Source of the DNA: Spirochaetaceae bacterium
GTDB taxonomy: Bacteria; Spirochaetota; Spirochaetia; DSM-27196; Alkalispirochaetaceae
Direction of reading: 5' to 3'
NCBI GenBank assembly: GCA_007695175.1
Contig: REEH01000098.1
Coordinates: forward strand, 1 to 43,764
DNA: 43,764 nucleotides
Numbering within the stretch: position 1 is the stretch's first letter; every line of letters starts with the position of its first letter. Positions 1 through 43,764 of the stretch are shown one piece after another. The position numbers and the translations under genes are program-made. The notes below the pieces were generated by a model that was given only the letters and a program-made list of their open reading frames with translations, made no database searches and was not told where the DNA came from.

Positions 1-1
1 C

Positions 2-2716
2 CCCCAGGCGGGTGACAATATCGTCTTCCGTATCGACAACCTGGAGGAGTACCGTTTCTTCTGTCGTCGCGTAGCCAGAGTCCGCATGGCGGCAGCCCGG
101 ATGCCGGCGATCTTCGGAGCGGCGGAGATCCGCCCCGGATCGGGGCGTACAGCCACCAGCGTAATCCAGCCTCCGCCCAAACGCCCGGTGGTTTATTTCC
201 GTTTTGCCCGACACGAACCGCTCTTCACGGACCATGAGCTGGATGAGCTCGGCGTGGAGACGCGTCTTCTCCCCCTGAACGAGGGTTTCGAGCACTTCAT
301 TACGTCCGCTCACGAGCATGTAGTCTCCCTGGGACCGACGGCAACGCTCCTTTTCGACTCCCTTTCCGACCTGAGCGGCCACTACTACTCGGACCGCATG
401 ATAGGAAACTTCTTTCAGCTCACCTGCCCTCTGATACTTCAGACCGGCAGCCTCGCCTATTTTACCCTGCGCAGAAACCTCCACAGCTACCACGCCGTGG
501 CTCCGATCACCGCCACGACCCAGATCATGGTGGACCTGTACCAGCAGGAGGATTCCCTCTTCATCCGGCCCATCAAGACGGAGGGGCGCAACGAGGAAGC
601 GGCCTTCGTACTCTTCCGCCTGGACACGCCGGAGCGGCTGACGCCCATCAACGACAGTGCCGGAATCGTCTCGGTACTCAACGAGGAACCGTGGCCGGGA
701 CTGCGCAGCGCCAGCTACCGCATGGTGGGAGTCTGGGACCGCCTCTTCCAGCGCGCCGAGAACACCCTGGAAGCGGTCAATCCGGGAACGGAGGACCTTG
801 GGGACCAGGAAGAGCAGAAAGACCAGCTCCTGCGCCTGATCATAGCCCGGGAAGGACGAATACTGGAGCTGGCGCGCCGCTATTTCCGGATGGAGGAGCT
901 GATCGCGATCTGGAAGCGGATGATCGGCACCGGTTTTATCGGAGGCAAGTCCGTGGGTATGCTCCTGGCCCGCGCGATTCTCAGGCGCAGCGATCCCCGG
1001 TGGCGAACGACCCTGGAAATGCACGACTCCTTCTACGTCGCCTCCGATGTCTACTATACCTTTCTCGTGATCAACGACTGCTGGTGGGAGCGGCAGCGGC
1101 AGAAGGATCCCGCCACGTACCTGGACGGAAACGACCGCGCCCGGGCGCGCATTCTCCGGGGACGCTTCCCCGACTATATCGTGGAACGCTTCGCGGACAT
1201 GATCGACTACTTCGGCACCTCGCCCATCATCGTACGGTCCTCCAGCCTGCTGGAGGACAATTTCGGCAACGCCTTCGCCGGCAAGTACGAGAGCGTCTTC
1301 TGCACGATGCAGGGCAACCGCAACGCCCGACTTCAGGAATTTCTCCAGGCCGTTCGGGTCATCTACGCCAGCACGATAAGTGACGAGGCCCTGACGTACC
1401 GGCAGAACCGGGGAATCCTGGACCAGGATGAACAGATGGCGCTCCTGGTCCAGCGCGTTTCCGGTACGCCCGGGGTACCTCGGGGCAGCACGACCGGGGA
1501 GGGAGGTCATTATCGGGGACGCTGGTTCTTTCCGCACCTGGCGGGCGTCTCCTTCTCCTACAACTCCTACGCCTGGCACTCCTCGATCGATCCCGCCGCG
1601 GGGCTCATGCGACTCGTCTTTGGCCTGGGTACGCGCGCGGTGGATCGAGCCGACGACGATTATACGCGGGTTGTCGCTCTCAACGCGCCGGAGCGGCGTC
1701 CCGAGGCCGGTCTGGAGGAGGTCCGCCGTCACGCGCAACGCCGGGTGGACGTGCTTGATCTGCGGGAGGGGCGTCACCGGAGCGTATATTTCTCGGACCT
1801 GCTCCAGGAGGAAAACGCCGTTCCCCTGGAGCGCGTTGCCACCCGGGATCGCACCCTGGCACGACGATCCGGTGTACCGGAGCGGGCGCTGTGGATTCTT
1901 ACCTTTGATCCCCTTCTGAGAAACACCAACCTGGTGGCGGATATGCGGGAAATGCTGGAAACGCTGCGGGAAGCCTACGGAACCGACGTGGATATGGAGT
2001 TCACGATCAACCTCGTGCCCGACGGTGGGTACCGGATCGCCCTGGTGCAGTGCCGCCCTCTTCAGGTACAGGGCGCGCACATCCCCGCCGCCAGGGTTCC
2101 GGATCTCCGCCGGGATGAAGTGGTGATCCGCAGCACCGGCGGCGTCGTCGGCCACAGCCGGGTGCTTCCGGTAGGTCGCATCCTCTACGTTCGGCCGGAT
2201 CAGTACGCCCGTCTTGCCGAATCGGACCGGCGGGCTCTGGCCAGAGTGATCCGTCGGGTGACCTCGGTGGAGCCGGTGGAGGGGGCGCTCATGCTGATCG
2301 GCCCGGGGCGGTGGGGAACGAGCACGCCCGCCCTGGGAGTCCCCGTGCAGTTTACCGATATCGGCCGCGCCGCCGTCCTCTGCGAGATAGACCGGATACA
2401 CGCGGGCCTCATCGCGGATATGTCGCTGGGTACGCATTTCTTCAACGAGATGGTGGAACGGAACCTGCTGTACCTGGCCGTCCGGGTTGGTCAGGAAGAC
2501 ACCATTCTCGACACGGAATACCTGGAGGGATTCCCCAACCAGCTCGAGCATTACCTGGAGGCGAGCGCTGGAGACTGGTCGAAGGTTGTAACGGTCATCC
2601 ACACCACGGACAAGCTCGTACTCAACGCGGACAGCCGCAACCAGACGGCAATACTGTACAAAAAGCGCGTTTCCGTCGATACTATAGACGTTGACGGTGT
2701 GGATTATCTCACGTAA
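2..2716 (+). CDS. PEP/pyruvate-binding (PPDK N-terminal-like) protein, 5' truncated
   Basis: The frame is open and protein-like from base 2 through the first ATG at 86, so the true start lies before the window. About 905 residues are visible. Counting from the ATG at 86, the first ~250 residues form a domain I do not recognise (starts PVVYFRFARHEP). A pyruvate phosphate dikinase/PEP synthase ATP-binding region follows, with GGKSVGM near 287-293 and VRSSSLLEDNFGNAFAGKYE from residue 383; R384 corresponds to the phosphate-binding Arg of the family. EFTINL...VQCRPLQ closes the ATP-grasp-like part. A C-terminal region has GGVVGHSRVL and LIGPGRWGTSTP. No ordinary phosphohistidine or PEP-binding barrel domain is recognisable, so it is not a standard PpsA or PpdK and its substrate is unknown. 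The M23 gene follows 12 bp later with its own probable promoter. Confidence 0.75.
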   Translation, partial: PQAGDNIVFRIDNLEEYRFFCRRVARVRMAAARMPAIFGAAEIRPGSGRTATSVIQPPPKRPVVYFRFARHEPLFTDHELDELGVETRLLPLNEGFEHFITSAHEHVVSLGPTATLLFDSLSDLSGHYYSDRMIGNFFQLTCPLILQTGSLAYFTLRRNLHSYHAVAPITATTQIMVDLYQQEDSLFIRPIKTEGRNEEAAFVLFRLDTPERLTPINDSAGIVSVLNEEPWPGLRSASYRMVGVWDRLFQRAENTLEAVNPGTEDLGDQEEQKDQLLRLIIAREGRILELARRYFRMEELIAIWKRMIGTGFIGGKSVGMLLARAILRRSDPRWRTTLEMHDSFYVASDVYYTFLVINDCWWERQRQKDPATYLDGNDRARARILRGRFPDYIVERFADMIDYFGTSPIIVRSSSLLEDNFGNAFAGKYESVFCTMQGNRNARLQEFLQAVRVIYASTISDEALTYRQNRGILDQDEQMALLVQRVSGTPGVPRGSTTGEGGHYRGRWFFPHLAGVSFSYNSYAWHSSIDPAAGLMRLVFGLGTRAVDRADDDYTRVVALNAPERRPEAGLEEVRRHAQRRVDVLDLREGRHRSVYFSDLLQEENAVPLERVATRDRTLARRSGVPERALWILTFDPLLRNTNLVADMREMLETLREAYGTDVDMEFTINLVPDGGYRIALVQCRPLQVQGAHIPAARVPDLRRDEVVIRSTGGVVGHSRVLPVGRILYVRPDQYARLAESDRRALARVIRRVTSVEPVEGALMLIGPGRWGTSTPALGVPVQFTDIGRAAVLCEIDRIHAGLIADMSLGTHFFNEMVERNLLYLAVRVGQEDTILDTEYLEGFPNQLEHYLEASAGDWSKVVTVIHTTDKLVLNADSRNQTAILYKKRVSVDTIDVDGVDYLT

Positions 2717-2719
2717 GAT
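2691..2719 (+). promoter_or_regulatory. Sigma70-like promoter for the M23 gene (leaderless type)
   Basis: TTGACG (2691-2696), 17 bp spacer, TAAGAT (2714-2719). The ATG at 2729 is 9 bases after the -10 box, so the start codon falls at about +3 to +4. No Shine-Dalgarno sequence is visible. The -10 box overlaps the stop codon of the upstream gene. Confidence 0.5.
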
Positions 2720-2728
2720 TAAAGAAAT

Positions 2729-3736
2729 ATGGCTATAGCCGTGCAGGAGACATTCCGACGCACCCTGCGTGCGCTTTACTCGCAGCACCTCACGGTCAAG
2801 ATAGTACCGGAAAACGCCTCCGACGCGGTCAGTTTCCGTATCAGTATCGTGGTAATCATCTTTTCGACGCTGCTGCTCGGCTCGGTTGTCGGGGGCGCGG
2901 CTTACCTCTACCGGCTCTCCCGCAGTACTCCGGTGACGATAGCGCAGCAGCAGTCGGACCTCCAGAAACTGCAGGCGAATCTCGACGAGGCCCTGCAGGA
3001 GCTGCAATCAGTACTTCGCACGGTGAGGCCTCTTCAGGAGGAGCTTGACCTTTCCGCCGCCGGATTCTCCGCGGGAAATACGGGCCTGGCCTCTCCGGTA
3101 GCACTCTCCCGCACACAGGTTACGGATTTCTTCCAGGATCTTGCCCGGACGCCGGAAAGCATTCAGCGGTCAGCGGTCACCACCTCCAACGAGGTGGAAG
3201 AGCTCCGCGACTTCGTACGCAATCTTGAGAACTCGCTCAGCACCCTCGGCCAGACCCGGGCACTGCTGGCTACGACGGATTCCTACCTCCGGGATGTACC
3301 CCATTTCTGGCCCGTCGCCAACGGCCTCGGTGTCGTGACAATGGAGTACGGCCCCAACATCCACCCCTTTACCGGACAGTGGTATCTCCACAAAGGTTTT
3401 GATATCGCGGGTCCGCCGGGGCTGCCCCTGGTATCGGCCGCCGACGGGGTAGTGGTGGATAGTTCCTTTGACCCGGGATACGGAAACAATATAATTATCC
3501 GTCATCGCTACGGCTTTCATACTCGGTACGCCCACCTCCACCAGGTCTTTGTCCGGGAGGGACAGCGCGTTTCCCAGGGCGAGCGCATCGGCACCCTCGG
3601 GTCCAGCGGATTCTCCTCCGGACCCCATTTGCACTTCGAGGTGATCATCGGCAACGACGTGCTCGATCCGGCCCCGTTCCTGATGATCAGCAATACCTTC
3701 CAGCGGGGCGGCCACGCCTCGTCCCGGCGGCGCTGA
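2729..3736 (+). CDS. M23 family metallopeptidase, membrane-anchored
   Basis: 335 aa. A transmembrane segment at about residues 36-60 follows a short cytoplasmic N-terminus. Then come a coiled-coil stretch (about 74-105, rich in Q, L and E) and a C-terminal LytM/M23 domain. The zinc-site signatures are present: HKGFD (H221, D225), a YAHLH motif, and HLHFEV (H300, H302). By family knowledge these enzymes cleave peptidoglycan cross-bridges or stem peptides in the periplasm. The membrane anchor plus coiled coil resembles cell-shape and division hydrolases (MepM/NlpD style). All metal ligands appear intact, so it is probably active. It sits between a PPDK-like gene and an exported VWA protein and has its own promoter-like sequence. 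Confidence 0.9.
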   Translation: MAIAVQETFRRTLRALYSQHLTVKIVPENASDAVSFRISIVVIIFSTLLLGSVVGGAAYLYRLSRSTPVTIAQQQSDLQKLQANLDEALQELQSVLRTVRPLQEELDLSAAGFSAGNTGLASPVALSRTQVTDFFQDLARTPESIQRSAVTTSNEVEELRDFVRNLENSLSTLGQTRALLATTDSYLRDVPHFWPVANGLGVVTMEYGPNIHPFTGQWYLHKGFDIAGPPGLPLVSAADGVVVDSSFDPGYGNNIIIRHRYGFHTRYAHLHQVFVREGQRVSQGERIGTLGSSGFSSGPHLHFEVIIGNDVLDPAPFLMISNTFQRGGHASSRRR

Positions 3737-3783
3737 GCCGGATCGTCTCATCTCTTCCCCCGATAGTGCCGATACCGGTTACT

Positions 3784-5013
3784 ATGAGGGCGTGTCCGTT
3801 TCTTAAGACGCTGGTACTGGGTGCGGCATTTCTCATAGGAGCAAACTCCGCACTCCCGGCACAGCTTCGCCTCTCTCCGGAGGACATCCGGATCGCACAG
3901 ACCAGGCAGGGCGGGTATATACTCACGGTGCGCGCCGAGGGTATCGGATCCGTTCTGCTCACGGAGTCGACGGAGCACCCCGATCACGCCGCCGCTACCT
4001 ATGCGTTCAGAAATCCCGATTACCATCCCATGAACGGTGACGAGCGCCGGATCCTGGACGGGGAGTTTCTTCCCCCCGTGGAGGGGCGGTACTTTATCAT
4101 CGACAGTACGCCCGAGCCGGACGAACAGTTCGGCAGCGCCTTCAATCTCTTTGTCCCCTACGTCGTGGAGTACGGCTACCCCTGGACGCGAAACGGCGAG
4201 ACGATGGTTCTGGACGGGACGTACCTGAGTATCCGCACCTTTGATCTGCCCTACGCGGACTATCGCGGCGCGTACCAGGATAACCCCTTCATCCTCCGCG
4301 TAACACAACCGGCGCCCCCGGTACGCCCCGAGCCGCCGCCACCACCCCCGCCGGAGCCGGAGCCTGAACCGGAGCCCGAACCCGAACCCGAACCCGAGCC
4401 CGAACCCGAGCCGGAGCCCGAACCCGAACCCGATTTCTCCGAGTACATGCCGCTCACGGTGGAGACCTTCACCGAGATAGCGGCGGAAACCGAGGGGATT
4501 CTGCTCGCCGCTGATGTTGAGGATGAGCTGCCGGAGCGCATCCGCCAGGTCATAAGCCGTATGGAAGGTCCGGAAATGGACCTCGTCCTCGTGATCGATA
4601 CAACCCAGAGCATGGTCAATTCGATCAGGGTCGTGCAGCAGGATCTGGTACCGTCGCTCCTGGCGGACATGGAACGCTTCGAACGCTACCGGATCGGGGT
4701 GGTCTTTTTCCGGGACTACTTCGAGGAGTACCTGGCCCGCCCTTACCCGTTCCAGGAGAAACTTGAGGACGTCCAGAGAATCGTCAACCTAGCCCGCGCC
4801 GCCGGAGGACGGGACATCCCCGAGGCCGTATACGAGGGTCTCTACACCGGTCTGGTCCGTTACGACTGGGAAGCGCCGGAGCGGCAGATAATCCTCATCG
4901 GCGATGCACCGCCCCATCCAAGACCGCGTGGCGCCGTTACCCGGGAGATGGTTTTCGAGAAGGCTCGTGAACTGGGAGTGCGAATCAACGCGATCATGCT
5001 CCCTCATCCCTGA
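3784..5013 (+). CDS. Exported von Willebrand factor A domain protein with (Glu-Pro) spacer
   Basis: 409 aa from ATG 3784; an in-frame GTG at 3766 is possible but extends the signal peptide for no gain. Residues 1-26 are a signal peptide ending ALPAQ. A folded N-terminal region (about 27-175) of unknown type is followed by proline-rich sequence and 13 uninterrupted Glu-Pro pairs (about residues 191-216). The C-terminal VWA domain (about 264-409) carries DTTQSM at D272, a MIDAS variant with Thr for the first Ser of DxSxS. RYRIGVVFFRDY and IILIGDAPPH also fit the VWA fold. The (EP)n tract is likely a rigid periplasm-spanning spacer, as in TonB. The role is unknown; binding to an envelope partner is an inference. 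Confidence 0.8.
   Translation: MRACPFLKTLVLGAAFLIGANSALPAQLRLSPEDIRIAQTRQGGYILTVRAEGIGSVLLTESTEHPDHAAATYAFRNPDYHPMNGDERRILDGEFLPPVEGRYFIIDSTPEPDEQFGSAFNLFVPYVVEYGYPWTRNGETMVLDGTYLSIRTFDLPYADYRGAYQDNPFILRVTQPAPPVRPEPPPPPPPEPEPEPEPEPEPEPEPEPEPEPEPEPDFSEYMPLTVETFTEIAAETEGILLAADVEDELPERIRQVISRMEGPEMDLVLVIDTTQSMVNSIRVVQQDLVPSLLADMERFERYRIGVVFFRDYFEEYLARPYPFQEKLEDVQRIVNLARAAGGRDIPEAVYEGLYTGLVRYDWEAPERQIILIGDAPPHPRPRGAVTREMVFEKARELGVRINAIMLPHP
4354..4431 (+). repeat. Glu-Pro dipeptide repeat (13 copies, 6-bp unit)
   Basis: In-frame GAR-CCS hexamers encode 13 consecutive Glu-Pro pairs in the VWA protein. Glu and Pro codons vary between units, so this is selected protein repetition rather than a pure DNA slip repeat. 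Confidence 0.95.
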
Positions 5014-5146
5014 CTCGCCTTTCCTGCCGTTTTCGTAATTCCCTGCCGCCACGACACTTACGGTTTTCTCCCGCTCCCGGAGCTTCCAACGCGAGGTCGG
5101 GCAAAGCGGGGTCGGTAAAAAAGTGTGTTTTTTTGCCGCAATATTG

Positions 5147-5175
5147 TTTACGTTACGCTATATATGGTGTATAAC
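5147..5175 (+). promoter_or_regulatory. nrdJ promoter with overlapping NrdR-type box
   Basis: A -35-like TTTACG (5147-5152) and a -10-like TATAAC (5170-5175) are 17 bp apart. Between them lies ACGCTATATATGGTGT (5155-5170), matching the NrdR consensus acaCwAtATaTwGtgt at 14 of 16 positions. The position would let NrdR block RNA polymerase. I see no good second box in phase upstream, although NrdR boxes usually come in pairs. The rest of 5014-5207 shows no gene. Confidence 0.65.
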
Positions 5176-5207
5176 GGGGAACGAAAAAAAGGAACTGGGA
5201 GGGGGCT

Positions 5208-7502
5208 ATGGCTCAAGGCACCAAGATCGATGTCAGAAAACTGGATCTTCAGAGCGCGCGGGAAGAAGTCGCGAAGGAATCGGATAACTGGGGGCTTCCG
5301 GTGAAGGTTACCAAACGAGACGGACGACAGGTGCCGTTTGATGCCGACCGCATCAACCGCGCCATGGAACGGTGCTTCGAGGGTATCCAGCGCCAGTCCC
5401 GCACGCCGTTGACGGAGCTTACACACCAGGTGGTAAACGTGGTGGCGGCCAAGTTCAACGAACCCACGGTGGAACAGATCCAGGACGTGGTCGAGATGGT
5501 TCTCCAGGCAGCGGGAGAGTACGAGGCGGCAAAGGCGTACATCCTGTATCGTGCGGAGCACGAGAAACTCCGCAAGCTGCGCCCCGTTCCGCAGGATATT
5601 CAGGATGCGGTTGCGGCGTCGGATCCCTACTTCCCCACGCCGATCCAGAAATTCCAGTTCTACGACAAGTACAGCCGGTACAACTACGAGCTCGGACGGC
5701 GGGAGACCTGGATCGAGACGGTGGATCGCGCCGTGGACTACCTCGCTGAGCTCTCGGAGAATCGTCTGGACCGGAACGATTACGATCGCATCCGCCGGGC
5801 GATCCTGGAGATGAAGGTAATGCCCTCCATGCGTCTTCTGGCAATGGCGGGAGCTCCCGCCAGGCGTAACAATATCGCCATCTACAACTGCTCCTATCTG
5901 CCCGTGGACGCTATCGACTCCTTCGTGGAAGCCCTGATTATCAGCATGAACGGCTGTGGCGTGGGCTACAGCGTCGAACGGCAGTACATCGAGAAGCTTC
6001 CCCGCGTCAAAAGACAGACCGGCGAACACCTGGGTACACACGTGGTGGCCGACACCTCCGACGGATGGGCCACCGCCCTGCGGACGGGCCTGGAAACGTG
6101 GTTTGACGGCCGGGACATCTCCTTTGATTTTTCCCAGGTTCGCCCCGCCGGCGCGCCCCTGCGAATCAAGGGGGGCAGCGCCTCCGGACCGGAGCCGTTG
6201 CGGGTGATGCTGAACTTCTCCCGGGAGCGGGTACTCGCACGGCAGGGCGGGTTCATCACCTCCGTGGACGCTCACGATATCATGTGTGCCGTAGGGGGAG
6301 CCGCCGTATCGGGAGGCGTCCGTCGTACCGCGATGATCTCTCTCTTTGACTACGATGACAAGGAAATGCGCCACTGCAAGGATGGCGATTTCTGGCACAA
6401 GAACTCCCAGCGCTGGAACGCCAACAACTCCGCCGTCTGGCCCAACCGGGAGCTCTCCCAGGAGGAACTGGCTACGTTCGTCCTGGACACGGTACGCTCC
6501 GGCCGGGGAGAGCCCGGTATATTCAACCGGCGGGCGGCGGTACAGAACCGCCCCGTCCGCCGTGCGGAAGCGGACTTCGGCACCAACCCCTGCGGCGAGA
6601 TAATCCTCCGGCCGTACCAGTTCTGTAACCTCACCAGTGCGATTGCCCGGGAAGAGGACACCTTTGAGTCGCTCAAGGACAAGGTGGAAGTGGCCTCAAT
6701 TCTCGGCACGATCCAGGCGCTGGCCACCAACTTCCCGGGCCTGCGGCCCCAGTGGCAGCAGAACTGCGAGGAGGAGCGCCTCCTTGGAGTGGACCTGAAC
6801 GGCCAGATGGACAGCCCCGTCTGCCAGGACCCGGACGTGCAGAGCCGCCTGCGCTACGTGGCGGTCGAGACCAACCGCATCTACGCGGAAAAGCTCGGTA
6901 TCAACCAGTCCGCCGCGGTTACCACCGTGAAACCCTCCGGCAATTCGAGCCAGCTCATGAACAGCGCATCCGGCATACACGCACGGTGGGCGCCCTACTA
7001 CATCCGCAACGTCCGCGTAGGTGCCCACACCCCGATCTTCCAGGCGCTGCGTGATGAGGGTGTACCAATGGATCCGGAAAACGGCCAGACCGTGGACAAC
7101 GCCACCACCTGGGTGGCGCACTTCCCGATCAAGAGTCCCGACAGTGCAATCACCCGCAACAGCCGGGGAGCAATCGAACAGTGCAACTACTGGCTTCAGA
7201 ACAAGATTCACTACACCGAGCACAATCCCTCCGTGACGATCACCTATCGTCCCGATGAGGTGATCGATGTAATCAAATGGATCTGGGATCACCAGGACAA
7301 GATCGGCGGCATGGCATTCCTTCCGGCCAGCGATGCCCAGTACGACCAGATGCCCTACGTGGATATCTCCCGGGAGGAGTACGAACGACTGGCCCGCGCG
7401 TTCCCGGATATCGATTTCTCCAAGGTCTACCGGTACGAGGACCGGGACCTGACCACGGCGGCGCAGGAACTGGCCTGTCTTGCGGGGTCCTGTGACGTGT
7501 AA
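5208..7502 (+). CDS. nrdJ: Adenosylcobalamin-dependent (class II) ribonucleotide reductase
   Basis: 764 aa, ATG preceded by GGGAGGGGG. It makes deoxyribonucleotides using coenzyme B12, in the cytoplasm and with or without oxygen. An ATP-cone-like N-terminus (VTKRDGRQVPFDADRI) precedes the catalytic barrel. NPCGE places the thiyl-radical Cys at C462 with E464, and C473 follows 11 residues later as in the Lactobacillus leichmannii triphosphate reductase. C228 (in NCSYLP) should pair with C473 as the reducing disulfide. The C-terminal CLAGSC provides C757 and C762, with the spacing of the shuttle cysteines of the monomeric enzyme. Size and motifs favour the monomeric ribonucleoside-triphosphate type. 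Regulation by NrdR is suggested by the upstream box. The stop overlaps the start of a cobalt/nickel transporter gene. Confidence 0.95.
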   Translation: MAQGTKIDVRKLDLQSAREEVAKESDNWGLPVKVTKRDGRQVPFDADRINRAMERCFEGIQRQSRTPLTELTHQVVNVVAAKFNEPTVEQIQDVVEMVLQAAGEYEAAKAYILYRAEHEKLRKLRPVPQDIQDAVAASDPYFPTPIQKFQFYDKYSRYNYELGRRETWIETVDRAVDYLAELSENRLDRNDYDRIRRAILEMKVMPSMRLLAMAGAPARRNNIAIYNCSYLPVDAIDSFVEALIISMNGCGVGYSVERQYIEKLPRVKRQTGEHLGTHVVADTSDGWATALRTGLETWFDGRDISFDFSQVRPAGAPLRIKGGSASGPEPLRVMLNFSRERVLARQGGFITSVDAHDIMCAVGGAAVSGGVRRTAMISLFDYDDKEMRHCKDGDFWHKNSQRWNANNSAVWPNRELSQEELATFVLDTVRSGRGEPGIFNRRAAVQNRPVRRAEADFGTNPCGEIILRPYQFCNLTSAIAREEDTFESLKDKVEVASILGTIQALATNFPGLRPQWQQNCEEERLLGVDLNGQMDSPVCQDPDVQSRLRYVAVETNRIYAEKLGINQSAAVTTVKPSGNSSQLMNSASGIHARWAPYYIRNVRVGAHTPIFQALRDEGVPMDPENGQTVDNATTWVAHFPIKSPDSAITRNSRGAIEQCNYWLQNKIHYTEHNPSVTITYRPDEVIDVIKWIWDHQDKIGGMAFLPASDAQYDQMPYVDISREEYERLARAFPDIDFSKVYRYEDRDLTTAAQELACLAGSCDV

Positions 7503-8547
7503 TCGTTCCAGAGTCGCGGGGGTGTTTGCGGGCACCCTCGCCCTTCTTGTCCTTTTCGCGGTGGCTTTCCCGGCGCCGGCACCGGCCCAGTCCAATCCCT
7601 TTCTTGGTGGTGATGCCGCTCCCGGAACGGATAATGATGGGGCGGAGGGCAACGGCGAAGGAGCTGCGACTGCACCATCAGGATTGGGACTGGATACGGC
7701 GGCGGAGTTCTCTCCGCCCCGTACCGCCCTGGGAGCATGGCTGCGCGACGCGCAGCGGGGCCTCACGAGAAACCTCTCCACCACGCTCCGCGCCGTCCAG
7801 CGCGGTGAAACCACGGGAATGTTCTGGCTTATCGTCTCCCTGGCTTTCATCTACGGCGTGGTCCACTCCATTCTGCCGGGCCACCGCAAGATTCTCCTGG
7901 TTTCGTACTTTCTTGCCCGGGACGCCCGGCCCATAACGGGTGTCATAGCGGGGATTGCTCTCGCGGCCGTTCACGCCGCCGCGGCGGTAATCGTGGTCCT
8001 GGTAGCGTATTACGTGGTCAGAACCTCGGTGGGTGCGACCGTCGTCCGGGCCGGTGCGGCCGTGCAGACCGTCACGGCGGGGCTGGTGCTGGTGGCCGGG
8101 GTAGTGCTTCTGGTACTGACCATCCGGGAAATCCGCTCCCACCGGCGTGATGATCACGACGGGCACCATCACGACGGGCACCATCATGACGGGCACGGCC
8201 ATGACGGGCACGGCCACGGTGCCGACCCGGAGAAAGCCCGATCCCAGCGGTTGCTGCCGGTGATTGTCATCTCCGGGCTTGTTCCCTGTCCGGGATCCTC
8301 CATGATCATGCTCTTCGCCGTCTCCGTCGGAGTCGTGACACTGGGCCTCATAGCGGTAGCTTCCTTCGCCGTGGGCATGGCGCTCGTTTTCGCCGCGCTC
8401 TGCGTTGCCACGATTCTCGTCAAGGACCGTATCAACCGCCTGCTGGAAAGCCGGCGCGGCGCCGCGCTGCACCATGCAATCGAGATTGGCGGCGCCCTGG
8501 TTATGGTATCTTTTGGGTTGTTTCTCATGGCCCCGGTAATCCTTTAA
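7492..8547 (+). CDS. NicO/RcnA-type nickel/cobalt transporter with His-rich loop
   Basis: About 351 aa from GTG 7492, which overlaps the nrdJ end; TTG 7480 in the same frame is the alternative. A signal-like N-terminus ends PAPAPAQ. Membrane segments follow, with the family signatures HSILPGHRK (usually HALxPGHGK) and GLVPCPGS. A cytoplasmic or periplasmic loop between them holds about 20 residues of (H)HDGH repeats, a metal-binding feature common in RcnA. The family moves Ni2+ or Co2+; E. coli RcnA exports, while other members are predicted importers. Overlap with a B12-dependent reductase suggests cobalt supply, but direction cannot be read from sequence. No RcnR or NikR gene is nearby. Confidence 0.85.
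   Translation: MTCNRSRVAGVFAGTLALLVLFAVAFPAPAPAQSNPFLGGDAAPGTDNDGAEGNGEGAATAPSGLGLDTAAEFSPPRTALGAWLRDAQRGLTRNLSTTLRAVQRGETTGMFWLIVSLAFIYGVVHSILPGHRKILLVSYFLARDARPITGVIAGIALAAVHAAAAVIVVLVAYYVVRTSVGATVVRAGAAVQTVTAGLVLVAGVVLLVLTIREIRSHRRDDHDGHHHDGHHHDGHGHDGHGHGADPEKARSQRLLPVIVISGLVPCPGSSMIMLFAVSVGVVTLGLIAVASFAVGMALVFAALCVATILVKDRINRLLESRRGAALHHAIEIGGALVMVSFGLFLMAPVIL
8152..8211 (+). repeat. 15-bp tandem repeat (4 units) encoding His-rich loop
   Basis: Four units of the form catcacgacgggcac encode (H/D/G)HDGH repeats inside the NicO transporter. Near-identity at DNA level suggests recent slippage and possible copy-number variation of the metal-binding loop. Confidence 0.9.
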
Positions 8548-8552
8548 CTCTC

Positions 8553-8603
8553 GGAATGACTGATCATTCCCGCCGGAAAAAGTGGCGGTAAATAGTATAT
8601 AAT
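8553..8603 (+). promoter_or_regulatory. Inverted repeat and -10 box before the outer-membrane-like gene
   Basis: GGAATGA (8553-8559) and TCATTCC (8564-8570) form a 7-bp inverted repeat with a 4-base loop. CCGCC (8570-8574) and GGCGG (8584-8588) could form a second short stem. A perfect TATAAT lies at 8598-8603, with no convincing -35. The start codon at 8620 is 16 bases further on, giving a leader of about 10 bases. The repeat could be an operator or a weak terminator for the NicO gene. Confidence 0.45.
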
Positions 8604-8619
8604 CAGTACGGAAAACGAG

Positions 8620-9324
8620 ATGAACAGGGAAGAAAGAAGCGAGCCAAGAGCTCTGTTGCGGGGTGTTCCATTCATTGTACTGGTGATCGCGCTTTTTACG
8701 GCGGCCACCGGCCTGGTGTCCGCCCAGACAAAGGACGGTCTATTCGTTGCGGGACAAGTAGCCTTCTCCCTGCAGCCGGACGATCTGATCGGCAGTTCCG
8801 CCGTGGGTGGACAGATCGGGGTGCGCTTTCCCGTGGGGTTTCTCCTGCTGGGAGAATACCTCTTTGCCGGAACGGATTATTACTATTACGACAGCAGCGA
8901 TCGGGACTGGGTTCTGGCGGGAAGCTGGCGGAACGTTCCCTCCGGCAACACATCGCGGCGGGACTGGCTCTTCTACCGCACGCGCCACGTCCTGGGCATC
9001 AGCGCCGGGGCGTCGGGGCGCTATCTGCGGCTCGGCTATTTCGGGACGGTGGGATTCCTCTTCAACCTCATCAACGTCTCCGACGCGGAGGATCATTACC
9101 CGGAGTTCGCCGATGAGGCGCGCACCTCCAGCATCGGCGGAGGCGACGTCCTGGTCACCACCGCCCTGCGTGGCGGCCTGGTGTACCCGGCGGATTCGCT
9201 CTTTGCCGGCACGCTGGCGTATATGTTCGTCCTGGAAAGAAACAACGACTTCGGTGAGGAGCAGTACATACGGCGCAACAACCTCATATTTCTCGGCGTT
9301 ACGATGCAGTTGGGAGGCCTGTGA
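8620..9324 (+). CDS. Exported protein, probable outer-membrane beta-barrel
   Basis: 234 aa. A long signal peptide (hydrophobic about 16-34, ending SAQ) is followed by alternating hydrophobic and aromatic strands, many glycines, and a C-terminus ending LIFLGVTMQLGGL. This pattern resembles small outer-membrane barrels of spirochaetes (OmpW/Omp_b-brl style). I recognise no specific family and no catalytic motif. The stop overlaps the ATG of the next gene by one base (TGATG), so the two are translationally coupled and probably work together in the envelope. Confidence 0.65.
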   Translation: MNREERSEPRALLRGVPFIVLVIALFTAATGLVSAQTKDGLFVAGQVAFSLQPDDLIGSSAVGGQIGVRFPVGFLLLGEYLFAGTDYYYYDSSDRDWVLAGSWRNVPSGNTSRRDWLFYRTRHVLGISAGASGRYLRLGYFGTVGFLFNLINVSDAEDHYPEFADEARTSSIGGGDVLVTTALRGGLVYPADSLFAGTLAYMFVLERNNDFGEEQYIRRNNLIFLGVTMQLGGL

Positions 9325-10079
9325 TGAAGCTCTTGACCGGGAAGAAAGCGCATCCTCTCCTGCCGGCGGTGATCGTTCTGGCGGCATTGTGTACGGCAAT
9401 CATCTTCGCATCGTGTCAGGATCCCGTGGGAAGCCTCACCGGGGGACGGCCGGGAAACCTGGAAGCGTCCCAGGGGGAGTACCCCGACAGAATCGTACTC
9501 ACCTGGTCGGCGGTACGAGACAAAGAGGACGGGGAGGATACGATTCGAGTGACGGGGTACGAGATACAGCGTGATCCCGGCTGGGGTTCCCCGACAGGCG
9601 CCGTCCGCGAGGTTTCGGACACATCCTATATCGATACCAGCAGCGTCACCCGCGGTACCAGTTACACCTACCAGGTCCGGGCGATTTACGCCGACGGAAC
9701 AAGAGGCGTAATGTGGTCCGATCCCGCCACCGGGTACGCCCTCAGGACTTCGCTACTGAGCATCTACTCCGAAAGCACCCGAACCAAGGGGTCGCGGTCC
9801 TTTGACACGACGCCCACCACCGCCGGCGGTGAGGCGTGGTTTGACTTCGCGGGACAGGCCGGGTGGGTCTACCGGGTGGAGCCGCTCGATGCCTCGGGCG
9901 AACCCCTGTCTGAGACGGAGGTGAGCCTGTTCATGAAAGGAAACATCGAGCACGCCCTGCCGGACATCCCCGCCGAGGGCGCCGATGACGGAAGCGTCTA
10001 TTTCCGGTTGCCCGCGACCGGTTTCTTTCATATCAGGCTGGAAGGAGGCTCCGGTACGGTGAGCGTCTCGCACCGGTGA
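9324..10079 (+). CDS. FN3-domain lipoprotein
   Basis: 251 aa. ATG 9324 follows GGGAGG with good spacing and overlaps the previous stop; an in-frame GTG at 9321 is less likely. The signal peptide ends in a lipobox, FASC, so C31 should be lipidated. Residues about 45-135 look like one fibronectin type III domain (IVLTWSAV...YEIQRDPG...YTYQVRAIYADG). The C-terminal 110 residues have a beta-rich pattern I cannot assign. Probably a surface or periplasmic lipoprotein partnering the barrel protein. The gene ends 9 bp from the convergent apbE with no terminator between them. Confidence 0.8.
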   Translation: MKLLTGKKAHPLLPAVIVLAALCTAIIFASCQDPVGSLTGGRPGNLEASQGEYPDRIVLTWSAVRDKEDGEDTIRVTGYEIQRDPGWGSPTGAVREVSDTSYIDTSSVTRGTSYTYQVRAIYADGTRGVMWSDPATGYALRTSLLSIYSESTRTKGSRSFDTTPTTAGGEAWFDFAGQAGWVYRVEPLDASGEPLSETEVSLFMKGNIEHALPDIPAEGADDGSVYFRLPATGFFHIRLEGGSGTVSVSHR

Positions 10080-10088
10080 GGAGGGGCC

Positions 10089-11159
10089 TCAGTGAATCAC
10101 CAGCTCGTATTCATCCCCCGGCACCTCAAAGCGATCGGCGATTCCCGCCGTGACAAAGACGCGCATATCCTCCGTGGCGAGAATGCCCTCGTACCCCGGG
10201 AGCGAGTCCAGGAGCGCCAGCCCCGCCTCCAGCCCCATCACGAAGATCGCCGTGGAGAGCACGTCCGTCTTCATCGCGTCCGCACCGATTGCGGTGACGC
10301 TGGTGAGCCCCGAGTCGCTGGGGTACCCCGTGGAAGGATCAAATATGTGGTGGTAGCGCACGCCATCCTCATGGAAGAAGCGCTCGTAGGCGCCGGAACT
10401 GACCACGCTCTCGTCGCGGGATGAGAGAATGCCCACAAAACGGTTGCGCTCTCCGCTGGGGTGCTGGATCCCGATCCGCCAGGGCGAACCATCGGGGCGT
10501 CCGCCTATCGTGACGATATCACCGCCAAAGTCGAGGATCGCGTTGCGCACTCCCGCTTCCCGCAGGACCCGCGCCGCCTCGTCCGCGGCGTATCCCTTGG
10601 CGATGCCACCCACATCGATCCCCATCTCCGGGGAGGGCAGGTACACCGCACTGCCGGTCCCGGCGTGAATCTCCACGCGGGAATAATCGACCGCCGGGAG
10701 GACCGCTTCGATCTCTTCCGCAGCGGGGACGCGCTCCTCCCCCGTACCGAATCCCCACAGGCGGATCAGGGGCGCCACGGTGATATCAAAGGCTCCCCCC
10801 GTCAGTTCTCCGTAGCGGAGGCCCTCCCGGATCACCTTCAGCGTATCCTCCGAGACCGCCACGGGCTCGAGGCCCGCCCTCCGGTTTATGCGCAACACCT
10901 CCGTGTCGTCGTACTCCGCCTCGTTGAGACTCATGAGATTCTGGATTTCTTCCGTTCGATCAAAGGCAGGCTGGAATACGTTCCGGGAGATTCCGTGCTG
11001 ATGGATGGTGATCGTTACGGCGGTTCCCAGCAGAAACCGTGTATCGCTGATGCGCTCCGGGGAAGCGGACCGGCAGCCGGCCAGGAGCAGCAGAAGTGAC
11101 AGGAGCAGTACCGGAAATACCAGGACGGCCGCGCGCCGCGAATGAGTTCGAAACGTCAC
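10089..11159 (-). CDS. apbE: FAD:protein FMN transferase (ApbE), lipoprotein
   Basis: 356 aa starting at GTG 11159, which overlaps the stop of the upstream membrane gene (GTGA). The open frame continues further upstream but without protein-like sequence. Signal peptide with lipobox LLAGC (C29). ApbE signatures are clear: FLLGTAVTITIH, LTGGAFDITVAPLIRLWGFG, GIDVGGIAKGYAADEA, ILDFGGDIVTIGG, and HHIFDPSTGYP near the C-terminus. The enzyme moves FMN from FAD to a Thr or Ser in partner proteins on the outer face of the inner membrane and needs Mg2+. Pairing with a ferric-reductase-like membrane protein suggests a flavin-based transmembrane electron route. No obvious FMN-binding-domain target is in the window. 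Confidence 0.93.
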   Translation of the reverse strand: MTFRTHSRRAAVLVFPVLLLSLLLLLAGCRSASPERISDTRFLLGTAVTITIHQHGISRNVFQPAFDRTEEIQNLMSLNEAEYDDTEVLRINRRAGLEPVAVSEDTLKVIREGLRYGELTGGAFDITVAPLIRLWGFGTGEERVPAAEEIEAVLPAVDYSRVEIHAGTGSAVYLPSPEMGIDVGGIAKGYAADEAARVLREAGVRNAILDFGGDIVTIGGRPDGSPWRIGIQHPSGERNRFVGILSSRDESVVSSGAYERFFHEDGVRYHHIFDPSTGYPSDSGLTSVTAIGADAMKTDVLSTAIFVMGLEAGLALLDSLPGYEGILATEDMRVFVTAGIADRFEVPGDEYELVIH

Positions 11160-11788
11160 GTCGTGGACGCGCCCTGGATCACGGAGCGAATCTTGCGTCC
11201 CGCCACGTAGAGATAGAACGCGAAGAAGACGATGAATACGACCCGCGTAAGAGACCACACACCGGTTACGGTGCCGATCGTGATCGCGTGGAGAAATGCC
11301 AGGGGAAAAACAAAGAAGGCCAGCACGTGAAAACCCTTCCACACCTTGAGGGAAAACTGCAGTGGGCGCAGCCACCAGGCGGCCACGACGGCGGGTATCA
11401 GAAGGAATAGCGCCACGATCCCCAGAAGCTTTTCCACCGTAAAAACGATCATCCCGTAATCCACGAGATCCGTCAGGAGCATCATCAGCCCATGAAGCAG
11501 CATCAGTACAAACCCGATTTTACCGAGCGTGCGGTGCGTCTTTATCAGATTGGGCTGTTTGAACACCGCCTGCAGCACCGGAAGACGCGCCGAGAGGAGA
11601 AACTGGTAGAACATCAGCACGAAACCCACCAGCGCCAGCACGCGGGCCGGGTAATAGATCACCACCAGACTCAGGGGAACCTGTACATCGCCCAGGCTGG
11701 AAAAATCCCGGACGCCGCTGATGATCCACTCAACCACCGGAATGAGCGGCAGAAGAATCGCCAGGGCCAGTATGACCTTCTTGTTCAT
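11156..11788 (-). CDS. Ferric-reductase-like transmembrane protein (haem-b type)
   Basis: 210 aa, about six membrane helices. Histidines sit in helices or at their ends (KTHRTLG, LHGLMM, KGFHVLAFF, FLHAITIG), in the paired pattern that binds haem b in the ferric-reductase/YedZ (MsrQ) superfamily. It lacks the FAD and NAD domains of full ferric reductases, so it probably passes electrons between quinone or a partner and periplasmic flavoprotein acceptors. The stop overlaps the start of apbE. The extreme C-terminus, QGASTT, loosely resembles an ApbE flavinylation motif but is predicted cytoplasmic. ATG 11788 lies 9 bases after a TGCTATAAT extended -10, so the transcript is nearly leaderless. 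Confidence 0.8.
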   Translation of the reverse strand: MNKKVILALAILLPLIPVVEWIISGVRDFSSLGDVQVPLSLVVIYYPARVLALVGFVLMFYQFLLSARLPVLQAVFKQPNLIKTHRTLGKIGFVLMLLHGLMMLLTDLVDYGMIVFTVEKLLGIVALFLLIPAVVAAWWLRPLQFSLKVWKGFHVLAFFVFPLAFLHAITIGTVTGVWSLTRVVFIVFFAFYLYVAGRKIRSVIQGASTT

Positions 11789-11796
11789 TGGGCCGG

Positions 11797-11805
11797 ATTA
11801 TAGCA
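11797..11805 (-). promoter_or_regulatory. Extended -10 promoter, near-leaderless (ferric-reductase-like/apbE)
   Basis: Read on minus: TGCTATAAT, a TGn-extended perfect -10. Eight bases separate it from ATG 11788, placing the start codon at about +2 to +3. No -35 or Shine-Dalgarno sequence is evident. Confidence 0.6.
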
Positions 11806-11918
11806 TGCGCTCCCCGGAGGCTTCAATAAATCCCTTATGCCGACCGGAATATTCTTGATAAAAACAGTGACATTTTTCCCGGCTCTGTATATTTTTTTGC
11901 CAGGCGCGGAGGTTATTG

Positions 11919-13709
11919 GTGAAGAAACATATCGTGTTGCGATCCCTTTTCGGACTGTACATCGTGCTCGGTCTCGTATTCATCGGTCACGGTTCGGCCC
12001 AGGTTCTATCGTCCCGTTTTGCACGCCTGGAGGGGGACTCGGAGCTGTCTCTGGAGATGCGGGTGGTCAAAAACCGCTGGCAATGGGACCCCGGTGTGAT
12101 CGTCGTTCCCCAGGGTGCGCTGGTAACGCTCGATATCGAGAACGAGGACGATTTTGACCACGGCTTTGCTATCCGGGAGCTCGGACTTGACCGGCGCCTG
12201 CCGGGCAAACAGACCACCACGGTCCAGTTTGTGGCGGATCGGGAAGGAGAGTTTGAATACTTCTGCTCCGTCTACTGCGGCCCGGGACACTTTGACCAGA
12301 AAGGACTTCTGGTGGTGACACGGGATGATGTGGAAGCGGTGCGGGCCTCCTACGGAGCGATCGCGCGGGCGGATCTGCCCCAGCGCAGCACCGCCGATGC
12401 AATCAAGCGTCTTCCCTACACCCTGACCGAGGAGGGCGTGAAGGTATTCGAACTCACCGCTGAACATATCATGTGGGATTACGGCAACGGGGAGATCATC
12501 GAGTCCTGGGGTTACAACGGACAGCTCCCGGGTCCGGAGATCCGCGTCACCGAGGGAGATACGGTGCGCATCAACTTCACCAACAACCTTCCCGTCCCGA
12601 CCACCGTACACTGGCACGGTCTGGACGTACCCAACGCGATGGACGGTGTTCCGGGCTACACGCAGGACCCGGTGCTGCCGGGTGAGACCTTTGTATACGA
12701 GTTTGACGCCCACCCCGCGGGTACCCGCATGTATCACACCCACGGATCCCACCACGGCGACGAAGCGCAGCAGATGGACATGGGCCTGGCCGGCCCCTTC
12801 GTGGTGGAGCCCCGGGACTTTGACGCTCCCGACGTGGATTACACCATGGTCCTGACCGAGCGGATTCGTGACGGGGTATACCCCATAAACGGTGCTATCT
12901 ATCCGGAAACGGAGTTCATCACCGTCCGGGAGGGTGACCGCGTGCGCATACGCTTTATAAACGCCGGCTCCAGCACCTTCCATCCCATGCATCTTCATGG
13001 CCACCAGTTCAGGGTGGTAGCCACCGACGGCAACCCCGTCCCGGAAGCAGCCCAGTGGATACGCAACGTTCAGCCCCTCCTGCCGGGAGAGATCTACGAC
13101 GTGGAGTTTATCGCGGATAATCCCGGCGTCTGGCTGCTCCACTGCCACGAGCTCCAGCACGCCGGAGGCGGCATGATCACCGCCGTCGTCTACGAGGATT
13201 CGATCGGTAGCGGTTTCGAACTGGAAAACCACCGGGGAGAACGCGTCACCGATCAGGACTTCAGGGACCTTTACAAGCTGGTCACCTTCGGGTACACCAA
13301 CTGCCCCGATATCTGCGCCCTCACCATGGCGGACATTGCCGCGGCGATTCGCCTTCTGGGGGATGACGCGGACCAGGTGCAGGGCCTGTTCGTAACGATC
13401 GATCCGGACCGGGACACGGCGGAGGTGATTGCCCCCTACGTGGAGGCCTTCAGCGATCGCATCACCGGTCTGACCGGTACACCCGAGGAGATCGCCCGCG
13501 TAGCCGGGGCCTACGGAGCGCGATATGAGCCCGTTGAGCAGAGTGGCGGCAGTTACTCCATGGACCATTCCACCACCATCTTTCTCATGGGGCCCGCGGG
13601 AGAGTTCGTCGCCCAGTTTACCCACAACTCCGGACCGGAGCGGATAGCCGCGGCGATTCGCAATGACCTGGCGTCGCGTCGCCTGAAGGAGGCGATCGCC
13701 ACCCGGTAG
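11919..13709 (+). CDS. Cupredoxin - multicopper oxidase - Sco1/SenC fusion protein
   Basis: 596 aa from GTG 11919, six bases after GGAGG (11908-11912); the in-frame TTG at 11916 is too close. Signal peptide about 1-27. Domain 1 (about 30-125) is a CuA-like cupredoxin with H81 and CSVYCGPGH (C116, C120, H124); the CuA methionine position is Gln. Domain 2 (about 155-425) is a two-domain-type multicopper oxidase: HWHG (H231, H233), HTHG (H273, H275), HPMHLHGH (H355-H362) and HCHELQHAGGGM (H408, C409, H410, H414, M419), a full trinuclear plus type 1 copper set. Domain 3 (about 430-590) is Sco1/SenC: GYTNCPDIC (C462, C466) and DHSTTIFL (H550). Secreted to the periplasm. Likely a copper oxidase, laccase-like or nitrite-reductase-like, carrying its own metallochaperone. 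A PCuAC gene follows. Confidence 0.9.
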   Translation: MKKHIVLRSLFGLYIVLGLVFIGHGSAQVLSSRFARLEGDSELSLEMRVVKNRWQWDPGVIVVPQGALVTLDIENEDDFDHGFAIRELGLDRRLPGKQTTTVQFVADREGEFEYFCSVYCGPGHFDQKGLLVVTRDDVEAVRASYGAIARADLPQRSTADAIKRLPYTLTEEGVKVFELTAEHIMWDYGNGEIIESWGYNGQLPGPEIRVTEGDTVRINFTNNLPVPTTVHWHGLDVPNAMDGVPGYTQDPVLPGETFVYEFDAHPAGTRMYHTHGSHHGDEAQQMDMGLAGPFVVEPRDFDAPDVDYTMVLTERIRDGVYPINGAIYPETEFITVREGDRVRIRFINAGSSTFHPMHLHGHQFRVVATDGNPVPEAAQWIRNVQPLLPGEIYDVEFIADNPGVWLLHCHELQHAGGGMITAVVYEDSIGSGFELENHRGERVTDQDFRDLYKLVTFGYTNCPDICALTMADIAAAIRLLGDDADQVQGLFVTIDPDRDTAEVIAPYVEAFSDRITGLTGTPEEIARVAGAYGARYEPVEQSGGSYSMDHSTTIFLMGPAGEFVAQFTHNSGPERIAAAIRNDLASRRLKEAIATR

Positions 13710-13741
13710 CGGACCCGGCGCGTCGGAACGGAGAAAAGAGA

Positions 13742-14281
13742 ATGAAGATCACGACACGAGCCTTTACCGCTCTATTGCTCATATCGGTGGCAGCCTTTGC
13801 CGACGCGGGCGGCAGCCATGAAGCCGGCGGCAGCCATGAAGCGGGCCACCGGAACAGCCACGGCACACCGGGAATCCGGATCGTGCAACCCTGGGTACGG
13901 GCGGTACCGAGTTCCGGGGGCAATACCGGCGCATACATGCAGATCGGAAACCCCGGCGAGACCCCGGACCGGCTCCTGGCCGCCCGGGTTCCGGGCGTAC
14001 GGGCCGTGGAACTGCACACCCACGAAATGGACGGCGAAATGGCGCGCATGCGCAGGATCCCCGAAATCGTGATTCCCCCCGGAGAGATCGTGGAACTGGC
14101 ACCGCGGGGGCTGCACGTGATGCTCATGGGCGTCGAGCGTGCGCTGCACGAGGGCGACACGGTAAAAATGATCCTTCTATTCGAACACGCCGGCGAGATC
14201 GAGATCACCGCGCCGGTGCACCCCATCACGGGAGCTCCAGGCCAGGGCCACCGCCGCGACCACCAGCACCGTTCCAACTGA
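13742..14281 (+). CDS. Periplasmic copper chaperone PCuAC (DUF461)
   Basis: 179 aa, ATG 13742 after GGAGAAAAGAGA. Signal peptide ends about residue 20. A His-rich stretch of GGSHEA repeats follows. The PCuAC domain has IRIVQPWVRAVPSSGGNTGA, then the copper ligands in the H-x-M...M...H-x-M arrangement: HTHEMDGEMARMR and LHVMLMG. A second His-rich tail (GHRRDHQHRSN) ends the protein. PCuAC holds Cu(I) and works with Sco proteins to load the CuA site of cytochrome oxidase subunit II. Here it lies 32 bp behind a protein that contains both a CuA-like and a Sco domain, so it probably feeds that protein. Confidence 0.9.
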   Translation: MKITTRAFTALLLISVAAFADAGGSHEAGGSHEAGHRNSHGTPGIRIVQPWVRAVPSSGGNTGAYMQIGNPGETPDRLLAARVPGVRAVELHTHEMDGEMARMRRIPEIVIPPGEIVELAPRGLHVMLMGVERALHEGDTVKMILLFEHAGEIEITAPVHPITGAPGQGHRRDHQHRSN

Positions 14282-14285
14282 TGGA

Positions 14286-14314
14286 TTGGAACGATCACCG
14301 CCGGCCGCTATAAT
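14286..14314 (+). promoter_or_regulatory. uppP promoter (leaderless type)
   Basis: TTGGAA (14286-14291), 17 bp spacer, perfect TATAAT (14309-14314), then six bases to ATG 14321. The start codon coincides with the expected +1. No Shine-Dalgarno sequence. Confidence 0.65.
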
Positions 14315-14320
14315 CGCGCC

Positions 14321-15115
14321 ATGAGTTTTTACCAGTCCCTTATCCTCGGCATCATGCAGGGCATCAGCGAGTTTATTCCAATCAGCAGCTCCGGGCACCT
14401 GGTGGTGCTCCGGGCGGTCATGGGTATCGGCGAGATCCCCCTGCTGTACGACGTGATACTGCATATAGCCACGCTCATCGTGGTTATCGTCTTCTTCCGG
14501 GAGCGAATCGCCCGTATGCTGGGAGCGGTACTGCGCTGGTCGGGACGCCGCTCACGATCGGAAGATGCGCAGGACCTCAAACTCTCCTGCCTGGTTATAA
14601 TCGGCACCGTGGCGACGGTGGTGATCGCCCTCTTCATCCGGCCCCTGAACCTGCACAATTATCCCCGTATCGCCGCCGGAGCCTTTCTCGTTACGGCGGT
14701 TCTCCTCGTGGCTGCCCACTTTGCCCGGGGTGCGATCGGGTACGACCGCATCGGCCCGCGCCATGCCCTCATCGTGGGTATCGTCCAGGGTCTGGCGGTG
14801 ATTCCCGGCATATCCCGTTCCGGCAGCACCATAACGGCCGCCCTGTACAGCGGGGTCTCCCGGGAGAAGGCCGGTGAGTTTTCCTTTCTCCTCTCGATAC
14901 CCGCAATCATCGGGGCGACGGTGCTTGAAATGCGTCATCTGGGTGAGCTGGGTGCCTCCGTCAGTGCCGGAGCTATGCTGGCGGGTTTTCTCGCCTCTCT
15001 GGTATTCGGGTTTCTTTCCCTGTCACTCCTGGTACGCCTGATCCGGGGGGGCAAGCTCTGGATCTTCAGTATCTACCTGGTTCCTCTTGGAATCTGGGGG
15101 CTTATCGCGCTGTAA
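14321..15115 (+). CDS. uppP: Undecaprenyl-diphosphatase
   Basis: 264 aa, the usual BacA/UppP length. It dephosphorylates undecaprenyl diphosphate in the cytoplasmic membrane, recycling the lipid carrier for peptidoglycan and other envelope polymers, and raises bacitracin tolerance. The two family signatures are intact: QGISEFIPISSSGHL near residues 11-25 and PGISRSGSTITAALYSG near 160-180. About seven to eight hydrophobic helices. It has its own promoter with the ATG at +1, so it is separate from the copper genes upstream. It converges with a DUF3592 gene with a 10-bp gap and no terminator. Confidence 0.96.
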   Translation: MSFYQSLILGIMQGISEFIPISSSGHLVVLRAVMGIGEIPLLYDVILHIATLIVVIVFFRERIARMLGAVLRWSGRRSRSEDAQDLKLSCLVIIGTVATVVIALFIRPLNLHNYPRIAAGAFLVTAVLLVAAHFARGAIGYDRIGPRHALIVGIVQGLAVIPGISRSGSTITAALYSGVSREKAGEFSFLLSIPAIIGATVLEMRHLGELGASVSAGAMLAGFLASLVFGFLSLSLLVRLIRGGKLWIFSIYLVPLGIWGLIAL

Positions 15116-15125
15116 AGGCGCCCCG

Positions 15126-15641
15126 TCACCAGAAGCGGCCGCGACTCGTATCGTTGCGGCGGCTCTCGCCTCCCCGCAGGTAGTCGCGCACCGTATACGC
15201 CACCACCAGGATCGGCAGGACCACCAGTACGAGAAAGGCCAGGCGGACGTCCCAGCGGTGCCAGGGCAGGGCCCGGACCAGAACCGCCTCGGCGGGCTCT
15301 CCGGGATTGTAGTAGACCTCAACCCGCGCTCCCGCCCGTATTCCCTCTTCCAGGAGCGAGCCCATTGCCCGTTCCCGGTTCCGGTAGATCCATCGGAAAG
15401 GAGCCACCGAGCTTGCCTCGTATTGCCGGTCACTCACCTCGTAGCTGTACACCACCGCGGGCACGTACCGCGTACCGGGCCCGCCGGAACCACTGTTTCC
15501 GTCGGCGGGGACGACGTCAGCAAACTCCACGCGTCCCGGTACGGAGGGCCATTGCATGGGAACGTGGTACTGCAGGTACAGCATAGCCGCCGCCAGCAGA
15601 AAAAAACCGGCTGTGCAGGAGCGCAGGATCAGCCGGATCAA
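15126..15641 (-). CDS. DUF3592-type membrane protein
   Basis: 171 aa from TTG 15641, whose start overlaps the gdhA stop (TTGA), so translation is probably coupled. Two membrane helices (about 8-27 and 132-152) flank an extracytoplasmic beta-rich domain. The pattern WPSVPGRVEFADVV...PAVVYSYEVSDRQYEASSV...VEVYYNPGEPAEAVL is that of DUF3592 (W-P.. G.I ... Y.Y.V.G..Y ... V.VyYnP.nP..a.L). The biochemical role is unknown. The association with gdhA is positional only. Confidence 0.75.
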   Translation of the reverse strand: MIRLILRSCTAGFFLLAAAMLYLQYHVPMQWPSVPGRVEFADVVPADGNSGSGGPGTRYVPAVVYSYEVSDRQYEASSVAPFRWIYRNRERAMGSLLEEGIRAGARVEVYYNPGEPAEAVLVRALPWHRWDVRLAFLVLVVLPILVVAYTVRDYLRGGESRRNDTSRGRFW

Positions 15642-16975
15642 ACCACCCCCTGATCCAGCATGGCATCGGCTACCTTGAGGAATCCCGCTATGTTCGCACC
15701 AACCTCGAAATTGCCCGCTTCATGGTACCGGCGCGCCGCATCGGCGGTGGCCAGGTAGATGTTGCGCATGATTTCCCGCAGGCGCTGGTCCACCTGGTCA
15801 AAGGTCCAGTTCAGGCGCATGGCGTTCTGACTCATCTCCAGGCCGCTCGTGGCCACACCCCCGGCGTTGGCCGCCTTGCCCGGGCCAAAGAGAACCGTTC
15901 CCTTGATGAAGGCGTGAATGGCATCGGACATGGTGGGCATATTCGCGCCCTCCGCAACGACGCGGACACCGTTCTTCATCAGCGTCTTGGCATCCTCCAG
16001 ATCAATCTCATTCTGCGTTGCACAGGGAAAGGCAGCCTCGCAGGGAACACTCCAGGGACGCTGATCGGGATAGTACTCCACGCCAAACTCCCGGGCATAC
16101 TCCTGGATTCGTCCGCGCTTCACGTTCTTCAGCTCCTTGACCCATTCAAGCCGCTCCCGCGTGATTCCCGCGGGATCGTGGATAAAGCCGGAGGAATCGG
16201 AGAGCGTCACGGGCCTCGCTCCCATGTCGATCAGCTTCTGGACGGCGTACTGCGCCACGTTGCCGCTTCCGGAGACGGTACAGGTTTTGCCCTCAATCGC
16301 ATCGTTGACGCCGTTCAGCATCTCCTCGGCAAAGTAGACCGCTCCGAATCCGGTCGCTTCAGGCCGTACCAGGGATCCGCCCCAGTCCAGACCTTTACCC
16401 GTGAGGGTACCGGTAAACTCGTTCCTCAGCCGTTTGTACTGGCCGAAGAGATAGCCGATCTCCCGGCTGCCCACCCCGATATCACCGGCGGGTATGTCCG
16501 TGGAGGGACCGATGTACGCCGCCAGGCCCGTCATGAAGGACCCGCAGAAGTTCATGACCTCCTGGTCGGATTTGCCCTTGGGATCAAAGTCGCTGCCACC
16601 CTTGGCGGCGCCCATCTGAAGTCCCGTGAGAGAATTTTTGAAGATCTGCTCGAAACTGAGAAACTTCATGATGCTCAGGTTTACCGTGGGGTGGAAGCGC
16701 AGCCCCCCCTTGAACGGGCCCAGGGAACTGGAAAACTGGACGCGGTAACCCCGGTTCACCCGTACTTTGCCCTCGTCGTCCATCCAGGGCACACGAAAGA
16801 CGATGGTACGCTCCGGTTCCACCAGACGTTCCAGAATCGAGGCCTCCTCGTACTCCGGGTGGTGCGCGAAGACGGGCTCCAGCGATCTCAGCACGATCTC
16901 CGCGGCCTGCAGAAACTCCGGCTGCCTGGGATTGCGACGATGCACGCCCTCCAGAACTTTTTCCACGTAAGACAT
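15638..16975 (-). CDS. gdhA: NADP-dependent glutamate dehydrogenase
   Basis: 445 aa, typical for hexameric bacterial GDH. ATG 16975 is preceded by AAGGAG. It interconverts 2-oxoglutarate plus ammonium and L-glutamate in the cytoplasm. The glutamate-binding region KGGLRFHPTVNLSIMKFL and the catalytic Lys region GAAKGGSDFDPKGKS are present, followed by the dinucleotide-binding fold (GSGNVAQYAVQKL). The long form and overall resemblance to the E. coli GdhA class favour NADP(H), though cofactor choice is inferred. It lies 56 bp after serC on the same strand. Glutamate is the amino donor for SerC, which makes a shared operon sensible. Confidence 0.96.
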   Translation of the reverse strand: MSYVEKVLEGVHRRNPRQPEFLQAAEIVLRSLEPVFAHHPEYEEASILERLVEPERTIVFRVPWMDDEGKVRVNRGYRVQFSSSLGPFKGGLRFHPTVNLSIMKFLSFEQIFKNSLTGLQMGAAKGGSDFDPKGKSDQEVMNFCGSFMTGLAAYIGPSTDIPAGDIGVGSREIGYLFGQYKRLRNEFTGTLTGKGLDWGGSLVRPEATGFGAVYFAEEMLNGVNDAIEGKTCTVSGSGNVAQYAVQKLIDMGARPVTLSDSSGFIHDPAGITRERLEWVKELKNVKRGRIQEYAREFGVEYYPDQRPWSVPCEAAFPCATQNEIDLEDAKTLMKNGVRVVAEGANMPTMSDAIHAFIKGTVLFGPGKAANAGGVATSGLEMSQNAMRLNWTFDQVDQRLREIMRNIYLATADAARRYHEAGNFEVGANIAGFLKVADAMLDQGVV

Positions 16976-17031
16976 CTGTGTTGCTCCTTACCGAATCGAG
17001 TGGGCGCGCTCCCGTAGCGGAGACCGGATTT

Positions 17032-18114
17032 TCAGGACTGGGCGTCCGCAAAAGCGCGCATGAAATCAACCAGCGCCGCCACCCCCTCCTGGGGCATGGC
17101 ATTGTAGATTGAGGCCCTGACCCCTCCGACGCTGCGATGGCCCTTGAGACCGCTCATATTCGCCGCGGCGGCCTGCTGGATGAACTGCTTCTCCATCTCC
17201 TCCGAAGGAAGTCGAAAAACGACGTTCATTTCCGAGCGGAAGCGGGGATCCACGGGACAGCGGTAAAAACCGTCCGAACCCTCGATCGCATCGTAAAGCA
17301 TGGCGGCCTTGCGGGTGTTGTGGTCGGCTATCGCCGAGAGACCACCTTCCCGCAGAATCCACTCCAGGACCAGCTTGACCATGTATATGGGGAACACCGG
17401 GGGCGTGTTGTACAGGGAGTCGCTCTTTGCGTGCGTACCATAGGAGAGGTACGCCGGAAGCGTTCCGGGGATCCTCTCCAGAAGATCCTCCCGCACGATG
17501 ACGACAGTCACGCCGGCGGGTCCGAGATTCTTCTGGGCTCCCGCATAAATGAGACCGAAATGCTCCACCGGTACAGGCCGACTCATGATATCGCTGGACA
17601 TGTCCGCCACCAGGGGAGCCTCTGTGCGGGGAAACTGCTTCCACTGCACACCCTCGATCGTTTCGTTTGTCGTGATATGAAGGTAGGCACTGCCCGCCGT
17701 CGACTTGACCGAATCCGGGTCAGGCAGGGTGGTGAAGGCGGTATCGGTCCCGTCGTACACGGTGTTCACGGTGCCGATCTTACGGGCATCGCTGATCGCT
17801 TTTTTTGCCCAGGAGCCGCTGAGCGTGTAGTCCGCCATGCCGCCCTCTTCCATCAGGTTCATCGGAACCATGCCGAACTGCAAAGTGGCTCCGCCACCGA
17901 GAAAGAGCACCGCGTACCCCGGAGGCACGCCCATAACCTCCCGCACGAGCTCTCCCGCGCGCGTATGCACCTTGTCATACTCCTTGCCGCGGTGACTCAT
18001 TTCTACGAGGGATAACCCGCAATTCTCGTAGTCCACCAGGTTCCTCTGCGCTTCCTGCAACACTTCCAACGGTAAGGTTGCGGGGCCCGCGGAAAAATTG
18101 AATACCCGTGCCAT
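17032..18114 (-). CDS. serC: Phosphoserine aminotransferase
   Basis: 360 aa, ATG 18114 after AGGAGGAGAAC. It converts 3-phosphohydroxypyruvate and glutamate to phosphoserine and 2-oxoglutarate; it also serves pyridoxal phosphate synthesis in some bacteria. Signatures: FNFSAGPATLP at the N-terminus, LFLGGGATLQF for cofactor phosphate binding, and GAQKNLGPAGVTVVIVRED, where the Lys carries PLP. The C-terminus has GHRSVGGVRASIYNAMP, the substrate-binding end typical of SerC. serA and serB are not in the window. gdhA follows 56 bp downstream. Confidence 0.97.
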   Translation of the reverse strand: MARVFNFSAGPATLPLEVLQEAQRNLVDYENCGLSLVEMSHRGKEYDKVHTRAGELVREVMGVPPGYAVLFLGGGATLQFGMVPMNLMEEGGMADYTLSGSWAKKAISDARKIGTVNTVYDGTDTAFTTLPDPDSVKSTAGSAYLHITTNETIEGVQWKQFPRTEAPLVADMSSDIMSRPVPVEHFGLIYAGAQKNLGPAGVTVVIVREDLLERIPGTLPAYLSYGTHAKSDSLYNTPPVFPIYMVKLVLEWILREGGLSAIADHNTRKAAMLYDAIEGSDGFYRCPVDPRFRSEMNVVFRLPSEEMEKQFIQQAAAANMSGLKGHRSVGGVRASIYNAMPQEGVAALVDFMRAFADAQS

Positions 18115-18142
18115 AGCGTTCTCCTCCTGGAAATTTGAAAAA

Positions 18143-18171
18143 AGTGTAGCGGCAAAGACACTTTTAATCCA
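18143..18171 (-). promoter_or_regulatory. Possible serC promoter
   Basis: On minus: TGGATT (18166-18171) and TACACT (18143-18148) with a 17-bp spacer. It leaves a leader of about 22 bases that carries AGGAGG. The -35 match is weak. Confidence 0.35.
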
Positions 18172-18189
18172 GCCACAAATCCATAACAG

Positions 18190-18218
18190 TTGCCATTTGC
18201 CGATCCCGTCGCCATACT
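18190..18218 (+). promoter_or_regulatory. Promoter of the YcgR/YcgQ-like pair (leaderless type)
   Basis: TTGCCA (18190-18195), 17 bp spacer, CATACT (18213-18218), then six bases (ggagaa) to ATG 18225. The GGAG is only two bases from the ATG, too close to act as a Shine-Dalgarno sequence. The promoter is divergent from serC. Confidence 0.55.
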
Positions 18219-18224
18219 GGAGAA

Positions 18225-19250
18225 ATGACCAACGTTGGCAGCAGTCGTGTGTTCAACACTCTTCTTCTGATTGCCCTGACCGGTGTCGCGGTTCAGATGT
18301 ATCGGTCCTTTCTTCTGGTACCGCAGTTTCAGCTCTTCGCACTGCGGGTGATCACCATGTTTCTTGAAGCGCTGCCCTTCCTCGTGGCGGCGGCCCTCCT
18401 CACGGCGATCGCCCGGGAGATCCTGCCTTCCCCGCGGATCGTACAGTTCTGTCGCGAACGCAGGCCCCTGGGCCTGCCCCTGATCGTGATTTCGGGATTC
18501 CTCCTGCCCCTGGACGAGGTCCGACTCCCCGCGCTCTTTCGCGATCTGCGGTCCCGGGGGCTCCCGACGCCCCACCTGGCGGCGGCACTCCTGGCGATCC
18601 CGCTCATTAACCCTGTGGTCGTAGCCTCCACGATAGCGGCATTTCCATCAAAACCTGAACTGGTGGCGTTCCGTTTCCTCGCGGGATTGATCATCGCCCT
18701 CGCGGTGGGAGCGCTCCTGGTGGCATGGACCCCGCCGGAGAGGAACGCTGAATCCCGGAAGCGGACTTCCCCGGAGGAAGCGCACCCGGGCCCGGTAACG
18801 GAGAGCGGCGCACCGGAGAGCGGCGCAACCATGAAAGCCAGAGCCGACCGGGTAATCCAGAAAGGCCTCGCCGGTTTCCTTATGCTGGGTCGATTCTTTC
18901 TCGTCGCGGCGGCGGTGACGGCGTTACTGCAGAGTATCGAGCTTCCCCCGGCTCTCGGGCAGTTGCGGGCCGCCCTCATTCCGAGCGCGCTGGTCGCGAC
19001 AGGGCTGGCTTACCTGCTTGCGGCACCGGCGGCGGGCGACGCGTTTGTGGCACGAGGTCTCCTGACCGTCCTTCCCCTGCCGGCGCTTACCGGTTTTCTC
19101 GTCCTTGGACCGATGCTCAACCTGCGCAACACCCCCGTTTTCGCGCAGATACTCAAGACCGGTCATGTCGTGCTGCTGCACATCGCGGTGTTCGCCTTGA
19201 GCCTCGCGGCGGCGCTGGCGGCAGCGCTCCTCATGCAGTGGACGCCCTAG
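18225..19250 (+). CDS. YcgR/YraQ-like (DUF318) membrane permease, Cys motif missing
   Basis: 341 aa, about eight to ten membrane helices with a hydrophilic loop near residues 170-205. The family core is visible: GFLLPLDEVRLP...RSRGLPTPHLAAALLAIPLINPVVVAST. In most DUF318 permeases the segment after the proline is a Cys-containing CDCG/CECG motif; here it is DEVR, so no cysteine is present at that site. The gene is followed 7 bp later by a TIGR03943-type gene, as in Bacillus subtilis ycgR-ycgQ, which are under zinc control (Zur). I see no recognisable Zur box. The function in this organism is unknown; a metal-linked envelope role is an inference. Confidence 0.75.
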   Translation: MTNVGSSRVFNTLLLIALTGVAVQMYRSFLLVPQFQLFALRVITMFLEALPFLVAAALLTAIAREILPSPRIVQFCRERRPLGLPLIVISGFLLPLDEVRLPALFRDLRSRGLPTPHLAAALLAIPLINPVVVASTIAAFPSKPELVAFRFLAGLIIALAVGALLVAWTPPERNAESRKRTSPEEAHPGPVTESGAPESGATMKARADRVIQKGLAGFLMLGRFFLVAAAVTALLQSIELPPALGQLRAALIPSALVATGLAYLLAAPAAGDAFVARGLLTVLPLPALTGFLVLGPMLNLRNTPVFAQILKTGHVVLLHIAVFALSLAAALAAALLMQWTP

Positions 19251-19257
19251 TGCCGGG

Positions 19258-20082
19258 ATGAAAGGGAATACCCGCTCCGTTCTTGGTGCTCTTCTGTATC
19301 TGGCGGCTTTCACCGTGCTCTGGGGAGTGCTGGTGTTCATCGGCATGCCCGGTCGATTCCCGGGACTCCTGCACCCCCGGATCTGGTCCCGTGCTCTCGC
19401 TTCATCGATTGTACTGGTGATCCTCGGGGCGTGGTATCTGATCTCCTCCCTGAGAGGTGATAGGGAGGCATGCCGGCCGATAACCGTAATCCCCCTCTTC
19501 CTGCTCCTCCTGCTCGTCCCTCCGGCGCTTCGGGATCCCCAGGTTGACCGCCGCCACCTCAACATCACCGCGGGAGGGAATCTTCCCGGCATAAACCGGG
19601 AAAGCTCCGATCTCCTGAGCGCGGTGGACGCCGTCCTCCGTGAGCAATCAACGGACCCGGATCACGCGGAGGAACTGGGTCGCCTGCTGGAGCAACCGGA
19701 TCCGATCATAATCGCCGATGCCGACTACTCCCGGACCATCGATCTCATCTGGGACGCGCCGCAACGCTTCGCGGGAAGGACGGTGGAGACGGTTGCCTTT
19801 GTTTTCCGTCGTCCCGACTGGTCGCCGGAGATTTTTACCGCTGCCCGCCTTTCCATCTGGTGCTGTGTAGCCGACGCCGCGGTCATCGGTCTGCTCGTGG
19901 AGACAAGTCTCCTCGATGCTCCCCGGGAAAACGACTGGGTTCGCATCAGGGGTGAGTTGGCGGTGATGGACAGCTTTGACACCGGCTCGGTCACGATGAG
20001 AAACGCACCGGTACTCCGTAATGTCACCTGGGAGAGCGCGGCCGCTCCGGACTTTGAATACGTCTTCCCCGCAAACTGGTAG
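19258..20082 (+). CDS. TIGR03943/DUF1980 (YcgQ-like) membrane-anchored protein
   Basis: 274 aa. Hydrophobic helices at about 8-30, 42-62 and 78-96 precede a soluble C-terminal half. The region FTAARLSIWCCVADAAVIGLL is the diagnostic conserved block of the YcgQ family, with its paired cysteines. RFAGRTVETVAFVFR upstream and NDWVRIRGEL downstream fit the same family (OB-fold-like). These proteins are always found with a DUF318 permease, as here. The pair may form one membrane complex; the substrate is not known. Confidence 0.75.
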   Translation: MKGNTRSVLGALLYLAAFTVLWGVLVFIGMPGRFPGLLHPRIWSRALASSIVLVILGAWYLISSLRGDREACRPITVIPLFLLLLLVPPALRDPQVDRRHLNITAGGNLPGINRESSDLLSAVDAVLREQSTDPDHAEELGRLLEQPDPIIIADADYSRTIDLIWDAPQRFAGRTVETVAFVFRRPDWSPEIFTAARLSIWCCVADAAVIGLLVETSLLDAPRENDWVRIRGELAVMDSFDTGSVTMRNAPVLRNVTWESAAAPDFEYVFPANW

Positions 20083-20100
20083 CGGGGGCCGCGATCGGGA

Positions 20101-20199
20101 AAAGAAAAGGCCCCGTGCGGGAAGGCAGGCCGGGTTGGGTGGAAACCCGAAAAAACCGCACGGAGCCAAAAATTGCACTCTGAATCGTACCGAATACTA
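20101..20199 (-). ncRNA. Candidate small RNA with own promoter and intrinsic terminator
   Basis: On minus, a consensus-like promoter predicts a transcript from about 20199 to about 20101, roughly 100 nt. Its 3' half folds into a long hairpin: GGCTCCGTGCGG pairs with CCGCACGGGGCC over 12 bp with one U-G wobble. An inner CGGGTT/AACCCG stem lies within, and TTTTCTTTT follows. On plus the wobble would be a C-A mismatch and the tail would be A-rich, so only the minus strand works as an RNA. There is no ORF. It contains C-rich single-stranded stretches. It does not match 6S, tmRNA, RNase P or the SRP RNA core. It could instead be a terminator for the SDR gene upstream. Confidence 0.45.
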
Positions 20200-20205
20200 A
20201 CAGGA

Positions 20206-20234
20206 ATAGTAATTGTTCCCTGCTTTCCCGTCAA
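20206..20234 (-). promoter_or_regulatory. Promoter for the candidate small RNA
   Basis: On minus: TTGACG (20229-20234), 17 bp spacer, TACTAT (20206-20211). It begins 40 bases after the SDR stop codon. Confidence 0.55.
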
Positions 20235-20235
20235 T

Positions 20236-20247
20236 ACGCACGTGCGT
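20236..20247. promoter_or_regulatory. 12-bp perfect palindrome next to the small RNA -35 box
   Basis: ACGCACGTGCGT is a perfect palindrome one base upstream (on minus) of the TTGACG box. The position suits an activator or repressor site. No cognate regulator gene is adjacent. Confidence 0.4.
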
Positions 20248-20273
20248 CCTGCGGCAGCGGACCGCTTTTCAGG

Positions 20274-21122
20274 TCAGTCTGTCCGGCCTCCCCTGTCGCC
20301 ATGCCACCCCGACATACCGTGGGATACGCCCAGGATTCGCACCAGCTTCTCAAACAGGCGGTTCGGGAGAATGCCCCGTAAGAGCACCGCCAGGCGCACG
20401 GTACGGGGCCGCATCACCACGCGGCGCCCCCGTTTCAGGGCCCAGTCCACCACGGCCCGGCCGATCACCTCGTGGTCCCTCACGTTGGGCACCAGGAGCG
20501 CTCCCGGACCGCGCAGACGCGCTCCCGCAAACATTCCTTCCCGCAGAAATATGGGGTGTATGGAGCTGAACCGGACACCCCCGTACCCCAGGTTGATCGT
20601 TTCCTGTCGAAGCGACTCCGTAAAACCCCACACGGCCCACTTCGTGGCAGTGTAGACCGCGAGACCCGCAACGCCGAGGGTGGCGGCGGCGGAACTGATA
20701 TTGACCACGTGACCGCAGTTGCGGTCATACATCCCCGGGAGTACGGCCTGGGTTGTGTAGATCAGGCCATTCAGGTTGACCGATACCGTCCGGTCCCACT
20801 GCTGGGCAGGCTGATCCAGCAGGTTGCCCGGAGCGAGGTAGCCGGCATTGTTTACAAGTATATCGATCCTGCCCATGGCAGTTTCTGCAAAGGCCGTCGC
20901 CCGCGTAACCGCCGCCGCGTCGGTGATATCACAGGGGACGATCTGCACCTCCGCGCCGGGGTGTTCCCGCAGAAGCAGATCCCTCGCCGCGCCGAGAGCA
21001 TCCGCGTCCACGTCCCAGAGCGTGAGGATAACACCCTCCCGCAGGAGGCACCGCGCCGTGGCCAGGCCGATACCACGAGCTCCGCCGGTGACAATCGCGG
21101 TCTTTCCCGCAAGACGTTCCAT
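20274..21122 (-). CDS. Short-chain dehydrogenase/reductase (SDR)
   Basis: 282 aa from ATG 21122, chosen because residue 1 directly precedes the Rossmann strand and a promoter places the transcript start beside it. Classical SDR motifs: TGGARGIG (12-19, cofactor binding), NNAG, the catalytic Ser in NISSAAATLG, and YTATK (Tyr and Lys of the active site). The C-terminal 60 residues are basic and hydrophobic (VRLAVLLRGILPNRLFEKLVRILG), as in SDRs that contact membranes or lipid-like substrates. NADP(H) use is likely because Arg follows the glycine motif. The substrate cannot be assigned. Confidence 0.85.
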   Translation of the reverse strand: MERLAGKTAIVTGGARGIGLATARCLLREGVILTLWDVDADALGAARDLLLREHPGAEVQIVPCDITDAAAVTRATAFAETAMGRIDILVNNAGYLAPGNLLDQPAQQWDRTVSVNLNGLIYTTQAVLPGMYDRNCGHVVNISSAAATLGVAGLAVYTATKWAVWGFTESLRQETINLGYGGVRFSSIHPIFLREGMFAGARLRGPGALLVPNVRDHEVIGRAVVDWALKRGRRVVMRPRTVRLAVLLRGILPNRLFEKLVRILGVSHGMSGWHGDRGGRTD

Positions 21123-21130
21123 GGAATAAA

Positions 21131-21159
21131 AGCATAATCCCGCCACCCCGGGAGGTCAA
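21131..21159 (-). promoter_or_regulatory. SDR promoter (near-leaderless)
   Basis: On minus: TTGACC (21154-21159), 17 bp spacer, TATGCT (21131-21136), then eight bases to ATG 21122. The start codon is at about +2 to +3. No Shine-Dalgarno sequence. Confidence 0.55.
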
Positions 21160-21178
21160 CGCGTTGCTCCAGGCGTCG

Positions 21179-22306
21179 TCACCGGAGAATTCGCGTTACT
21201 TCGTCCATGGAGAGCCTGTTCATCACCAGGGGCTGGGACTGGTCCTCCTGCGACTGCTGCCACGTGGCGTACGCCCAGGTGTCGGTGAAACAGACATCAA
21301 CGTACCGACTGCAACCGGTGCCCCAGGGAGAAACGAACTCGGCGCCCCTCGTGGAGATTCGTTGCGGCGAGAACGGCGAATCCGCCTCCGCCACGGCGAG
21401 TCCGCCGATCTCCTCACAGGAATAACCCCTCGGCCGTTTCACTGCGGACAGGTGCTGGTCCAGTTGCCGCAGGCACTCCGCTCCATCATAAAAGACGAGA
21501 ATCCTGCCGGGCCTCTTACTCAGGCTGCCCACCGCCGGGAGGGGGGCGTAGCATGTTACGCGCGCAGCCGCTACGTCCCAGACCGGACCGCGGGGAAAGA
21601 CGTCCAGCTTCTGCCCTTTCCAGTCGGCGATCCGCACTCCGGCCTCTCCCCTCTCCGACCCGACAGGGCGCGCTTCATCGGGATGGAATGCGGTGTTGGA
21701 GCTGGCCCACGTGAAGGGATGTGTACAGTAGCCGACGCAGGCGCGCTCCCCGATGATGACCGCAAAGGGATCCTTCACGTGCAGGTGTTCCGGGTCGGTG
21801 GATGCGATAAAGGGCCGCACCCGGGCGTCGCCCAGAGCGTCCAGGGCAGGCGCATCCATCCGGTCAATGGTCCACACACCCGTACCGGGTTTCCGGTGAT
21901 CCGCCACTTCAGCAGGATAGGGACGATCCTTCTCCGTGGAGAGAAAAAGCGTTACGCCCCTTTCATGAAAGAGCAGATGGCTGCCCTCGATGGAGAGGAC
22001 AGCTTCCGTCCCGGACTCAAGACGTTCCCTGGAGAAGGAGAGTATCTTCACGAAGGACTCTCCCTCGTCGGTGCTGCGAAAGACCGCAAGCTCCTTGCCC
22101 CGTTCGCCCTTGCCCAGACCGGTACGGGAGTCGCCGTAGTTGCGGTACCGCCCGACCAGGTACAACGCCCCTTCAGGCCCGCGGCTCATATTGCCGCCCC
22201 CGAACCAGTGCCCCGGGCCGGGCCGCTCCGGGGGTATGATTACTCGTGCTTTCTCCTGGTCTACCAGGGCGTGCGCGAGCGTTCGGATCGCTTCATTCCC
22301 ATTCAT
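21179..22306 (-). CDS. BNR/sialidase-like (six-bladed propeller) protein
   Basis: 375 aa from ATG 22306, which has AGGAGG ten bases upstream; an in-frame start at 22357 would overlap the preceding gene. No signal peptide is visible, so it is probably cytoplasmic. An Asp-box, STDEGESF, and the repeated beta-strand character (LYLVGRYRNYGDSRTG, ILVFYDGAEC, SPWGTGCSRYVDV) point to a sialidase/exo-glycosidase-type beta-propeller. The catalytic Arg triad of true sialidases cannot be confirmed. It is the gene immediately after an anSME-type radical SAM enzyme, but it has no CxPxR sulfatase motif itself. Confidence 0.55.
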   Translation of the reverse strand: MNGNEAIRTLAHALVDQEKARVIIPPERPGPGHWFGGGNMSRGPEGALYLVGRYRNYGDSRTGLGKGERGKELAVFRSTDEGESFVKILSFSRERLESGTEAVLSIEGSHLLFHERGVTLFLSTEKDRPYPAEVADHRKPGTGVWTIDRMDAPALDALGDARVRPFIASTDPEHLHVKDPFAVIIGERACVGYCTHPFTWASSNTAFHPDEARPVGSERGEAGVRIADWKGQKLDVFPRGPVWDVAAARVTCYAPLPAVGSLSKRPGRILVFYDGAECLRQLDQHLSAVKRPRGYSCEEIGGLAVAEADSPFSPQRISTRGAEFVSPWGTGCSRYVDVCFTDTWAYATWQQSQEDQSQPLVMNRLSMDEVTRILR

Positions 22307-22353
22307 CGGGCTTGTCCCTCCTGTGTTATTCCCTGGGCCCCACCGGAGCGCGT

Positions 22354-23472
22354 TCAACCGCCGCCCTGGTCGGTTATCGAGCGGGCAAGCTTCCTGAACT
22401 CCTCCAGAGTATGGCCGTAGAAGTGACGCCAGCCCGGGCAGAGTACGCTCAGCTGTGTCGGGTCCTCCCCCTGGACGTACCGGTTTTTGGGACAGTCTCC
22501 GGCGCAGTACCGCAGAAACTCACACCCTTCACAGGCGGAGTTCCACTCTTTCTTTGCCCGCCCGAAGGACCGGAAGAGGGGAGCACGCCACATCTGCGCG
22601 AAGTGGTCGCTCATAACGTTGCCCAGCCGCTTCTCCGGCTGAACGAAAAAGTCGCAGGGATAGACGTCCCCGTTGTGCTCCACCACGAAGTACTGGCGAC
22701 AGTGCGTGCCGTTGGTGCAGACCGTGGGCGTGTTGTGCACCATGACCGAGAGAAGAGCGTCAAAGTTGCGTACCGATACTCGCCGCGTATCGGCGGTTAT
22801 CCATTCGTCAAAGATGCCCGTGAGAAAGCGCCCCCATTCCTCGCCGGAGATGCTGTAGGACCGGGGAGAACCGTCCTCCTCAAACTCTACGCAGGGAATG
22901 TACTGGTGATAGTCCAGGCCGAGCTCACGGAGGTAGCGGTACACCTCCCGGGGTTTGTCCACGTTGGCCCGGGAAACGAGGGTGAGAACATTGTACTCCA
23001 CCTTGTTGCGGCGCAGCGCTTCAAGTCCGCGCAGGACCTCGGCGTGGGTGCCCCTGTCCGTCACGGAACGCCGGTAGCGATCGTGCATCTCCGCGGGGCC
23101 GTCGATACTGATCCCCACGAGATACTTCCCCTCCGCGAGCACCTGCGCGAAGTCGTCGTTGAGCAGGGTACCGTTGGTCTGAAGTCCGTTTGCGATCCGT
23201 GCTCCCCGGGGAGCGTGCTTTTCCTGCAGCTCCACGATCCTCCGGAAAAAGGAGGGCCCCATCAGCGTCGGCTCACCGCCCTGCCAGCCAAAGGACCAGG
23301 TGGGCTGGGGGGTCTGCAAATACTTGCGGATCATCGTTTCCAGAACCGCACCGGGCATCTGATGGCGTGGAATCCCGGGGTACAGGTTCTTCTTCTCAAG
23401 ATAGAAGCAGTATTCGCATTCGATGTTGCAATCGGCGGAAATCGGCTTGACCAGAAGCGAAAAGGGACGCAT
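22354..23472 (-). CDS. Radical SAM/SPASM enzyme, anaerobic sulfatase-maturase type
   Basis: 372 aa. CNIECEYC gives C15, C19 and C22, the radical-SAM [4Fe-4S] cysteines, with the spacing of the clostridial anSME enzyme. The SPASM region has CRQYFVVEHNGDVYPCDFF and CEGCEFLRYCAGDCPKNR, holding the auxiliary clusters. GWQGGEPTLMG and SIDGPAEMHDRYR are also typical. anSME oxidises a Cys or Ser in the CxPxR or SxPxR motif of sulfatases to formylglycine without oxygen. No sulfatase is in the window, so the target is elsewhere or different. ATG 23472 lies at about +1 of a promoter-like sequence in the 40-bp gap after the EamA gene. Confidence 0.88.
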   Translation of the reverse strand: MRPFSLLVKPISADCNIECEYCFYLEKKNLYPGIPRHQMPGAVLETMIRKYLQTPQPTWSFGWQGGEPTLMGPSFFRRIVELQEKHAPRGARIANGLQTNGTLLNDDFAQVLAEGKYLVGISIDGPAEMHDRYRRSVTDRGTHAEVLRGLEALRRNKVEYNVLTLVSRANVDKPREVYRYLRELGLDYHQYIPCVEFEEDGSPRSYSISGEEWGRFLTGIFDEWITADTRRVSVRNFDALLSVMVHNTPTVCTNGTHCRQYFVVEHNGDVYPCDFFVQPEKRLGNVMSDHFAQMWRAPLFRSFGRAKKEWNSACEGCEFLRYCAGDCPKNRYVQGEDPTQLSVLCPGWRHFYGHTLEEFRKLARSITDQGGG

Positions 23473-23478
23473 CCCGCT

Positions 23479-23507
23479 ACTCTATCCCAGAACCCTCCGG
23501 CCGTCGA
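23479..23507 (-). promoter_or_regulatory. Promoter of the anSME-like gene (leaderless type)
   Basis: On minus: TCGACG (23502-23507), 17 bp spacer, TAGAGT (23479-23484), then six bases to ATG 23472. Both boxes match consensus at four of six positions. Confidence 0.4.
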
Positions 23508-23512
23508 TATGA

Positions 23513-24358
23513 TCAGCCCAGAGACATCAGGGCGATGCCCACAAGGGCCATGGCGATGCCTGAGGCCCGTATCACACCGATCCGTTCACGCAGGAGCACG
23601 CGGGAAAGCAGTACGGTCTGGGCGGGGTACGCGGAGGTGATTACGGTTACGATGGCCAGTGCTCCCTGCCGGAGCGCCAGCACAAAGGCGATATTGGCGC
23701 CCATGTCCAGGACACCCGCGGCGGCCACCAGGAGGTGATCGCCGGCGATACACCGGTCCCGCCGAAAAAGCGTCGCACCGGTCCACATCACGAATATGGA
23801 GGTGATCCGTGCCGCCGCCAGAGGCCACATGCCCGATTCCGCCGCGGGCAGGCTGATCGCGATGAAGAAGAGACCGAACATGACACCGGAAATACCGCCA
23901 TCCAGCCAGGAGGCACGCAGGCGTCGCGGATCCCTGTGCGTGACCGCGCCGGTCCGGTTCCAGGACATCAGAACGATCGCGGGAAGGCTGATCGCGATAC
24001 CGGCGCCCGCGACGGGACCGATCACATCTCCCGAGAGGAGGCCGAAGAAAACGGGCACGGCCGCTCCCGTAACCGCCGCCAGGGGCGAAACGATCGAGAC
24101 GTATCCCCGGGACAGGCCCCGGTAGAGAAACGCGAGTCCCCCCATTCCGCCCAGCCCCGCCGCGGCACCCCACAACAGATCACGGAGAGTGACTCCGGAA
24201 GGGCCGTCCGAGATCGCGAAGAGAACCACCATCACCAGTCCCGCAAGCTGACTCCAGATGAGAACCGCCGGAATTGCGTTTCGCCGGCTCGCGAAGCCAC
24301 CGGAAAAGTCCGCCGTGCCGTAGAGCAGCGCGGAGAGGGCGGAGAAGAGGATCGCCAT
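23513..24358 (-). CDS. EamA/DMT-family membrane transporter
   Basis: 281 aa from ATG 24358, which overlaps the stop of the PAP2 gene by one base (TAATG). Upstream sequence in this frame is not protein-like. About ten helices in two EamA repeats: N-terminal MAILFSALSALLYGTADFSGG and a second repeat ending RERIGVIRASGIAMALVGIALM, where the conserved Glu of the repeat end is visible. Drug/metabolite transporters of this family export amino acids, nucleotides or metabolites. The substrate is unknown. It is the last gene of a four-gene coupled operon. Confidence 0.85.
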   Translation of the reverse strand: MAILFSALSALLYGTADFSGGFASRRNAIPAVLIWSQLAGLVMVVLFAISDGPSGVTLRDLLWGAAAGLGGMGGLAFLYRGLSRGYVSIVSPLAAVTGAAVPVFFGLLSGDVIGPVAGAGIAISLPAIVLMSWNRTGAVTHRDPRRLRASWLDGGISGVMFGLFFIAISLPAAESGMWPLAAARITSIFVMWTGATLFRRDRCIAGDHLLVAAAGVLDMGANIAFVLALRQGALAIVTVITSAYPAQTVLLSRVLLRERIGVIRASGIAMALVGIALMSLG

Positions 24359-25236
24359 TACCGGGGCCGTACCCACCGGCGGTACACACCATTCCAGAGG
24401 AAGTACAGGATCGCTCCCGCCGGCGCACCCGCCACGGCGTCGATCGAATAGTGTACGGAAGCGTACCCCATGGACACCCCGATCCCGATAATGACCAGCA
24501 CGGCCGCGGCTGTCGCAAACCGGCTCAGGGGAAGAAGTAGCAGCAGGAGCACCACGCTCTGACCCACATGCGCGCTGGGAAAGGCGCCGCCCGTGAGGGG
24601 AATCCCATGGGAAAAGAGGTAGTCCACCAGGTTGGAAAAGAGCACATCTCCGCCAAAGAGCCCCTGCCGGTACGGCATGGGCCCATCCGCGGGGAAGGCA
24701 ACGAAGATAGCGCAGAAACTGAGAAAGGCACATATGTAGACAAAGGCGAAGCGCTCATAGTCGTGGCGACGCCGCAAGAGGACAAGAAGAAAACCCCAGA
24801 CCAGAAGGGGATAAAAGAGCACGTACAGCAGATGCATCACTTCCGCCCAGAACCGCCCCGGAAGCGCCCGGTGCAGCCACATATGAGGGTTCAACCCGAA
24901 GAGGGCCGCGTCCCAGCGCTCCACCAGGTGATCAAAGGTGAGGGGCGGGCGGAAAAGGATATGGATAAAAAGGCCCACCTGCACATAGATAAATCCGGTC
25001 AGGATGAGGGGGTACAGGCCCCGCACGACGCCCTCCGGCCGCAAGGCCTCCGGCCGAACGCCCTCCGGCCGAAGGCCCCGCCCGCGTTCCCGCCCGGTCA
25101 GCAAGAGAAACGCCGCAAACGCCACGTTCCGCACCACGGCGGAGCGGTAATCCGCTCCGGAATTCCAGTGCAGGAGAAAGATCGCGCTCGCGCCGAGGAG
25201 ATAGGCCAGGGAAACGCGATCCGCCATCGATTTCAC
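24358..25236 (-). CDS. PAP2 superfamily membrane phosphatase/transferase (Aur1-like)
   Basis: 292 aa from GTG 25236, overlapping the stop of the GNAT-fusion gene (GTGA); ATG 25227 is the alternative. About six helices. The PAP2 catalytic motifs are in the order of the inositolphosphorylceramide-synthase (Aur1-like) branch: GAFPSAHVGQS and YASVHYSIDAVAG, with His in both. The upstream motif FPADGPMPYRQG fits the same group. Such enzymes hydrolyse or transfer phosphate groups of lipids at the membrane. A short R-P-E-G-rich stretch (residues about 50-68), coded by a 15-bp repeat, lies between the second and third hydrophobic segments. Confidence 0.82.
   Translation of the reverse strand: MKSMADRVSLAYLLGASAIFLLHWNSGADYRSAVVRNVAFAAFLLLTGRERGRGLRPEGVRPEALRPEGVVRGLYPLILTGFIYVQVGLFIHILFRPPLTFDHLVERWDAALFGLNPHMWLHRALPGRFWAEVMHLLYVLFYPLLVWGFLLVLLRRRHDYERFAFVYICAFLSFCAIFVAFPADGPMPYRQGLFGGDVLFSNLVDYLFSHGIPLTGGAFPSAHVGQSVVLLLLLLPLSRFATAAAVLVIIGIGVSMGYASVHYSIDAVAGAPAGAILYFLWNGVYRRWVRPR
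25028..25072 (-). repeat. 15-bp tandem repeat (3 units) in the PAP2 gene
   Basis: Three near-identical units (acgccctccggccgc, aaggcctccggccga, acgccctccggccga on plus) encode LRPEG/VRPEA-type repeats in a loop of the PAP2 protein. Likely slippage expansion. Confidence 0.85.
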
Positions 25237-26468
25237 CAGCTTGCCACCCACAGGAGAAGAGTACCCAGCGCCAGGACGGCCCAGGAGGGGCGTCGCCAGT
25301 CCAGCACGCGCCGTCCGTTGTAACACGTAAAGGGAAAGGTGGGGATCAGCACCTCAAAAATCAGCAGAATCCGCGCATACCCTACCCCCAGGGCGATCGC
25401 ACCGCTCACCAGGGCCGGCAGTTGCAGGTAGGCGGCGCTTGCCACGTGCATGAGCCACCCCAGAATGAGAACACTGATGCCGCCGGCATACGCCGTCGGT
25501 CCCAGCCAGGGCAGTTCCTCCCCGTAGCTCCAGGTATCACGGGGCGCGTCATCGGGCGCGGCGGGATACCAGGACCCCGGTGCGGGAAAGGGACCCCACC
25601 CCACCGCACCGAGAAGGAGGGAGAGGAAAAGACCGGTCTCCCAGGGCCGGTACAGCACCCGCCGTCCCGTGGCACGAGCGACCGCAGCCATCGTCCCGAG
25701 ACGCGCGCCGAAGAGGAGAGAGACCACCACCAGGACCTGCCACGCCAGGGAGATGGGATCGCTCCCCCCGGTGCCGTTCCACCGGATCGCGGCGAGGTAG
25801 AAAGCGAGGGACTGCAGTACGATGGTTGCGGCGAGAGCGCCGCTCGTCGCCTCCGCGGGGTCGCGCGCGGCTTTGGCGCCCGCCGCGCCCACCGCGCCCA
25901 CCGCGCCCGCCGCGCCCGCTGCGGCCCCCGGCGCTACCGCGTGCGCACGTCGGGCCCAGAGAAAGTGTCCCACGTCAAAAAGGTGAAACGTCCCCACCCA
26001 GACCCGCGGCAACGCACGGCCGAAACACCGCACCTGCTCGCGGAAGGAGAGCAGGGAGAAGTCCCGCCGGGCAAAGACGCCGGACGATCCGGTATTGTGC
26101 CCCTCGATGCAGGCAAAGACATGAGAGCACCCCTCCTGCCGAAACCATTCCAGGGCCGTATCCACCAGTTGCCCCGCCGCGCCCCGGCCTCGCGCTTCCG
26201 GCGTGGTAAAAACCCACTTCACCAGGCCGCCCCGGAGAGGACTACCCGCGGCCGTGCCGGGACGCTCCCCTCTGATGCGAAAGGTCTTGAGGGTGATACC
26301 CGCCACGATCTGACCCTCCAGTTCGTATACGTACGCCTTGGACCCGAAATCAAAGAAGAGTCGCGTAAACCAGTTGAAGCTGCGCCGCATCACCTGTGAG
26401 ACGATCCGTTTCTCCCCGGGCATCATCTCCCGGACGAATCCGGCCCCGGCCACACCGCCGTCGCTCAT
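25233..26468 (-). CDS. GNAT acetyltransferase fused to degenerate site-2-protease-like membrane domain
   Basis: 411 aa from ATG 26468, 11 bp after the aldo/keto reductase stop; ATG 26501 is possible but overlaps it. Residues about 8-170 are a GNAT domain: KWVFTTPEARGRGAAGQLVD (84-103) is the acetyl-CoA-binding motif. An Ala/Gly-rich linker (177-205) leads to about six membrane helices (208-411). That half follows the outline of archaeal-type M50 site-2 proteases: SLLFGARLGTMAAVARATG (250-268) where HExxH...G is expected, APGSWY (296-301), GPTAYAGG (323-330), and IPTFPFTCYNGRRVLDW (375-391) where PxxPxDGxxVxxW is expected. HExxH is absent and the Asp is Asn, so proteolysis is unlikely. The fold assignment is my inference. 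Confidence 0.65.
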   Translation of the reverse strand: MSDGGVAGAGFVREMMPGEKRIVSQVMRRSFNWFTRLFFDFGSKAYVYELEGQIVAGITLKTFRIRGERPGTAAGSPLRGGLVKWVFTTPEARGRGAAGQLVDTALEWFRQEGCSHVFACIEGHNTGSSGVFARRDFSLLSFREQVRCFGRALPRVWVGTFHLFDVGHFLWARRAHAVAPGAAAGAAGAVGAVGAAGAKAARDPAEATSGALAATIVLQSLAFYLAAIRWNGTGGSDPISLAWQVLVVVSLLFGARLGTMAAVARATGRRVLYRPWETGLFLSLLLGAVGWGPFPAPGSWYPAAPDDAPRDTWSYGEELPWLGPTAYAGGISVLILGWLMHVASAAYLQLPALVSGAIALGVGYARILLIFEVLIPTFPFTCYNGRRVLDWRRPSWAVLALGTLLLWVASW

Positions 26469-26479
26469 CACCGCCACAC

Positions 26480-27490
26480 CTATTCCCGTTCCCGCTGCCA
26501 TTCGGCGTCGCGATCGTAGGGATAGCTCACGGGCAGCGCACTGGCCCGGTTCAGCGTTTCCATCTGCGGGGACGAGAGTTCCCACCCGCCGGCGCCCAGG
26601 TTGGCCTGGAGCTGATCCAGCGTACGCGCGCCGATGATCGGGGCAGTCACCCCATCGTTGCGCAGCAGCCAGTTGATCGCCACCTGGGCGGGGGTCCGGC
26701 GGCACTCCTCCGCTACCGCGTGCAGGACGTCCAGAACACCCCAGGTATACTCGTTGTCGTAGTTGCTCCACCGTTCGCCCCAGCCGTGCTCCTCCGCGAC
26801 GGCGATACGCGAATCCCCCGGGGGTGCCGTCATGCCGCGGCGGAACTTGCCGCTGAGCCATCCCCCGCGGAGGGGACTCCAGGGGATCACCCCCACCTGC
26901 TCCCGACGGCACACGTCCAGGAGCTCCCACTCGGTGGCACGGCAGAGGAGATTGTACTGCGGTTGCAGCGAGACAAAGGATTCCCAGTTCCGGGTCCGGG
27001 AGATTTCCAGCGCCTGCTGCAACTGCCACCCTTTTACGTTGCTTGCCCCGATATGGCGCACCAGACCCCGGCGAACCAGGTCGTTCAGCGTCCGGAGGAT
27101 TTCCGTGATCGGGGTAAGCGGGTCCCACCCGTGAATCTGGTAAAGATCGACGTAATCCGTCTGCAGCCGACGGAGGCTCCCGGCGATACCGTCCATGATG
27201 TGCTTCCGGGACAATCCGGTCTCGTTGGGCCCCTCCCCCATGGGGTAGCGCACCTTGGTGGCGATAACGAAATCCTCCCGCCGCTGCCGCGCCAGCCACC
27301 GCCCCAGGATCTCCTCCGACACGCCCCGGGAGTAGACATCGGCAGTGTCGATGAAGTTGCCCCCCGCGGCGGCAAAAGCATCAAGAATGGCGAAGCTTTC
27401 GGCCTCCGTCGTTTCCCGTCCGAACGTCATCGCCCCCAGGCAGAGCTCGCTGACTTTTATCCCCGTCGTTCCCAGCACTCTGTATTGCAT
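26480..27490 (-). CDS. Aldo/keto reductase
   Basis: 336 aa, ATG 27490. NAD(P)H-dependent reduction of aldehydes or ketones, cytoplasmic. The AKR tetrad is readable: Asp and Tyr in [11 protein letters not shown], Lys in [10 protein letters not shown], His in YQIHGWDP. Cofactor-binding segments [15 protein letters not shown] and [16 protein letters not shown] are present. It resembles the AKR11/AKR12-type (YajO/Tas-like) subgroup common near sugar and glycoside genes. It heads the operon continuing into the GNAT fusion, PAP2 and EamA genes and is divergent from the HAD gene. A weak TTGCAG-17-TACCTC element six bases before its ATG is too poor to call. Confidence 0.92.
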
Positions 27491-27540
27491 CGTTAAGAGG
27501 TATCACGAAGGGCGCGGTGCTGCAACCGGTAGCTCCCCCG

Positions 27541-27549
27541 TGCTACACT
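27541..27549 (+). promoter_or_regulatory. Extended -10 promoter for the HAD gene (leaderless type)
   Basis: TGCTACACT (TGn plus TACACT) is followed by seven bases to ATG 27557. No -35 and no Shine-Dalgarno sequence. Same arrangement as the promoter at 11797-11805. Confidence 0.45.
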
Positions 27550-27556
27550 CCCGCCT

Positions 27557-28201
27557 ATGGCACCGACACTGCGAACTGTAATCTGGGATTTCAATGGCAC
27601 GATTCTGAGCGACGTGGAACTGAGCGTGGAGGGGCTAAACCTCCTGAGAAGCCGCCGCGCCATGCACACCGTTACCGTGGAGGAGTACCGCGATATCTTC
27701 GGCTTTCCAGTTCAGGATTACTATCGGTGCCTCGGTTTCGACTTTGAACAAGAGGACTTCTCCCTCCTGAGCCGCGAGTACCACGATCACTTTTTTGCCA
27801 ATATGCACCGCTGCCGGCCCCACCGGCACATCCCGGAGCTGATGCACGATCTCCGTCAGGAGGGCATGCGACAGTTCGTTCTTTCCGCCATGCAGGAGCC
27901 CGAACTGCGTCGCCTGCTGGATCTCCTGGGGTTGGCGGAATGCGTGGAGGCAATCTACGGTCTGGGGGATCTGCTCGCTCGGGGCAAGGTTGAACGCGGC
28001 CATCAGCTCATGCGGGAGCGGAAGGTGGACCCGAATGAAACGGTGCTGATCGGTGACACGGATCACGACGTGGATGTGGCCCGGGAACTGGGTGTTACGC
28101 CCATCACCCTCACCATGGGGCACCAGGCGCCGCACCGCTTCGATCGCTTCGATCACCCCCGGGTCGATTCCGTGGAGGAGCTGCGGACGCTCCTGCTGTA
28201 A
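27557..28201 (+). CDS. HAD-family phosphatase (phosphoglycolate phosphatase-like)
   Basis: 214 aa. Motif I is DFNGT near residue 11, with Asn where most phosphatases have the second Asp; DFNGT occurs in some HAD phosphatases, so loss of activity is not certain. The motif II Ser is in FVLSAMQ and motif III/IV is LIGDTDHDVDVARELG. A helical cap lies at about residues 20-90. Such proteins dephosphorylate small phosphometabolites; the substrate is unknown. The start codon lies at +1 of a probable promoter. It ends four bases before the convergent Ldh-family gene. Confidence 0.82.
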   Translation: MAPTLRTVIWDFNGTILSDVELSVEGLNLLRSRRAMHTVTVEEYRDIFGFPVQDYYRCLGFDFEQEDFSLLSREYHDHFFANMHRCRPHRHIPELMHDLRQEGMRQFVLSAMQEPELRRLLDLLGLAECVEAIYGLGDLLARGKVERGHQLMRERKVDPNETVLIGDTDHDVDVARELGVTPITLTMGHQAPHRFDRFDHPRVDSVEELRTLLL

Positions 28202-28205
28202 CCTG

Positions 28206-29216
28206 CTACCCCGTGAGGTAGTCGTATACCGCTCGGGGCAGCTGGATTCCCTCCCTCCGACAACGCTCCATGGATCGCCGTTCAGGATCACCCGGCACCA
28301 GCACTTCCCCGTGCCCGGAAGCGGGAGGCTGTGCGCGCAGGTCCTCGATCATCTTCTGCGCCGTGTCGTATACCCCGTCCCCCTCGAAGAGCGTCGGATC
28401 AACCACCAGGTGGAAGCTGGAAAGATCACGGTACGTGTCCAGGTTCTCGTACATTCGGGAAACCTCCGGTCCGAAGACACCACCTGCAAGCACTCCCGTC
28501 AGCGCTTCCACCATGAGGTTGATCCCGAATCCCTTGTATCCCCCGAAGGGAAAGAGCGCGTACGCCTCGTCGGCGTCGGTAGTGGGCTCGCCGTTCCGGT
28601 CCAGCGCCCAGCCCGGCGGGATCGCTACGTTTTCCTTCCGGGCGTAGTAGATCTTCCCGAACGCAACCTCGCTCGTAGCCATGTCCAGCAGTACCGAATC
28701 CTTCCGGCCGGGAAACCCGAAAGCGTAGGGATTGGTACCGAAGAAACGATACTTCCCCCCAAAGGGCACCACCGCCGCGTCGGTATTGGCCGCCACGATC
28801 CCCATCATGCCCGCCCGGAGCGCGATATCAACGTAGTACGCCAGCGATCCGCAGTGGCTGCTGTTGCGCACACCCACCAGGCCGATACCATGCTCCCGCG
28901 CCATCCTAACCGCCTCTTCCGTGGCGACGCGCGCCGCCACGTGACCAAAACCACCCTGCGCGTCCAGTATTCCCGCAACGGACCTGACGCGCTCGACGGA
29001 GAAGGAAGCGGCCAGGTTCAGCCCGCCGCTGCGCACCCTGTTCACGTAGTGCTCTACCCGGAAGACGCCGTGTGACTGCGTGTCCCGGAGATCCGCGTAA
29101 ACCAGTACGTCCGCGACGATTTCCGCATCTTCCCGCCGGACGCCCGCCTCCGCAAGCCTGGCTACCACCAGAGACGTCAGTTCCTCCGCCTGTATCGTGA
29201 CTGTTTCCACTCCCAT
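28206..29216 (-). CDS. Ldh/AllD-family NAD(P)-dependent dehydrogenase
   Basis: 336 aa, ATG 29216. Member of the malate/L-lactate/ureidoglycolate dehydrogenase family, which is distinct from classical MDH/LDH. Family signatures: DLRDTQSHGVFRVEHYV (catalytic His region), VRNSSHCGSLAYY, GTNPYAFGFP, LDMATSEVAFGKI and PFGGYKGFGINLMVEALTG. It oxidises 2-hydroxyacids such as lactate, malate, sulfolactate or ureidoglycolate. It is divergent from a KDG-kinase-like gene, with a strong inverted repeat between them, so sugar-acid metabolism is a reasonable guess. Confidence 0.9.
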   Translation of the reverse strand: MGVETVTIQAEELTSLVVARLAEAGVRREDAEIVADVLVYADLRDTQSHGVFRVEHYVNRVRSGGLNLAASFSVERVRSVAGILDAQGGFGHVAARVATEEAVRMAREHGIGLVGVRNSSHCGSLAYYVDIALRAGMMGIVAANTDAAVVPFGGKYRFFGTNPYAFGFPGRKDSVLLDMATSEVAFGKIYYARKENVAIPPGWALDRNGEPTTDADEAYALFPFGGYKGFGINLMVEALTGVLAGGVFGPEVSRMYENLDTYRDLSSFHLVVDPTLFEGDGVYDTAQKMIEDLRAQPPASGHGEVLVPGDPERRSMERCRREGIQLPRAVYDYLTG

Positions 29217-29270
29217 GATTCATGACTCCCTGGCCGGCACCGCTCCGGCACGCGCTCCCGCGGTTGTGCT

Positions 29271-29297
29271 CCGGGGCATCCTAATATGGTGCCCCGG
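29271..29297 (+). promoter_or_regulatory. Inverted repeat in divergent intergenic region
   Basis: CCGGGGCATC (29271-29280) and GGTGCCCCGG (29288-29297) pair over 10 bp, with one T-G position, around CTAATAT. It sits 55 bp upstream of the Ldh-type gene and 105 bp upstream of the kinase gene. It is likely an operator for a shared regulator or a hairpin. A TAGAAT at 29361-29366 may be the -10 box for the kinase gene, without a clear -35. Confidence 0.5.
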
Positions 29298-29401
29298 GGA
29301 ATACAAGCGCGGATCCCACCGATCCCTCCTCCATTCGTTTCCTCCCGCAACTCCCTGTGGTAGAATGCCGGTATACACTCAGGAGAGGGGAGCTAGAAGC
29401 G

Positions 29402-30493
29402 ATGCAGATTCGGAAGAAAGAGGACTGTCTCTGGGACGAGGTATCCCTGGGGGAGGTAATGATACGGCTCGATCCGGGAGAGAACCGCATACGGACGGCA
29501 CGATCCTTCCGGGTCTGGGAGGGAGGCGGAGAGTACAACGTGGCTCGCGGCCTACGCCGGGCCTTTGGTCTCAGGACGGCGGTCGTGACCGCCCTGGTGG
29601 AGAACGAGGTGGGCTGCCTCCTGGAAGACCTGATGCTCCAGGGCGGGGTGGACCTGCGCTACGTCAAGTGGATGCCCTACGATGGAATCGGCCGGGACGT
29701 TCGGATCGGCCTCAATTTCACCGAGCGCGGTTTCGGTGTTCGTGGTGCGGTGGGCACCTCCGACCGCGCCCGGTCCGCCGCGAGCGCACTGAAGAAAGGT
29801 GACGTGGACTGGAACGCGGTATTCGGCCGGGACGGGGTGCGGTGGTTTCACACCGGCGGGATCTACGCCGGGCTCTCGGAAACGACTCCGGCCGTCCTTA
29901 TCGAGGCGGTACAGGCCGCGAAGGAGCACGGAACGATCGTGAGCTACGATCTCAACTACCGGCCCTCCCTCTGGAAAGCGCTGGGTGGACCGAAAGCGGC
30001 CCAGGAGGTCAACAGGCAGATCGCTCCTTACGTGGACGTGCTGATCGGCAACGAGGAGGATTTCAGCGTAGGCCTGGGCTTTGAAGTGGATTCCCTATCC
30101 GCGACCCTCACCGATCTCGATACCTCGAGCTATGAGAAGATGATCGCCCGGGTGGTCGAAACATACCCCAACGTGCAGGCCATCGCCACGACGCTGCGGG
30201 AGGTGCATACCGCCACGGTAAATGACTGGAAGGCGCTTCTCTGGACAGGGGGAACCTTCTACCATTCGATCGAGTTTCCCGAGCTGGAAATACTCGATCG
30301 TGTCGGTGGGGGTGACAGCTTTGCCTCGGGTCTCATTTACGGCTTTCTCAATGACTTTGAGCCCCAGACCGCTCTCGACTACGGCGTGGCCCACGGTGCA
30401 CTGGCCATGACTACCGCCGGGGACACATCCACGGCATCCCTCAAGGAAGTGCAGAAACTGGTCTCCGGCGGCGGAGCCCGGGTGGAGCGATAG
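29402..30493 (+). CDS. PfkB-family sugar kinase, 2-keto-3-deoxygluconate kinase-like
   Basis: 363 aa from ATG 29402, with AGGAGAGGGGAG upstream; an earlier in-frame start lacks protein-like sequence. Ribokinase-fold enzyme that phosphorylates a sugar or sugar acid with ATP. The second PfkB signature is DRVGGGDSFASGL with catalytic D305; the first is the GGGEYNVARGLRRAFG region. DRVGGGDSF is the form seen in KdgK rather than fructokinases, so 2-keto-3-deoxygluconate to KDPG is the best guess. It is slightly longer than E. coli KdgK, with an insertion after residue 220. An M20 peptidase gene follows by four bases. Confidence 0.8.
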   Translation: MQIRKKEDCLWDEVSLGEVMIRLDPGENRIRTARSFRVWEGGGEYNVARGLRRAFGLRTAVVTALVENEVGCLLEDLMLQGGVDLRYVKWMPYDGIGRDVRIGLNFTERGFGVRGAVGTSDRARSAASALKKGDVDWNAVFGRDGVRWFHTGGIYAGLSETTPAVLIEAVQAAKEHGTIVSYDLNYRPSLWKALGGPKAAQEVNRQIAPYVDVLIGNEEDFSVGLGFEVDSLSATLTDLDTSSYEKMIARVVETYPNVQAIATTLREVHTATVNDWKALLWTGGTFYHSIEFPELEILDRVGGGDSFASGLIYGFLNDFEPQTALDYGVAHGALAMTTAGDTSTASLKEVQKLVSGGGARVER

Positions 30494-30497
30494 CTGT

Positions 30498-31892
30498 ATG
30501 AGACAGGAGCAACGCGCCACGGCGCTGGCCTACAGCAACGCGCACCGCCACATCTTCCGGAAAGACCTGGAAGAGCTTCTCGCCATTCCTTCCGTTTCCA
30601 CGGATCCCGAGCACGGGAAGGATGTACTGCGCGCAGCGGAATGGCTGTCCGCCGCAATTGGCGGACTCGGCGCAACGTCGGTGGAGATTCTTCCCACGGA
30701 GGGCAAGCCGATCGTATGGGGTGAGCTCCGTGCGACCGATCCGGCGGCACCCACCGTCCTGGTGTATGGTCACTACGATGTGCAGCCCGTTGACCCCCTG
30801 GAGCTGTGGCAATCGGATCCCTTTACGGCGGTGGAACGGGAGGACTCGCTCTACGCCCGGGGCGCCTCGGACATGAAGGGCCAGGTGATCGCCTCCCTGG
30901 CGGCACTCCGGGCGATATGCAGCACCGGCGCTTCTCCGGTGCACGTGCGCTTTCTTCTGGAGGGGGAAGAAGAGATCGGTTCACCCAGCCTGGAATCCAG
31001 CATAGATCGGTATCGTGACAAGTTTTCCGCGGACCTCTGTCTCAACCCGGACGTGGGGATGCTCGCGCCCGAGAGCCCCACGATCACCTATGGGCTGCGC
31101 GGTCTTGCCTACTTTGAGGTGCGCCTTCAAGGGCCCGCCCGGGACCTGCACTCCGGTATATTCGGCGGGGCGGTGCAGAATCCTGCCCATGTGCTCTGCG
31201 AGCTGATCGCGGGCCTTCATGACGGAACCGGGCGTGTCACCCTGCCGGGATTCTATGATCGGGTGCGGGAACTGTCCCCGGAGGAGCGGCGGGAACTGGC
31301 GCGTCTGCCCGTTACCGATGAAGTGGTGCTGGCACAGACGGAGGCGCCCGTGCTGTATGGTGAAAAGGGGTACACCACGGTTGAGAGGATCGGAGCGCGG
31401 CCGACGCTGGAAGTGAACGGCCTGGTGAGCGGTTTTACCGGTACGGGTGCCAAGACGGTGCTGCCTTCAAAAGCGAGTGCCAAGATTTCGACTCGTCTCG
31501 TGCCCGACCAGGACCCGGCGGAGATCCGGGACATGCTGATCGAGTATTTCCGGAAGAACGCACCCGCCACGGTAACCCACGAGGTCGAGGTGCTCGCCCT
31601 GGGTCCGCCTCTGGTAACGGAGCGGGACAACCGTGGCAACCGGGCGCTCGCCCGGGCTCTCCGCTCGGTCTGGGGGTCCGATCCACTCTACAAACGGGAG
31701 GGCGGGAGCGTACCCGTCTCCATCTATCTTGAGCGCGCTCTGGGGATGCCCTCCGTGCTCACCGGCTTTGGTCTGCCCGACGACAACCTGCACGCTCCCA
31801 ACGAGAAGCTGCACCTCCCCACGTGGTACCGGGGCATCGACGCCCTGATCCACTTCTTCTACAACATGGCGGAACCGGAGGAGGAAGCCTAG
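30498..31892 (+). CDS. M20-family dipeptidase/metallopeptidase
   Basis: 464 aa. Zinc-site motifs of the M20/CNDP-type peptidases are clear: YGHYDVQP, GASDMKGQ (bridging Asp), LLEGEEEIGSP (catalytic and ligand Glu), an Asp/His region LHSGIFGGAVQNP, and GFGLPDDNLHAPNEKLHL with the last His ligand. A lid/dimerisation domain lies at about 200-320. It is cytoplasmic and cleaves dipeptides or related amides. It is four bases after the kinase gene, so co-transcribed. Its TAG stop shares the CTAG palindrome with the stop of the convergent gene. Confidence 0.92.
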   Translation: MRQEQRATALAYSNAHRHIFRKDLEELLAIPSVSTDPEHGKDVLRAAEWLSAAIGGLGATSVEILPTEGKPIVWGELRATDPAAPTVLVYGHYDVQPVDPLELWQSDPFTAVEREDSLYARGASDMKGQVIASLAALRAICSTGASPVHVRFLLEGEEEIGSPSLESSIDRYRDKFSADLCLNPDVGMLAPESPTITYGLRGLAYFEVRLQGPARDLHSGIFGGAVQNPAHVLCELIAGLHDGTGRVTLPGFYDRVRELSPEERRELARLPVTDEVVLAQTEAPVLYGEKGYTTVERIGARPTLEVNGLVSGFTGTGAKTVLPSKASAKISTRLVPDQDPAEIRDMLIEYFRKNAPATVTHEVEVLALGPPLVTERDNRGNRALARALRSVWGSDPLYKREGGSVPVSIYLERALGMPSVLTGFGLPDDNLHAPNEKLHLPTWYRGIDALIHFFYNMAEPEEEA

Positions 31893-32656
31893 AGAATCAT
31901 CGCGGATCGTCCCCAGTCATAGTTGTTGCGCCGCAACTCGTCCCGCGAGGGTATGGGATACACGAGAACATTCTCCGCGTCGCCCACATAGATCCCCCGG
32001 TCGATGATGTTGTAGGCAAAAGACTGGAAGGACCGCTCCAGGTTCTTGTTCCGTTTGTCCGGATTCTGTCGGATCTGCAGGATGCATTCCCGCAGGTGGC
32101 CCAGATTCTTGTCGTACACGGGACCGGTGTCCCGGGCATCTTTCAGGGAATCAAGCTCGAGCGCGCGGATATCGGCAAAAACGATGGTGGGAACTCCCAC
32201 CGCCTGACTCTTGTCCGTCATGAATGCGGAGAACTGCAGCGGATCGAGGCTGCTCACCACCATGGGAGCGATGGGACACAGCTCCTGGTAGACATAGTAA
32301 CTGCGCTCTTCCGGCGGCGATTCCAGCTTGACCGGTTCAATCTCAAGATTCCGACCGTCCGCCGTGATGAGATGGAGCGACCGGAACTGGTCAAACTCGA
32401 CCCGTTCCAGCGCCCGGTATACCGACATCCAGACGGAGTTCTTTGGCGCTCCGTCATCGTGCGGAACGCACCTCTTCCGGGCGTAGTCCCAGTCAAAAGC
32501 GTCACCCACCTCCCCCTGGATCTCGATGAAGATAATCCTCTCAAAGGAACCATTCTTCTTCCCGATAGACATGTACCGGCCAAACTGCACCGGATCCAGC
32601 TGGGATGCGATCAGCGCCTCCAGCGGAAAAACAGAAAGATAATAATGAGTCTTCAC
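31889..32656 (-). CDS. Protein of unknown function with two internal repeats
   Basis: 255 aa from GTG 32656, five bases after GGGGGG; GTG 32662 is the alternative but lies against that run. No signal peptide or membrane segment. I do not recognise the family. Two copies of a domain of about 110 residues are visible: the first begins YYLSVFPLEALIASQLDPVQ and the second YYVYQELCPIAPMVVSSLDP, sharing Y-Y, L-D-P-x-Q-F and M, then an I(V)F-E/D-I strand. The C-terminal part is charged and helical. It looks like a soluble cytoplasmic protein. Its stop codon overlaps that of the M20 gene. Confidence 0.7.
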   Translation of the reverse strand: MKTHYYLSVFPLEALIASQLDPVQFGRYMSIGKKNGSFERIIFIEIQGEVGDAFDWDYARKRCVPHDDGAPKNSVWMSVYRALERVEFDQFRSLHLITADGRNLEIEPVKLESPPEERSYYVYQELCPIAPMVVSSLDPLQFSAFMTDKSQAVGVPTIVFADIRALELDSLKDARDTGPVYDKNLGHLRECILQIRQNPDKRNKNLERSFQSFAYNIIDRGIYVGDAENVLVYPIPSRDELRRNNYDWGRSAMIL

Positions 32657-32707
32657 AATCACCCCCCGTGATTACTTGATAAGCCGACCCGTCCTCCGCA
32701 CACCCCC

Positions 32708-32736
32708 AGTATAACCCCGGTTTCGCAATGACACAA
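32708..32736 (-). promoter_or_regulatory. Promoter of the two-repeat protein gene
   Basis: On minus: TTGTGT (32731-32736), 17 bp spacer, TATACT (32708-32713). It gives a leader of about 45 bases containing the GGGGGG ribosome-binding sequence. Confidence 0.5.
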
Positions 32737-32776
32737 ACTACAAGTTCCACGGGATGCGCCCTTCTCCGCCACTCTG

Positions 32777-32805
32777 TTGACAACATAGTGGTTACTTCCT
32801 ATATT
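32777..32805 (+). promoter_or_regulatory. leuA operon promoter (consensus -35, leaderless leader peptide)
   Basis: Perfect TTGACA (32777-32782), 17 bp spacer, TATATT (32800-32805). The expected +1 is the A of the leader-peptide ATG at 32812. Confidence 0.75.
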
Positions 32806-32811
32806 CATGGG

Positions 32812-32913
32812 ATGAGTCGCACCACAGGTTCGACATATTCCAGCCTGCTAAGCCTCCTGCTCGCTCTACCCGTTTTCTCGACGGGCAGGAAGTCGGATTG
32901 GCGGGATCGGTGA
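32812..32913 (+). CDS. Leucine-rich attenuator leader peptide for leuA
   Basis: 33 codons. Within eight codons (SLLSLLLAL region) six are Leu, including two CTA codons, which are scarce in this GC-rich sequence. The ORF lies between a strong promoter and an intrinsic terminator ahead of leuA, the classic transcription-attenuation layout: ribosomes stalled on Leu codons would let the mRNA fold into an antiterminator. It has no Shine-Dalgarno sequence and its ATG falls at the predicted +1. Leaderless attenuator peptides are known elsewhere, e.g. trpL of Sinorhizobium meliloti. The TGA stop lies next to ATCGGT (32906-32911), which can pair with ACCGAT in the terminator's left arm. The rest of 32657-33040 holds the oppositely oriented promoter and no other gene. 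Confidence 0.75.
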   Translation: MSRTTGSTYSSLLSLLLALPVFSTGRKSDWRDR

Positions 32914-32940
32914 TGAACTGATCCTTGTCAGCAGCAGGGG

Positions 32941-32978
32941 AAACCCGCTACCGATTTCCGTCGGTAGCGGGTTTTTTT
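32941..32978 (+). terminator. leuA attenuator (intrinsic terminator)
   Basis: AAACCCGCTACCGA (32941-32954) and TCGGTAGCGGGTTT (32961-32974) form a perfect 14-bp stem with a six-base loop, running into seven T (32972-32978). It lies 62 bp before leuA and 28 bp after the leader-peptide stop. No gene ends just upstream, so it is an attenuator rather than an end-of-operon terminator. Confidence 0.9.
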
Positions 32979-33040
32979 ATTGTCCTGTCGGTTCGTCTGG
33001 TGCGCGCCGGCATGACCACAACATGAAGGAGGAGAATGCA

Positions 33041-34705
33041 ATGCCCAAATACACCCCGTTCAAGACCGTCGATCTTCCCGACCGGACGTGGCCGGACAAG
33101 CTCATTACCAGGGCTCCGATCTGGTGCAGCGTGGATCTGCGTGACGGCAACCAGGCGCTGGCCGTACCCATGAGCGTGAAGGACAAGCTGGAAATGTTCG
33201 ATCTGCTCGTTGAGATCGGCTTCAAGGAAATCGAAGTGGGGTTTCCCTCGGCATCACAAATCGATTTTGACTTTGTGCGCCGCCTTGTGGAGGAGAAGCG
33301 GATTCCCCAGGATGTCTATGTCCAGGTCCTTACGCAGGCGCGGGAGCAGTTGATCCGGCGGACCATGGAGAGCGTGCAGGGTGCGCCCAATGCGATCATC
33401 CACCTCTACAATTCCACCTCGCCCCTGCAGCGCAAGATCACCTTCAACCTGGGAAAGGAGGAGATCAAGCAGATCGCCGTGGACGGTACCCGCCTGGTCA
33501 AATCCCTCCTGCCCATGCTGGAGGGCACCAACGTGCGGTTTGAGTACTCCCCGGAGAGCTTCTCCGACACCGAGACCGATTACGCTCTGGAGGTGTGCGA
33601 GGCCGTGATGGACGTATGGGAGCCCACGCCGGAGAAGAAGATCATCCTCAACCTGCCGGACACGGTGGAATGGGTGCCCGCGCACAAGCACGCGGATCAG
33701 ATCGAATGGTTCTGCCGCAACATGAGGCGCCGCGACCTGGCCATAATCAGCATGCACACCCACAACGATCGCGGCACCGGTGTGGCCGCCTGTGAGATGG
33801 GCGTCATGGCCGGGGCTGATCGCGTGGAGGGCACTCTCTTCGGAAACGGGGAACGTACGGGCAACCTGGACATCGTTACGGTAGCGCTCAATCGCCTGGC
33901 CGACGGGATCGACCCCGGTCTGGACCTGCACGATGTACCCAGGATACGGCAGGTTTACGAGCGCTGCACCCGCATGACCGTACCGGCACGACACCCCTAC
34001 GCGGGAGAACTCGTCTTCACCGCCTTTTCCGGCTCCCACCAGGACGCAATCAAGAAGGGTATGGACCGACGCGACGACGATACCGCCCCCGATGCTCCCT
34101 GGGAAGTACCGTACCTGCATATCGACCCCCGCGACATCGGCCGCACCTACGAATCGATCGTTCGTATCAACAGTCAGAGCGGCAAGGGAGGCGTAGCCTA
34201 CGTCATGTCCCGGGATTACGGGTTCGAGATGCCCAAGTCGATGCACCCGGAAATGGGCGCCCTGGTCAACCGCATCGCGGATGAGCTGGGTCGGGAGCTT
34301 ACCACGACGGAAATCTACGAGGCCTTCAACCGGGAGTTCCTGCGCGCCGATGCTCCTCTGGACGTGAGGAAAATCACCTTTGATTACATGGACGACGAGA
34401 ACCGGAGCCTGAGCTGCAAGACGATCATCCGCTGCGATGGCATGGAACACGTTCTGGGCGGTGTCGGCAATGGACCGATCAGCGCCTTTGCCCACGCCCT
34501 GGAATCAGCGGGATGGCGCGACTTCCGCCTCACGGACTTTCATGAGCACGCGGTCGGCCAGGGCGTTGATACCGAGGCGGTCGCCTACGTTCAGATCGAA
34601 CTCAAGGAGGGCGGCAGGAAAGTCTGGGGCGCCGGGGTGGACACCAATATCGACCGGGCCGGTACCAAGGCATTGGTGAGTGCCTATAACCGGGCTCACC
34701 GGTAG
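33041..34705 (+). CDS. leuA: 2-isopropylmalate synthase (LeuA type 2)
   Basis: 554 aa from ATG 33041, six bases after AAGGAGGA; an earlier in-frame ATG at 33023 precedes the ribosome-binding site. It condenses acetyl-CoA with 2-oxoisovalerate, the first committed step of leucine synthesis. The HMGL-like barrel has WCSVDLRDGNQAL (metal Asp), GFKEIEVGFPSAS, and MHTHNDRGTGVAACEMGV with the HxH metal ligands, plus LFGNGERTGNLD. The C-terminal LeuA allosteric domain (about 430-554) should sense leucine. Starting PFKTVDLPDRTWP, it belongs to the fungal/actinobacterial long type. Control by attenuation is strongly suggested upstream. No leuB, leuC or leuD is in the window. Confidence 0.96.
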   Translation: MPKYTPFKTVDLPDRTWPDKLITRAPIWCSVDLRDGNQALAVPMSVKDKLEMFDLLVEIGFKEIEVGFPSASQIDFDFVRRLVEEKRIPQDVYVQVLTQAREQLIRRTMESVQGAPNAIIHLYNSTSPLQRKITFNLGKEEIKQIAVDGTRLVKSLLPMLEGTNVRFEYSPESFSDTETDYALEVCEAVMDVWEPTPEKKIILNLPDTVEWVPAHKHADQIEWFCRNMRRRDLAIISMHTHNDRGTGVAACEMGVMAGADRVEGTLFGNGERTGNLDIVTVALNRLADGIDPGLDLHDVPRIRQVYERCTRMTVPARHPYAGELVFTAFSGSHQDAIKKGMDRRDDDTAPDAPWEVPYLHIDPRDIGRTYESIVRINSQSGKGGVAYVMSRDYGFEMPKSMHPEMGALVNRIADELGRELTTTEIYEAFNREFLRADAPLDVRKITFDYMDDENRSLSCKTIIRCDGMEHVLGGVGNGPISAFAHALESAGWRDFRLTDFHEHAVGQGVDTEAVAYVQIELKEGGRKVWGAGVDTNIDRAGTKALVSAYNRAHR

Positions 34706-34713
34706 GCCGGAGG

Positions 34714-34756
34714 ACCATGCTTTTTTCTTGACAGCCCTATTCAACCATGCTTTACT
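34714..34756 (+). promoter_or_regulatory. ABC-operon promoter flanked by direct repeats
   Basis: TTGACA (34728-34733), 17 bp spacer, TTTACT (34751-34756). The 10-bp sequence ACCATGCTTT occurs at 34714-34723 and again at 34744-34753, 30 bp apart, one copy upstream of the -35 and one touching the -10. A six-T run at 34721-34726 may also help terminate leuA, though its hairpin (CCGGtaggCCGG) is weak. Confidence 0.6.
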
Positions 34757-34788
34757 TACACTAAGAAACAAATAAGGAGTGTACGAGT

Positions 34789-36105
34789 ATGAAAAAAGCA
34801 CTGGTGTTTTTTCTATTAGTCGCAATGACCTTTACGGTCTTTGCCGGTGGCCAGCGTGAAGCAGCCCCCGCGGCTCAACCGACGCGGGAAATAAATGTGC
34901 TGCTCTGGGATGACCCCTATCCGCGCGCACTGGAAGCGATGCTGCCGGAGTTCGAGGCCGCCACGGGCATCCGCGTCAACATCGAGATGCTGCAGCCCCC
35001 GCAGGTCCTCACCCGCACGGCGATAGCGGTAACGGATACCGCGACGGACTACGACGTGGTGGGCGTGGACGAGGGTAACGTTCCGGTCTTTGCATCGATG
35101 CTGCTTCCCTTTGACCAGTGGCCGGAGGGGCAGGTTTATCCCCGGACGGACGTCACTTCCGTTACGGAGAAGATGCTCGACATCGGCACCTGGGAAGGCG
35201 TCCAGCTGGGCGTGCCGATCAACGGCAACCTCTATGTGTGGATGACCCGGAAGGACCTGATCGAGAACGCGGACTACAACCGCCGCTTCCGCGCGGAGTA
35301 CGGGTATGACCTGAAGGTACCGGACACGCTGCAGGAACTGCTGGAGATGGGCACCTTCTTCCACGAGAACGACATCGCCTACGGGTTCGGCCCCTTCCAT
35401 GGCGGCCCCGCCGGCGTCCTCTGTGAAGCGGTCTACATGTGGCACTCCTTCGGCACCAGCTTCATCGACGTCGTTGACGGCACCTACAAGGTAGTCCTGG
35501 ACGAGGACAAGGCTGTTGAAGGCATGGAGTTCTACAAGAAGCTGATGGCGATTTCCCCTCCCGGAGCGGAGACGATGGCTCACGTGGAACGACAGGCCGC
35601 TTTTGCCGCGGATCCCAAGGGTGTGTTCTCCATGTTCATCTGGCCTGCCCAGATACCCGCCTACGAGAATCCCGATACCTCCCTGGTCTCAGGAAAAATC
35701 GCCTACTCCGCTCCTCCCGCCGGTCCTGTCGGCCACGGTGCGGTCACCGGAGCCTGGGCAATAATGATCCCCAAGGCATCGCGCAACCAGGAAGCGGCGG
35801 CGGAATTCGTCTACTGGTGGAGCAGTCATGAAGTGGCGGAGCGCCTCGTTCAGGCAAACACCATACCCGCTCGCACGGAAGTGCTCACCAACCCCGCATT
35901 CGTGGCGGAGAAACCGCATCTTCCCGCACTCGCGGACGCGATGGCGGTGGCGATCTCCCGCCCGCGCTTCGCCGAAATCGGTGAAGTTCAGGATGTGATC
36001 AAGCTGCGATGGACCGAGGGAGTTACGGGAAACCGTGATCCTCGTGAAGCTGTACGTCTTATCGTGAGAGAAACAAATGAAATCCTTCAGAGGGCCGGCT
36101 ACTAG
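34789..36105 (+). CDS. ABC transporter sugar-binding protein (family 1 type)
   Basis: 438 aa, ATG 34789 after AAGGAG. Signal sequence ends TVFAGGQREA; there is no lipobox cysteine, a form common in spirochaete binding proteins. The mature part has the extracellular solute-binding protein fold: INVLLWDDPYPRALEAMLPE, FEAATGIRVNIEMLQPP, YDVVGVDEGNVPVFA and a C-terminal region ending REAVRLIVRETNEILQRAGY. By family it binds oligosaccharides or sugar derivatives in the periplasm and hands them to the two permeases encoded next. The ligand is unknown, but the glycosidase at the operon end points to a beta-linked glycoside. No ATPase gene is in the operon, so a shared MsmK/UgpC-type ATPase is likely. 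Confidence 0.9.
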   Translation: MKKALVFFLLVAMTFTVFAGGQREAAPAAQPTREINVLLWDDPYPRALEAMLPEFEAATGIRVNIEMLQPPQVLTRTAIAVTDTATDYDVVGVDEGNVPVFASMLLPFDQWPEGQVYPRTDVTSVTEKMLDIGTWEGVQLGVPINGNLYVWMTRKDLIENADYNRRFRAEYGYDLKVPDTLQELLEMGTFFHENDIAYGFGPFHGGPAGVLCEAVYMWHSFGTSFIDVVDGTYKVVLDEDKAVEGMEFYKKLMAISPPGAETMAHVERQAAFAADPKGVFSMFIWPAQIPAYENPDTSLVSGKIAYSAPPAGPVGHGAVTGAWAIMIPKASRNQEAAAEFVYWWSSHEVAERLVQANTIPARTEVLTNPAFVAEKPHLPALADAMAVAISRPRFAEIGEVQDVIKLRWTEGVTGNRDPREAVRLIVRETNEILQRAGY

Positions 36106-37027
36106 TCGGACGGAAGGAGCCGGATTCTTCAAAGGGGCCGGGGGCTTTGGTTCCCCCGTCCCCTTTTTAATTCCCGCGCTCCTGATCGTCTTCGCGGTGC
36201 TGATTTTTCCGATTCTATTTGCCTTTTTTGTATCGCTCTTTGAATGGCCTCTCTCCGCCGGAGCCGGTCCCAGAACGTTTATAGGTCTCGGAAACTACGT
36301 TACCCTCTCCCGGGACCCCGGGTTCTGGAACAGCCTCTGGCTGCAGCTGGGGTTCATCTTTATTGCCATACCCATCGAGATGGTGCTCGGTTTTCTGGCG
36401 GCGCTGCTCCTGAACCGCGAGTTCCGCGGGGGAAATCTGGTGCGGGCACTCCTGCTGCTGCCGGTCTTCTTTCTGCCCGTTGTCTCCGGTATGACCTGGC
36501 GCTTCATGCTGCAACCCCGGTACGGCGCGCTCAACAACCTGCTGGTTGCCCTGGGCGCTCCCCCCACCACATGGCTCGCCCAGGCCCGAACCGCCTACGC
36601 CGCGGTGATCGCCCAGGACGTATGGCGCATGTGGCCCTTCGTCTTCATGCTCATGTACGCGGGGCTGGCCGGCATTCCGGACGAGTTGATCGAGGCCGCC
36701 GAGATCGATGGCGCCAGTTACCGGCAGCGCGTCTTCAGCGTGATTATTCCCGTGCTCTACCCGACCATTCTCACAACACTGCTGCTGCGAATAATCGATG
36801 CCCTGCGCATATTCAGCGAAGTCTACGTAATGACTGAGGGCGGACCGGGTATGTCCACCACGCTCTTCAGTCTGTACACCCACCGGATAGCCTTTGGCCA
36901 CATGAGGATGGGCCTCTCCAGCGCGATGGCTATATTCCTCCTCATCCTCTCGATTCTCTTTGCGGTCACCCTGGTGCGCAAGAATCTCAGTCTGGATGAA
37001 CTCGAACAGCGTGGAGGTGGACGATGA
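36077..37027 (+). CDS. ABC sugar permease, MalF/UgpA-like
   Basis: 316 aa. The start overlaps the binding-protein gene by 29 bp. Six or seven helices. The cytoplasmic EAA loop that docks the ATPase reads EAAEIDGASYRQRVFSVIIP near residues 210-230. The helix-rich N-terminus begins SPVPFLIPALLIVFAVLIFP, typical of the MalF/UgpA-like subunit. It forms a heterodimer with the next gene product in the cytoplasmic membrane. Confidence 0.93.
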   Translation: MKSFRGPATSRTEGAGFFKGAGGFGSPVPFLIPALLIVFAVLIFPILFAFFVSLFEWPLSAGAGPRTFIGLGNYVTLSRDPGFWNSLWLQLGFIFIAIPIEMVLGFLAALLLNREFRGGNLVRALLLLPVFFLPVVSGMTWRFMLQPRYGALNNLLVALGAPPTTWLAQARTAYAAVIAQDVWRMWPFVFMLMYAGLAGIPDELIEAAEIDGASYRQRVFSVIIPVLYPTILTTLLLRIIDALRIFSEVYVMTEGGPGMSTTLFSLYTHRIAFGHMRMGLSSAMAIFLLILSILFAVTLVRKNLSLDELEQRGGGR

Positions 37028-37863
37028 TCCTGACATTGAGTTCACGCCGCAAGCTTATCACCGTCGCGATCGGGTTCTTTGCGGGCCTGATTCTGCTGAT
37101 CGAGCTGTACCCCATAGGTATCACCCTGCTGAACGGGTTCCGCCGGGATATCGTGATCCTTTCGGGACAGGGCTTCTCCTTTGACCAGATCACGGGACGC
37201 AGCTACGAGATGGTCTTTGCCAACCGGCAATATATGGCGGGCCTGTGGAATTCCGTTGTGGTGGGTCTGCTCTCGACGGCACTCTCCGTCTCCTTCGGCG
37301 CCATGGCGGCCTACGGGATCAGCCGGTTCCGCTTCGCCGGCCGCAACGTGCTGGCCTACAGCTTTCTGGTCTTCCGGATGCTGCCCCAGATGTCGCTGGT
37401 CGTTGCTCTCTACATGATGTTCCGGGCGATCGGACTCCGCGATACGATCTGGGGGATTACCCTGGCGCACACCAGCTTCAATGCCCCCTACGTAATCTGG
37501 CTCCTGATACCCTTTTTCATCACCGTAGACCGAGCCTTTGAGGAAGCGGCCATGATCGACGGCTGCTCGCGCTGGAAGACGTTCCTGCTGGTGTTCGTAC
37601 CGCTCGCCCGTCCTGGACTGGTGGTCGCGGCGGTATTCTCCTTCATCAACAGCTGGAACGAGTTCCTCTATGCGCTGATACTCACGGGAGTGCGCGCCAA
37701 GACCGCTCCCGTTGCGGTGAGCGGCATGATCGGAGGCGAGGTTCTCACCTGGGGGCAGATGTGTGCCGCCAGTTCCATAATGCTGGCGCCGGTCTTTATC
37801 TTTACCTTGTGGATGCAGAAGTACCTGATCAGGGGTATCTCAGTAGGTGGCGTGAAGGGCTGA
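37024..37863 (+). CDS. ABC sugar permease, MalG/UgpE-like
   Basis: 279 aa. ATG 37024 overlaps the previous stop (ATGA), with GGAGGTGG upstream. Six helices. The EAA loop reads EEAAMIDGCSRWKTFLLVFV near residues 175-195. The LYPIGITLLNGFR start and C-terminal KYLIRGISVGGVKG are typical of MalG-like subunits. It is the second half of the membrane channel for the sugar taken up by this operon. Confidence 0.93.
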   Translation: MILTLSSRRKLITVAIGFFAGLILLIELYPIGITLLNGFRRDIVILSGQGFSFDQITGRSYEMVFANRQYMAGLWNSVVVGLLSTALSVSFGAMAAYGISRFRFAGRNVLAYSFLVFRMLPQMSLVVALYMMFRAIGLRDTIWGITLAHTSFNAPYVIWLLIPFFITVDRAFEEAAMIDGCSRWKTFLLVFVPLARPGLVVAAVFSFINSWNEFLYALILTGVRAKTAPVAVSGMIGGEVLTWGQMCAASSIMLAPVFIFTLWMQKYLIRGISVGGVKG

Positions 37864-37897
37864 CCACCATGACGTATCACCGCGGGGCTTTGCTGAA

Positions 37898-40369
37898 GTG
37901 ATCGTCCGGACCTCCCGGGAGGAGGCGGAGCAATACGGAAAGACCCTGCGCGCCGGGCACGTTTGGAACGGCAGTGCCCGGCGAGTTTCAGCACCCTTCT
38001 CTGCGCGCGCCGGCAGCCACGACGACGGTCCTCTGTGCGGGCTCTTTCTCGGGGGCCTGGGTACACCGGTCTGCAGCAGAAACCTGGAAGGCCGCTTTTC
38101 CCGCTGGCATCTGCAGAGCGGGTATCATGTAAACCAGATAATAGATGAAGCCTTCGCCGGATTCCATTGGAACCTGGATGGAACGTGCGGCTACTTCCGG
38201 CTCGCCGAAAGCGGGCCGGCGCAATTCTCCGGTGTGCGAAAGGTGCACTCCCTCTTTCCGGTCACCCGGGAGTACTATCGGCCGGAGAATGTCCCCCTGG
38301 AGCTTGTGGCGGAGTTCTTCTCCCCCCTGGTACCGGGTGACGCCGACGCGACAACCCTGCCGGTGTGGTATGTTTCCCTGACCGTACAGAACAACGCTCC
38401 CCATCCCCTGGAAGCGGGAGCAACCCTCTTCTGGCCCAATTTTCTGGGATGGCGACAGCAACCAATGACGTCGATGGACCGGCCGGAGCGGTGCTGGCCC
38501 TCCCAGACGCACGCGGGGAACAGCGCAGCCGCTGTTCCCTCCGCCGATCTCTCACCGGGGGAATCCGTGGTTCTGCAGCAACGGCGCACCCGTTTTCATC
38601 GGCCCCGGATCCGCTCCGATATGGATGGTCAGGTTGCACTGTATACGTGGGGTCCGGCGAACCATTCCGTAACGGAGGAGCGCTGCTTCAAGGCCGAACA
38701 GAACCTGATCGAACGAGCCCCCCGGGATCAGGGCCATACCCTCGCCTGGGCAGAAGCCGCCTTCGCCCGTTCCGGCAGACTTCCGGAGACCGGTCTCTCC
38801 TGGGTCGCTCTGTGGCACGAGGCACTCGGATCGGCGATCGCCCGATCCACAACGATACTCCCGGGAGAATCGGAACGCTTTGACTTTGCGGTTGTCATGG
38901 ACCTGCCCCTGGTGCAGTTTGGCGGCGGCCGCACCTGGCGCCGGCGTTACTGCGCACGCTACGGATCGGAGGCGACGCGGACGCTCGAGATCGCCCGTCA
39001 CGCCGCGACGCACCGCGACTCCTATCGCCGGGCCATTGACCGATGGCACCGTTCGGTCCTGGACGGATCGAACCCTCTCCCCGCATCGCAGCGGGGAGCC
39101 ATGATAAACGAGCTGTACTTTGTAAACGGCGGCGGAACGGTCTGGGTGAGCGACTGGGCCCCGCAGCCGGGTCCCGAAGGGGAAGAGGAGCCACCGCTCC
39201 TTGGTCCGGGCGAACACACGGCGATACTCGAGGGATACGACACGGGGTATTACTACTACAACACTGCCGACCTGTGGCCTTACAGCTGGTACGCGATCTG
39301 GAATCTCTGGCCGGATTTCTCACGACAGATATTCCGGGATCTCCTGAAAACGATCCCTCTGCACATACCGGAGAAGAAGATGATCTACCGGACGGATACT
39401 CTTGCACCGGTACTGGTACCCGGAAAGATCCCGCATGACCTGGGTTCCGTAATGGATGATCCCTGGCACCGGATAAACGGGTACCAGATGCGGGACGACT
39501 CCAACCTGTGGAAGGATCACAACCCCGCCTTCATTCTGAGTTTCTTCCTGGAGAGACGACTCTCCGGAGAAAATCTTACGTTGGAGGAATGGGGCTCAGT
39601 CCGGGAAGCTGCCCTGTTCATGTTCCGGCAGGCGGAGGACAGCACGTCCCTGCCCCTGCACGATGAGTTTGGCGACAGCACCTGGGATAATCTCGGTGTG
39701 CGCGGGTATGCCGCCTATAGCGGAAGCTTCACCATCGGGAGCCTGGCGGCACTTATCCGGTGGTCCGAGGAGTTTCAGGACCGGTCCCTGGCTGAGGAGT
39801 GCCGAAACCGCATGAAACGGGCCCTCAGTACGTACATGGAAGTACTGTGGAATGGCGAGTACTTCAGGATAAGCGATCGCGGAAAGTACGCATCCTGCGT
39901 CATGGCTGATGGTATCCTCGGGTTCTTCCTGGCGGATCTGGCCGGCCTGGGCGATCTGGTACAGGGCCCTGAGGTCGAACTGCTTCGGTCTCACCTTGAG
40001 GCTGTGCACCGGTACTGTTTCCGGCAGTATCACAACGGTCGTTACGGGCCGCTTCTGGTGGCCGCACCGGGAAGCACCCGCTTCACCGGCGACGGCGGCG
40101 ATGAACTGCAGGTGAATGAGGTGCTGCCAGGCTCCGCCTGGATGACGGTAGCCATGATGTATCACTATGGCCTGCCCCGGGAAGCGTCTGAGATCGCGGA
40201 AGCCTTGACCAACGTAATTTATACGGAAGGAGGGCTTCAGTTCCGCACGCCTGCAGCGTGGAATAGTGAGGGACAGTTTCGCGCCCCCATGAACATGAGG
40301 CCTCTCTCAGTGTGGTTAGTGGAGGCGGTCTTCCGCCACGGGAAAGGTGACCCGCACTACGGCGCCTGA
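37898..40369 (+). CDS. GH116-family glycosidase (beta-glucosidase-like), cytoplasmic
   Basis: 823 aa from GTG 37898; no signal peptide. The N-terminal beta-sandwich contains LFLGGLGTPVCSRNLEGRFS, the GBA2-type N-terminal signature. The catalytic alpha/alpha barrel has LEGYDTGYYYYNTADLWPYS, with E445 where the GH116 nucleophile lies, and FGDSTWDNLGVRG with D593 where the acid/base Asp lies. As I recall, the Thermoanaerobacterium enzyme uses E441 and D593. VMADGILGFFLADLAGL and GSAWMTVAMMYHYGLP are further family blocks. Expected to hydrolyse beta-glucosides or related beta-glycosides imported by the transporter encoded upstream (34 bp gap). The last 54 bp overlap the convergent sensor kinase gene. 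Confidence 0.88.
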   Translation: MIVRTSREEAEQYGKTLRAGHVWNGSARRVSAPFSARAGSHDDGPLCGLFLGGLGTPVCSRNLEGRFSRWHLQSGYHVNQIIDEAFAGFHWNLDGTCGYFRLAESGPAQFSGVRKVHSLFPVTREYYRPENVPLELVAEFFSPLVPGDADATTLPVWYVSLTVQNNAPHPLEAGATLFWPNFLGWRQQPMTSMDRPERCWPSQTHAGNSAAAVPSADLSPGESVVLQQRRTRFHRPRIRSDMDGQVALYTWGPANHSVTEERCFKAEQNLIERAPRDQGHTLAWAEAAFARSGRLPETGLSWVALWHEALGSAIARSTTILPGESERFDFAVVMDLPLVQFGGGRTWRRRYCARYGSEATRTLEIARHAATHRDSYRRAIDRWHRSVLDGSNPLPASQRGAMINELYFVNGGGTVWVSDWAPQPGPEGEEEPPLLGPGEHTAILEGYDTGYYYYNTADLWPYSWYAIWNLWPDFSRQIFRDLLKTIPLHIPEKKMIYRTDTLAPVLVPGKIPHDLGSVMDDPWHRINGYQMRDDSNLWKDHNPAFILSFFLERRLSGENLTLEEWGSVREAALFMFRQAEDSTSLPLHDEFGDSTWDNLGVRGYAAYSGSFTIGSLAALIRWSEEFQDRSLAEECRNRMKRALSTYMEVLWNGEYFRISDRGKYASCVMADGILGFFLADLAGLGDLVQGPEVELLRSHLEAVHRYCFRQYHNGRYGPLLVAAPGSTRFTGDGGDELQVNEVLPGSAWMTVAMMYHYGLPREASEIAEALTNVIYTEGGLQFRTPAAWNSEGQFRAPMNMRPLSVWLVEAVFRHGKGDPHYGA

Positions 40370-42082
40370 GCAGTGGCCGTATCCGTTGAGGAACTCCAGG
40401 GAACCCTTCAATTGGGAGACCAGGGCGGAAACAAGCTGGAGTCCCAACCCCGTTTCTTCCGCCGGACCCGGGGGTCCCGCCTTCCGGGGAAATCCGACGC
40501 CGCTATCGCCGACGCTGAGATGAAAGGTGTCGCCGACACGGTCAAGAGTAATCGAAATCTCGACCGCTCCCTCCGCGTTCCGGCCATACTTGCAGGAGTT
40601 GGTCATGACCTCACTGGTGATCAGCGCGAGCGGTACGGCATACTCGATCGAAAGGAATATGCTCGTCCCGCCTTCCACCTTCATGAGTATCCGTGGCGCG
40701 GGACCGGTATGCGGTGCGATCCAGACTGTCATCTCCGCCAGGCGTTGCAGCAGGGAAGAAACGTCCACGGCGGCCACGTCGGGCGACTCGTAAAGCATCT
40801 CATGGACGGCCGCCATGGCCCTGATCCGCGACTCCAGGGCACTGCGGAAATGGACCATGTCCCCTGAGTTCTCCTGCTGCAGGCTCACGATGCTGAGAAT
40901 CATCTGCATGTTGTTCTTTACGCGGTGGTGGATCTCCCGCAACAGCACTTCCTTTTCCCGGAGAGAGCGGTCAAGAATAGCTCGCTCCGTCTCCTTTTCC
41001 TCTTCCCGCTTCTGAAGTCGTACCGCCATCCGGTCCACGGCAGAGGCCAGCACAGCGATCTCCGACCTTCCCCGGGGCAGATTCGTACGTGCCTCCAAGC
41101 GGCCCTCGCTTATCGCATGCGCCGTGGATACCAGCACACGAAAACCCCGGGAGAAAACCAGATCGCCCAGAAGGATCGCCGCCGCCAGCGCCAGGAGAAG
41201 CACCGCTGCCATGAGGGCAACGTTGCGAACAATGATCCGGCGCGCCGCGCCGGCAGCGACGTCTTCCGGAACACCCACGAGAACGTAGATATGCGGGTCC
41301 GCGCTCGCCCGCAGGAGAACACGGCGATACGCGTAGTATCGTAAAACACCATCAGATCCGTCGGAGATGAAGGATCCCGTCTCTTCTCCATCCCTCATTC
41401 TTCGCCAGTTCTCATCGGCTATCGGTACCCCGACGGGGTTCGCGAGATTTTCGGGCCGGTAAAAGATTCTGATACCCCGATTGTCGGTGATCCCCACGAT
41501 GTTGGACTCCGGCAACGTCATGCGGTCGAAGAGTTCCCTGTAATCACCCAGATTGTACACAACCGCCAGGACCCCGGTTATGGCTCCCGTCGCATCACGG
41601 AGGGGATGGGCAAAGGGGAACGAGGGAATACCCCCCGCTCGGGCGAGGACAAACTCACCGGCACTGAATCGTCCCTTACCGAGCGCATTCCGGACATGGG
41701 CGCGATCGGAAAGATCCGTTCCCGTCGGGAGCAGGGGTGAAGTGGTAACGATACCTTGATTGTCGGTAACAGCGAAGTTCACGATCTCAGAGTTGTCCCT
41801 GAGCAGAGCGGAGAGGACCAGGGTCTGGACCGGCCGGTTATCCTCCTGGAACGGCTCCAGGGCACCCAGGGTCTCCAGGATACGCTGCACCGCCTGCACA
41901 GTCTCCAGATGCACCTGCGTAATTGATTCCACCTGACGGTGCGCTTCAGCCCGAACAGACTGCTCCAGGGTACGGCCATGTTCAACCCCGGAAACGATGA
42001 TGATGAGCAGTGCCGGGAGGAGAGCACTCACCGTGACGAGAAGGAGAGCGCTCCTGACACTCAGAATGAACTTCCCTTGCAC
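40316..42082 (-). CDS. Sensor histidine kinase, dCache-HAMP-HisKA_2
   Basis: 588 aa from GTG 42082. A first helix (about 5-27) and a second (about 290-315) bracket an extracytoplasmic Cache-type domain (FAVTDNQGIVTTSPL, FAHPLRDATGAITGVLAVVY, VVYNLGDYRELF). A HAMP linker follows. The phosphoacceptor is in REIHHRVKNNMQ (H385, H386), the HisKA_2 form. The ATPase domain has N in SEVMTNSCKYG, DSGVGFP and GLGLQLVSALVSQL. HisKA_2 kinases usually signal to stand-alone or output-domain response regulators; none is encoded here. Cache domains sense small molecules such as organic or amino acids. Convergent overlap with the GH116 gene is 54 bp. Confidence 0.9.
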   Translation of the reverse strand: MQGKFILSVRSALLLVTVSALLPALLIIIVSGVEHGRTLEQSVRAEAHRQVESITQVHLETVQAVQRILETLGALEPFQEDNRPVQTLVLSALLRDNSEIVNFAVTDNQGIVTTSPLLPTGTDLSDRAHVRNALGKGRFSAGEFVLARAGGIPSFPFAHPLRDATGAITGVLAVVYNLGDYRELFDRMTLPESNIVGITDNRGIRIFYRPENLANPVGVPIADENWRRMRDGEETGSFISDGSDGVLRYYAYRRVLLRASADPHIYVLVGVPEDVAAGAARRIIVRNVALMAAVLLLALAAAILLGDLVFSRGFRVLVSTAHAISEGRLEARTNLPRGRSEIAVLASAVDRMAVRLQKREEEKETERAILDRSLREKEVLLREIHHRVKNNMQMILSIVSLQQENSGDMVHFRSALESRIRAMAAVHEMLYESPDVAAVDVSSLLQRLAEMTVWIAPHTGPAPRILMKVEGGTSIFLSIEYAVPLALITSEVMTNSCKYGRNAEGAVEISITLDRVGDTFHLSVGDSGVGFPRKAGPPGPAEETGLGLQLVSALVSQLKGSLEFLNGYGHCSGAVVRVTFPVAEDRLH

Positions 42083-42097
42083 GCACACCTCTTTTTC

Positions 42098-42127
42098 AGT
42101 ATAGAGTGACCGTCTCGCGATTACCAA
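42098..42127 (-). promoter_or_regulatory. Promoter of the histidine kinase gene
   Basis: On minus: TTGGTA (42122-42127), 18 bp spacer, TATACT (42098-42103). The transcript would begin near 42091, about nine bases before GTG 42082, with GAGG at its very 5' end. Confidence 0.45.
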
Positions 42128-42185
42128 TGCAATTCCGCTCCCTCCACATTCCGCGACCGGCTCGGTGATGCCCGGCGATCGCACC

Positions 42186-42214
42186 TTGTTCACACCGGTC
42201 AGGAACGGTATCCT
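42186..42214 (+). promoter_or_regulatory. Promoter of the methyltransferase gene (near-leaderless)
   Basis: TTGTTC (42186-42191), 17 bp spacer, TATCCT (42209-42214), then eight bases to ATG 42223. No Shine-Dalgarno sequence. Confidence 0.4.
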
Positions 42215-42222
42215 TGCGGTTC

Positions 42223-42888
42223 ATGCCGAAACCTTCACATGAGAGCAGTATTACCCGCCGGTCCGATAAAAACGAGGCCTGGAATCAACGGTATCTTGAG
42301 GGCCGCGCCAACTGGTCCGCCGGTCCCTCCCGGGTCGTTGTGGAGACGGAGTCGGCGCTCGATACCACCGGCAACGGAGCAGCGCTGGATCTTGCCTGCG
42401 GGAGCGGTCGCAATGCACTCTACCTGGCCCGTCGGGGCTGGGCTGTAACGGGCGTCGACTTCGCCGAGGAGGCCCTGAGGATCGCCCGGGAACGTGCACG
42501 CCGGGAGGGGTTGGCCATCACATGGCTGCAGCAGAACCTGGAGCGATGGATTCCGGGGGAGGACGCCTTTGACTTCGTCCTGATATGTTACCTGCACCTG
42601 CCCTGGCCTTCCTTCCGCGCTATCCTGGAAAAAGCGGAACGAGCTATCCGGCCGGGAGGCACTCTCCTTGTACTGGGTCACGATCGCATTAATATTACCG
42701 AAGGCACCGGTAAACCCAAGTACGGGAACGTCGCCTACACGCCGGAGGAGGTGGCCGGCGCTCTTGAACGTTGTACCGTGGTGAGAGCCGAGCGCGACCG
42801 GTACGCACCGGATCACGGAAACTCCCACGCGGATCAGATCGATTGCATCGTCCAGGCTTTCAAACCTTCCCGCGGCACACTACAATGA
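42223..42888 (+). CDS. Class I SAM-dependent methyltransferase
   Basis: 221 aa from ATG 42223; TTG 42214 in frame is inside the promoter's -10. Motif I is ALDLACGSGRNALYLARRG (SAM glycine loop), followed by acidic VTGVDFAEEALRIA. FDFVLICYLHLPWP is motif post-II, and PGGTLLVLGHDRIN is motif III. The sequence starts NEAWNQRYLEGRANWSAGP, as in the TehB/thiopurine-type small methyltransferases that act on metalloids or small molecules. The substrate is unknown. An OmpA-domain gene starts 10 bp later behind its own ribosome-binding site, so they may be co-transcribed. Confidence 0.85.
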   Translation: MPKPSHESSITRRSDKNEAWNQRYLEGRANWSAGPSRVVVETESALDTTGNGAALDLACGSGRNALYLARRGWAVTGVDFAEEALRIARERARREGLAITWLQQNLERWIPGEDAFDFVLICYLHLPWPSFRAILEKAERAIRPGGTLLVLGHDRINITEGTGKPKYGNVAYTPEEVAGALERCTVVRAERDRYAPDHGNSHADQIDCIVQAFKPSRGTLQ

Positions 42889-42898
42889 CAGGAGGGGC

Positions 42899-43764
42899 AT
42901 GAGAGAACATTCGGCACAGATCACGATCGAGATCGAGAAGGGGACACTGACCCCGGTTATTGATCTCCGGGGCGGCGCTACCCGCCGCACCGTACCGCTT
43001 ACTACCCTCGTGGACAACCAGCGCCGCGCCCTGGTGCGCGTCTATCTGGTAAAGCCGGACAAGCGGATACTGCTCAAGGAGTTTGACGTAATCGACCTGG
43101 CGCCCGGGCGCAGCGGCGATACGCGATTTCTCCTGTCCACCAGCTTCGACGGTCGTCACGCGCTCACGCTCCATCTGGCGGTGGATGGCCGGAGCTTTGA
43201 CAGTGTCCGTATCAATCTCCGACGGTACCTGCGCAGGCGCGGGAGGATAGCTGCCCTGGCAGCGCTGTTCCTGGCGGCGGCGTTGCTGCTCCTGCTCCTG
43301 CCACGTGCGTGCGAGACCGATGAGGCCGTATCCGTGGTGGCCCCGGCGCCGCCACCGGAGGCCCCTGCTCCTCAGCCCGAGCCGCAACCGGCGCCCGAGC
43401 CGACGGCACCGCGAGCGCCCGAACCGGCGGCACCACCCCCAACGCAACCGGCGCCCGAGCCGCCGACAGCACCTGCACCGCCCCCGACGCCACCCGAGCC
43501 GCAGCCGGCACCTGCACCACCCCCGCCGGAGAGCAGAACCGCGCTCACCCGGGAGCGTACTCTCTACTTCCGCCCCGACGATCCCCGCCTCACGGCGGAG
43601 GCGCTGGACCAGCTGCGCGAACTCGTGGAGGAGCTCTCCGCGGTCGCTCCCGACCTCAGGAACAACATGACGCTGACGATTCGCGGCCACTGCGCTCTCT
43701 CCGGCACCGAAGCGGGCCGAATCGAGCTGTCCCGGCGGCGAGCGGAAAACAGCGCGGCCTTCAT
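42899..43764 (+). CDS. OmpA-domain membrane protein, 3' truncated
   Basis: ATG 42899 after AGGAGGGGC; 288 codons are visible and no stop is reached. The N-terminal ~110 residues form a basic, beta-rich, presumably cytoplasmic domain (TLTPVIDLRGGATRRTVPLT). One helix (about 117-136, very Leu/Ala-rich) follows. Then comes a Pro/Ala/Glu-rich spacer (about 140-215) and the beginning of an OmpA/MotB-like peptidoglycan-binding domain: LTIRGHCALSG and ELSRRRAENSAAF. Gap-free alignment with the OmpA motif GHTDxxG...LSxxRA puts Ala266 where the peptidoglycan-binding Asp usually is, while Arg281 is kept. Likely a cell-wall tether spanning from the cytoplasm. An open frame on the opposite strand (42860-43690) is a GC-driven shadow. 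Confidence 0.85.
   Translation, partial: MREHSAQITIEIEKGTLTPVIDLRGGATRRTVPLTTLVDNQRRALVRVYLVKPDKRILLKEFDVIDLAPGRSGDTRFLLSTSFDGRHALTLHLAVDGRSFDSVRINLRRYLRRRGRIAALAALFLAAALLLLLLPRACETDEAVSVVAPAPPPEAPAPQPEPQPAPEPTAPRAPEPAAPPPTQPAPEPPTAPAPPPTPPEPQPAPAPPPPESRTALTRERTLYFRPDDPRLTAEALDQLRELVEELSAVAPDLRNNMTLTIRGHCALSGTEAGRIELSRRRAENSAAF

Follow-up and report, generated by a model that had tools for sequence, protein, structure and literature searches.

Type-B two-domain multicopper oxidases (MCOs), such as the exported laccases SLAC and CjMCO, consist of two cupredoxin domains with the T1 copper in domain 2 and a full set of trinuclear-centre ligands (PMC13151041). They form homotrimers in which the T1 copper is oriented toward the central tunnel and the trinuclear centre lies between protomers, and those characterised to date act as laccases (PMC13151041). 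Some trimeric copper enzymes of two domains carry one more cupredoxin, namely the three-domain cupredoxin-NirK of Hyphomicrobium (2dv6/6tfo) and, with the cupredoxin at the C-terminus, an MCO of Nitrosopumilus (9cck). Neither system includes a Sco domain. To our knowledge, the extra cupredoxin of these systems is not CuA-like with two Cys. NirK carries its T1 Cys in domain 1, has a mononuclear T2 site and lacks the His of a trinuclear centre. CuA cupredoxins with a His, Cys-x3-Cys, x3-His arrangement occur in COX2, which has an N-terminal membrane helix, and in NosZ, with Sco and PCuAC at hand. The Sco1/SenC and PCuAC pair that assembles CuA is normally separate from its client; in Thermus, Sco acts as reductant of the CuA cysteines, and the two coppers are inserted by PCuAC (PMC6696091). 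PCuAC clients extend beyond CuA, AccA being the loader of the nitrite reductase AniA (PMC13006917). In MsrPQ (YedYZ), a haem-b membrane protein passes respiratory-chain electrons to a periplasmic enzyme (PMC5449189).

The locus described here lies on contig REEH01000098.1 of a Spirochaetaceae metagenome-assembled genome (MAG; GCA_007695175.1), of which the whole analysed stretch of 43,764 nucleotides is referred to as the window. Positions 11919-13709 of the forward strand form a single uninterrupted frame of 596 codons, running from GTG at 11919 to TAG at 13709 with no internal stops and with a Shine-Dalgarno-like GGAGG directly 5' of the start codon. The encoded protein comprises, in order, a transmembrane helix, a CuA-like cupredoxin, a type-B two-domain MCO and a Sco1/SenC domain; one open reading frame and the Pfam matches confirm the cupredoxin, MCO and Sco order that an earlier note had read from the sequence as a single polypeptide. 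Pfam matches above cut-off were Cupredoxin_1 (residues 48-119, 3e-13), Cu-oxidase_3 (196-300, 2e-40), Cu-oxidase_2 (322-427, 8e-35) and SCO1-SenC (432-564, 1e-45), and COX2 (62-125) was barely over (22.1 bits against a cut-off of 22). These residue numbers are one higher than the ligand numbers below, which count GTG as residue 1, as the frame was there taken from 11916. The helix (residues 3-24, 11925-11990), which was identified from the AlphaFold2 model and the sequence, would serve as anchor or signal, and COX2 begins in the same way. The AlphaFold2 model has a mean pLDDT of 86 and a pTM of only 0.66, so that single domains are confidently predicted and the packing and placement between them are unreliable.

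A search for the same architecture recovered the fusion in 14 other Spirochaetales MAGs (13 full length, one truncated by the contig start), mostly from soda lakes as read from isolate names. The identical join in all of them rules out an assembly error or frameshift joining separate genes, which the earlier note had raised as an objection to its own reading. The orthologous fusions share about 56-77% identity with unchanged ligand columns. Among 393 sampled genomes of the phylum, the full-length protein was confined to the window's own order. Cupredoxin-MCOs without Sco were found in Kaiserbacteria and Nanohaloarchaea, and Saccharibacteria have a version with a different cupredoxin. In Kaiserbacteria and Saccharibacteria, a weakly DUF2214-like membrane protein is encoded just 5' of the MCO (L039:922-1707, L043:4962-5744, L071:3283-5472), and in the L071 protein the membrane part is followed by a cupredoxin and by a beta-propeller of the YncE type.

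The cupredoxin (residues 41-134, 12039-12320), delimited by Pfam, solved relatives and alignment, presents H81, C116, C120 and H124 in the His, Cys-x3-Cys, x3-His arrangement, and its nearest solved relatives were the COX2 CuA chains of Thermus ba3, with NosZ next. The axial position is Gln (Q127) instead of Met. Gln occupies this position in every spirochaete and Kaiserbacteria homologue, and Met in Nanohaloarchaea. Since the axial Met is a defining feature of CuA, we label the domain CuA-like and not canonical CuA; the His, the two Cys and the second His bear out the CuA-like assignment of the earlier note, to which the axial Gln is added as a correction. Given this Gln, the site may differ from a true binuclear CuA. 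The fusion also departs from COX2 and NosZ in that the domain is joined to an MCO and not to a haem-copper or CuZ enzyme, in a host in which COX1 was undetected. The proposal that the cupredoxin is an internal electron-entry domain gained support, as cupredoxin-NirK and the cupredoxin-MCO of Nitrosopumilus were among the best fold matches. An Azambacteria MAG (L044) encodes a CuA-like cupredoxin as a protein of its own, with the same ligands including the Gln (10539-10934, reverse strand), about 4 kb from a related MCO.

The MCO was placed by Pfam, structure comparison and alignment, and also by AlphaFold2 for domain 1 (residues 173-300, 12435-12818), which holds H231, H233, H273 and H275. Domain 2 (residues 301-428, 12819-13202) holds H355, H358, H360, H408, C409, H410, H414 and the axial M419. 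The ligand set had been described as complete with an axial Met, which is correct; its count is 10 His, one Cys and one Met, and it includes all eight His of the trinuclear centre. Among 23 close homologues, none that covers the respective region deviates at any of these residues. The earlier view of a complete MCO holds for the ligands and needs correction in kind, as two cupredoxin domains (Cu-oxidase_3 and Cu-oxidase_2) form the enzyme, not three. The top fold partners were the two-domain MCOs 3gdc, 2zwn and 3g5w (Z 32-33, rmsd 1.5-2.1 over about 260 residues), in an alignment that covered residues 145-570 well, the N-terminal fold resting on sequence matches. The type C enzymes 3g5w and 2zwn have YHCH in domain 1 and HDH without Cys in domain 2, whereas the fusion has YHTH followed by HCHxxxHxxxxM. 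Its T1 set (C409, H355, H414 and M419) lies in domain 2, and T274 occupies the domain 1 position of the type C T1 Cys. As only domain 2 has a T1 site, the MCO is of type B as defined in PMC13151041 on each sequence feature tested, and would form a trimer with shared trinuclear centre. Compared with the fusion, SLAC and CjMCO lack a CuA-like and a Sco domain. Membership in NirK was ruled out by the ligands, namely T274 at the domain 1 T1 Cys position and the full trinuclear set.

The Sco1/SenC domain, defined by Pfam and alignment, extends from about residue 431 (13209-13709), and its C462, C466 and H550 (CxxxC and a distal His), which the earlier note had picked out, align invariantly in 15 fusions. 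A PCuAC copper chaperone (13742-14281, forward strand; Pfam 3.5e-35) starts 32 bp 3' of the fusion, as had been noted, with an exact H-X10-M-X21-H-X-M motif, and follows the fusion at all loci where the contig extends far enough. The locus thus shares with the known CuA-assembly pair all copper-binding residues and adjoining coding sequences, but differs in that Sco is covalently joined to its client. The host MAG has one Sco and one PCuAC in total, both at this locus. Service to a cytochrome oxidase was ruled out for this MAG, in which COX1 was undetected. COX1 was found in two other carriers (G016, G040), and it does not co-vary with the MCO.

Among 46 genomes, PCuAC was present in 17 of 20 MCO carriers and in 1 of 26 others (Fisher p 1e-8, uncorrected for relatedness). 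In three carriers PCuAC is missing: the fusion contig of one stops at the expected PCuAC site, and the other two have Sco-less proteins. In these two close relatives, in which the gene is complete, Sco and PCuAC are missing together, which suggests that the pair is an optional module for assembly. The Sco-less relatives retain all oxidase ligands, and the best-fitting reading still needs a separate PCuAC; Sco thus looks like an optional aid, and the 'self-metallating' enzyme suggested in the earlier note is not supported by these data. On the MCO tree, the two Sco-less spirochaete proteins stand apart from each other, one being the starred sister of a fused protein (99/96). Because they do not group, on a tree whose backbone is unresolved, Sco was lost or gained more than once. 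In one relative (L122, G014 contig 175, the same as L019), the cupredoxin-MCO frame passes from domain 1 nearly straight into PCuAC, with domain 2 and Sco mostly absent by deletion or misassembly. Plasmid pRmeGR4a of Sinorhizobium meliloti (L107, 4818-9107) carries an unfused counterpart, a run of MCO, DUF411, SCO, DsbA-family and CcdA genes beside a CusA-type efflux gene. In Azambacteria (L044:4587-6869, forward strand), the same MCO family is fused C-terminally to a DsbD/CcdA-like membrane domain.

Divergent from the fusion, and outside the interval covered by the earlier note (11919-13709), lies a gene for a putative ferric-reductase/MsrQ-like haem-b membrane protein (11159-11788, reverse strand). 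It is likely, from co-occurrence, conserved His, fold and the Pfam matches of relatives, to be the electron donor to the fusion. Pfam gave no match for the window's own protein, and a 71%-identical relative (L034) matches PF01794 (Ferric_reduct) at 4e-12 and MsrQ weakly (E 0.005). Four His (H85, H99, H154 and H167) are invariant in 17 of 17 sequences, and the predicted model matches the membrane domains of cytochrome b561, STEAP and NOX at E 0.003 or worse. The close subfamily, defined by at least 177 bits, was present in 18 of the 20 genomes with the MCO and absent from all 26 without it (p 7e-11, uncorrected for relatedness). The gene is divergent from and adjoins the fusion in 11 loci, lies about 8 kb off in one more genome and sits on a separate contig in five, which makes the link to the MCO independent of adjacency. 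The loci with unlinked haem-b genes have no further gene in common beyond the shared synteny of close relatives. The proposed pairing resembles MsrPQ in the role of a haem-b donor, but MsrP is a molybdenum enzyme and the match to MsrQ is weak. An ApbE-family FAD:protein FMN transferase, apparently a lipoprotein, is encoded 3' of the haem-b gene (10092-11150, reverse strand, start approximate; Pfam 1.4e-89). Elsewhere in the window, a transporter of the NicO family that contains a His-rich loop (7480-8544, upstream of the fusion) could be a metal exporter, and an ArsP_1 permease is encoded ahead of a DUF1980 protein (18225-20079).

The host MAG is 97% complete. Neither COX1 nor, by PF00034 (Cytochrom_C), cytochrome c was detected in it, and PF01578 gave no cytochrome c assembly protein; bd oxidase was found in none of the 46 genomes, the host MAG among them. 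Such absences in MAGs may be gaps. Cytochrome c was rejected as donor in the host MAG on the basis of the PF00034 and PF01578 searches. In the host MAG, the gene for an NDH-2-like dehydrogenase is clustered with those for a MenA-like prenyltransferase and YceI (contig 72, L128 3854-6807), and the dehydrogenase and MenA-like pair recurs in seven further carriers that were checked, as well as in one genome without the MCO. The identity of the quinone is uncertain, since the MenA-like match is just under cut-off and MenD was not found; menaquinone synthesis via MenD was discarded, as the only match was far below cut-off and resembles acetolactate synthase. The host cells look anaerobic or fermentative.

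We propose, with about an even chance of being right, that the fusion works in the periplasm as an O2 reductase, anchored in the membrane and carrying its own assembly domain. The quinone pool, or else a flavin, would supply electrons to the haem-b membrane protein of the divergent gene, which would hand them on to the CuA-like site. From this site they would reach first the T1 copper in domain 2 of the MCO and then the trinuclear centre at the interface of trimer protomers, where O2 would be reduced to water. The route from cupredoxin to T1 is not obvious, because the type-B T1 copper faces the trimer's central tunnel (PMC13151041). It also counts against this proposal that characterised type-B MCOs are slow as laccases. 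The Sco domain would keep the CuA cysteines reduced, dock copper or both, while PCuAC would deliver copper; the two would together complete the CuA-like site, either in the chain to which Sco belongs or in its trimer neighbours. In the cell, the enzyme might remove O2 and act as an electron sink where haem-copper oxidase, bd oxidase and cytochrome c are lacking.

The main rival to this O2 reductase is a copper-detoxifying cuprous oxidase of the CueO/CopA kind, with Sco and PCuAC in copper handling and the cupredoxin aiding Cu(I) capture. The Sinorhizobium arrangement of a related MCO beside CusA-type efflux speaks for it, as does a top weak NCBIfam match to copper_res_A, far below cut-off. We regard it as unlikely, given that no obvious copper-efflux gene adjoins the fusion in the window and no Met-rich substrate loop is seen in the MCO; PCuAC is known as a supplier of enzymes and not of exporters, and detoxification would explain neither the CuA-like domain for electron entry nor the haem-b protein that co-occurs. 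That the type-B MCOs so far characterised are laccases (PMC13151041), together with the Foldseek match to the MCO with C-terminal cupredoxin from the ammonia oxidiser Nitrosopumilus, would suit an enzyme that oxidises organic substrates (laccase or phenol oxidase) or some other small compound of nitrogen or a metal and in which the cupredoxin serves as a relay. The membrane anchor, cupredoxin entry and haem-b co-occurrence favour a protein or quinol donor, and no need for Sco or PCuAC is known among laccases, which makes such an oxidase quite improbable.

The Sco domain could also be a thiol or peroxide redox domain or an oxidase regulator instead of an assembly factor. Sco proteins can be thiol oxidoreductases (PMC6696091), and the Azambacteria fusion joins a DsbD/CcdA-like domain to the same MCO family; the invariance of C462, C466 and H550 in all fusions and the joint loss of Sco and PCuAC nevertheless leave this very unlikely. 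Least probable is a nitrite or NO reductase like three-domain cupredoxin-NirK, whose chains ranked high in the fold search, PCuAC being known to load the NirK AniA (PMC13006917), for the fusion has Thr where NirK has its domain 1 T1 Cys and all eight trinuclear His, which NirK lacks.

Type-B MCOs and extra cupredoxins on two-domain trimeric enzymes are known. The open-access literature yielded no account of an MCO with a CuA-like domain or of a Sco joined to the protein it serves, so that the CuA-like and Sco domains on an MCO are apparently new; the earlier note likewise knew of no protein with this order. It is possible, though we put it forward only tentatively, that the fusion represents a new class of respiratory O2 reductase in which electrons flow from NADH dehydrogenase through quinone and haem-b protein to a CuA-like site with axial Gln and an MCO with its own Sco, without haem-copper oxidase, bd oxidase or cytochrome c. 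The fusions supply natural CuA-like sites bearing an axial Gln, and close relatives with and without Sco and PCuAC make the debated role of Sco, as thiol reductant or copper carrier, testable within one polypeptide. If the proposal is true, CuA-type electron entry with its Sco/PCuAC kit would be a portable module beyond haem-copper oxidases and NosZ, and an MCO would replace the respiratory oxidase in some anaerobe-like lineages.
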